Shown here: in pieces, positions 1 through 64,000 of the stretch
Numbering within the stretch: the first letter of the stretch is position 1
Layout: each line of letters begins with the position of its first letter
Assembly (NCBI GenBank): GCA_030831165.1
Contig: JAURLP010000018.1
Span: 1-64,000, forward strand
Direction: 5' to 3'
Source: Gammaproteobacteria bacterium
Lineage (GTDB): Bacteria; Pseudomonadota; Gammaproteobacteria; Pseudomonadales; Pseudohongiellaceae
Length of the DNA stretch: 64,000 nt
Program-made: the position numbers and the translations under genes
Notes under the pieces: generated by a model
The model's input: the letters and a program-made list of their open reading frames with translations, nothing else
What the model was told of the DNA's origin: nothing
Database searches by the model: none

Positions 1-28
1 CAATTAACTTTTAATTTATATAAAAATA

Positions 29-104
29 TGGCGTCCCCTAGGGGTTTCGAACCCCTGTTGCCTGGATGAAAACCAGGTGTCCTAGGCCTCTAGACGAAGG
101 GGAC
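29..104 (-). tRNA. tRNA-Glu (anticodon TTC)
   Basis: A 76-nt cloverleaf reads on the minus strand with the 3' CCA encoded at 29-31. The 7-nt anticodon loop between the CCTGG/CCAGG arms carries TTC, and the T arm shows GGTTCGAAACC. It is the second tRNA of a two-tRNA unit behind tRNA-Ala and lies about 220 bp downstream of gltX, the synthetase that charges it. Confidence 0.96.
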
Positions 105-136
105 AAGGTTGTTGCAATAAAAAAATGAACTGTAGG

Positions 137-212
137 TGGTGGAGCCAAGGAGGATCGAACTCCTGACCTCAACGCTGCCAGCGTTGCGCTCTCCCAGCTG
201 AGCTATGGCCCC
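137..212 (-). tRNA. tRNA-Ala (anticodon GGC)
   Basis: A 76-nt cloverleaf on the minus strand begins GGGGCCATAGC and ends TGGCTCCACCA. The anticodon arm AACGC/GCGTT closes a loop CTGGCAG with anticodon GGC. CCA is encoded. It is first in a transcription unit with tRNA-Glu (32-nt spacer) and is preceded by a near-consensus promoter. Confidence 0.96.
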
Positions 213-280
213 GCTTTTTCACCCTACAAACAAACTAATTGTTGCAAGTATTTGCTGACCAGAAGTCAACAAAGACGCGC

Positions 281-309
281 ATTCTAGACAGCACCCAGCA
301 AGCTGTCAA
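281..309 (-). promoter_or_regulatory. sigma70-type promoter of the tRNA-Ala/tRNA-Glu operon
   Basis: On the minus strand TTGACA (304-309), a 17-nt spacer and TAGAAT (281-286) make a near-perfect sigma70 promoter, followed by a GC-rich discriminator GCGCG (276-280). GC-rich discriminators are known in stable-RNA promoters under stringent control. It sits about 70 nt upstream of tRNA-Ala. Confidence 0.8.
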
Positions 310-324
310 GGAATAAAGAGATTA

Positions 325-1827
325 TTAGGATTGCTCAGACTGATGCACTAAAGCTGAGTATTCTTTTTCAAGATTCTTTAATTGTTTTTTAGATACGCCA
401 CCTAAAATTTCAATTGCGTGCCTTAATCTAGCTCTGGTCATGTCCAGACCCAAAACAGCTATTGAATCAATTACGGAGGTTGAAACCGAACTTCCAGCTA
501 TGGCTATAAAAACCGGAAACAAAAAGTCGCGTATTTTAAAGCCTAAGGAATCAGCAAGTTGCATCAGGGTTTGTTCAATTCTATCTCGATGCCAGGCTTC
601 CAATTCTTCAATTCTCCAGGCGATGAATTGTAATACCCTTTTTGAATCATCTTGGCTCAATGTCTTATGTTCAAAGCTTTGAAGATCAATAGTTGGCATC
701 CCTGAAAAAAAGAATGACGCCAAAGGGGCTATGTCAGTAAAGCGCTCTACTCTTTGCTTGATTAAAGGTACGATGGCCTGCAGCATTTCGGGTTGAAAGG
801 CCCATTGTGAAAAACGCTGAGTAAACTCATCATCGGATAATATTTCTCGCAAATAGCGTCCGTTCAGCCAATCAAGCTTTTCAGTATCAAATACAGGTCC
901 ACCAAGTGAAACCCGGTTTATGTCGAAATGTTTAATCATATCCTCTAGAGAAAACATTTCCTGCTCATCCGGCATGGACCAGCCCATCATGCCCAGGTAG
1001 TTGCATAAGGCTTCAGGCAAATACCCCATACGCTGATAGTAGCCAATACTGGTAGGATTCTTGCGTTTGCTTAGCTTGCTTTTATCTGCATTACGCAATA
1101 ATGGCATATGGCATAACACCGGAGCTTCCCAGCCAAAATACTGATACAACAATAAATGCTTCGGTGCTGAGTTAATCCACTCTTCCCCACGGATAACATG
1201 AGTAATTTGCATTAAATGATCATCAACAACATTTGCCAGATGATAAGTAGGCAAACCATCAGACTTCATTAGGACTTGCATATCAACTTGCTGCCACTCA
1301 ATGCTGACATCATCACGCAACATGTCTTTTACGATGCAGCATCCTTCAGAAGGAATTTTCATGCGGATAACATGGGGAATGTTTTTATTCAGATTTTCAG
1401 CAATTTCCCCTTCGCTAAGCAGCAAGCAATGCCCATCATAACCCAGTGGTTTTTTATCAATCATTTGCTGCTTGCGTAATTCAGTTAAACGCTCCTCACT
1501 ACAAAAACAATGGAAGGCATGACCCTCTTTTACAAGTCGTCTGACATGCTCTGCGTAAATATCACTGCGCTCGCTCTGGCGATAAGGCCCAAAATCACCT
1601 CCTTTATCCGGACCTTCATCCCAGATAAGACCTAGCCAGCTGAGTGCTTTTAATATGTCATCTTCAGATTTTTTGCTACTACGCACCTGGTCGGTATCTT
1701 CAATCCGTAAAATAAATTTACCATTGTGTTGGCGAGCAAAACACAGATTGAAGAGTGCTATATAAGCGGTGCCTACATGAGGGTCGCCCGTGGGGGAAGG
1801 CGCAATTCGGGTTCTGACTTCAGACAT
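325..1827 (-). CDS. gltX: glutamate--tRNA ligase
   Basis: This 500-residue class I aminoacyl-tRNA synthetase charges tRNA-Glu with glutamate in the cytoplasm. The N-terminus carries the signature [11 protein letters not shown] (residues 10-20), in which HVGT replaces the HIGH motif as in many gammaproteobacterial GltX proteins. The KMSKS-equivalent is KLSKR (251-255). The C-terminal half is the helical anticodon-binding part. Length and start ([12 protein letters not shown]) match the family. It lies on the same strand as the tRNA-Glu gene downstream, which however has its own promoter. Confidence 0.97.
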
Positions 1828-1874
1828 TTTTTTCCTGTTTAACTAGCTTGCTTGGTGCTAAAAGCACAGCATTA

Positions 1875-1901
1875 TACTTGAAATACTTGAAATACTTGAA
1901 G
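1875..1901. repeat. three tandem copies of a 9-mer
   Basis: TACTTGAAA occurs at 1875-1883 and 1884-1892, and TACTTGAAG at 1893-1901, in the gap between the GNAT stop and the gltX start. There is no evident function; it is upstream of gltX on its coding strand. Confidence 0.8.
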
Positions 1902-1957
1902 ATGGATTCTAATGACTTATAGTTTGAAACGACTTAGGATCAATTTCGGTCATAATT

Positions 1958-2428
1958 TTAACTAGCAAAATTTTTCAGCTCATCGCCCGTCAAGCGATAA
2001 ACGGTCCATTCATCTTGGGGTGTTGCGCCAAGTGATTTATAGAAGTCTATTGCCGGTGTATTCCAGTCAAGCACTGACCACTCCACTCTACCGCAATTGT
2101 TTGTCACCGCGATATTGGCTATTCTCTTTAATAAGGCTTTGCCTATACCATTATGCCTGTAATCTGGTGAGACATAGATGTCCTCCAGATAAATACCGTT
2201 TTTGCCAAGCCAGGTGGAATAATTGTAAAAATAAACGGCATAGGCAACTGCCTTGCTATCAACTTCTGCAATCAAGGCTGATGTTTTTGAATCAACTCCA
2301 AACATGGTTTCGCGAATCTCTTCTACCGTAGTCAGCACCTCATGTTCAGCTTTTTCGTAGATTGCCAGCTCAATAATTAAAGCGAAAATTATTTCGGCAT
2401 CCTCGGCTCTTGCTTTGCGAATATTCAT
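1958..2428 (-). CDS. GNAT-family N-acetyltransferase
   Basis: This 156-residue protein is a single GNAT domain that would transfer an acetyl group from acetyl-CoA to an unknown amine. The acetyl-CoA loop is visible as VSPDYRHNGIGKALL (around residues 107-121, R/Q-x-x-G-x-G/A type), preceded by the strand LEDIYV and followed by helix and NTPAIDFYKSLGA, the usual motif B region. It resembles the diamine-acetyltransferase-like subgroup (LEDIYVSPDYR), but the substrate cannot be assigned. It is on the same strand as gltX, 130 bp upstream of it. Confidence 0.88.
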   Translation of the reverse strand: MNIRKARAEDAEIIFALIIELAIYEKAEHEVLTTVEEIRETMFGVDSKTSALIAEVDSKAVAYAVYFYNYSTWLGKNGIYLEDIYVSPDYRHNGIGKALLKRIANIAVTNNCGRVEWSVLDWNTPAIDFYKSLGATPQDEWTVYRLTGDELKNFAS

Positions 2429-2766
2429 GAAAATTATGCTCTATAATGCTCGGAAATTTGTATTTTACACACTTTCGGGTTTAATTTAAGGTCAATAATA
2501 TACTTTATATATTTATTATATCTAATTGATATTAATGATTTTATTATATAAAAAATCTGATCTGCAAAAAGAGAATCTATATAAAGGCGAGCATGCGTTC
2601 TTATCAAAGCAATATAACTATTTGTTAGCCACCTAAATACAAAACAATGGAATTAGTTTGATAATGAGAATGATCAAAGACATTTTGTATTGAAGCAGGT
2701 ATCTTTGTTTATAGTTTGATATTTGAAATATCCAGAACAATGCCACTGTAATTTAGAGACCAAGAC
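2429..2766. other. AT-rich 338-bp divergent intergenic region
   Basis: No ORF is supported here. The region separates the GNAT gene (minus) from gdh (plus) and must hold both promoters. It contains a 9-bp inverted repeat AATACAAAA (2636-2644) / TTTTGTATT (2683-2691), and between the arms lies a run of hexamers GATAAT-GAGAAT-GATCAA (2660-2677) that loosely resembles a Fur box. Confidence 0.6.
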
Positions 2767-4062
2767 ATGACTACTGAAAATGTACAGGATGAACTCACGA
2801 TCCCTGAAGCGGAATGGAATTCTTCTATGTTTAACCTTGCCCAACAGCAGTTCCTGGGCGCATCAAAACTAATGGGGCTTGATGAAAATATACGTAATCG
2901 CCTTTTATTTCCTCAACGGGCACAGATCGCCAGCTTTCCCTGCCGGAAAGACAAATATTCAGAAGTTGAAACTGTTTTTGGATACCGTGTCCAACATGTC
3001 CTGACAATGGGTCCTACCAAGGGCGGCATTCGTTATCACGAAGACGTCAATTTGGGCGAAGTCTCTGCACTCGCCATGTGGATGACCTGGAAATGCGCAT
3101 TGATGCATCTACCTTTTGGTGGCGCCAAGGGTGGCGTCAGAATAAATCCTGCAGAGTTTTCCAGATCCGAGTTGCAACGCCTGACACGACGTTACACCAT
3201 GGAATTCGTTAACATGATTGGTCCTGATAAAGATATTCCTGCACCGGATATGGGTACCAATGCACAGGTTATGGCATGGATTATGGACACTTACAGTCAG
3301 CAAGTTGGGTATACCGCACCTGAAATTGTCACTGGCAAACCGATTGTATTGGGAGGATGCAAAGGCCGAGAAGAAGCCACCGGCCGTGGTCTTGTTTATT
3401 TAATTCAAGAGGCTGCATTACATATCGGCATCGATCTTAAAAATGCGACCGCAGTTATTCAGGGCTTCGGTAATGTTGGCAGGAATGCAGCAACTTTTCT
3501 CGAACAACTCGGGGTGAAGATTATTGGCATCAGTGATGTGAGTTGTGGTTTATATAGTGAGAAAGGTCTGGCTCTAAGTGCCATTGATGATCATCTACAG
3601 AAAAATGGAACGCTTGTTGGATATAAAGATGCAAGCCAGATCAGTAATAACGAGTTGCTGGAACTTGAATGCGATATTCTCGCGCCTTGCGCATTGCAAA
3701 ATCAGATCACCGATCAGAACGCACCTTATTTGAAATGTAAAATGCTGGCCGAAGGCGCTAACGGCCCTACCTCTCTCGAAGCCGACAAAATTCTTTGGGA
3801 CAGAGGTGTTTTTGTGCTGCCTGACATTCTGGGGAATGCTGGCGGTGTGACAGTCTCATATTTTGAATGGGTCCAGAACACCCAAGAGTTTGCATGGACC
3901 CTAGAAGTCGTTAACGAACGCTTGCATCATATTATGGTTGAAGCTTTCCAGCGTACACTAATGCGAAGCCAGCGAGATAATGTGGATATGCGCACTGCCG
4001 CTTTGCTAGAGGGAATTGCTCGTGTCGCAGAAGCAAAACTACTCAGGGGCGTCTTCCCTTGA
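2767..4062 (+). CDS. gdhA: Glu/Leu/Phe/Val-type dehydrogenase, probably glutamate dehydrogenase
   Basis: This 431-residue cytoplasmic enzyme should interconvert glutamate with 2-oxoglutarate and ammonia. The substrate domain shows MGPTKGGIRYH and PFGGAKGGVR with catalytic Lys121, followed by GPDKDIPAPDMGT. The Rossmann domain begins with IQGFGNVG (231-238), and EGANGPTSLEAD lies near the C-terminus. The short length and overall pattern fit the hexameric NAD-linked RocG/GudB/GDH subgroup rather than the 450-residue NADP GdhA, so the symbol is tentative. The preceding ribosome-binding site is weak (GAGACC). It is transcribed alone and divergent from the GNAT gene. Confidence 0.92.
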   Translation: MTTENVQDELTIPEAEWNSSMFNLAQQQFLGASKLMGLDENIRNRLLFPQRAQIASFPCRKDKYSEVETVFGYRVQHVLTMGPTKGGIRYHEDVNLGEVSALAMWMTWKCALMHLPFGGAKGGVRINPAEFSRSELQRLTRRYTMEFVNMIGPDKDIPAPDMGTNAQVMAWIMDTYSQQVGYTAPEIVTGKPIVLGGCKGREEATGRGLVYLIQEAALHIGIDLKNATAVIQGFGNVGRNAATFLEQLGVKIIGISDVSCGLYSEKGLALSAIDDHLQKNGTLVGYKDASQISNNELLELECDILAPCALQNQITDQNAPYLKCKMLAEGANGPTSLEADKILWDRGVFVLPDILGNAGGVTVSYFEWVQNTQEFAWTLEVVNERLHHIMVEAFQRTLMRSQRDNVDMRTAALLEGIARVAEAKLLRGVFP

Positions 4063-4070
4063 TATAAAAA

Positions 4071-4100
4071 TTGAATACCAAAGCAATCCTTATGTATATA
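4071..4100 (+). promoter_or_regulatory. possible promoter of the 47-residue small ORF
   Basis: TTGAAT (4071-4076) and TATATA (4095-4100) are separated by 18 nt, about 55 nt upstream of the small ORF start. The match is moderate and the region is AT-rich, so chance is possible. Confidence 0.3.
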
Positions 4101-4156
4101 CTAAAACTATCACTTGTGTTAGGATGCGTAGCCTGAAATAAATTCGGAGGTTACCT

Positions 4157-4300
4157 ATGCCAAATTCTAACTGGGAAACCAGCTTGATTACCAAAACAAT
4201 AAATAAGGTTTTAAGCAATAAGACAGAGCATTCTGCTCGCCGCAAAAGCCTTAAACGACAGAATAAATTAGATAACGTGAAGACTGTTAAGACTCACTAA
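4157..4300 (+). CDS. small basic hypothetical protein (47 aa)
   Basis: An ATG at 4157 is preceded by GGAGG (4146-4150) with a 6-nt spacer, a textbook ribosome-binding site, and the frame runs 47 codons to TAA at 4298. The product begins MPNSNWETSLITKTINKVLS and is lysine/arginine-rich (HSARRKSLKRQNK near residue 25-37), with no signal peptide or membrane segment. I do not recognise the family. A possible promoter lies upstream and a perfect 10-bp inverted repeat downstream, so it looks like an independent short transcript. A nucleic-acid-binding role would fit its charge, but that is only inference. Confidence 0.65.
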   Translation: MPNSNWETSLITKTINKVLSNKTEHSARRKSLKRQNKLDNVKTVKTH

Positions 4301-4331
4301 GTATGATCATTTTAACCTGATGCACATCAAA

Positions 4332-4368
4332 TCCACCAAGCTCTAAATCTCAAATGGCGCTTGGTGGA
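4332..4368 (+). terminator. perfect 10-bp hairpin after the small ORF
   Basis: TCCACCAAGC (4332-4341) pairs exactly with GCTTGGTGGA (4359-4368) around a 17-nt loop. It ends the small-ORF unit but lacks a real U tract (CTTTCTG follows) and the loop is long, so it may be a transcript-end stabiliser or a protein site rather than an intrinsic terminator. Confidence 0.4.
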
Positions 4369-4475
4369 CTTTCTGAACAGCTGACCCCAGACAAGACGAC
4401 AGAAAAAGATAAGACACATAAAGAAATGTTTGAAGTGCTGCTGCGCTGAATAAGACAAGATCCAACAAATAACTA

Positions 4476-5048
4476 TCAATTAGTTTTTAGCTTATCCCTT
4501 AACATACCAATCACTTTCCCATTGGTGACAACCTCATAATAAGGCTCTGCATTTTCGCCTCCTCTGATAATAGAGTTGTCTTTCCATATACCAACGCGAC
4601 CTTCCCTGATAACGATATCATGCCGATAGCCTTCTATATCTTTGTATAATCCGTAATACAAATGCTCCTTGTGATCATCAAATGTTGCACTTATTTTTCG
4701 TAATTTAACTTCCTTTTCCAATTTTGCAAACGCGGCATTCTCCAATAAAATACCATTTACATTGTAACGAATCTTCTCCTGACCTTTTTCCCCTTTATCT
4801 CTATCTTCTTCTGCATAGGCAAGCACATCCACACTAAATATTTTATTTTGCATTTGTTCTCGCAATTTCCATGAACAGGAAGATAAACGATCTGCCAATC
4901 CAATCGCTGAAGAAATCATAATCGGTTGCTCCCCCTCAAAAAGAAAACGTGGCGCTTCACCAGCGAAACAAATACCAATTCCCAATTCCAGATTTGGCAG
5001 TTCTGCCTTTTTCGCAAACTGATTATTGTTATGGATAATTCTGAGCAT
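4476..5048 (-). CDS. cyclase-gene fragment 3: end of cyclase domain and C-terminal region
   Basis: This 190-codon frame starts at an internal Met that is not a true start: the coding similarity continues upstream of it in the same frame to the C8 tract. It holds the late part of the cyclase domain (LGIGICFAGEAPRFLFEGE and SSAIGLADRLSSCSW) and a C-terminal region of about 110 residues of unknown role, ending in a normal stop. See the entry for the joined gene at 4476-6765. Confidence 0.6.
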   Translation of the reverse strand: MLRIIHNNNQFAKKAELPNLELGIGICFAGEAPRFLFEGEQPIMISSAIGLADRLSSCSWKLREQMQNKIFSVDVLAYAEEDRDKGEKGQEKIRYNVNGILLENAAFAKLEKEVKLRKISATFDDHKEHLYYGLYKDIEGYRHDIVIREGRVGIWKDNSIIRGGENAEPYYEVVTNGKVIGMLRDKLKTN

Positions 5049-5056
5049 TGACCTCG

Positions 5057-5638
5057 CTAAACCACAAGCATTTGCAACAGAGAACCAATGCTGGGGGGGG
5101 TATGCTGATATTCAAGAAAACTTAATATAACTGCGTCACCTTCAATAAAAACCTTGCCTGCGCCATAACGTGGAATTATTTCATTAATAGGGTTAAAGAA
5201 ATGCAAACTAAAATAAGATGCTGGATTCAGGCCGTTTTTTTCTAGCATTTCTGTAACGACGGTTGAACCTCTTACATCCGCCTTCATAATTGTATGATGG
5301 ACAATTTTGGCTTCATCTTCCTCAACCTCATTCGCACAGGGTATTTGAAACAAGGTCCTTGCCTGTTTCGACAATTCAATATCACTTTCATCAGTCAAAA
5401 TAGACATACGATTAAAAATACGGTGTGCAAATCGTGTATATTTTAAATGCAGCCTGAATCGAGAAATATCTGCAAGAATATTCACCAGACTATCATTTAA
5501 ATTCTTGCTGATAGCCAGGGAAATTTCTTTTATTGAGTTTTTCAGAACCGCTTCTTCTTCATCATTTATAGCTCTACCACCTAAAGCAGAATCCTGAAGT
5601 CGCTTAAGTGTGCATTCGCCTGCCAGATATTGACACAA
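5057..5638 (-). CDS. cyclase-gene fragment 2: first half of cyclase domain
   Basis: The frame is open from the A7 tract near 5686; the Met at 5638 is simply the first in it. It carries the start of the cyclase domain: the metal-binding Asp in MKADVRGST, the helix NPASYFSLHFFNPINEII and the second Asp in YGAGKVFIEGDAVILS. It runs out of frame after the C8 tract, adding about a dozen non-homologous residues before TAG. Alone it would be an incomplete catalytic domain. Confidence 0.6.
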   Translation of the reverse strand: MCQYLAGECTLKRLQDSALGGRAINDEEEAVLKNSIKEISLAISKNLNDSLVNILADISRFRLHLKYTRFAHRIFNRMSILTDESDIELSKQARTLFQIPCANEVEEDEAKIVHHTIMKADVRGSTVVTEMLEKNGLNPASYFSLHFFNPINEIIPRYGAGKVFIEGDAVILSFLEYQHTPPSIGSLLQMLVV

Positions 5639-6765
5639 GAGTTTTGGATCCAGTTCTTCGTTAAAGACCGTTCCCCATATTTTTTTGCCTCATAGGAAGC
5701 CAAAAAGTGTTTTAAATACTTTTTCTTTTTAAATAAACGTGCCAGCAGTTTAAGAAATTTTTCAAGTCTTTTAATTTGCCCTTTATAAGCTCTGACTGCC
5801 CTAGCATCATACTTTTGTTTTATATCTGAAATATTTTCACGCAGAGAATCAATATCAAATAAAGTTTTTATTCTGTGGGGGGAATCAAACCAGCAAAAAT
5901 CTTCTATCACTTGCTCTCTCATATTGATGGCGGGCCCTAAATAATATTGAATGGCACGTAAGCCTCTCAAATCATCATAAACCTCTAATCCATCTTTTAC
6001 ATTTTCGGCATTAACTTTTAAATTCCTGGTTTCTAGTTCTGGTAATTCTTTTTGCAGCAACTCTTCAACAGATGAATTGACAACCGGAAATTCACTTTCC
6101 TCCAGATCCCCTCCCCAATTTATATAGTGCTCAATCAAAAACTGAGCTGAATTTAAATCTCGATTCAACATCAGGACGTTAGATAAAAAATCCTGATAAT
6201 CAATTTCGCTAGCCCCAAGGTACTGTTCCCGAATCACTCTTAGCTGTCGATATTCTACACGGTGCAAATGTTCGAATATTTGTTTCTTAACGCGATACAC
6301 AATTGAGTTGTAGTGCTTGCTCATCAAGGCAATTTGATGTTGAACCTTCAACACATGCATTGAACCCTGATTACGTAAATCTGCAGCTTGCTTCTTGGTA
6401 GCGGTTATTTCTGAATTAAGTGCGGCAGTAACAGAATCCAGAATAAATTTTGGAATCGCAAATTGCAGGAAGCAAACTTGTTCAGCTGATAAATCTGTTT
6501 TTACACGATGGATAAGCACCGTCATCATATCCAGATAACTTTTACACAAAGGTGAAAATGCCTTATCAGCATCACCTTTATATTGTTTCTGGTCGGTTTC
6601 TCGCCGAATCAATTCAGTAATAAGTATTTTTAAATCTGAGCTAAAACGCTTACTTAACCTGACATCAACATGATAGTTATCAATGCCCTTATTTAAACTG
6701 GATATATCCAGTTTCCAGGCTTGCGGCTCTGTTACATCATTAAAAATATTTTCTGACATACGCAT
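5581..6765 (-). CDS. cyclase-gene fragment 1: N-terminal helical region
   Basis: This 394-codon frame contains the natural start (ATG at 6765 or the second Met at 6759) and a long, mostly helical, charged region without signal peptide or membrane span. The last about 37 residues after EAKK are out of frame because of the A7 tract. The last 58 nt overlap fragment 2 in another frame. I do not recognise the N-terminal domain; it is presumably sensory or regulatory for the attached cyclase. Confidence 0.6.
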   Translation of the reverse strand: MRMSENIFNDVTEPQAWKLDISSLNKGIDNYHVDVRLSKRFSSDLKILITELIRRETDQKQYKGDADKAFSPLCKSYLDMMTVLIHRVKTDLSAEQVCFLQFAIPKFILDSVTAALNSEITATKKQAADLRNQGSMHVLKVQHQIALMSKHYNSIVYRVKKQIFEHLHRVEYRQLRVIREQYLGASEIDYQDFLSNVLMLNRDLNSAQFLIEHYINWGGDLEESEFPVVNSSVEELLQKELPELETRNLKVNAENVKDGLEVYDDLRGLRAIQYYLGPAINMREQVIEDFCWFDSPHRIKTLFDIDSLRENISDIKQKYDARAVRAYKGQIKRLEKFLKLLARLFKKKKYLKHFLASYEAKKYGERSLTKNWIQNSCVNIWQANAHLSDFRILL

Positions 6766-6884
6766 GCTTCGTTAACAATTTACAAGGGTATTACAACGGC
6801 AGCGTAAAGATAAAGCAAGACTTACCCAGATAATGCCCCATAGTTCTCATTTCTGAGTTTGCATCTACACCCAGGTTCATTAAT

Positions 6885-8263
6885 TTATGCCCAGGCTAAT
6901 TTAGCATGCAGATCAACAACTTCACCCACAATTATCAGCGTTGGCGCCTGTACATTCTTTACCTTGATGATCTCAGGCAAAGTGCCCAAAGTCCCAATAT
7001 AAATTTGCTGATTAGGGGTGGTTCCCTGCTGGATTAACGCAACAGGGGTCGTGCTTGCTCTGCCATGCTTAATCAATTGCTCACAAATTAATGCCAAACT
7101 AATCAACCCCATGTAGATGACAACGGTCTGATCTTTCTGCACTAGGCTGTTCCAATTCAAATCACACTGATTATTCTTCATATGTCCTGTTACAAATATA
7201 ACTGACTGAGCATAATCACGATGAGTTAGTGGAATTCCCGCATAAGATGAACAACCGGAGGCAGCCGTTATACCAGGCACTACCTGAAAAGGGATTTTAG
7301 CCATTGCCAATTCCTCTATTTCCTCGCCTCCGCGACCAAAAATGAAGGGATCTCCACCTTTCAGCCTCAACACTTTTTTGCCGGATTTTGCCAGCTCAAC
7401 TAAAAGAGAGCTAATTTGCTCTTGCGGCATTGTATGGTTTTGTCGTTGCTTGCCAACATGAATCTTTTCAGCATCCTGCCTTGTCATATTTAGAATCGCA
7501 TCCGATACCAGGCGATCATAAAGCACAACATCCGCTTGTTGCATAAGACGTAAGGCCCTAAAGGTTAATAAATCAGGATCCCCAGGACCAGCACCCACCA
7601 GATACACTTCTCCCTGTGAAAACTCTTCTCCATTAAAGTTGCTAAGCATGGACTCAACTAAAGCGTCCGCTTGCTCAGTTTTCCCAGCCAAAAGTAATTC
7701 TGCCGCTGGCCCGTTAATCACCCTTTCCCAAAAACGCATACGCTCCGTGAAGGAAGCTATTTTGTGTTTTACACGTTCTCTAAATCCGCCTAAAAAGGAC
7801 GTTAACAAACCGTAACCAGAAGGAATAAGGGTTTCCAGTCGTGAACGCAATAAACGAGCAAGCACAGGCGAATTACCGCCGCTTGATACAGCTATCACCA
7901 GTGGCGAACGATCAACAATCGAAGGAAATATAAAAGAACATAGCGCAGGTTGATCAACCACATTAACAGGAATATTTTTATTGCCTGCATGTTCAGCTAT
8001 CTGCTGATTCAACGCCAGATCATTTGTTGCAGCGATAATTAATGTGACGGAATCAATATCACTGCTTTGATAGGGGCGACACAAAATTTCATGCTCATCG
8101 CTACCTAATAGCACTTCTAATTCAGAACATATTTTAGTTGCTACTAATTTTATTCTGGCTCCGGCGCGTAAAAGAAACTTTGCTTTACGTAAAGCTATTT
8201 GCCCCCCACCTACCAATAACACCTGCCGGTCTTGGACCTTATAAAATATAGGCAAATAATCCA

Positions 8264-8264
<1 letters not shown>
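6885..8264 (-). CDS. cysG: siroheme synthase (multifunctional CysG)
   Basis: This 459-residue trifunctional enzyme makes siroheme from uroporphyrinogen III for sulfite and nitrite reductases. The N-terminal half is the precorrin-2 dehydrogenase/ferrochelatase, with [18 protein letters not shown] (residues 15-32) as NAD-binding site. From about residue 217 comes the SAM-dependent uroporphyrinogen-III methyltransferase, with [16 protein letters not shown], the DVVLYDRLV strand and [15 protein letters not shown]. Length matches E. coli CysG. Its ATG shares one base with the serS stop (TAATG), so the two genes are translationally coupled. Confidence 0.96.
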
Positions 8265-9595
<1,331 letters not shown>

Positions 9596-9616
9596 TCACA
9601 CTTACAGAGCTTCCTA

Positions 9617-9991
9617 TCACATTATCAATCTTGTAGCGGCTATACCTAACCAGGCAGCGAATATACAGATCACAACGCTACTAATTATGTATATTAAAGC
9701 TAATGGTATTTGTCCTTGCTCAAGTAAACCTAGTGCGTCCAGGGAAAATGTTGAAAAAGTAGTGAAAGCACCAAGAAAACCGACATTAATTACATTACGC
9801 CATTCCAGACCAATCTCTCCTCTTTCCACCAGCAAAACAAAGGCAACGCCTATTAATAATGACCCCGCGACATTAACCAGCAAAGTGACGTATGGAAACT
9901 GACTCTCGGAAAACTTAGTCCAGGCATTATACATCCAGTATCGGGAAAGGGCGCCCAAGGCACCACCGAAGGCAACGGCTAAATAAGACAT
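9617..9991 (-). CDS. crcB: fluoride exporter CrcB/Fluc
   Basis: This 124-residue inner-membrane protein with four hydrophobic segments should act as a dual-topology fluoride channel. Family signatures are FGGALGALSRYW near the N-terminus, NVAGSLLIG in the second segment and NVGFLGAFTTFSTFSLD in the third, the last including the Na+/F- site region. ATG 9991 is preceded by GGAG at a 9-nt distance, whereas the longer frame would need TTG. I see no fluoride riboswitch in the 60 bp upstream. It lies between rarA and serS on the same strand. Confidence 0.93.
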   Translation of the reverse strand: MSYLAVAFGGALGALSRYWMYNAWTKFSESQFPYVTLLVNVAGSLLIGVAFVLLVERGEIGLEWRNVINVGFLGAFTTFSTFSLDALGLLEQGQIPLALIYIISSVVICIFAAWLGIAATRLIM

Positions 9992-10068
9992 ATGCTTAAA
10001 CTCCAACAATTACTCATTACAGATTAGCTTTAATCTGTGTCAGGCTGCGTTATTTTAATTGAACTAGT

Positions 10069-11412
10069 TTATTTATACCTTTGAAAGTCGCTTTCTTTGT
10101 CCAATTGACGGAAGTAAGCCATTTTTTCTTTGATTTTTGCTTCCAGACCCCGATCGCTTGGAAAATAGAAGTGTTTATCTTTAAGCGCTTCAGGAAAGTA
10201 ATTTTCGCCAGCAATGTAGGCTTCAGGAACATCATGAGCATAACGGTAGTCTGCGCCGTATTCCATGTCCTTCATCAACCCGGTTGGTGCATTGCGAATG
10301 TGCATAGGTACTTCATGGCTTTCGCCCTCTTGCACTGTTGCCATTGCGGCCTTAAATGCTTTATAGCTGGCATTACTCTTTGCAGCGCAAGCCATATAAA
10401 TAACGGCTTGGGCCAAAGTTAGCTCCCCTTCTGGACTGCCTAGCCTTTCCTGTACATCCCAGGCGTTAAGAGCAATAGCAAGCGCTCTGGGATCTGCATT
10501 TCCAATATCTTCACTCGCCATCCTGACGACTCGTCGAGCAATATATAGCGGATCACAGCCTCCATCCAGCATACGGCATAGCCAATACAAGGCGGCGTCA
10601 GGCGAAGACCCTCTGACTGCTTTATGGAGCGCTGATATCTGCTCATAAAAAACATCGCCACCCTTATCAAAGCGGCGAGTATCACCCTGAATAATCTGAT
10701 CCAGGACCTCATCACTCAGACTTGTAGTGCTTTCCGCATTAGCCAGTTCACTGGCTAATTCAAGTAAATTTAGCAACCTGCGTGCGTCGCCATCTGCCGA
10801 GTGACCTAGAGCAGCTTGTTGGGTTTCCGTCAGAATGAGTCCTTGCTCCCCTAAACCACGCTCTTTATCACTTAATGCTTGTTGCAAAATCCCCAGTAGG
10901 GACTCATGGCTCAAACTCTTAAGCACATAAACCCGGGCTCTGGATAACAGAGCATTATTTAATTCAAAGGAAGGATTCTCAGTCGTCGCCCCTATAAATA
11001 CAAAAGTCCCGTCTTCAATATAAGGTAGAAAAGCATCCTGTTGCGATTTGTTAAAACGATGTACTTCGTCAATAAAAAGTATGCATTTTTTACCTTGCTG
11101 ATCGCGTACAAGCTGCGCTTTTTCAATAGCGGCTCGTATGTCTTTTACACCACTGAGCACAGCAGATAAAGCTTCAAAATGCGATTGCGTTCTATTAGCC
11201 AGTATCCTTGCCAAGGTAGTCTTTCCGGTGCCAGGAGGCCCCCAAAGAATCATTGAATGGGCCTGACCGCTTTGTAATGCTTCATATAGAGGCTTGCCCG
11301 GACTCAGGATATGTTCCTGCCCGATAAATTCATCTAGTTGAAGTGGGCGTAAACGTGCAGCCAGCGGCTGGTATGGTTTTTCAATATTAAAAAGCGATTC
11401 AGTCACAGACAT
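10069..11412 (-). CDS. rarA: replication-associated recombination protein A (AAA+ ATPase)
   Basis: This 447-residue clamp-loader-like AAA+ ATPase (also MgsA) acts at stalled replication forks. Visible are PLAARLRPLQLDEFIGQEH at the N-terminus, Walker A GPPGTGKTTLAR, Walker B ILFIDEVHRFNK, sensor 1 FIGATTENPSFELN and the C-terminal MgsA region with YGADYRYAHD. The Met at 11412 gives exactly the usual family length; 32 further codons upstream would overlap lolA. The lolA stop is 13 bp upstream, indicating an operon lolA-rarA. Confidence 0.96.
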   Translation of the reverse strand: MSVTESLFNIEKPYQPLAARLRPLQLDEFIGQEHILSPGKPLYEALQSGQAHSMILWGPPGTGKTTLARILANRTQSHFEALSAVLSGVKDIRAAIEKAQLVRDQQGKKCILFIDEVHRFNKSQQDAFLPYIEDGTFVFIGATTENPSFELNNALLSRARVYVLKSLSHESLLGILQQALSDKERGLGEQGLILTETQQAALGHSADGDARRLLNLLELASELANAESTTSLSDEVLDQIIQGDTRRFDKGGDVFYEQISALHKAVRGSSPDAALYWLCRMLDGGCDPLYIARRVVRMASEDIGNADPRALAIALNAWDVQERLGSPEGELTLAQAVIYMACAAKSNASYKAFKAAMATVQEGESHEVPMHIRNAPTGLMKDMEYGADYRYAHDVPEAYIAGENYFPEALKDKHFYFPSDRGLEAKIKEKMAYFRQLDKESDFQRYK

Positions 11413-11425
11413 TTCCTTAGTAAGA

Positions 11426-12109
11426 CTATGGTTCTGTTTGTCTGCTGTCGATAATCTCAATGTCTGCAGGAATGACAAAGCTGAACACCGCTGGCTCAAT
11501 CTCTGCATTATTAATGATATTTGTGAAGGAAAAACTGGTTAATTGGCCAACACTGGACTCAAACTGCATTTGCACCAGGTCTGAACCTGAAAAAGTCATA
11601 CTGAAACGTTCATAAGAACTGGAAGCGGTAAGCGGCAACAAAATATACTGTTTAACTTCTTCATCAACGTAACCCATTGAGACTTCATAAGCATTCTCAA
11701 TTGCCTGTAAATCGTCATTAATTAAGAGAATAGGATTATTCTCAACATCATCAGGAAAATCCTGGATACTGACCTGCTCAAGATCAGGCTCGTAATACCA
11801 GAGAGACTTACCATCACTGACCATCATCTCTTCATAGGGCTCAATTACATGCCAATTCAGTTTGTCCGGTTTTTGCATAAGCAGTTCAGCTTGTAATGCC
11901 TGAATCTCTCTGCCGTCCTGAGATAAGATAAGCTGCTCAACGTCAGCCTGTATAGAAGAAGTCTCTGCTAGGGTAGATATTAGGGTTTCCAGTGGGCTTT
12001 GCTGTGCCCTCAATAACAATGGATGGCAAAAAAACAGACAAAAAATTACATTTCTTAATATATATTTTACTTTAATATATTTGTTTATCTTACTGATATA
12101 TATATTCAT
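11426..12109 (-). CDS. lolA: outer-membrane lipoprotein carrier protein LolA
   Basis: This 227-residue periplasmic chaperone ferries lipoproteins from LolCDE to LolB. It has an N-terminal hydrophobic signal segment (VIFCLFFCHPLLLRA) and a mature part with the LolA pattern: an early SSIQADVEQLILSQDG strand, LLMQKPDKLNWHV, MMVSDGKSLWYYEPDLEQVSI and a C-terminal FSFVIPADIEII. The Met at 12109 was preferred because the longer frame runs 44 bp into ftsK. It sits 4 bp after ftsK and just before rarA. Confidence 0.93.
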   Translation of the reverse strand: MNIYISKINKYIKVKYILRNVIFCLFFCHPLLLRAQQSPLETLISTLAETSSIQADVEQLILSQDGREIQALQAELLMQKPDKLNWHVIEPYEEMMVSDGKSLWYYEPDLEQVSIQDFPDDVENNPILLINDDLQAIENAYEVSMGYVDEEVKQYILLPLTASSSYERFSMTFSGSDLVQMQFESSVGQLTSFSFTNIINNAEIEPAVFSFVIPADIEIIDSRQTEP

Positions 12110-12113
12110 TTTA

Positions 12114-14444
12114 CTAGTCTTTAGGGGGCGGAGGAGCAAGTACTTCACGGCTGCCATTGGCGTTCATCTCAGTCACCACACCAGCCATTTCCATCGCCTC
12201 AATCATTCGAGCAGCCCTGTTATAGCCAATGCGTAATTTTCGTTGCACCGCTGAAATTGACGCCTTACGGGATTCTGTCACAAAGTGCACAGCCTCATCA
12301 TACAATGCATCGCTCTCTTCATCCCCCTCACTGCTTCCTGATCCGCTCAGGCCTGGAATATCTGCAGACGATTCAGCAGTAATACTCTCAATATAGTGTG
12401 GTTCACCACGGGTTTTCCAGTCTGCCACCACTCTGTGCACCTCATCATCATCCACAAAAGCACCATGAACTCGTTGAGCTACGCCTCCGCCAGGCGGTAA
12501 AAACAACATGTCTCCATGGCCAAGCAGCTGTTCAGCGCCGCCTTCTCCAAGAATCGTTCGAGAATCCACTTTGGATTGCACCATAAAGGAAATGCGTGTT
12601 GGTATGTTTGCTTTAATTAGACCCGTTAGTACGTCTACCGATGGACGCTGTGTTGCCAGGATCAAATGAATTCCGGCCGCTCTGGCTTTTTGGGCTATTC
12701 GAGCAATTAGCTCTTCCACTTTTTTGCCAACTACCATCATCATATCGGCAAGCTCATCGACAATAACAACGATTACCGGCAATTCCTCAAGATCATCAGG
12801 GCTTTGATCTGCCTCATCCAGCAAAGGATCTGGATGCCACAAAGGATCACTTATGGGCTCACCTGCTTTAGCTGCATCACTGACTTTCTTATTAAAACCA
12901 GCAAGATTTCGAACTCCCAGAGCAGACATAAGCCTGTAACGCCTTTCCATTTCAGCGACAGACCAGCGCAGGCCATTCGCCGCATCTTTCATATCCGTGA
13001 TAACCGGTGTCAATAGATGAGGAATACCATCATATACAGACAACTCCAGCATTTTTGGATCAATCATGATCAAGCGAACATCTTTAGGACTGGATTTAAA
13101 TAAAATACTTAGGATCATGGCATTAATCCCGACTGATTTACCTGAGCCGGTTGTTCCAGCCACCAGCAAATGAGGCATTTTAGCCAGATCAACGACAACT
13201 GGGTTGCCGCCAATGTCATGACCCAAGGCCAGACTGATTGGTGATTTCGCATTATCAAATTCAGGCGCCGACAGCACCTGACTTAATTGAATCAACTCTT
13301 TTCTTTCGTTGGGTATTTCAATGCCTATTACGGTTTTCCCTGGGATTACCTCAACGACTCGCAAACTGCTGACAGCCAGGGAACGCGCGAGATCTTTAAC
13401 CAAACTCGATATACGGCTGACTTTTACACCGGCCGCTGGCTGCACCTCGAAACGCGTGATGACAGGCCCGGGATTAATCGCTTCAACGGTGATATCTATT
13501 CCAAAATCTTTTAACTTAATTTCAAGCAATTTTGACATCGCTTCCAGGGCTTCTGTTGAATACCCGGAATTCAAATTTTCGACCCATTCATCCAGCAGAG
13601 CTATCGGAGGAAGCTCGCCTACTTCTCCTGCACTAAAGAGCTTCCCTTGTTTTTCCTTTTGAACGCGCTTACTGGGTTCAGGCGCTTTTTTCTTTACAGG
13701 AGCAATCTTGATTGGTTTCCGGCTCTTCTCTTTTTCCTTAAAAGTATCCAGAGCTTGCTTACGACGATTGATGACATTCCGGGTTTCCTGTTTTTCTCTA
13801 CGCTCTTCTTGCCATTTTTGTATAAAAGTGCTCATTTGCTGCCATGAGCTTAAAAAAAGTTTTCCTGTCATATCAACAACACTGATCCATGAAAGCCCAG
13901 TGACCAGAGTGATCCCTACGAATAAAAACGTGAGCGACAATAAGGTCGAGCCAATCAAGTCAAGTACCGGAAGCGTCATTCCTGTTAGCGCACTGCCTAA
14001 TATGCCGCCTGCAGATTCAGGCAACTCGCTAAGAAAATGCATCGTTGCCAGAGCCGTGGCGCCTATCAGCGTTAGTAAAAATCCGGCGCTTCGTAAAGCA
14101 AACATTGACCATGAGAACATCTCACTTTGCTTGCGCTCAAGAAACAATACAAAGGCCCTGTAGGCAAGCATTATGGGAATAAGGTAAGACAGGTAGCCAA
14201 ATAGTATCAACAGAACATCTGCAATCCAGGCTCCGCTGGCACCAACATCATTGGCAATATTGTTTGGGTCTCCTGTGCGAGACCAGCCGGGGTCCTCTGG
14301 CGAATAAGAAAAAAGTGCCAAAAACAGATAGACCGATAAAGCCAGCAATACGAGCAGCAAGCCTTCTTTCAGCAACATGTTCTGCATGCTTCTGTCCACT
14401 TCGGGAGTAGCTGCTTTTTTCATTCTGGGTTTCGCTGTATCCAA
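12114..14444 (-). CDS. ftsK: DNA translocase FtsK
   Basis: This 776-residue septal DNA pump resolves chromosomes at division. Four or five transmembrane helices fill residues 25-190, then a short basic linker, then the RecA-like motor with Walker [16 protein letters not shown] (about residue 428) and Walker [14 protein letters not shown]. The C-terminal winged-helix gamma domain ([26 protein letters not shown]) recognises KOPS. The linker is short compared with E. coli, giving a Pseudomonas-like size. It is divergent from trxB and followed closely by lolA. Confidence 0.97.
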
Positions 14445-14488
14445 AAGGTCGCCTTATTTAGTCAAAATGGCATATCTAGGGGCTGTAT

Positions 14489-14502
14489 GATAATAAATTA
14501 TC
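14489..14502. promoter_or_regulatory. palindromic site between ftsK and trxB
   Basis: GATAAT and ATTATC are arranged as inverted 6-mers separated by AA, in the middle of the divergent ftsK/trxB spacer. It is compatible with a small repressor or Fur-like operator but is AT-rich and could be chance. Confidence 0.3.
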
Positions 14503-14536
14503 CATATAAGGGATACATCTACTTATTTAAATATGA

Positions 14537-15559
<1,023 letters not shown>

Positions 15560-15576
15560 TTTATTCGGGAGCTTTT

Positions 15577-16275
15577 ATGCATGAGCCATACTGGCTGCAG
15601 CAAGACGACCTAAGTTTTCCAGACCCAGAGCTCGCTTTAAAAGAACCTAATGGCTTATTAGCGATAGGTGGCGACCTTAGCCTGGAACGCCTCAGAGTGG
15701 CCTATAGCTTAGGTATTTTTCCCTGGTATGAATCCGGACAACCTATACTCTGGTGGTCCCCTAACCCTCGCATGGTCCTCTTTCCAGATGAATTACATGT
15801 CTCCAAAAGTCTAAAAAAGCTAATCAGTAAAAACATATACAAGGTAAGCTTTAACCTCAACTTCCCTTCCGTCATATTGGCCTGCGCAAATCAGCGGAGC
15901 AAAAATCGTAATGGCACGTGGATTACAGATGAAATGCAACAAGCCTACATAAATTTACATAATGCTGGATGGGCTCATTCTGTAGAAGTTTGGGACGATA
16001 AGAAGCTTGTGGGTGGGCTTTATGGGATAGCTATGGGCAAGACCTTCTTTGGCGAATCTATGTTTAGCAAGCAGGATAATGCTTCCAAAATAGCCTTTAT
16101 TAATTTGGTAAAAAAACTGCAAAATCAAAATTTTAAACTGATTGATTGTCAGGTTAGCAACCCACATTTGGCTAGACTTGGAGCCAGAGAAATTAAACGC
16201 GAAAGTTTTCTCAAGCATATTAAAGCAGATTTAAACCTAAATTCGAAAACTGAGTTTTCTGCCCAAGAGTACTAG
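15577..16275 (+). CDS. aat: leucyl/phenylalanyl-tRNA--protein transferase
   Basis: This 232-residue enzyme adds Leu or Phe to N-terminal Arg/Lys of proteins, marking them for ClpS-ClpAP. Family landmarks are [57 protein letters not shown] and [19 protein letters not shown]. The substrate-recognition and degradation partners bpt, clpA and clpS are all within 4 kb, so this is a compact N-end-rule locus. It is separated from bpt by 16 bp. Confidence 0.97.
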
Positions 16276-16291
16276 CAGTACAATAGTGCAC

Positions 16292-16996
16292 ATGACATCC
16301 CTCAAGAATTTAAAGCTCTACACTACCAGCGAGCATGACTGTAGCTACCTTCCAGATCAGAAGGCTAAAACTATTTTTGTTGATCCCGAATTCAAGATTG
16401 ATAAAGAGTTTCATACCCGACTCAATGAAATTGGTTTTCGACGAAGTGGCGCCCATTTATATCGTCCTCATTGTGATAATTGCGCTCAATGCATTCCCAG
16501 CCGAGTATTGGTAAATGAGTTTAAACCGGGATCACGCTTTCGCAGGGTCATGAATAAAAATAATGACTTGATAGTAAATCCGGTTAATTCAATTGCCACC
16601 GAAGAGCATTTCAAGCTTTATAAAAAATATATCAATGCACGCCATAGTGATGGAGACATGTACCCGCCCTCTCGCGAGCAATACCAATCTTTCTTACTCA
16701 CCAAGCGGGAAGACTCTCTTTATCTTGAAATGCGCCATGGAGAAATATTAGTCGGCGTAATGGTTTGCGACCGTTTACATAACGCCCTTTCTGCAGTCTT
16801 TAGCTTTTATGACCCAGCTTTGAAAAATAGATCTCTGGGCACTTTCGCCATCCTCTGGCAAATTGAAGTTGCCAAGCGCCTGCAACTTGCTCATTTATAT
16901 TTAGGCTATTGGATCCCGGATTGCCAAAAAATGAACTACAAAAGTCAGTTTAAGCCCCTCGAATTACTATGTGCCGACGGCTGGACCAGACAATAA
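16292..16996 (+). CDS. bpt: aspartate/glutamate leucyltransferase
   Basis: This 234-residue arginyl-transferase-related enzyme adds Leu to N-terminal Asp/Glu, the second branch of the bacterial N-end rule. Seen are HDCSYLPDQKAKTIFVDP, the RRSGAHLYRPHCDNCAQCIPSR cysteine cluster and LGYWIPDCQKMNYKSQFKP near the C-terminus. ATG 16292 matches the conserved MTSL N-terminus; a GTG two codons earlier is possible. It sits between aat and infA. Confidence 0.95.
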   Translation: MTSLKNLKLYTTSEHDCSYLPDQKAKTIFVDPEFKIDKEFHTRLNEIGFRRSGAHLYRPHCDNCAQCIPSRVLVNEFKPGSRFRRVMNKNNDLIVNPVNSIATEEHFKLYKKYINARHSDGDMYPPSREQYQSFLLTKREDSLYLEMRHGEILVGVMVCDRLHNALSAVFSFYDPALKNRSLGTFAILWQIEVAKRLQLAHLYLGYWIPDCQKMNYKSQFKPLELLCADGWTRQ

Positions 16997-17085
16997 ATCT
17001 TTAGAAACTTTGCCAATCAGGCATATTTAAGGCAAAATGCGGCGCTTTCACAACAAGTGTGAATAATTCGAACTACGAGGATTGC

Positions 17086-17304
17086 ATGGCAAAAGAAGAC
17101 CAAATTGAAATGGAAGGAGAAGTGATCGATACACTTCCCAATACCATGTTTCGCGTCCAACTGGAAAATGGTCACGTAGTAACTGCACATATCTCCGGCA
17201 AAATGCGTAAAAACTATATTCGCATCTTGACTGGCGACAAAGTCACTGTTGAATTAACCCCTTATGACTTGAGCAAAGGGCGTATTACCTACAGAGCTCG
17301 CTGA
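17086..17304 (+). CDS. infA: translation initiation factor IF-1
   Basis: This 72-residue S1/OB-fold protein binds the ribosomal A site during initiation. [40 protein letters not shown] and the end KGRITYRAR are diagnostic. The ATG at 17086 with GAGG upstream gives the universal 72 residues. It converges with clpA across a 38-bp gap that shows no clear terminator. Confidence 0.98.
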
Positions 17305-17342
17305 GGCTCCGAAACCCCAAGAAACCCTACTGAATAAAACAT

Positions 17343-19640
17343 CTAAGCTTCCTGGCTTTCCTGCTGCTTATCTTTAGGATTTTTAGTCGATTTGCTTGCT
17401 TCTATTTCAAGGCTTATTCGGTCATTTTGAACGGATATATGGACATCACCACCATGCATCAGCTTGCCAAAAAGAATATCCTCGGCGAGAGGTTTTTTGA
17501 TTTCTGCCTGAATTAATCTGAGCATCGGCCGCGCCCCCATTTTCTTGTCATAACCATGATCGACAAACCAGTCAATGGCCTCATCATCTACATGCAAAGA
17601 AACCTGTTTATCATCCAGTTGAACCTGGAGTTCCATAAGGAACTTATCTACAACAGTCCTGATGACCTTGTTATCCAGTGGTTCGAATTGCACGATTGCA
17701 TCCAGTCGATTTCGGAATTCAGGTGTAAATACTTTTTTAAGCAACTCCATACCATCCAAACTGTGATCCTGTTGAGAAAAGCCTATTGAATTACGGCTCA
17801 TTTCTTGAGCGCCAGCATTCGTAGTCATAATCAAAACGACATTACGGAAGTCAGTTTGCCGCCCATTGTTATCCGTTAGCTTGCCGTGATCCATTACCTG
17901 CAACAAAAGGTTAAAGACATCAGGATGTGCTTTTTCAATTTCATCTAACAAAACAACACAATGAGGGTGCTTGCTGACAGCTTCTGTTAATAAGCCACCC
18001 TGGTCAAAACCCACATAACCAGGAGGCGCACCAATCAAACGTGAAACAGTGTGCCGCTCCATGTATTCAGACATATCATAACGGATTAATTCAACACCAA
18101 GAATCCTGGCAAGTTGTTTGCTAACTTCAGTTTTACCTACACCGGTTGGCCCTGCAAATAAATATGACCCTATTGGCTTCTCTCCTTCCTTGAGCCCGGC
18201 CCTTGACAGCTTGATAGAAGCTGACAGGGCTTCTATCGCCGGGTCCTGGCCGAATACGACCAATTTAAGATTTTTCTCCAAATCCTTGAGCAGCGTCTTA
18301 TCTGATGCAGAAACATTTTTTGCAGGAATACGAGCAATCTGCGATACCACTTTCTCGATATCACTTACCTGAACTAATTTTTTTCGCTTACTTACTGGCT
18401 GCAAATTTTGATAAGCGCCCGCCTCATCGATTACGTCGATAGCTTTATCTGGCATGAATCGGTCATTAATATAGCGATCAGCTAGTTCTGCAGCGGCTTT
18501 TAAGGCGTTATTGGTATAACGTAATTTGTGGTGTTCTTCGTACCGCGACCTTAGCCCTTTCAGTATTTGATAAGTCGTATCCACATCAGGTTCTGTGACA
18601 TCAATTTTCTGGAAGCGTCTGGAAAGCGCACGATCCTTTTCAAATATTCCACGATATTCCTGGTAGGTTGTTGAGCCTATACAACGCAAGCTACCGGAGG
18701 TTAGCAAAGGTTTAAGCAAGTTCGAGGCATCCATTACACCGCCTGAAGCTGCGCCGGCACCAATAATCGTGTGTATCTCATCTATAAATAAAATTGCATG
18801 CTCATCCTTGGCCAATTCTGCCAATAAGGCCTTGAAGCGCTTTTCAAAATCTCCTCGATATTTGGTTCCAGCCAACAGTGCTCCCATATCGAGAGAATAA
18901 ACGGTGCTTTCACTCAACACTTCGGGAACTTCCCCGTCCACGATTTTTTTCGCCAAGCCCTCTGCAATGGCGGTTTTGCCAACACCGGACTCGCCAACAA
19001 ATAAGGGATTATTTTTTCGTCGCCGGGATAAAACTTGCACCAGCCTTTCTATTTCTGCTGTGCGACCTATTAATGGGTCTATTCTGCCCTGTCTGGCTAA
19101 CTCATTTAAATTTTGAGCGTAACTTTCCAATGGCCCTGCGTCTGCTTCTTGCTGTTGTGCACCAGAGTTTATATCTGAATTCTCATCATGACCTATGCCC
19201 GGCTTTTCAACTGAACCATGAGTAATATAATTAACAACCTGGCCACGAGTGACACCCTGTTTATTCATAAAATAAACCGCGTGACTCTCTTTTTCACTGA
19301 AGATTGCTACCAGCACATTAGCGCCACTGACTTCCTGCCTGCCTGACGATTGCACATGAAACACAGCTCTTTGCATGGCTCTCTGGAAGCTTAATGTTTG
19401 TTGGATATCTTTATTGTCTGCAGGTTCATCGCTCAAGATTGGAACATAGAGTTCAAGATGTTGTTCAAGATCAGCTCTAAGCTCATCAATATCGATATGG
19501 CAGGCGAATAATATTTCACTCGCAGCAGGATCATCTAATAGAGCCAACAATAAGTGTTCAAGAGTCAAAAACTCATAACGCTTGTGCCTGGCTTCTTTAA
19601 AAGCTCTATTTAAAGTGAATTCCAATTCTTTACTAAACAT
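17343..19640 (-). CDS. clpA: ATP-dependent Clp protease ATP-binding subunit ClpA
   Basis: This 765-residue unfoldase feeds substrates to ClpP and takes N-degron proteins from ClpS. The N-domain (residues 1-145, starting [14 protein letters not shown]) is followed by two AAA+ modules with Walker [16 protein letters not shown] (about 217) and [15 protein letters not shown] (about 498), plus [15 protein letters not shown] as second Walker B. The ClpP-binding region is expected in the second module (around GFSQQD). It lies 56 bp after clpS, as is usual. Confidence 0.97.
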
Positions 19641-19696
19641 AAACTACGCTCTTTTCAAACTTGACTGTTTTAAACATCAAGTTAATTTTTTCTAGA

Positions 19697-20086
19697 TTAA
19701 TAATCATCATCTATTTCAATATCACATAACAAAGGATGCTCGGATTCTCGAGCATACTCATTTACCATGACTGCTTTGGTCTCCGCAATTTCTTTTGGAA
19801 AAACACCACAAACACCTTTGCCTTCTGTATGAACTTTCAACATCACAGCAGTAGCAGACTCAACGCTCATTGCGAAAAACCTGCATAAAATTTCAACGAC
19901 AAACTCCATTGGGGTGTAATCGTCATTGAGCAAGATTACACGATAAAGTGGTGGCGGCTTTACCTTTAACTGCTCTGGCGCCAATGCTTCGCTTATGACA
20001 CCTTCACGATCAGCATCTTTGTCACCCGATAAAGTTTCGTAAATCTGTTTTGGGCTATCGTTGTTTAATTTTTTATTTAAATTCAT
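19697..20086 (-). CDS. clpS: ClpS adaptor protein
   Basis: This 129-residue adaptor binds N-terminal Leu/Phe/Tyr/Trp residues and delivers the protein to ClpA. The core shows [20 protein letters not shown] with the substrate-gating Asn-Asp-Asp, [15 protein letters not shown], and the C-terminal [10 protein letters not shown]. The flexible N-terminal tail is some 20 residues longer than in E. coli. It is upstream of clpA and divergent from cspD, the same arrangement as in enterobacteria. Confidence 0.96.
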
Positions 20087-20282
20087 CGGAATTATTAGCT
20101 ATTCAAAATGGACTATTCTTTTTTCAGGGAACCTCTGCAACGGAATTCTGTTGCTGACCAAAACTATATCATGCTTCGTTATACAACGATGCGCTTTGTA
20201 AAAAATATTTCTTACAGCACTATCTTGTACGTAGTTAAATGGTGACAAGATTTCATTTTTCAAGATTTTTGCACAATTAAAA

Positions 20283-20311
20283 TTGACTTGTTTTATAAAA
20301 GGGTTTATATC
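20283..20311 (+). promoter_or_regulatory. predicted sigma70 promoter of cspD
   Basis: TTGACT (20283-20288), a 17-nt spacer and TATATC (20306-20311) lie about 50 nt upstream of the cspD start. The -35 is near consensus and the -10 is moderate. Confidence 0.45.
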
Positions 20312-20362
20312 TAAAAGTGCTTGATTATTAATAAAATATTAATTCGAGGAGGAAGATTCTCG

Positions 20363-20671
20363 ATGAGTACTGGTCAAGTCAAATGGTTTAACAATGCAAA
20401 AGGTTTTGGCTTTATCCTGCCAGACGATGGGGGCAGCGATTTGTTCGCTCATTATTCCTCTATCGGGATGGAAGGCTACAAAACTCTCAAAGCGGGGCAA
20501 ATGGTTTCATTTGATATTGTTGAAGGACCCAAGGGCTTACACGCTGCAAATATTATAGCTCTGGATGAAGCTGCTGTACCTCAGCAACAGCCTTCCAGCG
20601 ACGTTGAAAGTACTGATGCTGACGCTAACAGTTCGGAAGATAGTGAAGACAACCCCATTAAAAACGCTTAA
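20363..20671 (+). CDS. cspD: cold-shock-domain protein, CspD-like
   Basis: This 102-residue nucleic-acid-binding protein has a cold-shock domain (residues 1-67) with RNP1 KGFGFI and RNP2-like DLFAHYS. The domain starts [23 protein letters not shown] tail of about 35 residues after the domain is acidic, serine-rich and probably disordered. ATG 20363 has GAGGAGG 11-12 nt upstream; the longer frame starts before this site. Position beside clpS supports the CspD assignment (replication inhibitor in E. coli), though the acidic tail is unusual. Confidence 0.9.
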
Positions 20672-20870
20672 TTTTATTACCGCATAATTCCCTGTTGCTC
20701 CTGGCCTGCAATTTTTTCCAATTATTTTCAGCTCCTCTTAGAGATACAATAGGCTTGGTATCTGGCACGGCCAAAATTAAAAATACTACTAACATTCTGC
20801 AACAATATAGCTAAACATTCTCCTGTTACTATCGCTTAAGTCTTGAGACAATAAAACCCCAACAAAGACA

Positions 20871-21440
20871 ATGCGATACCTATTTGAAATGTCCAATCTT
20901 GTTTTATTTAACAAGCCTTATAATGTGCTTTCTCAATTTACTGAAAACAACACAAGTGAGCATTCATCCCAGACTCTTGCTACATTTATCAACTTACCCC
21001 ACTTCTATCCCGCTGGCAGACTTGATAAAGATTCAGAGGGCTTATTATTATTAACGAACGATGGGCAGCTACAACATCATATTGCAAACCCTAAAATGAA
21101 AATGCCAAAAAGCTATTGGGTGCAGGTAGAAGGCCAAATCAACGAAAAAGCCATTCAGCAATTAGAAAAAGGCATAAAATTAAAAGATGGCGTAAGCAAG
21201 CCAGCGATTGCTGAAATAATCTCTGAGCCTGATATCTGGCCAAGAGTGCCTCCCATCAGAGAGCGTAAAAATATTCCTACATCATGGCTTAACCTAACAA
21301 TTCGTGAAGGCAGAAACCGTCAGGTAAGAAGAATGACTGCCGCTACAGGTTTTCCTACTTTGCGATTAATACGCCACCAGATAGGAGAATGGCATTTAAA
21401 AGATTTGCAGCCTGGCGACTATCGCTTACTCAAAGTTTAA
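20871..21440 (+). CDS. rluE: rRNA large-subunit pseudouridine synthase, RluE-like
   Basis: This 189-residue RsuA/RluB/E/F-family enzyme isomerises a uridine in 23S rRNA. The catalytic Asp52 is in YPAGRLDKDSEGLLLLTNDG, and the conserved C-terminal LTIREGRNRQVRRMTAATGFPTLRLIR is present. It lacks an N-terminal S4 domain, which fits RluE. The alternative Met at 20889 would remove six residues; neither has a good Shine-Dalgarno. It is followed 12 bp later by mnmC. Confidence 0.92.
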   Translation: MRYLFEMSNLVLFNKPYNVLSQFTENNTSEHSSQTLATFINLPHFYPAGRLDKDSEGLLLLTNDGQLQHHIANPKMKMPKSYWVQVEGQINEKAIQQLEKGIKLKDGVSKPAIAEIISEPDIWPRVPPIRERKNIPTSWLNLTIREGRNRQVRRMTAATGFPTLRLIRHQIGEWHLKDLQPGDYRLLKV

Positions 21441-21452
21441 TTGATGTCTTAA

Positions 21453-23450
21453 ATGCCGAATGATCTTTCCCATATAAGGCCTGCTAACCTAAGTTGGGAT
21501 AATGCCGGCAATCCCTATTCTGAAGAATATCAGGATATTTATTATTCTAAAGCCGACGCTCTTGCCGAGAGTACTTACATCTTTTTGAAAGCAAATAATT
21601 TAACCGAACGATGGAAAAAGATGAACGGTGATGACTTTGTTATTGGAGAATGTGGATTTGGTGGCGGCCTGAATTTTTTAAATACATGCAAGCTCTGGTG
21701 CAAGATCAAGCCCAAAAACTCAACTCTATTTTATCTAGCCAGCGAGTTAAGACCTTTCACTCTTGAAGACCTTATACGCTTACACAAACAACATCCTTCT
21801 CTCTTGTCTTATGCTAAAGTCTTTCAACAGCATTATCCGCCTCACACTCCAGGCATTCACTGCATAGAATTGAATTTTAAAAACTGTCCTGTGGTATTAA
21901 TTCTCATGCTGGGTGATGCTGGAAACATGCTTGAACAGGTGTGGCAGCCAAATGGTTTTCGAGTTGATAGCTGGTACCTCGATGGTTTTTCTCCAACTGT
22001 CAATCCTGATATGTGGGATGAAGATTTATGTTCAACCATTGCCAAACTAAGCAAAGCTGGTACGACACTCAGTACATACAGTGCGGCAGGTCAAATTAAA
22101 AGAGCACTTAGGCAGCATAATTTCAGGATTGAAAGAAAGTCCGGATTTTCTAAAAAACGACACATGCTGACTGCTGAGTACCATCCCGCAAATGAAAAAC
22201 AAAAACCTATTCAGCAAGGATGCTTCCAACTTCCTGAATCTAAGCACACTGATAAAAGAGCAATTGTCATTGGCGGTGGTTTAGCTGGCTGTTCTACAGC
22301 CTCAGAGTTGGCTAAAACTGGCTGGCAGATAACATTAATTGAACGCGAACCAAGCATTGCCAACAAGGCTTCAGGTAATCCCAGAGGCATAGTGTATTGT
22401 AAAATTTCTGATGGTAAAGATGTTAATGCAGACTATTATTTAAATTCATATGTTTTTGCCCTGCAGCATTACCAAAATATTTCCAAAACACATCCAATCG
22501 ATTGGCAAACTTGCGGTCTCATCCAATTAGCTCACGACCAGCGCGAACAAAAACGCCAACAACAGTCTATTAAGAATCTCAAAGATGCGAATCTTATTCA
22601 GTATCTTGACGCTCAAGCTGCTAGTCAACTATCAGGGATAAAGCTGGAAAAAGGCGGTCTGTTTTTCCCTTCAGGTGGATTTTTAAATCCACAAGCACTT
22701 TGCCAAGCCTATATCCAACATGACAACATCAAGTGTATTACTAATACGGAAGCGCTGAATTTAAGCTTTGAAAAAAATGTATGGCTTGTTGAAGATAACA
22801 ACAAAAATTTATTGAAAGCCCCCATAGTGATCATTGCAAACAGTCATGATGCTCATAGTTTCAAACAAACAGAACATTACCCTTTGTTGATGAATTATGG
22901 CCAGATAGATGAGTATCCTGAGACCAGGATGAGCAAGACCTTATCATGCATTATTTGCGCCAAAGGATATATTTCACCCGCCAATGGAAAATCTCACTTT
23001 ATCGGGGGAATTACCAAAACAACTGAGCCAGCTCTAAATGATGCCAACAAGCTAATTCAACAAAATCTTGAACTTACTCACTCTATCAACCCGCAACTCA
23101 TGGAAGAACATAGGAAAATGGGTCCTACCAATGTTCGTAGTGGTAGTCGCTGTAGCAGCCCTGACTATTTACCCATAACTGGGCCTGTGGAAAATAAAAG
23201 GAATTGTCAGAAAATTTATAAAGAACTTTACCACAATGCTAAAAGGAAAATCTCTCAAGCACCCGACTATGAGCCTGGTTTATATATAAATGTCGCTCAT
23301 GGATCGCATGGATTAACCAGCACCCCAATCATAGCCAACTATCTGGCGAAACTTATCAATCACACTCCTCTACCCTTATCAAATACAAGCATAAACAACA
23401 TGCATCCCATTCGATATTTGATTCGTGATCTAAAAAAACAACGATTGTGA
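21453..23450 (+). CDS. mnmC: bifunctional tRNA mnm5(s2)U biosynthesis protein MnmC
   Basis: This 665-residue fusion completes 5-methylaminomethyl-2-thiouridine at the tRNA wobble position. The N-terminal methyltransferase domain (about residues 1-245) has ECGFGGGLNFLNT and WYLDGFSPTVNPDMWDE. The C-terminal FAD oxidoreductase begins with AIVIGGGLAGCSTASELA (about 270) and ends with a GSHGLTSTPI motif. Both enzymatic halves look complete. Its stop codon directly abuts the stop codon of the convergent aminopeptidase, with no base in between. Confidence 0.96.
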   Translation: MPNDLSHIRPANLSWDNAGNPYSEEYQDIYYSKADALAESTYIFLKANNLTERWKKMNGDDFVIGECGFGGGLNFLNTCKLWCKIKPKNSTLFYLASELRPFTLEDLIRLHKQHPSLLSYAKVFQQHYPPHTPGIHCIELNFKNCPVVLILMLGDAGNMLEQVWQPNGFRVDSWYLDGFSPTVNPDMWDEDLCSTIAKLSKAGTTLSTYSAAGQIKRALRQHNFRIERKSGFSKKRHMLTAEYHPANEKQKPIQQGCFQLPESKHTDKRAIVIGGGLAGCSTASELAKTGWQITLIEREPSIANKASGNPRGIVYCKISDGKDVNADYYLNSYVFALQHYQNISKTHPIDWQTCGLIQLAHDQREQKRQQQSIKNLKDANLIQYLDAQAASQLSGIKLEKGGLFFPSGGFLNPQALCQAYIQHDNIKCITNTEALNLSFEKNVWLVEDNNKNLLKAPIVIIANSHDAHSFKQTEHYPLLMNYGQIDEYPETRMSKTLSCIICAKGYISPANGKSHFIGGITKTTEPALNDANKLIQQNLELTHSINPQLMEEHRKMGPTNVRSGSRCSSPDYLPITGPVENKRNCQKIYKELYHNAKRKISQAPDYEPGLYINVAHGSHGLTSTPIIANYLAKLINHTPLPLSNTSINNMHPIRYLIRDLKKQRL

Positions 23451-24764
23451 TTAATTATAAAAGGCGGTCAGAACTTGCTTTAGATATTCTGTATCTTTAC
23501 AGCCTGTAAGTTCACGGATGGAATGCATGGCAAATGTCGGAACGCCAATATCAACAGTTTTAAGCCCGAGTTCGGCAGACATGATTGGCCCAATAGTTGA
23601 ACCACAAGCCATATCACTTCGCACAACAAAACTCTGTAAAGGCACCCCTAATGTATCGCAAAGAGCAGAGATCATTGCTCCAGTTTCACTGTTACTCGCA
23701 TAACGTTGATTGGCGTTAATCTTTAACACGGGCCCCTGATTTAATATTGGGCCATGTTGCTGGTCATGTTTATCCGGAAAATTGGGATGAATTCCATGTG
23801 CATTATCAACTGAAATTAACATGGAGTTATCTAGCAAACGTCGTTTTGCCTCTTGAATTTTATCAACATTCTCTATCATAAAACTTTCAATGATTCGATC
23901 TAACACTGCTTCCAGAAATGGGCCGGCAGCACCGGATGCAGAAACACTCCCCACTTCTTCATGATCAGAACAAACCAATAATGAAGACTGGTTTTTATCA
24001 CTCGTAATTAATGCCTGTAAGCCAACATAGCAACTTAATAAATTATCCAGTCTGGCACTGGCAATAAAATCGTTTCCCACACCAATTAAGGCAGGCTGCT
24101 GGCTATCATAGAAACTTAATTCATGACTTAATATTTTTTCAGCATCATTAATCGCTAAATTCTCATGTAAAAAATTTAATAATAACGCATCAAAATCGAA
24201 GAGTTTATTTTCGCTTAGTTGCAGCAGTATAGGTGCTAAATGATTTTGCTTATTAATTGAGTGACTTTCATTTGCATCACGATCGAGGTGAATAGCCAAA
24301 CTTGGGATACTGGCTATCGCTTTTTCAAAATTAATCAAACAAGCAGCCACCCCACCATTTTTTTGTTTATAGTAAACTCTTCCTGCTAATGAAAGATCAC
24401 GATCAAACCATGGGTTTAATAAAACACCACCATACACTTCCACGCCCGTTTGTGCATAACCTTTACTTGATATTGATGGTAGCGGCTTTACTTTCAGGCA
24501 AGGACTGTCAGTGTGAGCCCCAATCATTTTAAATCCGGTCTCTTGTATATTCTCTTTTCCAGTCCTAAAAGCAATTAGAGAAGATGAATTGCGACAAACA
24601 AAATAAGCTTGTTCAGGCTGCAGCTGCCAAGTATCTCTTTCATTAAGCTGCTTATAGCCAGCTTTTAGAAGTTGTTTGCTTATATTTTCAACAGCATGAA
24701 AAGGAGTTGGTGAGGCCTGTATAAAATCACACAGGCCTGTATTGATATTTTTAACTTTTGACAT
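23451..24764 (-). CDS. apeB: M18-family aspartyl aminopeptidase
   Basis: This 437-residue dinuclear-zinc exopeptidase removes N-terminal, often acidic, residues from peptides. The M18 landmarks are ASPTPFHAVENI near the N-terminus, GAHTDSPCLKVKP (metal His-Asp), SDHEEVGSVSASGAAGPFL (catalytic Glu pair), and MACGSTIGPI with a final FAMHSIREL. Length fits bacterial members. It is cytoplasmic, with no signal peptide. The start lies 23 bp after the FKBP gene region on the same strand. Confidence 0.94.
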   Translation of the reverse strand: MSKVKNINTGLCDFIQASPTPFHAVENISKQLLKAGYKQLNERDTWQLQPEQAYFVCRNSSSLIAFRTGKENIQETGFKMIGAHTDSPCLKVKPLPSISSKGYAQTGVEVYGGVLLNPWFDRDLSLAGRVYYKQKNGGVAACLINFEKAIASIPSLAIHLDRDANESHSINKQNHLAPILLQLSENKLFDFDALLLNFLHENLAINDAEKILSHELSFYDSQQPALIGVGNDFIASARLDNLLSCYVGLQALITSDKNQSSLLVCSDHEEVGSVSASGAAGPFLEAVLDRIIESFMIENVDKIQEAKRRLLDNSMLISVDNAHGIHPNFPDKHDQQHGPILNQGPVLKINANQRYASNSETGAMISALCDTLGVPLQSFVVRSDMACGSTIGPIMSAELGLKTVDIGVPTFAMHSIRELTGCKDTEYLKQVLTAFYN

Positions 24765-24787
24765 CAGAAGATGATTATCGAATTTTT

Positions 24788-25498
24788 TTAATTAATACCC
24801 AACAGCTCGACATCAAAAATCAGGGTGGAATATGGTGGGATCGGGCCAGCGCCTGCTGCGCCATAAGCTAATTCAGATGGTATAAAAAATCGATATTTAT
24901 CTCCTACTTTCATAAGCTGCAAGCCTTCTGTCCAGCCGGGAATGACTCCGTCAAGGGGAAATGAAATAGGCTCACCTCTGTCGACAGAGCTATCAAAAAC
25001 ACTCCCGTCTATCATGGTGCCATGGTAATGTACTTCAACTTCATCAGTAGCCAAGGGCATCGGAGCATTGGCATTTGGGCCTTCTTCAAGTACAAGGTAT
25101 TGCAAGCCAGATGAAGTGGTCACCACACCAGGCTGCATGGCATTCTCATTTAAAAAACTCTCTCCTGCGATGGCCATATCCGCTAGTTGTTCTTGGGCAC
25201 GCTGCTCCATTAATAAGCTATACTGCTCCAAAGCGGCAATAATTTCTTCATCACTCAATTGAATGGAATCTTCAATTGCATCACGAATACCCTGCATCAA
25301 AGCAGCATTATTCACGTCATCGCCCAAAATACCCTGACTGGCTAAATTAAGGCCAATATTTACACCAATACTATACCCCGCTCTAGATTCGGTATTCTCC
25401 AAATCCAGGCCTTGAGCAAAAAGTGATGAGCTACCTAGAATGCTTAAAAGTATTATTGATGCTGCCTTGGTAAATCTCAATTGAACGAAATTTTTCAT
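24788..25498 (-). CDS. periplasmic FKBP-type peptidyl-prolyl isomerase (FkpA/Mip-like)
   Basis: This 236-residue foldase has a signal peptide (AASIILLSILGSSSLFA, cleavage about residue 29), an N-terminal helical dimerisation region of the FkpA/Mip type (SIGVNIGLNLASQGI to about residue 115), and a C-terminal FKBP domain with VEVHYHGTMIDGSVFDSSV, FPLDGVIPGWTEGLQLM and YGAAGAGPIPPYSTLIFDVELL. It should assist folding of envelope proteins. It could be fkpA or fklB in name; the clear signal peptide favours FkpA. Confidence 0.93.
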   Translation of the reverse strand: MKNFVQLRFTKAASIILLSILGSSSLFAQGLDLENTESRAGYSIGVNIGLNLASQGILGDDVNNAALMQGIRDAIEDSIQLSDEEIIAALEQYSLLMEQRAQEQLADMAIAGESFLNENAMQPGVVTTSSGLQYLVLEEGPNANAPMPLATDEVEVHYHGTMIDGSVFDSSVDRGEPISFPLDGVIPGWTEGLQLMKVGDKYRFFIPSELAYGAAGAGPIPPYSTLIFDVELLGIN

Positions 25499-25602
25499 TA
25501 TCTTATTCCCCTACTTGTTAACTGCTCGTTGCTTTAAGCTTATAAAGAGACCAATATTACCGAGACTCAGATTGAAATACTATGCCCCAGAGCCTAATAC
25601 TG

Positions 25603-26109
25603 ATGATTAAAAAGCTAACTTACTCTCTATTTACACTATTGATACTCACAGCCTGCAGCATAAATCCATATGCAATTTCAGTGAATAATAATGTCCTTTA
25701 TTCACCGTCTGGCAAGATTATAGATAAAGTTATCGAAGACCCTGGTCTACAAGCCTGTATTAATAATTATTTGAATGAAAATCCTGATGTAATGCTGGAA
25801 AACATTTCTCAGCTGTCCTGCACCGATGCCGAGATCAGCTCGTTAATTGGCCTCAATAACATGCCTAACCTGAGCTTGTTAGATGTCAGTAACAATAAAA
25901 TTGTTGATCTTAGCCCAGTGATGTTTCTAGAAAATTTACGTGTATTAAGAATTGCTAATAACTCGATACGTAATGTCAGCACCCTATCTGAGCTGAGTTT
26001 ATTAAACTTTATTGACCTTAGTGGTAATGATCAAATTCCATGTCGACAACTAGAACTATTAGAAGCCAGATTAGGAAGTTCTTTAAGAAAACCACTTAAT
26101 TGCAATTAA
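25603..26109 (+). CDS. small leucine-rich-repeat lipoprotein
   Basis: This 168-residue protein has a lipoprotein signal ending LLILTAC (lipobox LTAC, Cys followed by Ser, so outer membrane by the +2 rule). The mature part holds about three LRRs of the internalin/SDS22 type: ISSLIGLNNMPNLSLLDVSN, IVDLSPVMFLENLRVLRIAN and IRNVSTLSELSLLNFIDLSG, capped by a Cys-containing segment. Function is unknown; such short LRR lipoproteins probably bind protein or glycan at the surface. It converges on miaE with 17 bp between stops. Confidence 0.8.
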   Translation: MIKKLTYSLFTLLILTACSINPYAISVNNNVLYSPSGKIIDKVIEDPGLQACINNYLNENPDVMLENISQLSCTDAEISSLIGLNNMPNLSLLDVSNNKIVDLSPVMFLENLRVLRIANNSIRNVSTLSELSLLNFIDLSGNDQIPCRQLELLEARLGSSLRKPLNCN

Positions 26110-26126
26110 GTTAAAACCCATCTTGC

Positions 26127-26747
26127 TTATTGTGCCGACATGCTTGGATTGCCACTATGAAAACGAAATTCACTATCATATCTGGTAATTAATTCGGCTT
26201 CTCTCTCTGCAAAAAAAGCAACTCTCTGGCTTATATCACCATCAGCATACAATTCAGCTAAGAATAAATAATCTTCAAAGTGTCTGGCTTCTGAACGCAA
26301 CAAAGATAAATAAAATTTTTGCAAATCAGCTTCAAGTTCGGGGGCAAGCTTGGCGAAACGTTCACAGGATCTGGCTTCAACAAAAGCACCCAAAATTAGA
26401 GTATCTACTAATTTGGCAGGTTCATGGGTTCTGATCTTTTCTCTTAAAGAAGACGCGTAACGTGAAGCCCCCAAGTGATTATAATTAATACCTTTATCTT
26501 GCATAATTTTCACGACTTGCTCGAAATGCAGGAGTTCTTCTCGAGCTAATTGAGACATTTTCTGCAACAAATCAGAACGATCAACATAACGATACATCAG
26601 GTTCATGGCTGTAGCTGCCGCTTTTTTTTCACAATTGGCATGATCAATGAGCAACAACTCTTGATTCTCAAGAGCCGCCTGTACCCAGGCTATTGGGGTT
26701 TGGCAAAGCAGGAAAGCATCTAATTTGGAGGTGGCGCTAGTCATCAT
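26127..26747 (-). CDS. miaE: tRNA 2-methylthio-N6-isopentenyladenosine hydroxylase
   Basis: This 206-residue non-haem di-iron monooxygenase hydroxylates ms2i6A37 in tRNA. The ferritin-like fold ligands are visible as Glu/His clusters: IDHANCEKKAAATAMNL, REELLHFEQV, FVEARSCERFAKL and RSEARHFEDYL. ATG 26747 overlaps the rmuC end by 11 bp; the longer frame would use a non-ATG start. MiaE is restricted to a subset of bacteria, often gammaproteobacteria. Confidence 0.94.
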   Translation of the reverse strand: MMTSATSKLDAFLLCQTPIAWVQAALENQELLLIDHANCEKKAAATAMNLMYRYVDRSDLLQKMSQLAREELLHFEQVVKIMQDKGINYNHLGASRYASSLREKIRTHEPAKLVDTLILGAFVEARSCERFAKLAPELEADLQKFYLSLLRSEARHFEDYLFLAELYADGDISQRVAFFAEREAELITRYDSEFRFHSGNPSMSAQ

Positions 26748-28083
26748 GGCTGGACTCACTCTCACCACTTATTTTGTTTTTGAGTTCATTACCATCCTTG
26801 TGGTTATTGTCCCCGTTTGTACCAACACCTGAATGACTATCATCGACAAGTAAATCCTCATCCAGTAATTTACTGGGAATTTTTTTACTGGTTCGAGCGC
26901 CTAATTCCTGTAATTTCTGTACGCTATTGACCAAATTGCCATGCCCTGTCTGAAGCCTGTTATATGCCGTGTCATATGATCGCTGTGCTTTGTCCAGAGA
27001 TGCTCCAAGATCGTCTAAACTTTGCAGAAACAACACAAATTTGTCATATAACTTACCTGCACTTTTTGCAATTTCCATTGCATTGTTGTTTTGCTGCTCG
27101 TATCGCCAAATATTCTGAATTGTTCTCAGGGTAGCCAGCAAGGTTGAAGGGCAAACTATCACTATATTTTTTTCGAATGCATCTAAAAACAGTTTATTAT
27201 CATGTTGAACAGCCAAAGTGAAAGCTGCTTCAATCGGTAAAAACATCATCACAAAATCCAGATTTCTAATACCTTCGAGATTTTGATAGTTCTTGTCAGA
27301 CAAACCCTTGATATGACTTCTGATAGAGCTCAGATGTTGCTTTAGGTATAGATCTTTTTGTTTTTCATCATCTTCATTGCTGTATTTTTCATAGGCACTT
27401 AATGAGACTTTTGAATCAATTATGATGTCTTTATTTTCTGGCAAACGGACAATGACATCTGGTTGTTTGGTGTTGCCATCGCCATCTTTTAAACTAACCT
27501 GAACTTCATACTCACTACCTTTTTTAAGCCCGGACTTTTCCAGAACACGTTCAAGTATAAATTCACCCCATACACCCTGGGTTTTATTCTCGCCTTTCAA
27601 GGCATTGGTCAGATTAAGAGTTTCCTGACTAATCTGAACATTAGCTTGTTGCAACTGTTTGATTTGTTGCTCAAGTGAAAAACGCTGTTTGGATTCTTTG
27701 TCGTAAGTATCTTCGACTTTTTTTTCAAATCCCTGAATTTTTTCACTTAAGGGTTTTAGTATGCTTTCAATATTCTGCTTGTTGCTTTCTGTAAATGATT
27801 TACTTTTTTGTTCAAGAATCTCATTAGCTAAATTTTTAAATTCGGCTGCCATCAGCAGCCTGGAATCATCCAGTATTTTCAACTTCTCTTGGTGATTATT
27901 ATTTTCTTCTTGGAGCAATGTTTGCTGACGACTTAATTCAACTTTTAATTCAGTCGAAAGGTTACGCTCTTGATCCAGCTTCTCTTGTAGATTTAGATTT
28001 TTTTTGAAAAAGAAAATGAGTGCAGACAAGCACAACAGCAGCAAAATAAATAACAGGAGTATTACAATTTGAATAGCAGGCAT
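26737..28083 (-). CDS. rmuC: DNA recombination protein RmuC homologue
   Basis: This 448-residue protein has an N-terminal membrane anchor (residues 3-27), a long coiled coil (about 30-160) and the RmuC nuclease-like domain with KTQGVWGEFILERVLEKSGL, QPDVIVRLPENKDIIIDSKVSL and FLPIEAAFTLA. RmuC limits inversions at inverted repeats in E. coli. The C-terminal 50 residues are polar, acidic and probably disordered. It is co-transcribed with miaE (11-bp overlap). Confidence 0.94.
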   Translation of the reverse strand: MPAIQIVILLLFILLLLCLSALIFFFKKNLNLQEKLDQERNLSTELKVELSRQQTLLQEENNNHQEKLKILDDSRLLMAAEFKNLANEILEQKSKSFTESNKQNIESILKPLSEKIQGFEKKVEDTYDKESKQRFSLEQQIKQLQQANVQISQETLNLTNALKGENKTQGVWGEFILERVLEKSGLKKGSEYEVQVSLKDGDGNTKQPDVIVRLPENKDIIIDSKVSLSAYEKYSNEDDEKQKDLYLKQHLSSIRSHIKGLSDKNYQNLEGIRNLDFVMMFLPIEAAFTLAVQHDNKLFLDAFEKNIVIVCPSTLLATLRTIQNIWRYEQQNNNAMEIAKSAGKLYDKFVLFLQSLDDLGASLDKAQRSYDTAYNRLQTGHGNLVNSVQKLQELGARTSKKIPSKLLDEDLLVDDSHSGVGTNGDNNHKDGNELKNKISGESESSHDD

Positions 28084-28110
28084 TAAAACTCCTGTTATGG
28101 GAAAGCAGAA

Positions 28111-28824
28111 TTAATCTAGATCGATACCTAAACGTCTTCCAACCTCTTTATAGGTCTCTATTACATTTCCCAAATTTTGGCGGAACCGATCTTTATCCAT
28201 TTTATTACGGGTAGACTTATCCCAGATACGACATCCATCGGGACTGAACTCATCACCCAGAGTTATTTCACCATTCGAAAGACCAAACTCCAATTTGTAG
28301 TCAACTAAGAGCATGTCGGCTTCAAGAAACAATTTTTTTAGTATTGAGTTAACTTTTATAGTCAGGGTTTTCATCGCTTCGATATGTTCTGCTTTTGCCC
28401 AACCAAAAGAAATAATATGGGAGTCATTAATTATGGGGTCATGCAGCGCATCATTCTTTAAAAAAAATTCAAAAGTGGGAGGGTCTATGCTTATGCCTTC
28501 TTCTATACCATAGCGCCTGCAAAGGCTACCTGCAGCATAATTTCTAACCACACACTCTACTGGAATCATATCGAGTTTTTTAACCAAGGAGTCCGTGTCT
28601 GACAAACGCTTAACAAAATGAGTGGGGATGCCTTTCTTTGCCAGTTTTTCCATAATAAAGGCATTGAAAATATTATTTACTTTGCCCTTGTCTGATAATT
28701 GCTCAACCCTTTCCCCATCAAATGCTGATGTATCATCACGAAAATGCAATATATAAAGCTCAGGGTCATCAGTACTAAAAACCGATTTAGCTTTTCCTGA
28801 ATAAAGTTCCTCACCCATTTGCAT
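28111..28824 (-). CDS. purC: phosphoribosylaminoimidazole-succinocarboxamide synthase
   Basis: This 237-residue SAICAR synthetase joins CAIR and aspartate in purine synthesis. Motifs include [57 protein letters not shown] and [14 protein letters not shown]. Length fits the short bacterial form. It follows dapA-bamC on the same strand; bamC ends 59 bp upstream. Confidence 0.96.
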
Positions 28825-28883
28825 TAAAATGTTTCTCCACTAAAAACTAATTTCTGACTCTAGATTTGAATTTTTTGGATGCA

Positions 28884-30002
28884 CTAGATTAAGTCTCGTA
28901 TAGTTTGTATCAAACTGTTTATACGTTCTATGTCTTGCTGTTCTTGTAACTCTAAGGCTTCCTCGGAAAGATCAGAAGAATAAGCTTGATCAATAACATC
29001 AATCATCCTTAACGCGACTACCTCAACACCAGTGTCAACTTCGACTAAAAAGACCCCAAACGGAATTGTTTCCCTGCGACGACCTGTTGACAACATTCGC
29101 TGCATTAAGCCTGATTCTTCAGCTACATCGGTTTCCCCATATGCAACTGAAAACATACCTTCCTCAATATTTTCTTCAATAATTTCAACACCTGCACGTT
29201 CAATAGCCCTACCCACTGCAGCCCAGGCTCGATCGAATTCTGACCTTAGATGGAGCATGTTTATGCCGCCCTCAGTGAGCATTGTTGCTTTGCCAGTTGA
29301 AGGCATATTCCCCGCTAAGAAAGATACAGTGGAAGCCTGATAATTTCTCATTTCATTTGCAAGATAAACAGATATTTCATTCAAGACGTCTGATGCATAA
29401 TCTGGATCCATTGATTCTTCGGGCCAAGTCACCCTTTCGTTTACCTGAGCATTTTGTGGCACAGCTATTTGTATAAGGCTGACTTCAGCACTTTCATCCT
29501 GAAAACCAGGCTCTACTAAAACCCTGACCTTTTGCTGAGTATCGTTATTCCCGTCATCAATAAACCAGGTAGTTTCAAGTAAGCCGTTTGCTGGATTTTC
29601 AAGAGCCAATTCAACACCATTTTGAAGCCAATACTGCCTTACTCTAGGCCAGACCTGGCTAACACTGGCGTCAACTACTGCCCACCTCTTCTCATTCATG
29701 CTTTGAACGACTACTGAACGATCAGGGTCTCTTTGTAATGGTCTTGGTCTTGGCGCCTGCACAAAGGGCTCACCAGCGTTGTTGTTCAGTGTAGGAATGA
29801 CTAATAAATCATCAATAATATAGGAATCCATTTTGTCAGGAACAACAATACGAGGGATGCTGTCAGCTTCCAGATAATCGCCCTGTCGGTCACGGAAAAA
29901 ACCTTCTTCACCAAAAAACTCGACACCAAGCATACTACAAGCTGACAGGCTGTTTACCATAACGACGGCGCCGAAAATCTTTATTGCTTTGATGATTCGC
30001 AT
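28884..30002 (-). CDS. bamC: outer-membrane assembly lipoprotein BamC
   Basis: This 372-residue lipoprotein is a component of the BAM beta-barrel assembly machine. It has a signal peptide with lipobox LSAC followed by Ser (outer-membrane sorting). Two helix-grip domains follow, one around RWAVVDASVSQVWPRVRQYW and one around SEFDRAWAAVGRAIERAGVEI, and GNNDTQQKVRVLVEP lies between. Met 30002 starts a normal signal peptide. Location between dapA and purC is the usual place for bamC in gammaproteobacteria. Confidence 0.9.
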   Translation of the reverse strand: MRIIKAIKIFGAVVMVNSLSACSMLGVEFFGEEGFFRDRQGDYLEADSIPRIVVPDKMDSYIIDDLLVIPTLNNNAGEPFVQAPRPRPLQRDPDRSVVVQSMNEKRWAVVDASVSQVWPRVRQYWLQNGVELALENPANGLLETTWFIDDGNNDTQQKVRVLVEPGFQDESAEVSLIQIAVPQNAQVNERVTWPEESMDPDYASDVLNEISVYLANEMRNYQASTVSFLAGNMPSTGKATMLTEGGINMLHLRSEFDRAWAAVGRAIERAGVEIIEENIEEGMFSVAYGETDVAEESGLMQRMLSTGRRRETIPFGVFLVEVDTGVEVVALRMIDVIDQAYSSDLSEEALELQEQQDIERINSLIQTIRDLI

Positions 30003-30042
30003 ATAACTTGCTTGCAACCTTATATTGGCTAATCTATGGACT

Positions 30043-30921
30043 CTAAATAATACCGGCTTGCTCTAAAGTTGAACGAAAGTAATCGTGATAAATTTCATCC
30101 ATTGGAGTCAGAGGCAGTCGAATTCCAGGGCCAATTTTTCCCATTATCTGCAAGGCCCATTTTACCGGTATAGGGTTAGACTCCAGAAAAAGGCATTTAT
30201 TCAAAATTGCTAGACTATCATCAAGTGGGCCGGCTTTTCCCTTATTCCCGGCGATAGCATAGCGACAAAGATCATGCATGATTTTCGGGACAACATTAGC
30301 CGTAACTGAAATACATCCTTTTGCACCCAAGAGCATTAAAGCCATCGCAGTAGGGTCATCTCCGCTATAAACTTGAAAGTCATCTGTCTGGCATAGCTCA
30401 ATTACTTCCTTTCCACGAGTAATGTTTCCCGTCGCTTCTTTAACGCCGATGATATTCTTAAGGTTGGAAAGCTTTTTAATCGTGTCAGGTAGCATATCGC
30501 AGGCTGTCCGGGCGGGAACATTGTATAAAATCTGTGGAATATCAACCGCTTCAGCTATCGCTGTGTGGTGAGCTATCAGGCCTTTTTGTGTTGGCTTATT
30601 GTAATAAGGCGTCACTAGGAGACAGGCATCTGCACCTGATTCTTTGGCAGCCTGAGTCAATTCAATTGCTTCTCTAGTTGAATTTGCGCCGGTCCCAGCA
30701 ATAACTGGAATACGACCATTAACAGTTTTTACAACATGGTCGACAACTGCTGAGTTTTCCTCCATAGACAAGGTCGGTGACTCACCAGTCGTTCCAACTG
30801 CCACAATGCCGTCAGTACCTTCTTCAATGTGCCATTCAAGCAATTGATCTAGGGTAGGCAGGTCGATTTCACCATTTTCAGTCATTGGCGTAACCAACGC
30901 TACAATACTACCTTTAATCAT
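30043..30921 (-). CDS. dapA: 4-hydroxy-tetrahydrodipicolinate synthase
   Basis: This 292-residue TIM-barrel aldolase condenses pyruvate with aspartate semialdehyde for lysine and peptidoglycan precursors. The Schiff-base Lys161 is in IIGVKEATGN and Tyr133 in ILYNVPARTA; the TTGESPTLS loop and the VTPYYNKPTQ segment are present. Length is exactly the family size. It heads dapA-bamC-purC; the spacer to bamC is about 40 bp. Confidence 0.97.
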   Translation of the reverse strand: MIKGSIVALVTPMTENGEIDLPTLDQLLEWHIEEGTDGIVAVGTTGESPTLSMEENSAVVDHVVKTVNGRIPVIAGTGANSTREAIELTQAAKESGADACLLVTPYYNKPTQKGLIAHHTAIAEAVDIPQILYNVPARTACDMLPDTIKKLSNLKNIIGVKEATGNITRGKEVIELCQTDDFQVYSGDDPTAMALMLLGAKGCISVTANVVPKIMHDLCRYAIAGNKGKAGPLDDSLAILNKCLFLESNPIPVKWALQIMGKIGPGIRLPLTPMDEIYHDYFRSTLEQAGII

Positions 30922-31024
30922 TCTGCCCCCATAAGGAAATAAAAGTTTGAATCTAACGAAACGCAGGATTTTATCTTAACTCCCTGCAAGTTAATAGAAA
31001 GACTCTTGCTTTGAGCAATATTCT

Positions 31025-32092
31025 TCAAGATTTATCTTCTAGGACTCGATGCACAGGCCAGGCTCGAATAATTGCTTTTAGAAAGGTTGCCAGGGGAATG
31101 GCAAAAAAGACGCCCCAAAAACCCCAAATACCACCAAAAACCAATATTGCAGCGATAATCGCTAGTGGATGCAGATTCACCGTTTCTGAAAAAATTAGTG
31201 GCACCAATAAATTGCCGTCGAGCATTTGCAATACGGTATAAGCAATCATTACCTGATATAAATCGGAACTTAGCCCCCATTGAAATAAACCAGCCAGGAA
31301 CACAGGAATGGCGATGACCGTTGCGCCAACATACGGGACGATTACCGAAAACCCTGTCATGAAAGCCAAGAGTACTGGATAATTCAAATCTAGGACCCAG
31401 AAAACGAAATAGGAACTGACTGTCACAATAACAATTTCCAGCGCTTTTCCTCGGATATAATTGGCTAATTGACCATTCATCTCCTGCCAAATCTGCGCCA
31501 TTATCGGTCTTTTTTCTGGCAGCCAATTTTCTAGCCAATTCAACAACTTATCAGCATCCTTGAGCATGAAAAAAACCAAGATGGGTACCAGAATGGTATA
31601 CACCAGCAAGGTGACCAGCCGAGTAATACTGCTAACCGAATAGGAAAGAACACCCTGGCCCATCTGGCCTAGCGCATTTTGCAAACTGTTTATCCAGCCT
31701 TGTATCTGAGCCTCAGTAAATAACTCTGGATAATTTTGGGGCAATAACAGTAAAAAGGTGCGTAATTGACTCATCATGTTAGGCAGTTCATCAATAAACA
31801 GCACCAGCCTACTCCAGGTGAAAGGCAGTAGTACTAGAATGATTAAAAGCATCAAACTTAAAAATATTAAGTAGGTCAGGTAGACTGAAAAACGATAGGA
31901 CAGATTAAGTCTGACTAAAGAGTTCACCATGCCCTGTAAAATGAAACTAATTACCAAGCTCCATAACAAGGGAGCAACCACTCCCCCTAGAGTCATCATC
32001 ACCACAATACCAACTATAATTAGGATTGTGAAAATCAACGCCTCTTCTTCAGAGAAATAACGTTGATACAAATCGTTGAATATTCTCAGCAT
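31025..32092 (-). CDS. AI-2E/PerM-family membrane permease
   Basis: This 355-residue inner-membrane protein has about eight hydrophobic segments in the AI-2E transporter (PerM/YdgG/TqsA) pattern: paired N-terminal helices, a central soluble-looking region (about 85-150), and a C-terminal half with VIVPYVGATVIAIPVFLAGL, DGNLLVPLIFSETVNLHPLAII and GFWGVFFAIPLATFLKAII. Substrate is unknown for most members. It precedes dapA by about 100 bp on the same strand. Confidence 0.9.
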   Translation of the reverse strand: MLRIFNDLYQRYFSEEEALIFTILIIVGIVVMMTLGGVVAPLLWSLVISFILQGMVNSLVRLNLSYRFSVYLTYLIFLSLMLLIILVLLPFTWSRLVLFIDELPNMMSQLRTFLLLLPQNYPELFTEAQIQGWINSLQNALGQMGQGVLSYSVSSITRLVTLLVYTILVPILVFFMLKDADKLLNWLENWLPEKRPIMAQIWQEMNGQLANYIRGKALEIVIVTVSSYFVFWVLDLNYPVLLAFMTGFSVIVPYVGATVIAIPVFLAGLFQWGLSSDLYQVMIAYTVLQMLDGNLLVPLIFSETVNLHPLAIIAAILVFGGIWGFWGVFFAIPLATFLKAIIRAWPVHRVLEDKS

Positions 32093-32160
32093 TGAGAAAC
32101 CTTTAGGTTAAAAAATCAAATACTAGCTAAATAGTGGGATTGAGCCCTCTTGTAATAAAA

Positions 32161-32394
32161 CTAGCTTTTTTGTAACGTATAGTGAAATTGACCATCTAAC
32201 TGCTGCAATTCCAGTAACTTATTACCACTTTGTTCCGCAAACACTTGAAAATCCCGTTCAGACCCTGGGTCTGTGGCCAGCACCTTGATGACTTGACCAC
32301 TTTGCATATGATTTAAGGCCTGTTTAGTCTTCAGAAGAGGCAAGGGACAAACTAAACCAGACAAATCAAGCTCAACGTTAATTACTGCATTCAT
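32161..32394 (-). CDS. tusA: TusA-family sulfurtransferase
   Basis: This 77-residue SirA/TusA-fold protein begins with ELDLSGLVCPLPLLKTKQAL, in which Cys16 of the CPxP motif carries persulfide. TusA relays sulfur to tRNA thiolation (mnm5s2U, matching mnmC in this window) or molybdenum cofactor. Which paralogue it is cannot be said; Pseudomonas has a similar gene next to bepA at the same place. It is divergent from bepA. Confidence 0.92.
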   Translation of the reverse strand: MNAVINVELDLSGLVCPLPLLKTKQALNHMQSGQVIKVLATDPGSERDFQVFAEQSGNKLLELQQLDGQFHYTLQKS

Positions 32395-32494
32395 ACTAGC
32401 ATTTTAGCAAGCCATTGCTAAAAAACCGAGTTATTACATGGAATTAATAGTATTATTTGCAATCAAATCTATTAATTAATAAAAATTAACTGGA

Positions 32495-33964
32495 ATGAAC
32501 AAAATACACGTGCCAACCCTTCAAAAAGCAAAGCCCTACCTCTTGGCGGTAAGCATTTGTATTGGCGTGTTTTCAACTCAAACAGCATCCGCTCAAATTG
32601 ACAACCTTCCTGTTTTGGGGGATGCCGTATCAGGCACGATAACAACACAACAAGAGTACGAGTTTGGCCGTGAAATTATTCGTTCTATGCGTGCTCAAAC
32701 CCCCTTACTCCAAGATCCTTTAATTGAAGAGTACATTGCTAGCTTAAGTTATCACCTGGCTGCTAATAGCGAACTCAAAGATCATCGCCTTGAATTCCTC
32801 TTGATAGACAGCGATCAATTGAATGCTTTTGCTGCTCCCGGAGGTATCGTTGGTGTAAACGCCGGCTTATTTACTTATGCTGACAACGAAGGTCAATTTG
32901 CTTCAGTCATCTCTCACGAGCTGGCCCATCTAAGTCAGCGCCACTATGCACGTGGAGTTGCCCAGTCACAGTCGAATAGAATCGCATCCATTGCCACGAC
33001 GCTCGCAAGTCTCTTGATAATGGCTGCTGGCGGAGGTGAAGCAGGCCAGGCTGCAATCGCTGCATCCCAGGCTTTAATGACAGAAAATCGTTTGCAATTC
33101 AGCCGAGGGAATGAAGCAGAAGCAGACCGTGTTGGAATGCGAACGCTTTTTAAGGCAGGCTTTGACCCACAAGACATGCCGGGAATGTTTGAAAATATGA
33201 TGCAAATGCGCAGTTTTTCCAGACAGATTCCTGAATTTCTATCTTCCCACCCTTTGGATGAGAACAGGGTTGCCGACACTAGAAATCGTGCGCTTGCACT
33301 ACCCCCAGTTGAACACATTCAGAATATTGAGTTTTTGCTGATGAAACAACGGGCTTTATTACATTTTGAAAATGATTATGAAGGCTTTATAGCGAACCTT
33401 GAGCGTGACCTTCCTCAATTAAATGGCGCTGAAGCAGATGCTGCAGTGTATGGCATTGCCATTGCCCAATTACAGAGAGGAGAATTTGTTGCGGCTTCTG
33501 AAACACTCTCTGCATTATTAAGAAAAGACCCAAACCGAATTTCCTATGTTGTTCTTGAAGCAGAGATAGCAGAAGCCGCCGAAAATTATGATCTGGCTAT
33601 AGCTATTTTAGAGGATAATCTGGACATCAATCCGGACAACTACCCTTTATCTATAACTTACGCTCAGGCACTTGACGCGGCCGGCCGCTACCCAGAGGCT
33701 ATAGCAGTCTATAAAAATTTAAGCCGACAACGGCCTACAGATATTAATGTTTGGTATGAGCTTGCTGAACTGCAAGGGCTGGTTGGTGATATTTCTGGTG
33801 TACATCAGGCTCGTGCAGAATACTTCTATGGCATTGGCGAATTTGGTCGCGCATTAGAACATTTAAATCTGGCATTACGTGAAAGAAACAATCCTTTAAC
33901 GACAGCTAGAATTAATCAGCGTTTAGAAGACATTCAAGAGACCATTGATCGCTATTATCGATAA
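32495..33964 (+). CDS. bepA: periplasmic M48 metalloprotease with TPR domain, BepA-like
   Basis: This 489-residue protein has a signal peptide (cleavage after ASA, residue 33), an M48 peptidase domain with zinc motif HELAH (141-145) and a second metal Glu in NEAEADRVG, then a C-terminal TPR superhelix from about residue 280. BepA degrades stalled outer-membrane proteins such as LptD at the BAM complex. It lies near bamC and beside tusA and nadA. Confidence 0.94.
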   Translation: MNKIHVPTLQKAKPYLLAVSICIGVFSTQTASAQIDNLPVLGDAVSGTITTQQEYEFGREIIRSMRAQTPLLQDPLIEEYIASLSYHLAANSELKDHRLEFLLIDSDQLNAFAAPGGIVGVNAGLFTYADNEGQFASVISHELAHLSQRHYARGVAQSQSNRIASIATTLASLLIMAAGGGEAGQAAIAASQALMTENRLQFSRGNEAEADRVGMRTLFKAGFDPQDMPGMFENMMQMRSFSRQIPEFLSSHPLDENRVADTRNRALALPPVEHIQNIEFLLMKQRALLHFENDYEGFIANLERDLPQLNGAEADAAVYGIAIAQLQRGEFVAASETLSALLRKDPNRISYVVLEAEIAEAAENYDLAIAILEDNLDINPDNYPLSITYAQALDAAGRYPEAIAVYKNLSRQRPTDINVWYELAELQGLVGDISGVHQARAEYFYGIGEFGRALEHLNLALRERNNPLTTARINQRLEDIQETIDRYYR

Positions 33965-33999
33965 AAAATGGATTTGAAAAAGTCCCTGTTAACTCTTTT

Positions 34000-35076
34000 C
34001 TAGTTATTTTTTTTGAAATCTAGCATTCTTTGCAATGGCACCATTGCCTGTTTCCCCAGCTCAACTTCAACATGAATTTCATTCGTTCCATGCAATAGGG
34101 ATTCATACAAATTTTGCAGGGTATTCATGCCCATCCAGGGGCAATGGGAACAACTACGGCAGGTCGCACCATCACCAGAAGTTGGCGCCATAATAAATTC
34201 TTTTTCTGGCGCCGCCAGTTGCAGTTTATAAAAAATCCCAGCATCAGTGGCAACAATAAACTTTTTTTCAGGTCGATTAACTGCTGCGTTAATGATTTGA
34301 CTGGTAGAGCCCACCGCATCAGCAACATCCAATATTGCTAAAGGGGACTCTGGATGAGCCAGAATAGCAGCCTCTGGATAAAGATGTTTCATATCTTCCA
34401 GAGCTTTCAATTTGAACTCCTCATGTACGATACAGGCTCCATCCCAAAGTAGAATATCATCATCTTCAGCGCCTAGTTTGTTTTGAATATATCGACCTAG
34501 ATGCTTATCAGGCGCCCAGATAATTTTTTCGCCCTGGTCAAGTAAATGCTCGACAACATCTACGGCAATAGCTGAAGTCACCACCCAATCGGCACGTGCT
34601 TTTACTTCTGCCGATGTATTCGCATAGACAACAACCTTATGCTTTGGATGCTGATCACAAAATGCTGAAAAGGTTTCGATAGGGCAACCAATATCCAGTG
34701 AACAAGTGGCTTCCAGTGTAGGCATGAGAATCGTTTTATCCGGACTTAAAATCTTGGCCGTTTCACCCATGAATTTGACCCCGCATACCATCAGAGTGCT
34801 TGCAGGAGAATTACTGCCAAAACGGGCCATTTCCAGAGAGTCTGCCACACAACCCAAAGTTTTATCGGCCAGGGCCTGCAACAAGGGATCTGTGTAGTAG
34901 TGAGCGACCAAAGCGGCATTTTTTTCAGCTAATAATGCAATAATTTTGCTTTCGTAATCTGCATTTTCTTGCTCGGAAAGCGGAAGATTTTCAGGAATCT
35001 TATCAAGGTACTGGCGAACAAATACCTTATCAGCGATAAGCTCAAGGTCTGAACTTTGATTTTCACCCTTGTTCAT
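34000..35076 (-). CDS. nadA: quinolinate synthase A
   Basis: This 358-residue 4Fe-4S enzyme makes quinolinate from iminoaspartate and dihydroxyacetone phosphate for NAD synthesis. Three repeated Rossmann-like domains are visible: [35 protein letters not shown] and [11 protein letters not shown]. Cluster cysteines occur in [27 protein letters not shown] and [12 protein letters not shown]. It converges on bepA with 35 bp between stops. Confidence 0.96.
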
Positions 35077-35156
35077 AGTTTTTGGTATCAGTCGTATTGA
35101 TAAAGTCTTCTAGAATGATAAAGACAAAAAAGGTAAAGGTACAAACGAAAAGTTAA

Positions 35157-35199
35157 AAAGATAAGAAAGAAAGGGGCTATAGCCTTGCTATAAGCCCCT
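35157..35199 (-). terminator. intrinsic terminator of tRNA-Lys
   Basis: On the minus strand GGGGCTTATAGC-AAG-GCTATAGCCCC (35173-35198, one bulged base) forms a strong stem followed by a T/C-rich run (TTTCTTTCTTATC). It starts 7 nt after the tRNA-Lys 3' end. Confidence 0.8.
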
Positions 35200-35205
35200 C
35201 GAAAA

Positions 35206-35281
35206 TGGTGGGACGTGTGCGACTCGAACGCACGACCAATTGGTTAAAAGCCAACTGCTCTACCGACTGAGCTAACGTCCC
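35206..35281 (-). tRNA. tRNA-Lys (anticodon TTT)
   Basis: A 76-nt cloverleaf on the minus strand starts GGGACGTTAGCTCAG and ends ACGTCCCACCA with encoded CCA. The anticodon arm TTGGC/ACCAA region holds TTT. It lies downstream of queC with its own promoter and terminator, the same neighbour as in Pseudomonas. Confidence 0.96.
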
Positions 35282-35297
35282 CTCTAGAAAGGCGCAC

Positions 35298-35325
35298 ATA
35301 CTACTGTTTTCGGAGAAAAATACAA
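35298..35325 (-). promoter_or_regulatory. predicted promoter of tRNA-Lys
   Basis: TTGTAT (35320-35325), 16 nt, then TAGTAT (35298-35303) on the minus strand, followed by a GC-rich discriminator GTGCGCC, place initiation about 10 nt before the tRNA 5' end. Confidence 0.5.
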
Positions 35326-35346
35326 GTTTTTGTCCCAATTTTAGGC

Positions 35347-36039
35347 CTAACTTTGCTGGTAAATTGTTGGATCGCTTACCTTTGCATCAAAGAAGCCCTT
35401 GATTCGAAGACGACAACTATCGCAACGACCACAGGCTTTACCTTCAAGGTCTGCCTGGTAACATGAAATTGTTTGACTATAGTCCACCCCCAAAGCCATG
35501 CCCTGTTGAATTATTTCAGCTTTACTTAAATGAATTAAAGGAGTTTCTATTCCGATTTCTTGGCCTTCTGTACCCGCTTTAGTGGCTAACTTGGCCATTT
35601 TCTGAAAAGCTTCAATAAAATCGGGCCTGCAATCCGGATAACCGGAGTAATCCAGTGCATTTACGCCGATAAAAATAGATGACGCTTGCAATACTTCGGC
35701 CCATCCGAGTGCATAAGACAGGAAAATTGTATTACGCGCTGGAACATAGGTTATAGGGACACCATCTGATTCAACTTCAGGGACAGCTATATCCATATCT
35801 GTCAGTGCCGAGCCGCCTATACCTGACATATCAATACGAATAATCTTGTGATCTGAGGCCTGCATGCCAAGTGCCAATTTAGCCGCCGCATGTAATTCAC
35901 TTTTATGACGTTGGCCATAATCAAAGCTCAGGGTATAACAGTCGAAACCTTGATCTCTGGCAATGGCAAGACAGGTTGCTGAATCCAGTCCTCCAGACAT
36001 CAAAACCACTGCCTTATTTTTAGACTCTGAAGCGTTCAT
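35347..36039 (-). CDS. queC: 7-cyano-7-deazaguanine synthase
   Basis: This 230-residue ATP-dependent enzyme converts carboxydeazaguanine to preQ0 in queuosine synthesis. The PP-loop is [14 protein letters not shown] (residues 12-25), and the C-terminal zinc site uses cysteines in [20 protein letters not shown] pattern and length are typical. It follows queE with a one-base gap, so the two steps are co-translated. Confidence 0.97.
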
Positions 36040-36040
36040 A

Positions 36041-36688
36041 CTAGTAGCCTGGTTGGTTTCCCCACAGATATTTATGAAGTTGAATTTGAAACCTGACTTT
36101 TAAACGATCCGCTAATATCCATTCAGCTAATTCTTTTGCGGACATCTGTTCGTTACTTGGAGAAAAAAGGACATCTGCTACTTTTTCATGCAAACCGTAT
36201 TCTTCAACTTTTGTTTTTGACCATTCATAATCTTTTCTATCACAGATAATAAACTTGATCTGATCATTTGAGGATAAATGCTCAATATTTGATTCCAGAT
36301 TTTTACTTAATTCTCCAGAGCCTGGGGTTTTTAAATCCATTACTTTAATAACTCTTTTATCAACATCTTCTACATTTATGGCGCCACTGGTCTCTAAGGA
36401 AACGACATAGCCTCTATCACATAAAGCAGTCAGCAATGGAAGACAAGCACGCTGTGCTAAGGGTTCGCCACCAGTTACAGTGACATAAGGTGTTGAAAAT
36501 GATTCGACTTCTTTTAATACCTGGTCTAGTTCATATATAAGACCACCAGTAAAAGCGTAGGCAGTATCACAATATTGACAACGCAATGGGCAACCAGTAA
36601 GACGGACAAACACAGTCGGTCTGCCGACTGTATTACTCTCACCTTGTAAGGAATGAAATATTTCTGTGATACGTAATGCTGTGCTCAT
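36041..36688 (-). CDS. queE: 7-carboxy-7-deazaguanine synthase (radical SAM)
   Basis: This 215-residue radical SAM enzyme ring-contracts carboxytetrahydropterin to carboxydeazaguanine. The cluster motif is [16 protein letters not shown], with Cys33, Cys37 and Cys40 in a CxxxCxxC arrangement. [20 protein letters not shown] precedes it and VTGGEPLAQ follows. It lies just upstream of queC and downstream of cpoB. Confidence 0.96.
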
Positions 36689-36728
36689 TACCTTACGGCA
36701 ACCGCTTAGTTAGGAAAAATTAGGAGAT

Positions 36729-37721
36729 TTAACGATTATAGCCATCGCGCAAATATACTTCGGCCAAACGCAATGAAGCACTGCCGCTATCGGCAAAGTC
36801 TACCAGTAGTTCACGCCAAACCTGTTGCGCTCGACGTTCATTATCCATCAGGCTATAAACTATGCCTAACTTCAACTTGGAGTCAGGGGCTTTTTCATGT
36901 GTTGGGAAATTATTAATAACCTGATTAAACACATTAATTGCCTGCGAATAACGCTCTACCAGAATCAAAGCCTCACCTTGCCAATAATAGGCATTAGGAG
37001 CCAGTCGACCTTGCGGATAATCTTCTATCATTTGCTGAAATACAGAAATCGATGACTCAAACTCACCATCATTTAAAAGCAAATTTCTGGCTTCCTGATA
37101 TAGCTCTTCTTCAGTCTTGGGTTCTGCATTACTTGTTAATGGATTTGTTGATTGAGAATTCCTAGGCGGCAATGAAAAATCTCGTCCAGCTTCGGTTGGG
37201 ATAACAGAGTTTGTTGAATTGTTGGTCATCGTATTCGGATTTAGCGCATCTTGAGCAGCAGATTCCAGACTGCTTGGTTCAGTAATACTTCCAACCCCAA
37301 ACACCTGTGAAGTTGAATTGCCAATGCCATTAACACCATTACTCATACCGTTAAGGCCAACTTGCATTCGCCGATTTAATTCACTCAGACGACTATCAAC
37401 ATCCAGATAGCGGTCACGTTGCTCATTTTCCATTTGTCGAATCTGATAAGTTTGCTCTTCAACCAAGCCCCTAAGAGTCTGAACTTCTCTCTGTAACGAC
37501 TCCACCATGTTGTAGAGGGTAACAATAATTTCATTACCGTTACCTGGACCAGCATTGTTCGCTGTTGCCCCAACTGGTGTTTGAGAGGAAGAAGAATTAT
37601 TAGCACCAGCCTCTACCACCTGAACTTGTGAAAATACGGAGCTCGAAGCCAATAGATACATCAATGCAATTAGAGATGTTTTTAAAAAAGATGCTTTAAC
37701 TTGAAAAGCATATCTAGACAT
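36729..37721 (-). CDS. cpoB: Tol-Pal system protein CpoB (YbgF)
   Basis: This 330-residue periplasmic protein coordinates peptidoglycan synthesis with outer-membrane constriction. It has a signal peptide (LIALMYLLASSSVFS), a coiled-coil trimerisation segment (about residues 60-125), a long Ser/Asn/Thr-rich linker (about 125-205), and C-terminal TPRs beginning EELYQEARNLLLNDG. Met 37721 was chosen for the signal peptide; it lies only about 12 nt after the U tract of the terminator behind pal, so its expression must rely on read-through or a cryptic promoter. Confidence 0.93.
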   Translation of the reverse strand: MSRYAFQVKASFLKTSLIALMYLLASSSVFSQVQVVEAGANNSSSSQTPVGATANNAGPGNGNEIIVTLYNMVESLQREVQTLRGLVEEQTYQIRQMENEQRDRYLDVDSRLSELNRRMQVGLNGMSNGVNGIGNSTSQVFGVGSITEPSSLESAAQDALNPNTMTNNSTNSVIPTEAGRDFSLPPRNSQSTNPLTSNAEPKTEEELYQEARNLLLNDGEFESSISVFQQMIEDYPQGRLAPNAYYWQGEALILVERYSQAINVFNQVINNFPTHEKAPDSKLKLGIVYSLMDNERRAQQVWRELLVDFADSGSASLRLAEVYLRDGYNR

Positions 37722-37732
37722 ATGGTTATCCC

Positions 37733-37760
37733 AAAAAAACAAGCCGGGCGAACCCGGCTT
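37733..37760 (-). terminator. intrinsic terminator between pal and cpoB
   Basis: On the minus strand AAGCCGGG-TTCG-CCCGGCTT (37741-37760), a perfect 8-bp stem with a stable TTCG tetraloop, is followed by GTTTTTTTG. It lies about 17 nt after the pal stop and immediately before the cpoB start region. Confidence 0.88.
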
Positions 37761-37777
37761 GATAATCTTAGTTAAAC

Positions 37778-38323
37778 TTAGTGTATTTCAACCCTGCGAT
37801 TACGGGCATAAGCTGCCTCTGAAGTACCTGGATCAACAGGCTGCTCTTCACCATAACTTATAACTTCCAGTTGATTAGAAGATACACCCTGGACTTGCAG
37901 GTATCGCTCGATAGCCTGGGCACGGCGCTCGCCTAATGCAAGGTTGTATTCTCGGGTTCCACGCTCATCAGCATGGCCTTCCAAACGATAGCGTAAAGAA
38001 GAATTTTCCATCAATCGGTTTGCATGATAAACCAAGGCCTGACGCGCCTCAGCGCTTAAATCTGAACGGTCAAATTCAAAATAGAAAACAGTTGTTGCCA
38101 ATGCTTCATCTCTTTCACGGATTTGAGCTGGAGTTAGTCCTCCCATATTGTCACCCACACCACTAGCATTGCCTCCACCGGTGTTATTGCCGCTGCTCAT
38201 AGAACCATTATCCATATCGTCCATGCCAGAGTCACCCATATCGTCGGTAGATGACTGACATGCCGCTAAAACAAGCGTAAATACTGCAACCATACCCAAT
38301 TTATAAAATTTGTTATTTTGCAT
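37778..38323 (-). CDS. pal: peptidoglycan-associated lipoprotein Pal
   Basis: This 181-residue outer-membrane lipoprotein has signal and lipobox LAAC followed by Gln. A low-complexity Asp/Gly/Ser/Asn-rich linker (about residues 25-60) follows, and then the OmpA-like peptidoglycan-binding domain: VFYFEFDRSDLS, LEGHADERGTREYNLALGERRA, and a final YARNRRVEIH. It is the last gene before a strong terminator in the tolQRAB-pal operon. Pal anchors the outer membrane and interacts with TolB. Confidence 0.97.
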   Translation of the reverse strand: MQNNKFYKLGMVAVFTLVLAACQSSTDDMGDSGMDDMDNGSMSSGNNTGGGNASGVGDNMGGLTPAQIRERDEALATTVFYFEFDRSDLSAEARQALVYHANRLMENSSLRYRLEGHADERGTREYNLALGERRAQAIERYLQVQGVSSNQLEVISYGEEQPVDPGTSEAAYARNRRVEIH

Positions 38324-38453
38324 AACTTTCTCTACTCCTCTAAAATTCTTTATACCGGACTCTTAGGCAAGAGCCTTTGGTCAAGAAAACTATTAAAACC
38401 CAGCCAACCCAGAATGATACCTCAGCAACGGCTGCTAATCCAGACGACGGCCT

Positions 38454-39755
38454 CTAATCCAGAAATGGCGACCAAGCCGGTTCCCTCACGTTACCTTGCG
38501 CGGATGGTAGCCGGAACTTGACTCTGCCGTCAATGGATACTGCATTTAAAATGCCTCTATTTCCAGATTTTGAGGCATAAATCACCATGCTGGCATTTGG
38601 TGCAATACTGGGAGATTCATCTAATGCTGTCTCGGTCAAAATCCGAATGGTTCCACGTTCTAAATTGAGCACTGAAATATGAAAATCATCATTATTATCA
38701 AATCGGTGTACTATGATCATGTTATTACCATCACTGAGCATCCTTGCTCTGGCGTTATAATTGCCTTCAAAAGTTAGCCTTTCTTCCCAACGAGTCTCGA
38801 GGTTAACCTGATAAATCTGGGGCGTATTACTCCTTTCTGATGTAAAAATCAGTGAATTGCCATCAGGTGTCCAGCTAGGTTCTGTATCGATAGCAAAATG
38901 GTTAGTAATTCGCTGCACTTCACGCGTACGCAAATCCATTAGATAAATGTCAGGATTCCCGTCCTTAGACGACACCATAGCCAGCCTGTTGCCATCAGGA
39001 GAAAACACTGGCGAACTATTAATCCCGGTAAAATTCGTTAATTGCTCCCGAACACCACTACTTATATTTTGAATGAATATCTGCGAACGTCCGGTTTCAA
39101 AGGATACATAAGCTATCTGAGAACCATCTGGAGACCAGGATGGAGACATAATGGGCTCTTCGCCTTCCCATAAGATTCGGGGTCTGCCACCATCAGTATC
39201 AGACATTTCAAGTCGGTATGGAAATTGCCGAGTTTGATCTTCAGTGACGTATAAAATCTTGGTCGAAAAGGCCCCTCTTACGCCCGTGACTTCTTCAAAA
39301 ACCAGGTCACTGATTTTATGAGCGATATCCCTTAACTGCGATTCATTACCCGTAATAACTTCTCCAAACAAACGCTCTTCACGAAGCACATCAAAAAATT
39401 CATACTGAACCTGAATTAATTGACTATTTTCATTTCGGGAAATCTTGCCAACCAACAAAAAATCAGATCCTAAAAAGCGCCAATCCCGGAAATAAACTTC
39501 ATCCTGTTCGTTCGGTTGGCTCAACATGTTAGCAGGATCAATGGGGGCAAATTCTCCTGTATTTCTGAGATTATTGCTGATTACCTTATCGATATCCTCA
39601 CTCAACAATCCAAATCCTTCCCATTCAAAAGGCACAACGGCTATTGGCACAGGATTATCCACACCCTGAGTAATGACTATGTTCAACTGAGCATTTGCAA
39701 ATGAAGGGAATAATCCGCAGCACAAAAACAAAAAGCGATAAAATCTGGTTATCAA
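38454..39755 (-). CDS. tolB: Tol-Pal system protein TolB
   Basis: This 433-residue periplasmic protein has a signal peptide ([15 protein letters not shown]), an N-terminal alpha/beta domain ([11 protein letters not shown]) and a six-bladed beta-propeller with TolB repeats such as [36 protein letters not shown] and [17 protein letters not shown]. The ATG overlaps the tolA stop by 4 bp. A 130-bp gap without evident hairpin separates it from pal. Confidence 0.97.
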
Positions 39756-40603
39756 CGCAATAAATCCTCTGGCCTGAATGTAATGGTTAGGTTTCTGAAG
39801 CTTGTTTCAAATAATGTTGTTGACATGTCACGCAACTCTGGAAAACGTTCCGCTTTTCTAACCGCCTGTTCTACAGAACGGTCAAATGCGGCATTGCCGC
39901 TGCTCTGTACCACCTCCACTGAAATGACTTCTCCGGTTGGCACTAGTCTAATTGCCAACACAGCTGTCATACCATTTCTGGCACTTGGAGGGATATCCCA
40001 GTAACTTGCAACGGTTCTGTTGATGATAGCAACATATGTATCAACGGCGCGAGCATCAGTAGCTGCTTGCTGTGATGCTAGTGCTTGTTGTCTTGCCAGT
40101 TCAGCCTGTCTTGCTGCTTCTTGCTCTCTGGCTAATTGATTTTGCCTATCTCTTTCTCTTTGTATCCGCTCTTGTTCTTGACGATCACGTTCAAGTGCCT
40201 GTCGTTGAGCTTCTGCCTCAGCTTCCTGTTGACGCCTTTGCGCTAATTCTCTTTCTCGGCGTTGCTGTTCAAGTCTTTCAGTCTCGCGCTGGGCTTCCTG
40301 CTGCCTGGCCTCTTCTTCTCTGGCGCGCTGGGCTGCAGCATCTCTCTCACGCTGTCTTTGCGCTTCAGCGTCCCGGGCGCGTTGTAGTTCAAGTTCTTGT
40401 ATACGGCGCAGTCGTTGAGGATTTTGCTCTGTCGTGGTGGCATTGATATAGATAGGCTCATCCAAATTAACAAGCTCATTACTCATTACCGGGTTATGAA
40501 AAATAATATATAACAAAAATCCGTGTATAAGAATCGCAGCGACCACTGCTGGAGGGTAACCTTCATTTTTGAGTAACAATGCCATAGGATGTAAAGAGTG
40601 CAT
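39752..40603 (-). CDS. tolA: Tol-Pal system protein TolA
   Basis: This 283-residue energy-transducing protein has one N-terminal membrane anchor (about residues 18-36), a long Arg/Glu/Gln/Ala-rich helical periplasmic stalk (about 58-180, mostly RQxE/AQRE-type heptads), and a C-terminal TonB-like domain ([16 protein letters not shown] to the end) that contacts TolB/Pal. The stalk makes long shadow ORFs on the opposite strand. It is the third gene of tolQRAB. Confidence 0.95.
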
Positions 40604-40655
40604 TCTTTGTATACCTTCTTGGATCTATGGTTTCTTACGTTCCTGAAAAATTATT

Positions 40656-41093
40656 TTAGTTTACTGTCGGTGGCTGTGTAATCAAGCGTACGCTCGGCGC
40701 CCCGGCATCTTCCAGCGTTGCCATCAGGCTCATTACCAAGCCATAATTAACTGCCGCATCTGCTTCCAAAAAAATGGGGACGCCGGGATTTTGGTTCATG
40801 ATTCTGCTGACATTCTCGCCAATGGTATCAAGTGACACAGCTTCCGGCTCTTCAGATACTTCTCCCAGACTTATGTAATAAAGACCTGATGCATCTATTG
40901 AGACCACCAAGGTTAGTTCGTTGTTATCATCGACTATTTCCGCATCTGCCTCTGGTAAGTCGACTTTGACACCCTGCGTGATCAGTGGCGCAGTTATCAT
41001 AAATACAATCAATAGCACCAGCATCACATCAATCAATGGAACAACATTGATCTCAGCCATCAGGCGTCTGCGCTGTCTGCGTGCTTCAATCAT
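40656..41093 (-). CDS. tolR: Tol-Pal system proton-channel protein TolR
   Basis: This 145-residue ExbD/TolR-family protein has one N-terminal transmembrane segment with the proton-path Asp in [18 protein letters not shown], and a periplasmic domain containing VDLPEADAE and [22 protein letters not shown] joins it to the tolQ stop without a gap. It forms the proton channel with TolQ. Confidence 0.96.
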
Positions 41094-41801
41094 TTATGAC
41101 CTACTTTCCTGGCGTTTGCTGTGAGCCTGACGATGGAGAATACTGGAAAACTCATCCATAAAGGTATAATAACTATCCGAAATTGAATTTACACTGGCTG
41201 AATAGCGATTAAAGGCCAGTACTGCTGGGATGGCAGCAAACAGTCCCATTTCAGTAGCAAACAAAGCCTCAGCGATGCCTGGCGCGACGACTGCAAGACT
41301 GGCTTGACTTTGATTAGCCAAGTCAAAAAAGGCATTCATGATGCCCCACACCGTTCCAAACAACCCTATATAAACTGAAACACTTGCCACAGTCGCCAGA
41401 ATTGGCAGATGTTTTTCTAATACCCGTTCTTCACGTGACAGGGCTACTCTCATGGCACGCTGCGAACCTTCCATTACGGCATCAGAATCAATCCCAGGCT
41501 GCTGTCTCAAGCGAGTAAATTCTTTAAAACCTGAACGAAATAGGTTTTCCATCCCTATGATAGTGACATCTTCCTTTTTTAATTTGGCCGTTCCGTCCCT
41601 GAACAGTTGACTCAAATCCATTCCAGACCAAAACAGCTTCTCAAAATTGAACAACTCTCTCTCAGCATCTTTAATAATGATCCATTTCTGTACAATAATT
41701 ACCCATGACATCACAGACAGCACAAATAAGCTGAGCATAACCAGCTTGCCTATCCAAGTGGCATCTACAATCATGCTCCAAATATTCATTGATTCACCCA
41801 T
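41094..41801 (-). CDS. tolQ: Tol-Pal system proton-channel protein TolQ
   Basis: This 235-residue MotA/TolQ/ExbB-family inner-membrane protein has three hydrophobic helices, at about 18-40, 135-160 and 170-200. The conserved LPILATVASVSVYIGLFGTVWGIM segment starts the second, and APGIAEALFATEMGLFAAIPAVLAFN the third. A second Met (41789) is an alternative start. ybgC, usually upstream, is missing; ruvB ends 43 bp upstream. Confidence 0.95.
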   Translation of the reverse strand: MGESMNIWSMIVDATWIGKLVMLSLFVLSVMSWVIIVQKWIIIKDAERELFNFEKLFWSGMDLSQLFRDGTAKLKKEDVTIIGMENLFRSGFKEFTRLRQQPGIDSDAVMEGSQRAMRVALSREERVLEKHLPILATVASVSVYIGLFGTVWGIMNAFFDLANQSQASLAVVAPGIAEALFATEMGLFAAIPAVLAFNRYSASVNSISDSYYTFMDEFSSILHRQAHSKRQESRS

Positions 41802-41844
41802 GCCTATTTTTTCTCCACTTTATTAAGGTGATTATACTAATGTG

Positions 41845-42876
41845 CTATTGGTCCTGAGAAAATAAATCTTTGTTCTCTCGTCTTGTCAATCCAAAATGTC
41901 TGTATGCGTATTCGGTAACCATACGACCACGAGGGGTCCGCGTGATAAAACCCTGCTGAATCAAATAAGGTTCTAGCACATCTTCCACAGTTCCGCGCTC
42001 TTCACTAATGGCTGCAGCTATGCTGTCAATACCAACTGGACCACCATCAAACTTCTCAATTAAAGTCATTAAAAAACGCCTGTCTAAATGATCAAAACCG
42101 TTTTTATCGATACTAAGCATGTCCAATGCCTCAGTAGCAATTTGAAGGTCAATGCTGCCGCTGTGTTTAACTTCAGCAAAGTCTCGGACTCGGCGCAACA
42201 GTCGATTTGCAATTCGGGGAGTCCCCCTGGAACGCTTTGCTATTTCTTCTGCGCCGGCCTCATCACAATTTGCCTTTAAAATATTGGCAGAACGGCTGAC
42301 AATACTTTTAAGATGTTGGACAGAGTAAAACTCAAGCCTCTGAACAATACCAAAACGATCTCGCAATGGAGAAGTCAGCAAGCCCGCCCTTGTTGTTGCG
42401 CCAACCAATGTAAAAGGAGGCAAATCGAGTTTTAATGATCTGGCCGAGGGCCCTTCTCCAATCATAATATCTAACTGGTAATCTTCCATCGCAGGATACA
42501 AAATTTCCTCAATGGCGGGATTTAAACGATGAATCTCATCAATAAAAAGTACATCACCCGCTTCCAAGTTAGTTAACATGGCAGCCAAATCACCGGCTTT
42601 TTCCAGTACGGGACCTGAAGTACTTTTCAAGGCCACGCCCATTTCATTGGCGACTATATGTGAAAGTGTTGTTTTGCCCAGACCAGGTGGACCAAAAATC
42701 AAGGTATGATCTAATGCTTCCTTACGCTTAAGCGCAGCAGCAATAAAAATTTCCATCTGCTCCTTGACGACTTCCTGACCAATATAATCAGACAGTTTAT
42801 TTGGGCGTATTGCCACTTCCAGTTGCACATCAACTTCAACAGCTTCGGCAGAAATTAATCGATCTTCTTCAATCAT
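41845..42876 (-). CDS. ruvB: Holliday junction branch-migration helicase RuvB
   Basis: This 343-residue AAA+ motor has Walker [19 protein letters not shown] (from residue 61), Walker [12 protein letters not shown], and sensor 1 [20 protein letters not shown] with the Arg finger. The C-terminal winged helix holds [20 protein letters not shown]. It follows ruvC-ruvA, 10 bp after ruvA, and precedes tolQ. Confidence 0.98.
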
Positions 42877-42886
42877 AGTATTGACT

Positions 42887-43519
42887 CTAGCCTGTCATCC
42901 CTTTGAGGGCCAAGCGTACCAGTATACTGGTTTCCATTTTTTGCCCTTCATCTTCCAGCCTTATTGCTACTTGGTTAATTGCCTTGCTGGCATCCTGTGG
43001 TTTATAGCCCAGAGCAATCATTGCCTCTTCAGCCTCACGAATGCTTCTTGAATTAGTTTGGCCCGAAAGCTGTCTGGAAGTTCCATCTTGCAGCGCTTCA
43101 GTTTCTTCCTGATACCAGTCTTTTAATTTGTCCCTTAGCTCAATAATGAGCCGTTCGGCTGTTTTTTTACCAACGCCGGGTAAGCGTACAAGAGCATTAA
43201 TATCGTTGCGTCGAACACACTCTGCTAATTCACGAATATTTAAACCCGACAAAATTCCCAAAGCCATTTTTGGGCCCACCCCATTCAATTTGATAAGCAG
43301 TCGAAATAAAGTACGTTCATGGTTTTCAAAAAAGCCATAAAGTAGTTGGGCATCTTCTCTGACCACTAGATGTGTATGCAAAGTTACTTCTTTTCCCATA
43401 TCGGGTAATTGAAAAAGTGTCGACATTGGGACTTCAATTTCATAGGCAAGGCCGTGCACATCAAGCAATATTTGATTTGCCTGTTTCTCTATTAAGATCC
43501 CTTTTATTCTGCCTATCAT
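42887..43519 (-). CDS. ruvA: Holliday junction DNA-binding protein RuvA
   Basis: This 210-residue protein tetramerises on Holliday junctions. It starts [12 protein letters not shown] (OB fold, residues 1-63), with HhH DNA-binding motifs [18 protein letters not shown] and [16 protein letters not shown], and a C-terminal RuvB-contacting domain ([16 protein letters not shown]) after a flexible linker. It is in operon order ruvC-ruvA-ruvB. Confidence 0.97.
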
Positions 43520-43555
43520 CTTGTGATTATGCTTCTTTTCCCAGTCTGTTGGTGT

Positions 43556-44089
43556 TTATCGTTTTATTTCTTCTTGCAAGCGCCGACGCCGACTACCTTC
43601 AACCCCGGTTATCTTAATCAAACTAGACTGAGTATGCACATGGCAAACTGCCACACACAAAGCGTCTGATGCATCTTTTTGTGGTGAAGCGGATAACTTA
43701 AGTAGGGAGGTCACCATGTGCTGCATTTGACTTTTATCTGCCCTCCCTCTGCCTACGAGGGCTTTTTTAATTTGATTTGGAGGGTATTCATGTACTGGCA
43801 ATTGCTGATTGGTACAGGCAACAATTACTACACCACGAGCCTGTCCTAATTTGAGAGCCGAAACAGCACTTTTTCCAACAAATATTTCTTCGACTGCTAC
43901 TTCATCGGGCTGGTATCTTTTAATGATTTCAGTAACACCTTCAAAAATTATCTGCAAGCGATCAGTAAAAGGTAAATCTGCTACTTTTATGCACCCAGAG
44001 GAGATATATTCAAGCTTATTGCCTACTGCGTTAATTACACCGTAGCCGCATACACGAGAACCAGGGTCTATCCCTAAAATTACGGCCAT
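43556..44089 (-). CDS. ruvC: Holliday junction resolvase RuvC
   Basis: This 177-residue endonuclease cleaves Holliday junctions symmetrically. Catalytic acidic residues are visible in [16 protein letters not shown] (Asp7), [15 protein letters not shown] (Glu) and [16 protein letters not shown] (Asp-Asp pair). The [20 protein letters not shown] segment is typical. It is preceded by yebC, the usual gammaproteobacterial order. Confidence 0.97.
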
Positions 44090-44152
44090 GAGCTGATGTA
44101 TTCTCCCCTGCCTTTCACTCTCAATATCGCCCTATATTATAGAAAGAATTGA

Positions 44153-44908
44153 TTAACTGTCTGTATCTAGTTGAGCCATAACCTCATCGGAAATATTGGC
44201 ATTAGAATATACATTTTGAACATCATCCAGATCATCCAGACTGTCGACAACATTCATTAGTTTTTCAGCATTTTCAGCATCCAGATCAACTTCAGTTGAA
44301 GCCAGCATAGTGACTTCTGCATTTACTGATGATAGTCCAGCTGCATCTATAGCGTCTTTTACTGCCCCGAAGTTTTCAAAACTTGTATGAATATCAATGC
44401 TTCCATCCTGGTTATTGATGATATCTTCAGCACCGGCTTCAAGCGCAACATCCATTAGAACCTCTTCATCCACCCCTTTTTCAAATGAAATGACGCCCGT
44501 TCTATTAAAGAGGTAGGCAACTGAACCACTCGTCCCCAAGTTGCCGCCGGCTTTAGTAAAACAATGCCTAACTTCAGCGACTGTACGATTCTTATTATCC
44601 GTTAGCGTTTCAACCAGAATTGCGACACCATTTGGCCCATAACCTTCATAAACGAGTTCTTCCATGTTCTCATTTTCATTACTACCGGCACCACGGGCAA
44701 TCGCCCGATCAATGGTGTCCCTAGTCATGTTTGCACTTAATGCCTTATCCACTGCGGCACGTAGTCGAGGATTATCTGACACTTCCCCTCCACCAAGCTT
44801 GGCGGCGACAGTAAGTTCACGAATTAACTTGGTAAATATCTTGGCGCGTTTTGCATCCTGCCCAGCTTTACGATGCTTTATATTGGCCCATTTACTATGA
44901 CCTGCCAT
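44153..44908 (-). CDS. yebC: YebC/PmpR-family DNA-binding regulator or translation factor
   Basis: This 251-residue protein begins with the family hallmark [21 protein letters not shown] and has [17 protein letters not shown] and the acidic C-terminal domain ([20 protein letters not shown]). Family members act as transcriptional regulators (PmpR in Pseudomonas) and have recently been linked to ribosome rescue at polyproline. It sits between aspS and ruvC. Confidence 0.96.
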
Positions 44909-44942
44909 ACCCTACATTAAACCTCTATATTTCAATTTATCT

Positions 44943-46742
44943 TTAAGAGCCTTGCTCAGTTTTGGGTAATTCTCTTAATCGAATATTAAGCTCGCGTAAT
45001 TGTTTGTTACCCACTTCACCTGGCGCATCGGTTAGAAGACAACTGGCAGACTGCGTTTTCGGAAATGCTATAACATCACGTATTGACTGCGATCCTGTCA
45101 TCATCATTATCAACCTGTCCAGGCCAAAAGCTATTCCACCATGAGGAGGACAGCCATACTTCAAGGCATTAAGCAGAAACCCAAATTTTTCATCTGCTTC
45201 TGCTTCATCAATACCCAGAACCCTGAACACTGCTTGTTGCATATCCGGCTTATTAATACGAATAGAACCACCGCCCAATTCTGTCCCATTCAAAACCATA
45301 TCATAGGCTCTGGAAAGTGCTTTCAGGGGCTCTTTTTTAAGTTCTTCAGGGCTGCAGGAAGGCGCTGTGAAAGGATGATGCACAGACGTGCAGTTACCTT
45401 CCTTATCACTTTCAAACATCGGAAAATCGACAACCCACAAGGGAGCCCATTCTCCAGAGAGCAATTTCAAATCCTTACCGATAATATCTCTTAATGCCGA
45501 CATTGCTTCGTTAACGACTGCGGTTTTATCTGCACCAAAAAACAATATATCACCTGTTACTGCTCCACTACGCGATAAAACACCCTGTATGACCTCTTCC
45601 GGCATGAATTTCAATATTGGAGATTGCAGGCCATCCACCCCGGTTTTTAAATCGTTAACTTTAATCCAGGCCAGGCCTTTAGCACCATAATTCGCAATGT
45701 AAGTGGTGTAATCATCAATCTGTTTACGACTAATTTCAGCCCCACCTGGCACTTTCATCACGACAACTCTTGATTCAGAATCATTAGCAGGCGCATTAAA
45801 AACCTTAAATTCCACTTGCTGCATTAAATCCGCAATATCAACCAGCGTCATTGGGTTACGTAAATCAGGACGATCTGTTCCGTAATTCAAGACCGCTTCG
45901 GCATAAGTCATTCGTGGAAATTCTGCTAACTCGACATTCAAGTGCTCCTTGAAAACCGAGCGTATCATTGCTTCAGCAATATCCATGATAGCCTCTTCAT
46001 TCAAGAACGATGTCTCTATATCAATTTGAGTAAATTCCGGCTGTCTATCGGCTCGGAGATCCTCATCACGAAAACATTTAGCTATTTGATAATAGCGGTC
46101 CATCCCTGAAACCATTAATAATTGTTTAAACAATTGCGGAGATTGCGGCAAAGCGAAGAACTTGCCCTGATGGGTTCTGCTGGGCACAAGATAATCTCGC
46201 GCTCCTTCTGGCGTCGCCCTGGTCAGAATAGGCGTTTCAATATCAAGAAAACCATTATCATCAAGATAACGGCGAATACTGCTTGTTACTTTTGAGCGCA
46301 TACGTAACTTATTGAGCATTTCAGGACGTCGTAAATCAATGAAGCGGTTACGCAACCTAACATCCTCTCCTACACCCATGTGCTCATCTAGCTGAAAAGG
46401 TGGCGTCTCAGAAGCATTCAGTATCACAAGCTCCTGGCCTAGCAATTCGATTTTACCAGTAGCCATTTCTAAATTCTGGGTACCTTCTGGACGCCCCCTG
46501 ACCAAGCCTTGAACCTGTACCACAAATTCGTTACGAACCTGTTCAGCTAGCGCAAAGCTTTCAACTGTATCTGGATCAAAGACCACTTGCGTAATGCCAT
46601 CTCTGTCACGCATATCAAGAAAGATCACGCCACCATGATCACGTCGTCGATGTACCCAGCCACATAGCGTAGCAGTATCACCAATATTACTTTCGTTTAA
46701 TTCACCACAATAATGGCTACGCATAGTTCCTACCTTTTTCAC
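44943..46742 (-). CDS. aspS: aspartate--tRNA ligase
   Basis: This 599-residue class IIb synthetase has an N-terminal OB anticodon-binding domain (starts [15 protein letters not shown] at the second Met), motif 2 [18 protein letters not shown], a bacterial GAD insertion domain (about residues 290-420), and motif 3 [20 protein letters not shown]. Whether it discriminates Asp from Asn tRNA cannot be decided from the window. It heads the row aspS-yebC-ruvCAB. Confidence 0.97.
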
Positions 46743-46796
46743 TAAATACTTTAAATTCCAACAGTACGCCCATTCGATTATTATCCATCAAGGCTA

Positions 46797-47132
46797 CTAG
46801 GTTGATGCTTCTTTTTTGGGGCTACTTTTTACAGCCTCTCCCGATTTGGCTGAGTCGGATTTAGAGTTATTGCCTGTGTTACCTGTACTTGTCTTCTTGT
46901 CAACTACGGTTTTATCAGGATTTTTAACTTCTGTTCCGTGCTTTTTATTTCCGGTCTTAAAATCAGTTTCATACCAACCTGTTCCTTTAAGCCTGAAGCT
47001 AGTGGCTGATACCATTTTTTTCAAACTTGCCTGCTTACACTCAGGACAATCTTTCAGTACCGGGTCACTAATCTTTTGCAGCTTCTCTAAGCGCGCACTA
47101 CAAGATTCACATTGATATTCATAAATGGGCAT
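46797..47132 (-). CDS. FmdB-family zinc-ribbon protein
   Basis: This 111-residue protein starts MPIYEYQCESCSARLEKLQK and carries two Cys pairs (CESC and CPEC) that form a zinc ribbon in residues 1-40, followed by a Lys/Ser/Thr-rich disordered tail. It is the FmdB/putative regulatory protein family commonly found just before aspS in gammaproteobacteria. Its function is not established. It lies 54 bp upstream of aspS on the same strand. Confidence 0.9.
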   Translation of the reverse strand: MPIYEYQCESCSARLEKLQKISDPVLKDCPECKQASLKKMVSATSFRLKGTGWYETDFKTGNKKHGTEVKNPDKTVVDKKTSTGNTGNNSKSDSAKSGEAVKSSPKKEAST

Positions 47133-47476
47133 TTAACACCTCAAAAAAACTTATGGGACTGTAAGTTTTCTATGCAACTTTAAAAGCGGTGCATTGTACA
47201 GCATTTATTTAACGGACAACATTTTTGATCTAAAACACCTCTCAGGAAATTAAATGCCATTTTTTTATAAAAACACACACAAAACTCTTGCCCGGTTAGA
47301 GTGAAAAAGTTATAAAGACAACTGAACTGAGAACGATAGATTTTTGTTAAATTTTTACATTTTTCTAAGGTCCTCGGCATTTTTTGAACTCAATCAAACA
47401 CCAAGCTTTGATTTAAACTAGCAAGTCAATGTTTGAGTTTTTCATTAACAATTTGATATAAAAAAGAGATGAAGGT
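47133..47476. other. 344-bp intergenic region with no supported gene
   Basis: This AT-rich divergent spacer separates the FmdB-like gene (minus) from the HU-like gene (plus). A Cys-rich minus-strand frame at 47180-47380 has no ribosome-binding site or coding character. A weak promoter pair TTGAGT (47433-47438) and TATAAA (47457-47462), 18 nt apart, could serve the HU-like gene, leaving a very short leader. Confidence 0.5.
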
Positions 47477-47839
47477 ATGGCTGTAAAAAAACCCGCAAAT
47501 GCTCCTGCAAAAAAAACCACCGCTATCCAGGAAAAATACACTAAGACAGCAATCCTCAGCACTATTTCTGAAAATACTGGATTAACCAAGAAAGAAGTTT
47601 CTAATGTGCTGGACGAACTTGGTGATTTAATTGAAAGACACATCAAGAAAAGAGGCGTTGGTGAATTTACACTTCCTGGCCTGTTAAAGATCAAAGCAGT
47701 CAAGCGTCCTGCACGCCCTGCGCGCAAAAATGTCCCTAACCCCTTCAAACCAGGCGAATTCATGGACATCCCCAAAAAACCAGCAACAACCAGAGTTAAA
47801 GTATTACCTCTGAAAAAACTAAAAGAATTTGCCCTATAA
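47477..47839 (+). CDS. HU-family DNA-binding protein with basic extensions
   Basis: This 120-residue nucleoid-type protein has a Lys/Ala/Pro-rich N-terminal tail (residues 1-20) and then an HU/IHF-like core: KTAILSTISENTGLTKKEVS, VLDELGDLIERHI and GVGEFTLPGLLKIKAV. The DNA-binding arm region RPARPARKNVPNPFKPGEF follows and the end is TTRVKVLPLKKLKEFAL. The arm differs from classic HU, in that the usual RNPxTG is replaced by NVPNPFKPGE. It is monocistronic with a strong terminator directly downstream. Confidence 0.88.
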   Translation: MAVKKPANAPAKKTTAIQEKYTKTAILSTISENTGLTKKEVSNVLDELGDLIERHIKKRGVGEFTLPGLLKIKAVKRPARPARKNVPNPFKPGEFMDIPKKPATTRVKVLPLKKLKEFAL

Positions 47840-47860
47840 GGCTAGAATCTTAGTTATATA

Positions 47861-47885
47861 AAAGCAGCCTTAAGGCTGCTTTTTT
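47861..47885 (+). terminator. intrinsic terminator after the HU-like gene
   Basis: AAAGCAGCC (47861-47869), loop TTAA, GGCTGCTTT (47874-47882) and a T run form a classic terminator about 20 nt after the stop. It also excludes an upstream TTG start for proS. Confidence 0.88.
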
Positions 47886-47916
47886 ATTGCCTAAAAACAG
47901 TTATCATTCAGAACCT

Positions 47917-49662
47917 ATGCGTACTTCAAAATATCTACTAGCAACTACCAAAGAAACTCCTTCTGACGCTGTTGTCATTAGCCATCAATTGATGCTGAAG
48001 GCAGGCCTAATACGCAAGCTAGCCTCTGGGCTTTACACCTGGTTACCCACAGGGCTTCGTGTATTAAATAAGGTAAGCCGAATCATCCAACAAGAAATGG
48101 ATAATGCAGGGGCGCTTGAAGTTTCAATGCCAGTGGTTCAACCTGCTGAGCTCTGGCATGAATCCGGGCGCTGGGATAAAATGGGCCCTGAACTACAGCG
48201 TTTCAAAGATCGTCATGAACGGGATTTTTGCCTGGGCCCAACGCATGAGGAAGTTATCACTGACCTTGTTCGAAATGAAATTGGCAGCTACAAGCAGTTA
48301 CCCATTAACCTCTATCAGATTCAGACTAAATTCCGAGATGAACGACGCCCTAGATTTGGCGTTATGAGGGCTCGAGAATTTATCATGAAAGATGCCTACT
48401 CTTTCCACTGCGACCAGGAATCTTTACAACTGACTTATGAACTGATGCATGAAACCTATTCCAAGATTTTCAATCGACTTGGTTTTACATTCCGCGCCGT
48501 CGAGGCTGATTCTGGCAATATTGGGGGCAATAGCTCGCATGAATTTCACGTTCTTGCAGATTCTGGAGAAGATGAAATCGTATTTAGCACGGAGAGCGAC
48601 TACGCTGCCAATATGGAAATGGCCAGTGCATTAGCGCCACAGACTGAGCGCCCTTCTCCAATGCGGGAAAAAGAATTGGTGGCCACGCCCAGTACTGGCA
48701 GTATTGAAGAAGTTTGTACTCTATTAAAAATTGAAGCTTCCCAAACGCTAAAAACCCTGATTGTCCTTGGTGAAAAATCTGAGGGCAACGATAAAGCAAG
48801 CCTGGTTGCTCTCATTTTAAGAGGAGATCACCAGCTTAATGAAGTCAAAGCTTCTAAAATTGCTGGCGTCCAGGCTCCGCTAACCTTCGCAGAAGAAAAG
48901 CAGATAACAGCAATTTTTGACTGCAAGCCCGGCTCTTTGGGGCCTGTTAACATGCCAGAAGAAATAAAAGTGATCGTAGATAGGGATGCAGCAGTTTTGG
49001 CAAATTTTGTCTGTGGCGCCAATCAGGATGGATATCATTTTAGCGGAGCAAATTGGGAAAGAGATTGTACACTTGGCGAAATTGCAGATTTACGAAAGGT
49101 TGTAGAAGGAGATCTTAGCCCTGATAACAAAGGTAAATTATCCATCACTCGCGGTATCGAAGTCGGCCACATTTTTCAACTGGGCAATAAATACAGCAAA
49201 TCCATGGGGTTATCGGTATTAAATGAAAATGGCAAGAGCATAACCCCGGAAATGGGTTGCTACGGCATAGGTGTCACTCGCATCGTTGCCGCTGCAATTG
49301 AACAATGCCACGATGAAAAAGGTATTATTTGGCCTGACAACATAGCGCCCTTTCATCTAGCCTTAATTCCGCTTAATGCACACAAATCAGAACAGGTATC
49401 TCAACTTGCGGATAAATTATATCGGGATTTGACCAGCGCTGGAGTCGAGGTGCTTTATGATGACCGAGATAAAAAGACTAGCCCAGGCGTCAAATTTGCC
49501 GATATGGAGTTAATCGGAATTCCTCACCGGCTTGTCATTTCTGAACGTAGTCTGGAACAAAACAAGCTTGAATATAAACATCGAACTGACAGTGACAGCC
49601 AGGATATTCTTCTGGATGATGCTTTAGAATTTCTGGTTAATAAAATACTGGCCAAAAGCTAA
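47917..49662 (+). CDS. proS: proline--tRNA ligase
   Basis: This 581-residue bacterial-type class II synthetase has motif 1-2 elements ([37 protein letters not shown]), a YbaK-like editing insertion (about residues 230-390) that hydrolyses Ala-tRNA-Pro, motif 3 [17 protein letters not shown] and the C-terminal anticodon domain ([11 protein letters not shown]). ATG 47917 matches the conserved MRTSKYLL start; the longer frame needs TTG inside the terminator. It converges on yihY with 8 bp between. Confidence 0.97.
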
Positions 49663-49670
49663 AACCAGCT

Positions 49671-50912
49671 TCAGTTACTCCTATAAATATCTGTGAGTGG
49701 CGCTGCAAACTCCTTCCGAGTTGCATTTTCCAAACCGGCAAAACTACTCTTCAATTTTTCTATTTGCGGTAAATGATCAATTATTAAACTTGGCAGGGAT
49801 TCAAAATCTTTAGCCTTGGGCAAAGAGAAGTTAAACCAGCCAAATATCTCCTCTACTGATAAATCCTGAAAATCTCTCACCAAAACAAATTCATCTGAAC
49901 CGCAATTCCTGACAATACGGTGCTCTTGTAATACCTTAAGTGTGTCTGCCATGGATAACTCGTTAAAAGGCCATTTTTCATTGATCAATTCGCTCATACT
50001 CAAACTATCGCCTTGTTTCTGCAACATCCAGAATTTGTGAAGCAAAGCAATTAACATAATATAAGGATGAACATTACCGCTTTTATATTCGTTATTATAG
50101 GCTGGCAGTGAACGCACCAGATTTGCGCCAACCAAAATTACCAACCAACAGATATATACCCAAAGTAAAAAGATCGGTACAGCGGCAAAAGTCCCATACA
50201 CCAACTGATAACTTGCCAAAGAAATAAACCAGGTGAAGACTTGCCTTACCACTAAAAAGGAAAGAGCCACTACCAAACCACCAATAACGCCATGATGGAA
50301 CCGCACTCCGCAGTTCGGTACAGCTATATATAAAAGTGTAAAAGCTCCTGTGGTTAAAAATAGCGGGAAAACCCCCAATAAAATACTGGTTGTCCCCAGG
50401 TATTCAGATATATCCAAAAAACTATCAAAAAGATTCAGGGAGGTAATATATGAACTGATTGCAAAACCCAGCCCCAACAGTATTGGTCCCAGACTCATCA
50501 CACTCCAGTAAAGCAAAAATGAATTCAACCCCTTACGCGACTCCCTGACTTCCCAAATCCGGTTAAAACTGCTCTCAATATTTAACAACATCAAAAATGA
50601 TGTCACCAATAACATCATTGCGCCAACCCAAGTTAGGTTTTTAGCCTGCTCGCTAAATCCAGTGAAATAATTTTCTAGCTCACTACTGGAACTAGGCAAT
50701 AATCGATCCAGTATCATTGACTGCACCTGGTTGCCAAATATCTGAAATGCCGGGAATGCTGAAAGAATGGTGACCAATACGGTCAATAGAGGAATGACTG
50801 CGAAAAGGCTCATATAGGTCAAAGATTTAGCATTCTCTAGGCCTTTGTGGCGTGTAAAGTTTTGATATACAAACTTTATAAAATGAAAAAATTCAATTTT
50901 CCGTATATTCAT
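49671..50912 (-). CDS. YihY/BrkB-family inner-membrane protein
   Basis: This 413-residue protein has about six membrane helices in the YihY/BrkB pattern (formerly misnamed ribonuclease BN): AKSLTYMSLFAVIPLLTVLV, ENYFTGFSEQAKNLTWVGAM, ESSFNRIWEVRESRKGLNSFL and ASYQLVYGTFAAVPIFLLWVYICWLVILVGA. A soluble C-terminal region of about 120 residues resembles a winged helix. Transport role unproven. It occupies the same place near proS and arsC/wrbA as in Pseudomonas. Confidence 0.92.
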   Translation of the reverse strand: MNIRKIEFFHFIKFVYQNFTRHKGLENAKSLTYMSLFAVIPLLTVLVTILSAFPAFQIFGNQVQSMILDRLLPSSSSELENYFTGFSEQAKNLTWVGAMMLLVTSFLMLLNIESSFNRIWEVRESRKGLNSFLLYWSVMSLGPILLGLGFAISSYITSLNLFDSFLDISEYLGTTSILLGVFPLFLTTGAFTLLYIAVPNCGVRFHHGVIGGLVVALSFLVVRQVFTWFISLASYQLVYGTFAAVPIFLLWVYICWLVILVGANLVRSLPAYNNEYKSGNVHPYIMLIALLHKFWMLQKQGDSLSMSELINEKWPFNELSMADTLKVLQEHRIVRNCGSDEFVLVRDFQDLSVEEIFGWFNFSLPKAKDFESLPSLIIDHLPQIEKLKSSFAGLENATRKEFAAPLTDIYRSN

Positions 50913-51059
50913 GGTATTCCAGTCGCTAGCGATTTGATTAATCCGTGCAAAGCATAACTCATCGAGCTCTCTTGTTTAATCTATTTTAAATGTCTACTAT
51001 TGCCCCGAATTTCCCGATCCAGTAAAGATCCGAAATTAGTTTTTAGCAAGGTGTTTTTT

Positions 51060-52006
<947 letters not shown>

Positions 52007-52014
52007 GACTACAA

Positions 52015-52371
52015 ATGCCTTCAAGCAAAATTACTATCCTAGCCCGGCAATCCGTCTTATTCAGTCTAGCAGCTCTTATGCTTGTTCTGACGCTTGATAA
52101 TTGGCTAAATGAGCCACTCAGCATCTCAAGATGGCTCGTCCAGCTAGTACCCTTATTAGCCTTTATTCCTTCGTTACTACGCAACACTTTACGATCTTTC
52201 CAATGGCTCTGTTTCGTTATATTGCTCTACTTTATATATGGGGTTTTGAATATCTTTTCTTCAGAGAAATTCATCAGTGGAATTGTGCTAACCTTGTTTT
52301 GTGTACTTTTATTCTGCTCAGCCATTTTTTATATCCATCGACAGCAAAAAGACCGAAACCATCAGAGTTAA
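52015..52371 (+). CDS. DUF2069-family membrane protein
   Basis: This 118-residue protein has four hydrophobic segments (about 12-30, 42-58, 62-85 and 90-110). The middle one ends FVILLYFIYGVLNIFSSE and the last is VLTLFCVLLFCSAIFYI. This arrangement is that of DUF2069, often next to wrbA in gammaproteobacteria. Function unknown. Met 52015 avoids a long overlap with wrbA. Confidence 0.85.
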   Translation: MPSSKITILARQSVLFSLAALMLVLTLDNWLNEPLSISRWLVQLVPLLAFIPSLLRNTLRSFQWLCFVILLYFIYGVLNIFSSEKFISGIVLTLFCVLLFCSAIFYIHRQQKDRNHQS

Positions 52372-52439
52372 TAGCACCAAATACTGAAATTTCTTAAGCC
52401 AAAATGTCACTGAGCAACAATTTAACTAGGTAAAAAATC

Positions 52440-54281
52440 ATGTTTGCTAAACTTTTCAGAGGGTTATTATCAGTCTATCGTTGGGTGCGAAGCTTTTGCC
52501 TCAATCTGATTTTTATCATCGTTTTAGTTTTTTTTATAACAACAATATTTAGTTCAAATCGACTGAAAATTCCAGAAGGGGCGGCACTGCTCATTACCCC
52601 AGTTGGTAGCATCGTAGAAGAGGTAACATCTGTAAATTCCTTCAGTGATTTATTTGGAGGCAACCCTGCTGACAACGAAGTTTTGCTTCAAGACTTGCTT
52701 GAAAGTATTGAAATATCGGCCAGAGATGATTCAATTAGTTCAATTGTATTGCAGCTTGATTATCTACAAGGGGCTACTTTGACTCAATTACAGGATATTG
52801 GGAGAGCACTTACTGACTTTAAGGCCAGTAGCAAAAATGTTTATGCGATTGCCGACAACCTGAGCCAAAGCCAATATTATCTGGCTACTTTTGCCAATGA
52901 AATTATTCTTAACAATATCGGATCTGTTAATCTCGAGGGCATGAGCAGTTACCAGTATTACTATGCTGAAGCGATAGAAAAACTCAAAATCAATGTTCAT
53001 ATTTTTAGAGTTGGAGAATATAAGTCGGCGGTAGAACCTTTTGAATTGAGCAGCATGTCTGATGCCGCCAGAGCAAATTATGAAGAATGGCTCAATGAAA
53101 GCTGGCAGCTTTTTGTAGACAATATAAGTCAGCAACGTAACCTCAATAGCACTCAATTTGACAGTTATATAAACAGCCCGGATGAACAGCTTGCTCTCTT
53201 TAATGGCGACACGGCTGCTATGGCACTCGATTTTGGTTTGGTCGATCAACTGCGAAGCAGGCCTGAAATGCGTAATTATCTAATTGATCAAATAGGATTG
53301 AATGATGAAGGTACGAGTTTTAATCAAGTCCCCTATCAAAACTATCTAAGCGAACGACGCGTCTCTTTACCGGCCTCTCTTGGTGGTAACCAGGTTGGGC
53401 TTATCATAGCCAGCGGCACTATCTATGATGGCGAGCAGACGGCTGGCAGCATTGGAGGTGACTCTTTAGCAGGGTTAATTCGTCAGGCAAAAAATGACGA
53501 CAATATCAAAGCCCTAGTACTGAGAGTCGACAGCCCAGGTGGTAGCGCCTTTGCCTCTGAGGTTATTCGAACTGAATTACTGGATTTCAAGAATAGTGGC
53601 AAGCCCTTGGTCGTTTCCATGGGCAGTGTTGCTGCATCTGGCGGTTACTGGATTGCGACTGCAGCGGATGAAATTTGGGCCAGCCCTGCCACTATCACTG
53701 GCTCGATTGGCATTTTTGGAATATACCCAACATTTGGAGATACTCTTAACAGCATCGGCATATATGTTGATGGGGTTGGTACTACCACACAAGCGGGTGT
53801 ATATGGTCTTGGTATGGAGTTGCCTGAAAGCACGCAAGCTGCAATTCAATTAAATGTTGAAAAAGGCTATGAGCGCTTCTTACAAATAGTTTCAGAGGCA
53901 AGAAACATGACACCAGAGGAAGTCGATAACGTAGGACAAGGACGAGTCTGGTCAGCAAATGCCGCCTTAGAACATGGTCTAGTCGATAAGCTTGGAGACC
54001 TGGATAATGCCATTGAAGCAGCCGCTATGCTTGCCGGAATTGAACAATATCGAACTCAGCTAGTCACTCAAGCATTATCTCCAACTGAAATACTGATTAA
54101 AAGTGTTCTGGAAAATTTGAATCTATCATCCTGGTTTAGTCCAAGGAGCAAGCTTGCTTTGTTTTCAACACCCTTAAATGATATCTATCAGCAATTCAAT
54201 GAAGACATACAAAAATTATTGCTTTCAAATGACCCCAATAATCTATATCTACAGTGCTTTGCTTGCCTAAATACACTGTAA
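52440..54281 (+). CDS. sppA: signal peptide peptidase SppA (67K type)
   Basis: This 613-residue inner-membrane S49 protease degrades cleaved signal peptides. It has one N-terminal anchor (about residues 19-38) and tandem S49 domains. The general-base Lys is in RVGEYKSAVEPF (about 195) of the first domain, and the nucleophile Ser in SMGSVAASGGYW (about 396) of the second, the typical split active site. LRVDSPGGSAFASEVIR and TGSIGIFGIYPTF support this. It is preceded by the DUF2069 gene and converges on hda. Confidence 0.96.
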   Translation: MFAKLFRGLLSVYRWVRSFCLNLIFIIVLVFFITTIFSSNRLKIPEGAALLITPVGSIVEEVTSVNSFSDLFGGNPADNEVLLQDLLESIEISARDDSISSIVLQLDYLQGATLTQLQDIGRALTDFKASSKNVYAIADNLSQSQYYLATFANEIILNNIGSVNLEGMSSYQYYYAEAIEKLKINVHIFRVGEYKSAVEPFELSSMSDAARANYEEWLNESWQLFVDNISQQRNLNSTQFDSYINSPDEQLALFNGDTAAMALDFGLVDQLRSRPEMRNYLIDQIGLNDEGTSFNQVPYQNYLSERRVSLPASLGGNQVGLIIASGTIYDGEQTAGSIGGDSLAGLIRQAKNDDNIKALVLRVDSPGGSAFASEVIRTELLDFKNSGKPLVVSMGSVAASGGYWIATAADEIWASPATITGSIGIFGIYPTFGDTLNSIGIYVDGVGTTTQAGVYGLGMELPESTQAAIQLNVEKGYERFLQIVSEARNMTPEEVDNVGQGRVWSANAALEHGLVDKLGDLDNAIEAAAMLAGIEQYRTQLVTQALSPTEILIKSVLENLNLSSWFSPRSKLALFSTPLNDIYQQFNEDIQKLLLSNDPNNLYLQCFACLNTL

Positions 54282-54319
54282 TTTTGAACACATTTTCACT
54301 TGAAATAATAACCTTCAAA

Positions 54320-55003
54320 TCACCAAGACATGATGGTTTTAACAAAAGGGATCGTAATCCTGCGTTTTTGTGCAAGAGAAAGCTTGTCTAATTGTTCCAG
54401 GACTGAAAATAATTTCGACATACTTCTTTCACTGCGTAAATATATATAGCTCAACACTTCATCTTCAAGTGGGACGCCCGCCGTTTGGGCTCTTTTTTTG
54501 AGGGCAGCAATTTTCCCAATATCGTCCAGCTCATGTAACTGATAAGTGACACCGCTGCTAAAACGCGACTTTAAATCCGGCAAAGAAAAATTTAATTCCA
54601 ATGGCGTCAACCCAGAGCTAACCAGCATGCTTGTAGCATTTAACTGGCAAGCATTAAACAAGGCAAATAACTTCTCTTCCCAAATCGATTTCGATATCAC
54701 CAGATGCACATCATCTATACAAATTAAATCCAGTTGTTCCAATCCATCCAAAATCGACTCGCCCTCTTCTACAAAAACCTGCAAGGGTAAATAAGCAGAA
54801 TTTGGATGTTTTGCACAACTCGCTTGAATCAAATGACTTTTACCACTTCCTGCTTCACCCCAGATAAAATAAAAATTTTCTGCCAACTGCGCCGCTTGTA
54901 AAAGATCGATTAGTTCTTGATTATTTTCAGCCACAACAAAATTTTCAAAATTGAATTCGTTATACAGTACAAAATCGAAAGGCAGCTGATTTGAAAGTGG
55001 CAT
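54320..55003 (-). CDS. hda: DnaA regulatory inactivator Hda
   Basis: This 227-residue DnaA-like AAA+ protein has Walker A GEAGSGKSHLIQA and Walker B LDLICIDDVHLV, and lacks the DnaA DNA-binding domain. At the N-terminus, MPLSNQLPFDF contains the QLxLP/F-type clamp-binding motif. With the beta clamp it stimulates ATP hydrolysis by DnaA to prevent over-initiation. It lies 11 bp after the DUF2066 gene. Confidence 0.94.
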   Translation of the reverse strand: MPLSNQLPFDFVLYNEFNFENFVVAENNQELIDLLQAAQLAENFYFIWGEAGSGKSHLIQASCAKHPNSAYLPLQVFVEEGESILDGLEQLDLICIDDVHLVISKSIWEEKLFALFNACQLNATSMLVSSGLTPLELNFSLPDLKSRFSSGVTYQLHELDDIGKIAALKKRAQTAGVPLEDEVLSYIYLRSERSMSKLFSVLEQLDKLSLAQKRRITIPFVKTIMSW

Positions 55004-55014
55004 TTGTTATTCTA

Positions 55015-56154
55015 CTAATTTTGAACCCAACGATAATGCATTGAAACAGCATCATCCGTCCGGCTTAATTCGACAACTTCCTGTAAAAAAGATTCTAGAG
55101 CAATAGTTTCAACAAGCTGACGCAATTGCCCTCCCGTATCTAATTCTAATGACAAACTGGAATTTTTAATTCTGGTTAATTGAAAAGACCTCACCCCATT
55201 TAGGGCGCTCAAATATTTGAGCAACTGAGAATAATCTTCCGGGCTGTTAATTCCATCTATTTGCATATTAACTTTCACACTACTTTCTGTTCCCGATATT
55301 AGAACTGAATAGTATTGAGATAATTCATTAGTAGCCAGATTAACGGTGCCTCTAATAAAGTCTTCCTCACTCAATTCAAATTCTTCGTAGCTAAAAACAT
55401 TGTCTCTAAAAAAATATAAACTTCTAGCAAATATTTCTCCGCTTAGAGAACGGTAGATTCTCAATGCCAAAATGCTCTCTGCCTGATAGCGACGAGATGC
55501 ATTTATAATAGCCATCTCATCTAGTTCCCATAATGTATTCACATTCAGTCGCAGCTGATCCTCAAGGTCGAGTAAAGGAAACAAGAGAGGCAGGCCTCTT
55601 TCATCAGCAAAATCTTTTAAAGTTCCTGCTATTGTGCCAGCCCTTAAGTTACCGCTTCCTAATATTTGCCTTTCTTCAAGCTCATCTTCCACTATCAACC
55701 AAACCAATGTTTCAGGGCGATTTATTGGCCATATAGGTATATTATTTTCATCCAGCAAGCGCTGAATTTCCGATTCATAGAAATTAACCTCTATGGCGAT
55801 AACCTCCCTCAATTCTGACACCACTTCTTCAGGATTTAGAGGTTGAATCGTCGCCTGGGTTTTAAAAGATTCAACAAAAGGTTCTGGATTATTTAGAGCT
55901 CGACGGATCGATGCTGGGTTGATAGTTGAGGTTAAGCCACTCACTTTAATTAACACTTCTCGCATAGCTTCACTAAACGCTCTACGTCGCTCTTCTTCAT
56001 TATTGCGAGACTCAACTATGATGGTGGCCTGATATAAACCTTCAACTTCAATCGCAAAGCTTTCAGCTTTACCAAGCATTAGGCCAATAGCTAACAGCAC
56101 TTTTAGGAAGTGGAATCGAGTATGTTTTATAGTTAAGATCATAAGCGCTATCAT
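55015..56154 (-). CDS. DUF2066-family exported protein
   Basis: This 379-residue protein has a hydrophobic signal segment (residues 17-34) and the DUF2066 pattern: VEGLYQATIIVESRNNEEERRRAF, EVLIKVSG, PIWPINRPETLVWLIVEDE and a C-terminal QLLKYLSALNGVRSFQLTR. It is a gammaproteobacterial family of unknown function, usually next to purM and hda. Here purM-purN are absent on its other side. It is probably periplasmic. Confidence 0.85.
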   Translation of the reverse strand: MIALMILTIKHTRFHFLKVLLAIGLMLGKAESFAIEVEGLYQATIIVESRNNEEERRRAFSEAMREVLIKVSGLTSTINPASIRRALNNPEPFVESFKTQATIQPLNPEEVVSELREVIAIEVNFYESEIQRLLDENNIPIWPINRPETLVWLIVEDELEERQILGSGNLRAGTIAGTLKDFADERGLPLLFPLLDLEDQLRLNVNTLWELDEMAIINASRRYQAESILALRIYRSLSGEIFARSLYFFRDNVFSYEEFELSEEDFIRGTVNLATNELSQYYSVLISGTESSVKVNMQIDGINSPEDYSQLLKYLSALNGVRSFQLTRIKNSSLSLELDTGGQLRQLVETIALESFLQEVVELSRTDDAVSMHYRWVQN

Positions 56155-56247
56155 ACCCGATTCAGGTGTTGCCTAACCAGCAGCCGGCTTGAATCATTGT
56201 TAATCAGAATTAAGCAATAGTTAAGCTACTTCCAGGATAATGAGATT

Positions 56248-56976
56248 ATGCTTAATAAGCGAATAATACCTATTTTATACATAGCAATCCTCATGATGCT
56301 CAGTGAGCTAAGCATTGCTGCACCTCCATTGCCCTTTTCCGCCTTTTATAATGCGCGTTTCCAAGGCTTTAAAGCTGACGCTGAAATTTCATTAACACAA
56401 TTAAACGACTCTGACTATGTTGCTTATACAACCATCAAAATTCGGCTGTTCGGGGCAACAGTATCAACTATTAGAGAGCTAAGTGAATTTGATTGGCATG
56501 ACGACGCCCCTCGACCTCATCACTATGAATACATTCAATCTGGCATAGGAGGAAGGAGTCGCACTGCCGATTTTGACTGGCAAAGCAATCTGGCTATCGC
56601 GACTGTAAGAAACCAAAGTGTAGAGCTAAAACTTGATGACGGCACTCTGGATGAACTAAGTATGTACACTTATCTCAAGCAGGAACTCAACAAAGGCTAC
56701 AATGATATTTATTTTCCATTAGTTAGGCGCAATACAATTGAAGAATATCATTATCGGATTGTTGGCGAAGAAGATGTCGCAACAGAATCCGGAATATTTT
56801 CAGCAATTAAAGTCGAACGCATCAGAGAAAACAGTGATCGCTTGACCCAATTATGGTTTGCCAAAAACCACGACATGTTATTGGTCAAATTATTCCAGCG
56901 CGCTCCCGATGGTGATGAGTTTGAAATCAGCTTAAGGAGTGCACAAATAAATGGCGAAATCGTCTTACCCGATTAG
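56248..56976 (+). CDS. DUF3108-family exported protein
   Basis: This 242-residue protein has a signal peptide (ending LSIAAPPLP) and a DUF3108 body: FSAFYNARFQGFKADAEISL, STIRELSEFDWHDDAPRPHHYEY, and LTQLWFAKNHDMLLVKLFQRAPDGDEFEI near the end. Its fold is expected to be a beta-rich periplasmic sandwich; function is unknown. Normally purN-purM stands between this family and DUF2066. It is divergent from the DUF2066 gene. Confidence 0.85.
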   Translation: MLNKRIIPILYIAILMMLSELSIAAPPLPFSAFYNARFQGFKADAEISLTQLNDSDYVAYTTIKIRLFGATVSTIRELSEFDWHDDAPRPHHYEYIQSGIGGRSRTADFDWQSNLAIATVRNQSVELKLDDGTLDELSMYTYLKQELNKGYNDIYFPLVRRNTIEEYHYRIVGEEDVATESGIFSAIKVERIRENSDRLTQLWFAKNHDMLLVKLFQRAPDGDEFEISLRSAQINGEIVLPD

Positions 56977-57065
56977 CTATACACTTAATTTATTTTTTTA
57001 CTGCTTCGATCCTGCTGTTACTAACTGAACTTTCAATTAAATTTAAACACTGGCAAGAGCAAAAA

Positions 57066-57680
57066 TTAAAGTGCGCTGCCCAGATCCTCAGCAGTATCGA
57101 TATCTCTTAAAGCTGGCAGTTCAGAATAACCTAAACCGTATTGGTCTAGTTTGTTAATAGTTTGTTGCAGGACAAGCTCACTGCCCCAATCTATATTTTG
57201 AAATATTCCCAAATGTGGGTGCTTCATGGCTATTAGTACATAACCCCCATCCAATGCCGGCCCCAACACGACATCGTTAGCGCTTTTATCCAGTTCCAGC
57301 AGAGCCAATTGTAGATAACCCTTATCGATCTCCGGGCAATCACTGCCAATGATCACCACTTTTGAAGCCCCTCGCAATACTTCTTCAGCAGCATGGAACA
57401 TTTTTTCACCCAGATCAGCTCCTCGTTGTAACTTAACGTCGCCTTTGAAAATTTCAAATGCAGCATGCTCAGGGAGCTGATCAACCCAAAGCTGAATTGA
57501 GCAGAGTTCAAAATTATTAAGTACTACTATTTGCCTATGCATGAGCTTAAGGTGCATTTCCAATGCGCCCTGCTCACCCAAAGCTGGAATTAAACGGGTT
57601 TTAACCTGCCCCTTAACTGGCGCTCGGGCGAACATCACAATGCAGCTATCATGATGTTGGTGGTATGGTTTGCTATGCAT
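57066..57680 (-). CDS. rSAM/selenodomain-associated transferase 1 (TIGR04282-type, DUF2064)
   Basis: This 204-residue protein has a GT-A-like nucleotidyl/glycosyl transferase fold: VMFARAPVKGQVKTRL, VVIIGSDCPEIDKGYL (DxD-like), DVVLGPALDGGYVLIAM and ALRDIDTAEDL. The family is defined by its co-occurrence with ArsS-type radical SAM proteins. It is third of three genes arsS-transferase 2-transferase 1, with a 6-bp gap before it. The substrate is unknown; a sugar or sugar-phosphate is expected. Confidence 0.88.
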   Translation of the reverse strand: MHSKPYHQHHDSCIVMFARAPVKGQVKTRLIPALGEQGALEMHLKLMHRQIVVLNNFELCSIQLWVDQLPEHAAFEIFKGDVKLQRGADLGEKMFHAAEEVLRGASKVVIIGSDCPEIDKGYLQLALLELDKSANDVVLGPALDGGYVLIAMKHPHLGIFQNIDWGSELVLQQTINKLDQYGLGYSELPALRDIDTAEDLGSAL

Positions 57681-57686
57681 CTTGAT

Positions 57687-58379
57687 TTATTTTGAATCCG
57701 GGTAATATTGATCTGCCAATTTCTCAGGTCTAACGCCAAAAAAATAAGCCAGTCTTAAGCGCCACATTAAAAATATAGTTTTGTATATCCCTTTATTCTC
57801 CCAGCGACGACTGGATGTCTGGACAGTCTCTTTCAAGCAACAGGGTCGACTATGCTTGAGAAGTTTTTTGCTCAGGGCCACATCTTCCATTAAGGGAATA
57901 CGATCAAATAAACCCACATCTTCAAATACAGTCTTATTCACAAAAATTGCCTGATCGCCGGTTGCTATACCACTTAATGCACTTCTCATATTCATGGCAT
58001 TACTGATCACTTTGAAAATTAACTTATTGCTACTAAAGCTGACATTAAAACGACCCCAGCGATGTTGTCCGGAATCTAGAGCCTGCATAATTAAGTTATC
58101 AGCTGTATCAGGTAAACCCGTGTCAGCGTGTAAAAAGAGTAAAATATCATTCTTGGCGACATCCGCCCCTTCATTCATTTGATGTGCGCGCCCTTTTACG
58201 GTTTGAATGAAACGGTCTACCATGGGCCTTGCAACAGCCAAACTCTGGTCATGGCTACCACCATCTACAAGAATGATTTCATGCCCACGATCACGATAAG
58301 CCTGTAATTTTGGCAAGTTTTGCCTAAGCGCTACTTCTTCATTAAGCGCAGGAATGATGATGCTTATTTTACTCGACAT
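57687..58379 (-). CDS. rSAM/selenodomain-associated transferase 2 (TIGR04283-type, GT2)
   Basis: This 230-residue family 2 glycosyltransferase has SIIIPALNEEVALRQNLP, HEIILVDGGSHDQSLAVA, GRAHQMNEGADVAKNDILLFLHADT, and ATGDQAIFVNKTVFEDVGLFD, with a C-terminal hydrophobic IFLMWRLRLAYFFG. Met 58379 matches the family start; a TTG at 58418 overlapping the arsS stop (TTGA) would add 13 residues. It lies between arsS and transferase 1. Confidence 0.88.
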   Translation of the reverse strand: MSSKISIIIPALNEEVALRQNLPKLQAYRDRGHEIILVDGGSHDQSLAVARPMVDRFIQTVKGRAHQMNEGADVAKNDILLFLHADTGLPDTADNLIMQALDSGQHRWGRFNVSFSSNKLIFKVISNAMNMRSALSGIATGDQAIFVNKTVFEDVGLFDRIPLMEDVALSKKLLKHSRPCCLKETVQTSSRRWENKGIYKTIFLMWRLRLAYFFGVRPEKLADQYYPDSK

Positions 58380-58414
58380 TCGGAAAGCCGACTGATTATT
58401 TGAGATAGGGAAAC

Positions 58415-59377
58415 TCAATCACTCAAGGCACCGCCACAACTACTTCCTTGACCAGCAGTACATCCATAACAATGTTCGCCGATTGCAATTGGTTTGTCCG
58501 TCAAATCTTTATCAAGAATATCTTTGAGGTGAGGTCTTGGTTTGCTGACAGCAATAAGAGGTAAAGCCAGCATTTGATTAAAATCGCAATCATATACGTA
58601 GCCCTGATAATCGATACTCACAAGATTACGGCACATTACTGTTTCCAGATTAGATGCACTATATGCTCCTTTCAGTATGCCCATATACTCGTCATATAAA
58701 CCTTTTGCCAGCAGCCAGCCACCAAAGCGACTAATAGGCATGTTGGTAATTGTAAATAGCTGATTGAATTCAACATTATACTCATCCTTTAAGATGCGCT
58801 TGTAATCGGCTTCCAACCCGGCCTGACCGGGAGGTAAATTTAAATCCTGAGGATTGTAAACAAGATTTAACTGCAAGTTTGGATCAGTTCCATAACCAAG
58901 ACTGTTTAAATGTTGCAAGGCTGAGATACTGCCTTCAAATATGCCTTTGCCCCGTTGTTTTTCAACATTTTGTTCTGAGTAACAAGGTAAAGACGCCGTC
59001 ACTGTAACTTTATTATCTGCCAAAAACTGAGCCGTACTTTCATAGCCTGGCTCATGTAAAATCATTAAATTACAACGATCTATGACTTCAATGCCCAGTG
59101 CCTTTGCACTCGTGACAAGGTAGCGAAAATGTGGGTTCATTTCCGGAGCACCACCCGTTAAGTCCAGTGTATGAATATCCAGTTTCTCCAATGCCTGAAT
59201 AATAAGATCAACCACTTCCAGGCTCATTATCTCCTTGCGAGTGGGTCCTGCGTTTACATGACAATGAACACAACTGAGGTTACAAAGATAGCCCAAATTG
59301 ACCTGTAAGGTGTTGAGCTCATCCCGATAAATGGGCGGAAAATCTGTATCTAATAATAATGGTTTAGTATCTAACAT
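58415..59377 (-). CDS. arsS: ArsS-type radical SAM/Cys-rich domain protein
   Basis: This 320-residue protein has the radical SAM cluster motif CNLSCVHC (Cys32, 36, 39) and the family-typical VNLGYL before it, DLTGGAPEMNPHF, and a C-terminal Cys-rich domain with CRNLVSIDYQGYVYDCDFNQML and HCYGCTAGQGSSCGG (302-316). Some homologues use selenocysteine there; here the codons encode cysteine. ArsS is linked to arsenosugar synthesis (adenosylation of dimethylarsinous acid) in cyanobacteria; no arsM is in this window, so the substrate here is inferred. Confidence 0.88.
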   Translation of the reverse strand: MLDTKPLLLDTDFPPIYRDELNTLQVNLGYLCNLSCVHCHVNAGPTRKEIMSLEVVDLIIQALEKLDIHTLDLTGGAPEMNPHFRYLVTSAKALGIEVIDRCNLMILHEPGYESTAQFLADNKVTVTASLPCYSEQNVEKQRGKGIFEGSISALQHLNSLGYGTDPNLQLNLVYNPQDLNLPPGQAGLEADYKRILKDEYNVEFNQLFTITNMPISRFGGWLLAKGLYDEYMGILKGAYSASNLETVMCRNLVSIDYQGYVYDCDFNQMLALPLIAVSKPRPHLKDILDKDLTDKPIAIGEHCYGCTAGQGSSCGGALSD

Positions 59378-59520
59378 GATTCAAATTCATCTCAGTCGAA
59401 GAAGATAGTGCCACAGTGTTTGGCATTCTATTCAATGACATTAGGATAAGCAAAAGCCACAGCTTATATTATTGCCGCCACAGCGCTATAATAGACCATA
59501 AGTTAAACGAGTTGTTACAC

Positions 59521-61116
59521 ATGTCTGCCATTTATTCTCTTGACGCCTTAAGATTTGATAATAGTTTTTATAATGAATTGCCTGCTGACCCTGTTGTAAA
59601 CAATAACAGTCGGCATGTAAATGCAGCCTGCTATTCCAAAGTCAGTCCTATACCTTTTCCTAAAGCCAAACTAATTGCTTTTTCTCGAGAAATGGCAATT
59701 GAGCTTGGGCTTAACCCAATGGAATGCATGACTCAGCGCTTTACTGAAGTGTTTAGTGGCACCCTCCCTTTAGAAGGCATGCAACCTTTTGCTGCTTGTT
59801 ATGGTGGTCACCAGTTTGGAAACTGGGCGGGTCAACTTGGCGATGGGCGAGCAATCAATCTTGGAGAAGTAATTAATAAGAAAGGCCAACGTTGGGCTCT
59901 GCAGTTAAAAGGATCAGGGCCAACGCCCTATTCTCGTCATGCTGATGGCTTTGCAGTTCTGAGATCTTCTATTAGAGAATTTCTTTGCAGTGAAGCCATG
60001 CATTACTTAAGAGTTCCCACCTCTCGGGCTTTGTCTTTATTAAGCACGGGAACCCTGGTTGAACGAGACATGTTCTATAACGGGCAATCGAGAATGGAGC
60101 CAGGTGCCGTGGTTTGTCGAGCTGCTCCAAGTTTTATTCGCTTTGGCAATTTCGAGTTATTCACGTCTCGTAATCAGACAGATATCACAAAGCAGCTTGC
60201 TGATTACACCATTAAGCATTTCTTTCCTCACCTTGGTAAACCATCAAAAGAAGTCTACATACAGTGGTTTAATGAAATTTGTCTGTCAACTGCTCGCTTG
60301 ATAACCGAATGGATGAGAGTCGGTTTTGTTCACGGTGTAATGAACACTGACAACATGTCTATCCTGGGATTGACCATTGATTATGGACCCTATGGTTGGC
60401 TGGAAGATTATGATCCTTATTGGACGCCAAATACCACTGACGCCAGTGGCCGTCGCTATGCTTACGCCAAACAACCCGAAATTGCCCAATGGAATTTATT
60501 GCAGTTAGCCAACGCTATTTATCCATTAATCAAAGACGCCCAGGCACTGGAAAACGCACTGGGCAACTACAAAAAAGTATATGACATTGCCTGGCGAGAC
60601 ATGATGTCCAGTAAATTAGGCTTGCATAACTTTAACCCAGCCAGCGACGAACAATTATTTCAGGATTTGGTCCGTAACTTAAAGAATACTGAAACAGATA
60701 TGACCCTGTTCTTTCGCCATTTAAGTGAATTGGAAATCAACAGAAATGCAACCACAGATCAACTTCTCTCAATAATCCAACCAGCATTTTATGAGACTGA
60801 AATAGACGCTGTTGCATGCGAAGATATAAAAACCTGGCTGCTTAAATATGTTGACAGGTTGAAGGTTGATAACAGGCCTGACAAAGTAAGACGCCATCAA
60901 ATGAATGCCGTAAACCCATTATATGTTTTACGTAATTATCTTGCACAAGAAGCTATCGAGCAGGCCGAAGCAGGTAGCTACACCATGATTCATGAATTAC
61001 AGGAAGTCCTTAAAAACCCTTACCATCAACAAGTAGGCAAAGAACGCTTTGCACAGAAACGCCCTGATTGGGCAAAACACAAAGCGGGATCTTCGATGCT
61101 GTCCTGCAGCTCCTAA
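59521..61116 (+). CDS. selO: protein adenylyltransferase SelO
   Basis: This 531-residue pseudokinase-fold enzyme transfers AMP to protein Ser/Thr/Tyr, a redox-responsive activity in E. coli and mitochondria. Landmarks are ACYGGHQFGNWAGQLGDGRA, WALQLKGSGPTPYSRHADG, RSSIREFLCSEAMH and FVHGVMNTDNMSILGLTIDYG. The protein ends LSCSS, with Cys at the antepenultimate site that is selenocysteine in animal SelO. Met 59521 was chosen over an upstream frame start lacking similarity. It is divergent from arsS by about 140 bp. Confidence 0.95.
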   Translation: MSAIYSLDALRFDNSFYNELPADPVVNNNSRHVNAACYSKVSPIPFPKAKLIAFSREMAIELGLNPMECMTQRFTEVFSGTLPLEGMQPFAACYGGHQFGNWAGQLGDGRAINLGEVINKKGQRWALQLKGSGPTPYSRHADGFAVLRSSIREFLCSEAMHYLRVPTSRALSLLSTGTLVERDMFYNGQSRMEPGAVVCRAAPSFIRFGNFELFTSRNQTDITKQLADYTIKHFFPHLGKPSKEVYIQWFNEICLSTARLITEWMRVGFVHGVMNTDNMSILGLTIDYGPYGWLEDYDPYWTPNTTDASGRRYAYAKQPEIAQWNLLQLANAIYPLIKDAQALENALGNYKKVYDIAWRDMMSSKLGLHNFNPASDEQLFQDLVRNLKNTETDMTLFFRHLSELEINRNATTDQLLSIIQPAFYETEIDAVACEDIKTWLLKYVDRLKVDNRPDKVRRHQMNAVNPLYVLRNYLAQEAIEQAEAGSYTMIHELQEVLKNPYHQQVGKERFAQKRPDWAKHKAGSSMLSCSS

Positions 61117-61124
61117 AGACGAAC

Positions 61125-62003
61125 CTAGAATGCCGGAGCAATCGCTCCTTCTGGAGGCGCCCAAGTCTCACAAGGAGTCGGATTCCATTTGGAATTATCA
61201 GGTTCACGACGGTAATGTGAAGTTGTTACATAAGGCTGAAATAAATACTTTGGATCATCAACAATAGTAGTCACTACAAACCATTCTTCTCCTGTGGGCG
61301 CCGTAAAACGATTATAGTATTCCGTTAAAATGGTATCTTCACTATAAGGAATACCATTGGGCCTGAGATAACCGGGGCGCATTTGTGTCGTAATCACTTT
61401 CAAGGTGCCACTGGGTGGAGGCTCATCATCCGGATTAGCATTGCTACCACGGTTAATCAATATATTTTCCCAGTCAGCCACACTATAGCCCTGCCAACTT
61501 CTTTCAAGGTTGGCAGCCTCTAACATCATGCTAATTAATGGCCGACGCCCTTCTCTAGAAAAATTTATTAGCCTGGTTTGTGATCCTGCGTCTGTATCAA
61601 TTCGCAAGGTAAAGTCGTCCTGCCAGCTAATTTGCAGCCTCGTTGGAACCCGCATAATTCTGGCCGCACCAAAGGCTTTACATTGAAGGCCCGCAGCATT
61701 ATCAGCCTCCAGGTCCCAACTGTTGGCAACAGTTTTGCCTGCCTCATTGACAGGTACACTCATAGTGTCACCTATAGCCGGTGTCAGCATACGATATGCC
61801 CAATCCTCAGTGACCAGTGAAACCCAGGTTCCTGTCAGATCAATGGGCGCTTCTGCTCTGCCAGGAGCCTGCGCAGCCACTGGCCCGCCAAAACGCTGTG
61901 CATAAGAAGAAGTTGTAATGCATGAAAATAAAACTAAACACCACAGAAACTGTGAGAATTTTTTAAAAATTTCATTAAACATTTGTTTAGAGTAATTCTG
62001 CAT
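61125..62003 (-). CDS. secreted hypothetical protein, paralogue of the protein at 62972-63892
   Basis: This 292-residue protein has a signal peptide (FLWCLVLFSCITTSSYA, then QRFGG). The mature part starts with DLTGTWVSLVTEDWAYRM and has MSVPVNEAGKTVANSWD and VITTQMRPGYLRPNGIPYSE, with TEYYNRF and VVTTIVDDPKYLFQPYVTTS later; each segment has a counterpart in the 306-residue protein two genes upstream. ATG 62003 has GGAGG 6 nt before it and overlaps the MBL-fold gene by 17 bp. The GTW near the N-terminus recalls lipocalins, but no function can be assigned. Confidence 0.75.
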   Translation of the reverse strand: MQNYSKQMFNEIFKKFSQFLWCLVLFSCITTSSYAQRFGGPVAAQAPGRAEAPIDLTGTWVSLVTEDWAYRMLTPAIGDTMSVPVNEAGKTVANSWDLEADNAAGLQCKAFGAARIMRVPTRLQISWQDDFTLRIDTDAGSQTRLINFSREGRRPLISMMLEAANLERSWQGYSVADWENILINRGSNANPDDEPPPSGTLKVITTQMRPGYLRPNGIPYSEDTILTEYYNRFTAPTGEEWFVVTTIVDDPKYLFQPYVTTSHYRREPDNSKWNPTPCETWAPPEGAIAPAF

Positions 62004-62961
62004 ACACTGCCTCCAAAAATATTCTTGTCGTCCATTCCCCTGAGTCATGCCCGTATATGCCGTCATATTCTAAGGAAGGGTGTGCTGCTAGCACTTCTTC
62101 AAAGGAAAGTCCGTCATCAATCATCAGTTGCACCCGGTCACGAATGATAGTCACCATATCTCGATATTCAACAACATCCGACTCACTGGCTATACGGCCA
62201 TGTCCAGGGATTATCAGGGTGCCTCCCTGTTGATTAAACTCTGGAACGGCAATTTCAATAATGCTGTTGAGCGCATCAATAAGTCCCTGTAAGGACCCTC
62301 CATATTCAGGGTAAAAATGGGGGTATGAAGTAGTATCGAAAATATCTCCGGTCACAAGCACATCGGATCCACGAAAATGCACCAGGACATCTGATTGAGT
62401 TATTGCTGCAGGTTGATGCAATATTTCTATGGGTTCCCCGTTCAGATAAAGCGCCTTGTGTTCACTAAAAAAAGTGCTGTTTGGCCATACCTCGTAAGGA
62501 ATAGCATCAATAAATTCAGCCACCAAAAGTGATAAACCATTAGCATGTCCCACAATTGGGATACCTACATCCTGGTTTAGCCCAATCAGAGCCTCAACCC
62601 CTCCTATTTCGGAAATCACTTCATTCCCGGCCAGATGCGAGGGCAATACTGAAGTATTGATAATATAACGTGGGGGCAGTGAACTAAGCTCTCTTATTGC
62701 ATCAGCCACATTAGCTGAGGCTTCGAAATTACCAGTATCCACCACGATCAATCCTAATTCGCCAACCATTACAGCAATGTTGCTGCCGCCCGTTGCGATC
62801 ATGGTGATACTGCCCTGAACAGGCAACACTTCAATTTCATCACTGGTTATGGATGGGAAATCTGGCCTTTGCGCCAAGGTAGGTTGAACCAAAAAAGCAC
62901 TTATCACCGGTATTGAGACACTAAAAAAGAGCCGGCAGAATATTGTATTTTTTAAAGCCAT
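61987..62961 (-). CDS. secreted metallo-beta-lactamase-fold protein with degenerate metal motif
   Basis: This 324-residue protein has a signal peptide (cleavage after PTLA, residue 30) and an MBL fold: NIAVMVGELGLIVVDTGNFEASA, RYIINTSVLPSHLAGNE, VLVTGDIFDT, and LIIPGHGRIASESDV. The canonical HxHxDH is replaced at residues 104-109 by S-V-L-P-S-H, keeping only the last His; the GD and PGHG elements remain. ATG 62961 follows AGGAG, which overlaps the upstream stop codon. It is the middle gene between two secreted paralogues. It could be a pseudo-hydrolase or bind one metal. Confidence 0.8.
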   Translation of the reverse strand: MALKNTIFCRLFFSVSIPVISAFLVQPTLAQRPDFPSITSDEIEVLPVQGSITMIATGGSNIAVMVGELGLIVVDTGNFEASANVADAIRELSSLPPRYIINTSVLPSHLAGNEVISEIGGVEALIGLNQDVGIPIVGHANGLSLLVAEFIDAIPYEVWPNSTFFSEHKALYLNGEPIEILHQPAAITQSDVLVHFRGSDVLVTGDIFDTTSYPHFYPEYGGSLQGLIDALNSIIEIAVPEFNQQGGTLIIPGHGRIASESDVVEYRDMVTIIRDRVQLMIDDGLSFEEVLAAHPSLEYDGIYGHDSGEWTTRIFLEAVYAELL

Positions 62962-62971
62962 CATTGCTCTC

Positions 62972-63892
62972 CTATTCCCCTGCCTGATTTTTGTCAAACT
63001 CTTCACGCATCTGTCGCAAAGTTTCACGGTACTCAGGGTAGATCGTGATGGCACCACCTGTAGTCGCCTCAACAGCGACTCCTAAACGATTTGCCATGTC
63101 AAGATGCTTGGTTCCCAGAGGCCAGTGAGGAACCCAACCAGGATCCATGGCAACTTCTTCTACGGGCTCGAATGCTCTTCTTAGGTCAACTACTTGAGGA
63201 GGATTCCAAATCCAGGTCTGACTTCTAACAAGGGGTTCTTCAAGATAAATAGGATCTTCAATATGACTGACCATGGTGAGGTATTCGCCATTGCGAAACC
63301 AGTATTCAGTCATCACTGCATAAGGGCTTGCAGGCACACCATTACGTTGATAAACCCCATATTTCATATGCGTCGTGGTCACCACTAACATCCCATTTGA
63401 CCACTCTCCTGTAGAAAATCCATTCCACTGGTGCAGACCATAGCGCTCAGAGGGGTGCGGTCTCCCATCCAGCCATATGGTACGATCAGCATTCCCAAAA
63501 GTACCATAGGTTTGATAACCAATGTGCTCTCGTGTGACTGGATCAACAATACGATCAATACTCAAGTTAGGCCTCGGTCCCCTGAACGAATACTGAGCAG
63601 GATGAGGCTGAGCTTGTCTTTCAGGCTGAGACAGAATAGAAGCATCCCAGGTTTCTGCCTTTTGTCTTGCAGCGGCATTCATGGGAATACCTGTGTACTC
63701 TCCAAGACCAGCTCCAGGCAACCTGTCATACCAGTCTTCCAGTACCAAGGCTGACCACATTCCGGATATATCAAAAGCCTCACTAGCGACTGGAATCGGT
63801 TGCGCTCTGGCCAAATTATTAACGAAATTAAGCGTATTGAATTGTAATAGAAAGACCACGACAACTTTTGTGGCCAGGCTGTTTTGCCGCAT
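62972..63892 (-). CDS. secreted hypothetical protein, first gene of the MBL-fold operon
   Basis: This 306-residue protein has a signal peptide (VVVVFLLQFNTLNF to about ARA, residue 30) and a body with FDISGMWSALVLEDWYDRLP, TGIPMNAAARQKAETWD, VTTTHMKYGVYQRNGVPAS, VMTEYWFR and MVSHIEDPIYLEEPLV. These match, in order, segments of the protein at 61125-62003, so the two are paralogues. I do not recognise the family. Ten bases separate its TAG from the MBL-fold start. It is preceded by AAGGGG as ribosome-binding site. Confidence 0.75.
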   Translation of the reverse strand: MRQNSLATKVVVVFLLQFNTLNFVNNLARAQPIPVASEAFDISGMWSALVLEDWYDRLPGAGLGEYTGIPMNAAARQKAETWDASILSQPERQAQPHPAQYSFRGPRPNLSIDRIVDPVTREHIGYQTYGTFGNADRTIWLDGRPHPSERYGLHQWNGFSTGEWSNGMLVVTTTHMKYGVYQRNGVPASPYAVMTEYWFRNGEYLTMVSHIEDPIYLEEPLVRSQTWIWNPPQVVDLRRAFEPVEEVAMDPGWVPHWPLGTKHLDMANRLGVAVEATTGGAITIYPEYRETLRQMREEFDKNQAGE

Positions 63893-63945
63893 TTGATTAC
63901 CCCTTTTTTATAATTGTTGAGAAACGAGGTTTAATTTTCCAGTTG

Positions 63946-63973
63946 ATAATAAATCATAAATTGATTAATACAA
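63946..63973 (-). promoter_or_regulatory. possible promoter of the secreted-protein operon
   Basis: TTGTAT (63968-63973), 16 nt and TATTAT (63946-63951) on the minus strand lie about 55 nt before the first gene. The region is very AT-rich, so other placements are possible. Confidence 0.3.
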
Positions 63974-64000
63974 CTATATATTCAATGAGTAGCTTATATT

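Follow-up and report, generated by a model that had tools for sequence, protein, structure and literature searches.

A compact operon of three putative exported proteins

Three open reading frames, designated A, B and C, form a compact operon on the minus strand of the window (the whole stretch of DNA that was analysed, 64,000 nucleotides), as seen in the ORF listing and by reading of the sequence. Its features are as follows.

62972..63892, minus strand: gene A, predicted exported and probably calycin-like beta-barrel protein, 306 aa (ORF, conservation, AlphaFold model, fold search)
62967..62972, minus strand: GGAGAG ribosome-binding-like site of B, the first base of which is the last base of the A stop codon (sequence reading)
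61987..62964, minus strand: gene B, predicted exported metallo-beta-lactamase (MBL)-fold protein with a degenerate metal site (PF00753, TIGR04559, ligand positions)
62010..62014, minus strand: GGAGG ribosome-binding site of C, inside the end of B and 6 nt ahead of ATG 62003 (sequence reading)
61987..62003, minus strand: B/C reading-frame overlap, 17 bp (ORF listing, sequence reading)
61125..62003, minus strand: gene C, predicted exported and probably calycin-like beta-barrel protein, homologue of A, 292 aa (ORF, conservation, AlphaFold model, fold search)

B ends at 61987 and starts at either the ATG at 62961 or the in-frame ATG at 62964; the gap between A and B is 10 bp if the former is used. 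With that start, the coordinates agree with the original prediction of a three-gene operon having a 10-bp gap, a 17-bp overlap and an internal ribosome-binding site. The N-termini of all three proteins carry a hydrophobic stretch and, behind it, an A-x-A-like site, as judged by eye, and in a crude script test a signal-like start was passed by 10/10 copies of A, 9/11 of B and 11/11 of C from the same genome. These putative signal peptides point to a location of A, B and C outside the cytoplasm, as had been proposed for all three.

A SelO gene converges with C at a distance of 8 bp, and beyond it lie genes for a radical SAM protein, a glycosyltransferase and three DUF proteins. A terminator-like hairpin of 12 pairs, a pattern found 7 times in the stretch and 4.4 times in shuffles, lies beyond the window, in the interval that separates A from its upstream neighbour; because of this hairpin upstream of A, A–B–C looks like a unit of its own.

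A and C are related and probably share a calycin-like barrel

When the single pair from the window was compared by BLASTP, A and C matched with an E value of 7e-18, and a profile-profile comparison of 93 C and 62 A sequences gave E 2.6e-44 over 199 columns. On these alignments the two flanking proteins are homologous, far beyond chance, as was originally supposed, and the shared motifs that had been listed for them are present. The C alignment comprised 92 of 99 references and the A alignment 61 of 65, each with the window protein added; the remainder were mostly truncated or distant. In a profile search neither protein reached the cut-off of any Pfam or NCBIfam family, consistent with their earlier description as members of no assigned family, and their best PDB sequence matches were unrelated proteins at E 0.16 and 0.29. 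Two cysteines are invariant among the 93 C sequences. Four histidines are conserved at 90% or more in the 62 A sequences; no histidine reaches that level in the 93 sequences of C.

AlphaFold models of the two proteins were of similar quality (pLDDT 90.1 and pTM 0.87 for A; pLDDT 90.2 and pTM 0.87 for C), with 9 predicted strands in C and 11 in A, two of the latter being 3-4 residues long. Calycins are closed up-and-down beta-barrels of 8 to 10 strands, and GxW is their first-strand signature. This motif falls in the first predicted strand of both models; its G and W are invariant in the 93 C sequences, and all 62 A sequences have the G and at least 90% of them the W. Among the matches listed by Foldseek against the PDB, the best was a fatty-acid-binding protein for A (E 5.7e-4) and a biotin-binding protein for C (E 0.018). 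Upon realignment the top rows for both, among the matches listed, were fatty-acid- or retinol-binding proteins and NanoLuc, and the best scores (A: Z 9.5, rmsd 3.1 across 116 residues; C: Z 8.7, rmsd 3.7 across 114 residues; VIA) are middling by the tool's own yardstick and suggestive only. Taken together, the fold matches and the position of GxW on the first predicted strand indicate that A and C are likely calycin-like barrels. Structural comparison, which the original prediction had proposed as a check that might find the flanking proteins unrelated, gave calycin-type barrels as the best matches of both models, and the profiles relate the two proteins.

The resemblance to calycins (fatty-acid-binding proteins, lipocalins, avidins) lies in the predicted, probably closed barrel, the first-strand GxW and the best fold matches. 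A and C differ from them in having no meaningful sequence relation in Pfam or the PDB, in being about twice as long as the matched chains, with extra helices, and in being encoded as an operon pair with an MBL protein. No curated sequence match in Pfam or the PDB identifies A or C as a lipocalin or fatty-acid-binding protein in the strict sense.

B is an MBL-fold protein whose metal site is often incomplete

B matches PF00753 (Lactamase_B) with E 1.1e-6 and 29.1 bits, against a gathering score of 22.7. Its only NCBIfam matches are two models of quinoprotein relay zinc metallohydrolases, and the curated cut-off was reached for neither TIGR04559 (E 3.9e-19, 69.1 bits against 280) nor TIGR04558 (E 6.4e-12, 45 bits against 300). 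B has the MBL fold in common with these families, which are its best curated match; it differs from them in scoring far below their cut-offs, in being encoded between two putative barrels and in often missing its metal ligands. TIGR04559 genes adjoin a PQQ dehydrogenase; unlike in that setting, no PQQ family was found in the seven genes neighbouring the window trio. The nearest solved sequence to B is 8d2z (E 3e-20), and similarity to solved beta-lactamases was also seen.

The canonical MBL ligands are HxHxDH plus a later His, Asp and His. At these seven positions the window protein has S, L, S, H, I, D and H, so that three are kept, four are missing and the motif fails. The original description of B as an exported MBL-fold protein is therefore borne out for the fold, by the PF00753 match, but not for the metal site. 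All seven ligands are intact in 25 of 75 aligned B members (74 of 84 references and the window protein, the remainder being mostly truncated or distant). Among the 11 copies adjoining C in the same genome, the site is intact in three (L015, L016 and L017) and not in the other eight. At least 10 changes between the intact and non-intact states are needed on the B tree, in which 24 of 72 inner branches have support below 80 and count as open, and many forks are weak.

The dN/dS ratio of window B against its closest relative was 0.08, and those of A and C were 0.03; these ratios are rough, as dS is saturated. A pseudogene reading of the degenerate B was rejected, the frame being open and dN/dS 0.08 to 0.1 in comparison to L029, L030 and L031. 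The loss of metal ligands in B occurs under strong purifying constraint.

The trio is conserved and diverges as a unit

A scan of named genomes yielded 346 C-encoding stretches, of which the best 80, ranked by similarity to window C, were analysed. These 80 loci contain 91 C genes; 19 without 3.2 kb of upstream sequence were dropped, leaving 72. Both A and B were found beside C in 62 of the 72, a count that holds for C genes close to window C; in the same set B adjoined C in 65 and A adjoined C in 65. When joined frames were ignored, the trio count was 46 of 69. Short frames in the GC-rich contigs were called mechanically and some of their starts are wrong. The commonest gene orders were A–B–C (25 cases) and A–B–DUF6152–C (17 cases). 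A failure of the trio to be conserved in relatives had been named in advance as evidence against the original prediction; the neighbourhoods show the trio together in 62/72 cases among the best 80 of 346 loci and in 10/10 in the same genome. An ordinary MBL hydrolase beside two unrelated hypothetical proteins was rejected as an explanation, given the homology between A and C and the conserved trio.

One open frame comprises both A and B in 14 loci, in one of which it is cut by the contig start (L075), and another joined frame of this kind, with DUF6152 and C after it, was found in a relative (G005, locus L123); in single cases such a frame may be an assembly error. C and A are one open frame in one locus. 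Distance matrices of the three proteins were correlated across 69 trios (AB 0.71, AC 0.48, BC 0.71), and none of 500 permutations exceeded 0.28. Part of the correlation between species stems from common descent; the values within the 10 trios of the window's own genome (AB 0.86, AC 0.68, BC 0.57) are free of that effect and were reached by 0, 0 and 2 of 2000 permutations, respectively. As the correlations hold within one genome, where shared species history cannot cause them, the trios diverge as units. The joined frames make physical contact between A and B likely, correlated divergence alone being no proof of contact.

Copies in the same genome and distribution among others

The 2.3-Mb genome contains 10 complete trios and one incomplete copy, scattered over the assembly. 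All ten of the 11 C genes that have room for it are adjoined by A and B, in the order A–B–C in nine trios and B–C–A in one; the eleventh C, at a contig end, stands in the arrangement DUF6152–B–C. In addition, there are two isolated A genes, weaker A-like genes at other places, one further B directly behind a C, and two B-like genes on their own. The genes adjoining the scanned trios (amidase, threonine synthase, thiolase and others) are mutually unrelated; because this is so both at the window and at the scanned trios of the same genome, the cassette looks self-contained. Recent tandem expansion was rejected as a full account of these copies, as the B copies of this genome are interspersed with those of Acidobacteriota in several places of the tree.

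Matches to C were found in nine of 28 genomes of the family, namely the window's own, all four that were searched from the same genus and four in two other genera; C is absent from the remaining 19. Among 369 sampled genomes of the class, the window's own was the only one with C at E 1e-30. The best 80 of the 346 loci comprise 66 from Acidobacteriota, 13 from Pseudomonadota and one from Actinomycetota, and the nearest named relatives by C are Gammaproteobacteria and Pseudomonadales MAGs. Fifteen genomes selected from these loci contain 1 to 26 C matches each among the matches listed, in counts that include split pieces. In the genomes sampled, the C family is patchy in gammaproteobacteria and frequent in Acidobacteriota, and transfer between the two groups is likely.

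DUF6152 and other flanking genes

Many operons have a short gene between B and C that encodes DUF6152 (PF19649); this family occurs beside A-like proteins elsewhere and is absent from the window operon. It lies no more than 700 bp from C in 28 of the 72 cases. Among 58 DUF6152 frames, one of which is counted twice (overlapping loci L002 and L009), 57 carry His-His immediately behind the signal region, preceded by Ala at -1 in 54 of the 57, with the cleavage site placed by eye. All 54 aligned sequences share both histidines as well as the His of an NPH motif. The profile was built on 30 frames filtered for Ala or Gln followed by one or two His, and the His-His pattern is thus partly a product of selection; the Pfam model itself covers the His-His region, inside or at its edge, in L036, L009, L014, L016 and L023. 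Mature DUF6152 should accordingly start with histidine, if the cleavage site is as predicted. Copper histidine-brace proteins have a mature N-terminal His and a second His. A search of PDB sequences returned one weak match, an adhesin (E 8e-5), and no solved relative with a known site.

In one relative, 19 of 21 DUF6152 genes in the stretches read are either fused to an A/C-like gene (four cases) or adjoin one, and fusions were seen in two other loci. Among the matches listed, and in counts that include split pieces, DUF6152 occurs 18–75 times in the nine relatives with C and 0–2 times in the nineteen without; as the former belong to only three genera, they are not nine independent events. DUF6152 resembles the N-terminal-histidine metal proteins (DUF4198, DUF6702 and anglerases) treated in the main text of PMC12537917 in that a signal peptide is followed directly by His. 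The name DUF6152 is absent from that main text and from the rest of the literature searched, in which neither DUF6644 nor the Pfam accession of either family occurs. The original prediction had understated the case, as it noticed neither that the trio exists in many copies, nor that the metal site is degenerate, nor DUF6152 as a partner.

The flanking scan covered 107 proteins from loci L029 to L081, out of 213 that passed the filter, with DUF6152 left out by design. The commonest flanking family was DUF6644 (6 of the 107), a gene of which is the immediate downstream neighbour of C at both L036 and L047. No pathway that would name a substrate recurred among these 107 proteins, 10 near trios of the same genome, seven window neighbours, 10 chosen proteins and 10 proteins near DUF6152 in a relative. 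Long outer-membrane-type proteins with a CarboxypepD_reg-like start, an identity taken from the sequence and from Pfam matches in four of the 107, were present in 13 and 5 loci (BLAST clusters 1 and 12). Proteins of this type are abundant in Acidobacteriota, and for this reason they were not counted as partners.

Proposed function and alternative explanations

The conservation of the trio, the 14 joined A–B frames and the correlated divergence support the joint extracytoplasmic function originally proposed for A, B and C. The suggestion that this function lies outside known systems also holds as far as tested. No Pfam or NCBIfam model reaches its cut-off for A or C, and nothing on a barrel–MBL–barrel combination was found among the literature matches listed; the folds themselves are of known kinds.

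We know of no ligand, substrate or activity for any member of the trio. One possible explanation, which we tentatively prefer, is that A–B–C works as a self-contained module of the periplasm (or outer surface) by which small hydrophobic molecules are captured and processed. Two calycin-like barrels resembling lipid- and retinoid-binding calycins suggest binding of such molecules, and A and C would hold or pass on the ligand. The tie of an MBL protein to A points to hydrolysis in copies with an intact site and to another role in the rest: B would pair with A, with which it forms one chain in some lineages, and might cleave an ester- or lactone-type bond where it has the two-metal site; a B with a degenerate site, such as the window copy, may be a binding or scaffolding partner or make use of a reduced metal site. 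A frequent fourth part elsewhere would be DUF6152, a candidate N-terminal-histidine metal protein, and the many diverged copies per genome suggest differing specificities, which could amount to a repertoire. Counted against this reading are the middling Z scores and the Foldseek E of 0.018 for C, a shared barrel showing no function in itself, and the lack of a flanking family that names a substrate. B fits poorly as a general hydrolase, since two thirds of its copies are without the canonical site. A broader form of the proposal, which we regard as doubtful, is that calycin-type barrels, an MBL-fold B that has repeatedly turned from an enzyme into a non-canonical partner, and DUF6152 with its N-terminal histidine represent a new class of periplasmic machine, the tens of diversified copies per genome serving as a repertoire for hydrophobic molecules from the environment, comparable with the multiplication of SusCD-type systems in other bacteria.

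A different scenario is periplasmic metal handling, in which DUF6152 and A would bind copper, nickel or zinc, B would store or transfer the metal, and His-bearing DUF6644 membrane proteins would move electrons or metal. The His-His at the predicted mature N-terminus of DUF6152 and its invariant NPH His (partly the result of selection), the four conserved histidines of A and the occurrence of DUF6644 downstream of C and elsewhere in the flanks are consistent with such a role, as is the metal binding demonstrated, in the main text of PMC12537917, for N-terminal-His proteins found by a related approach. We nevertheless consider it unlikely: the window operon is without DUF6152, C has no histidine conserved to the same degree, B has lost its metal ligands repeatedly, and no metal-transporter family was matched by more than one of the 107 flanking proteins. 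Dozens of diverged copies would, to our knowledge, also be unusual for metal homeostasis.

The quinoprotein-relay models, as the sole NCBIfam matches of B, raise the question of an accessory role in periplasmic PQQ/cytochrome-c oxidation of hydrophobic alcohols. A PQQ-dehydrogenase family was found on three of the 107 flanking proteins, one such gene lies near a DUF6152 pair, and a glucose/sorbosone dehydrogenase gene is located near one trio of the same genome. The scores of 69 bits (cut-off 280) and 45 bits (cut-off 300), and the lack of a PQQ gene among the seven window neighbours and 10 proteins near other trios of this genome, render this role distinctly unlikely.

Correlated divergence, joined frames and the many B copies without a canonical site could be expected of an envelope-structural or assembly role, with A, B and C forming a surface complex that performs no small-molecule chemistry; all seven ligands are nevertheless kept in a third of B copies, and genera of the same family lack C altogether, which makes such a role quite improbable. 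Finally, exported inactivation of foreign small molecules (lactone signals, antibiotics), with the barrels as binding proteins, is highly improbable, for while the MBL fold, the similarity to solved beta-lactamases and the many diverged copies would suit it, the di-metal site is lost in most copies and no defence or resistance family recurs among the scanned flanking proteins.

Implications

If A, B and C do act together on small hydrophobic molecules as tentatively proposed here, a substantial group of proteins exported by some Acidobacteriota and gammaproteobacteria would belong to an undescribed system, and a function would be suggested for several unnamed families at once. The B copies of a single genome would then form a natural series of MBL proteins in which the metal site ranges from intact to dismantled, and DUF6152 would be put forward as a new family of metal proteins.

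Partners of the trio genes

In the DUF6152 (PF19649) proteins, the signal region is directly followed by His-His and an NPH motif is invariant, as seen in three frames and further ones detected with a profile that was itself seeded with His-filtered frames:

L036:5699-6088, DUF6152 frame, His-His after the signal region, NPH motif
L009:100-510, DUF6152 frame, same features
L016:10891-11325, DUF6152 frame, same features

Judged from sequence, DUF6152 is a candidate family of N-terminal-histidine metal proteins. Tens of matches per genome were found in two other genera of the window organism's family (75 in G005, 45 in G012, 40 in G011 and 36 in G016, counts that include split pieces), and across the portions of the G005 genome examined, DUF6152 was paired with A-like genes.

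In some Acidobacteriota operons C is directly followed by a DUF6644-type membrane protein, and recurring His residues were seen by eye in those of L036 and L047; elsewhere C and A are joined, in that order, in one open frame adjoined by B and DUF6152:

L036:7050-7553 and L047:5679-6182, DUF6644-type membrane proteins directly downstream of C
L035:2926-3423 and L053:8772-9734, sub-threshold relatives
L072:5204-7429, joined C–A frame

Neighbourhood and copies of the trio

Upstream of A, just past the window end, lies a protein whose N-terminus resembles a signal peptide and which matches DUF1554 below threshold:

L020:9608-10258, 216-aa protein

Its gene also precedes A in L029, L032 and L012, with 17 bp between them in L012; at the window locus a terminator-like hairpin separates the two.

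One trio copy is split into several frames, beside neighbours of the same kinds as those of the window trio:

L032:5945-8975, broken trio copy, MAG titled uncultured Pseudomonadales (AE_MB411)

Since AE_MB411 also carries two other copies with open frames (L030 and L031), trio copies appear to turn over.
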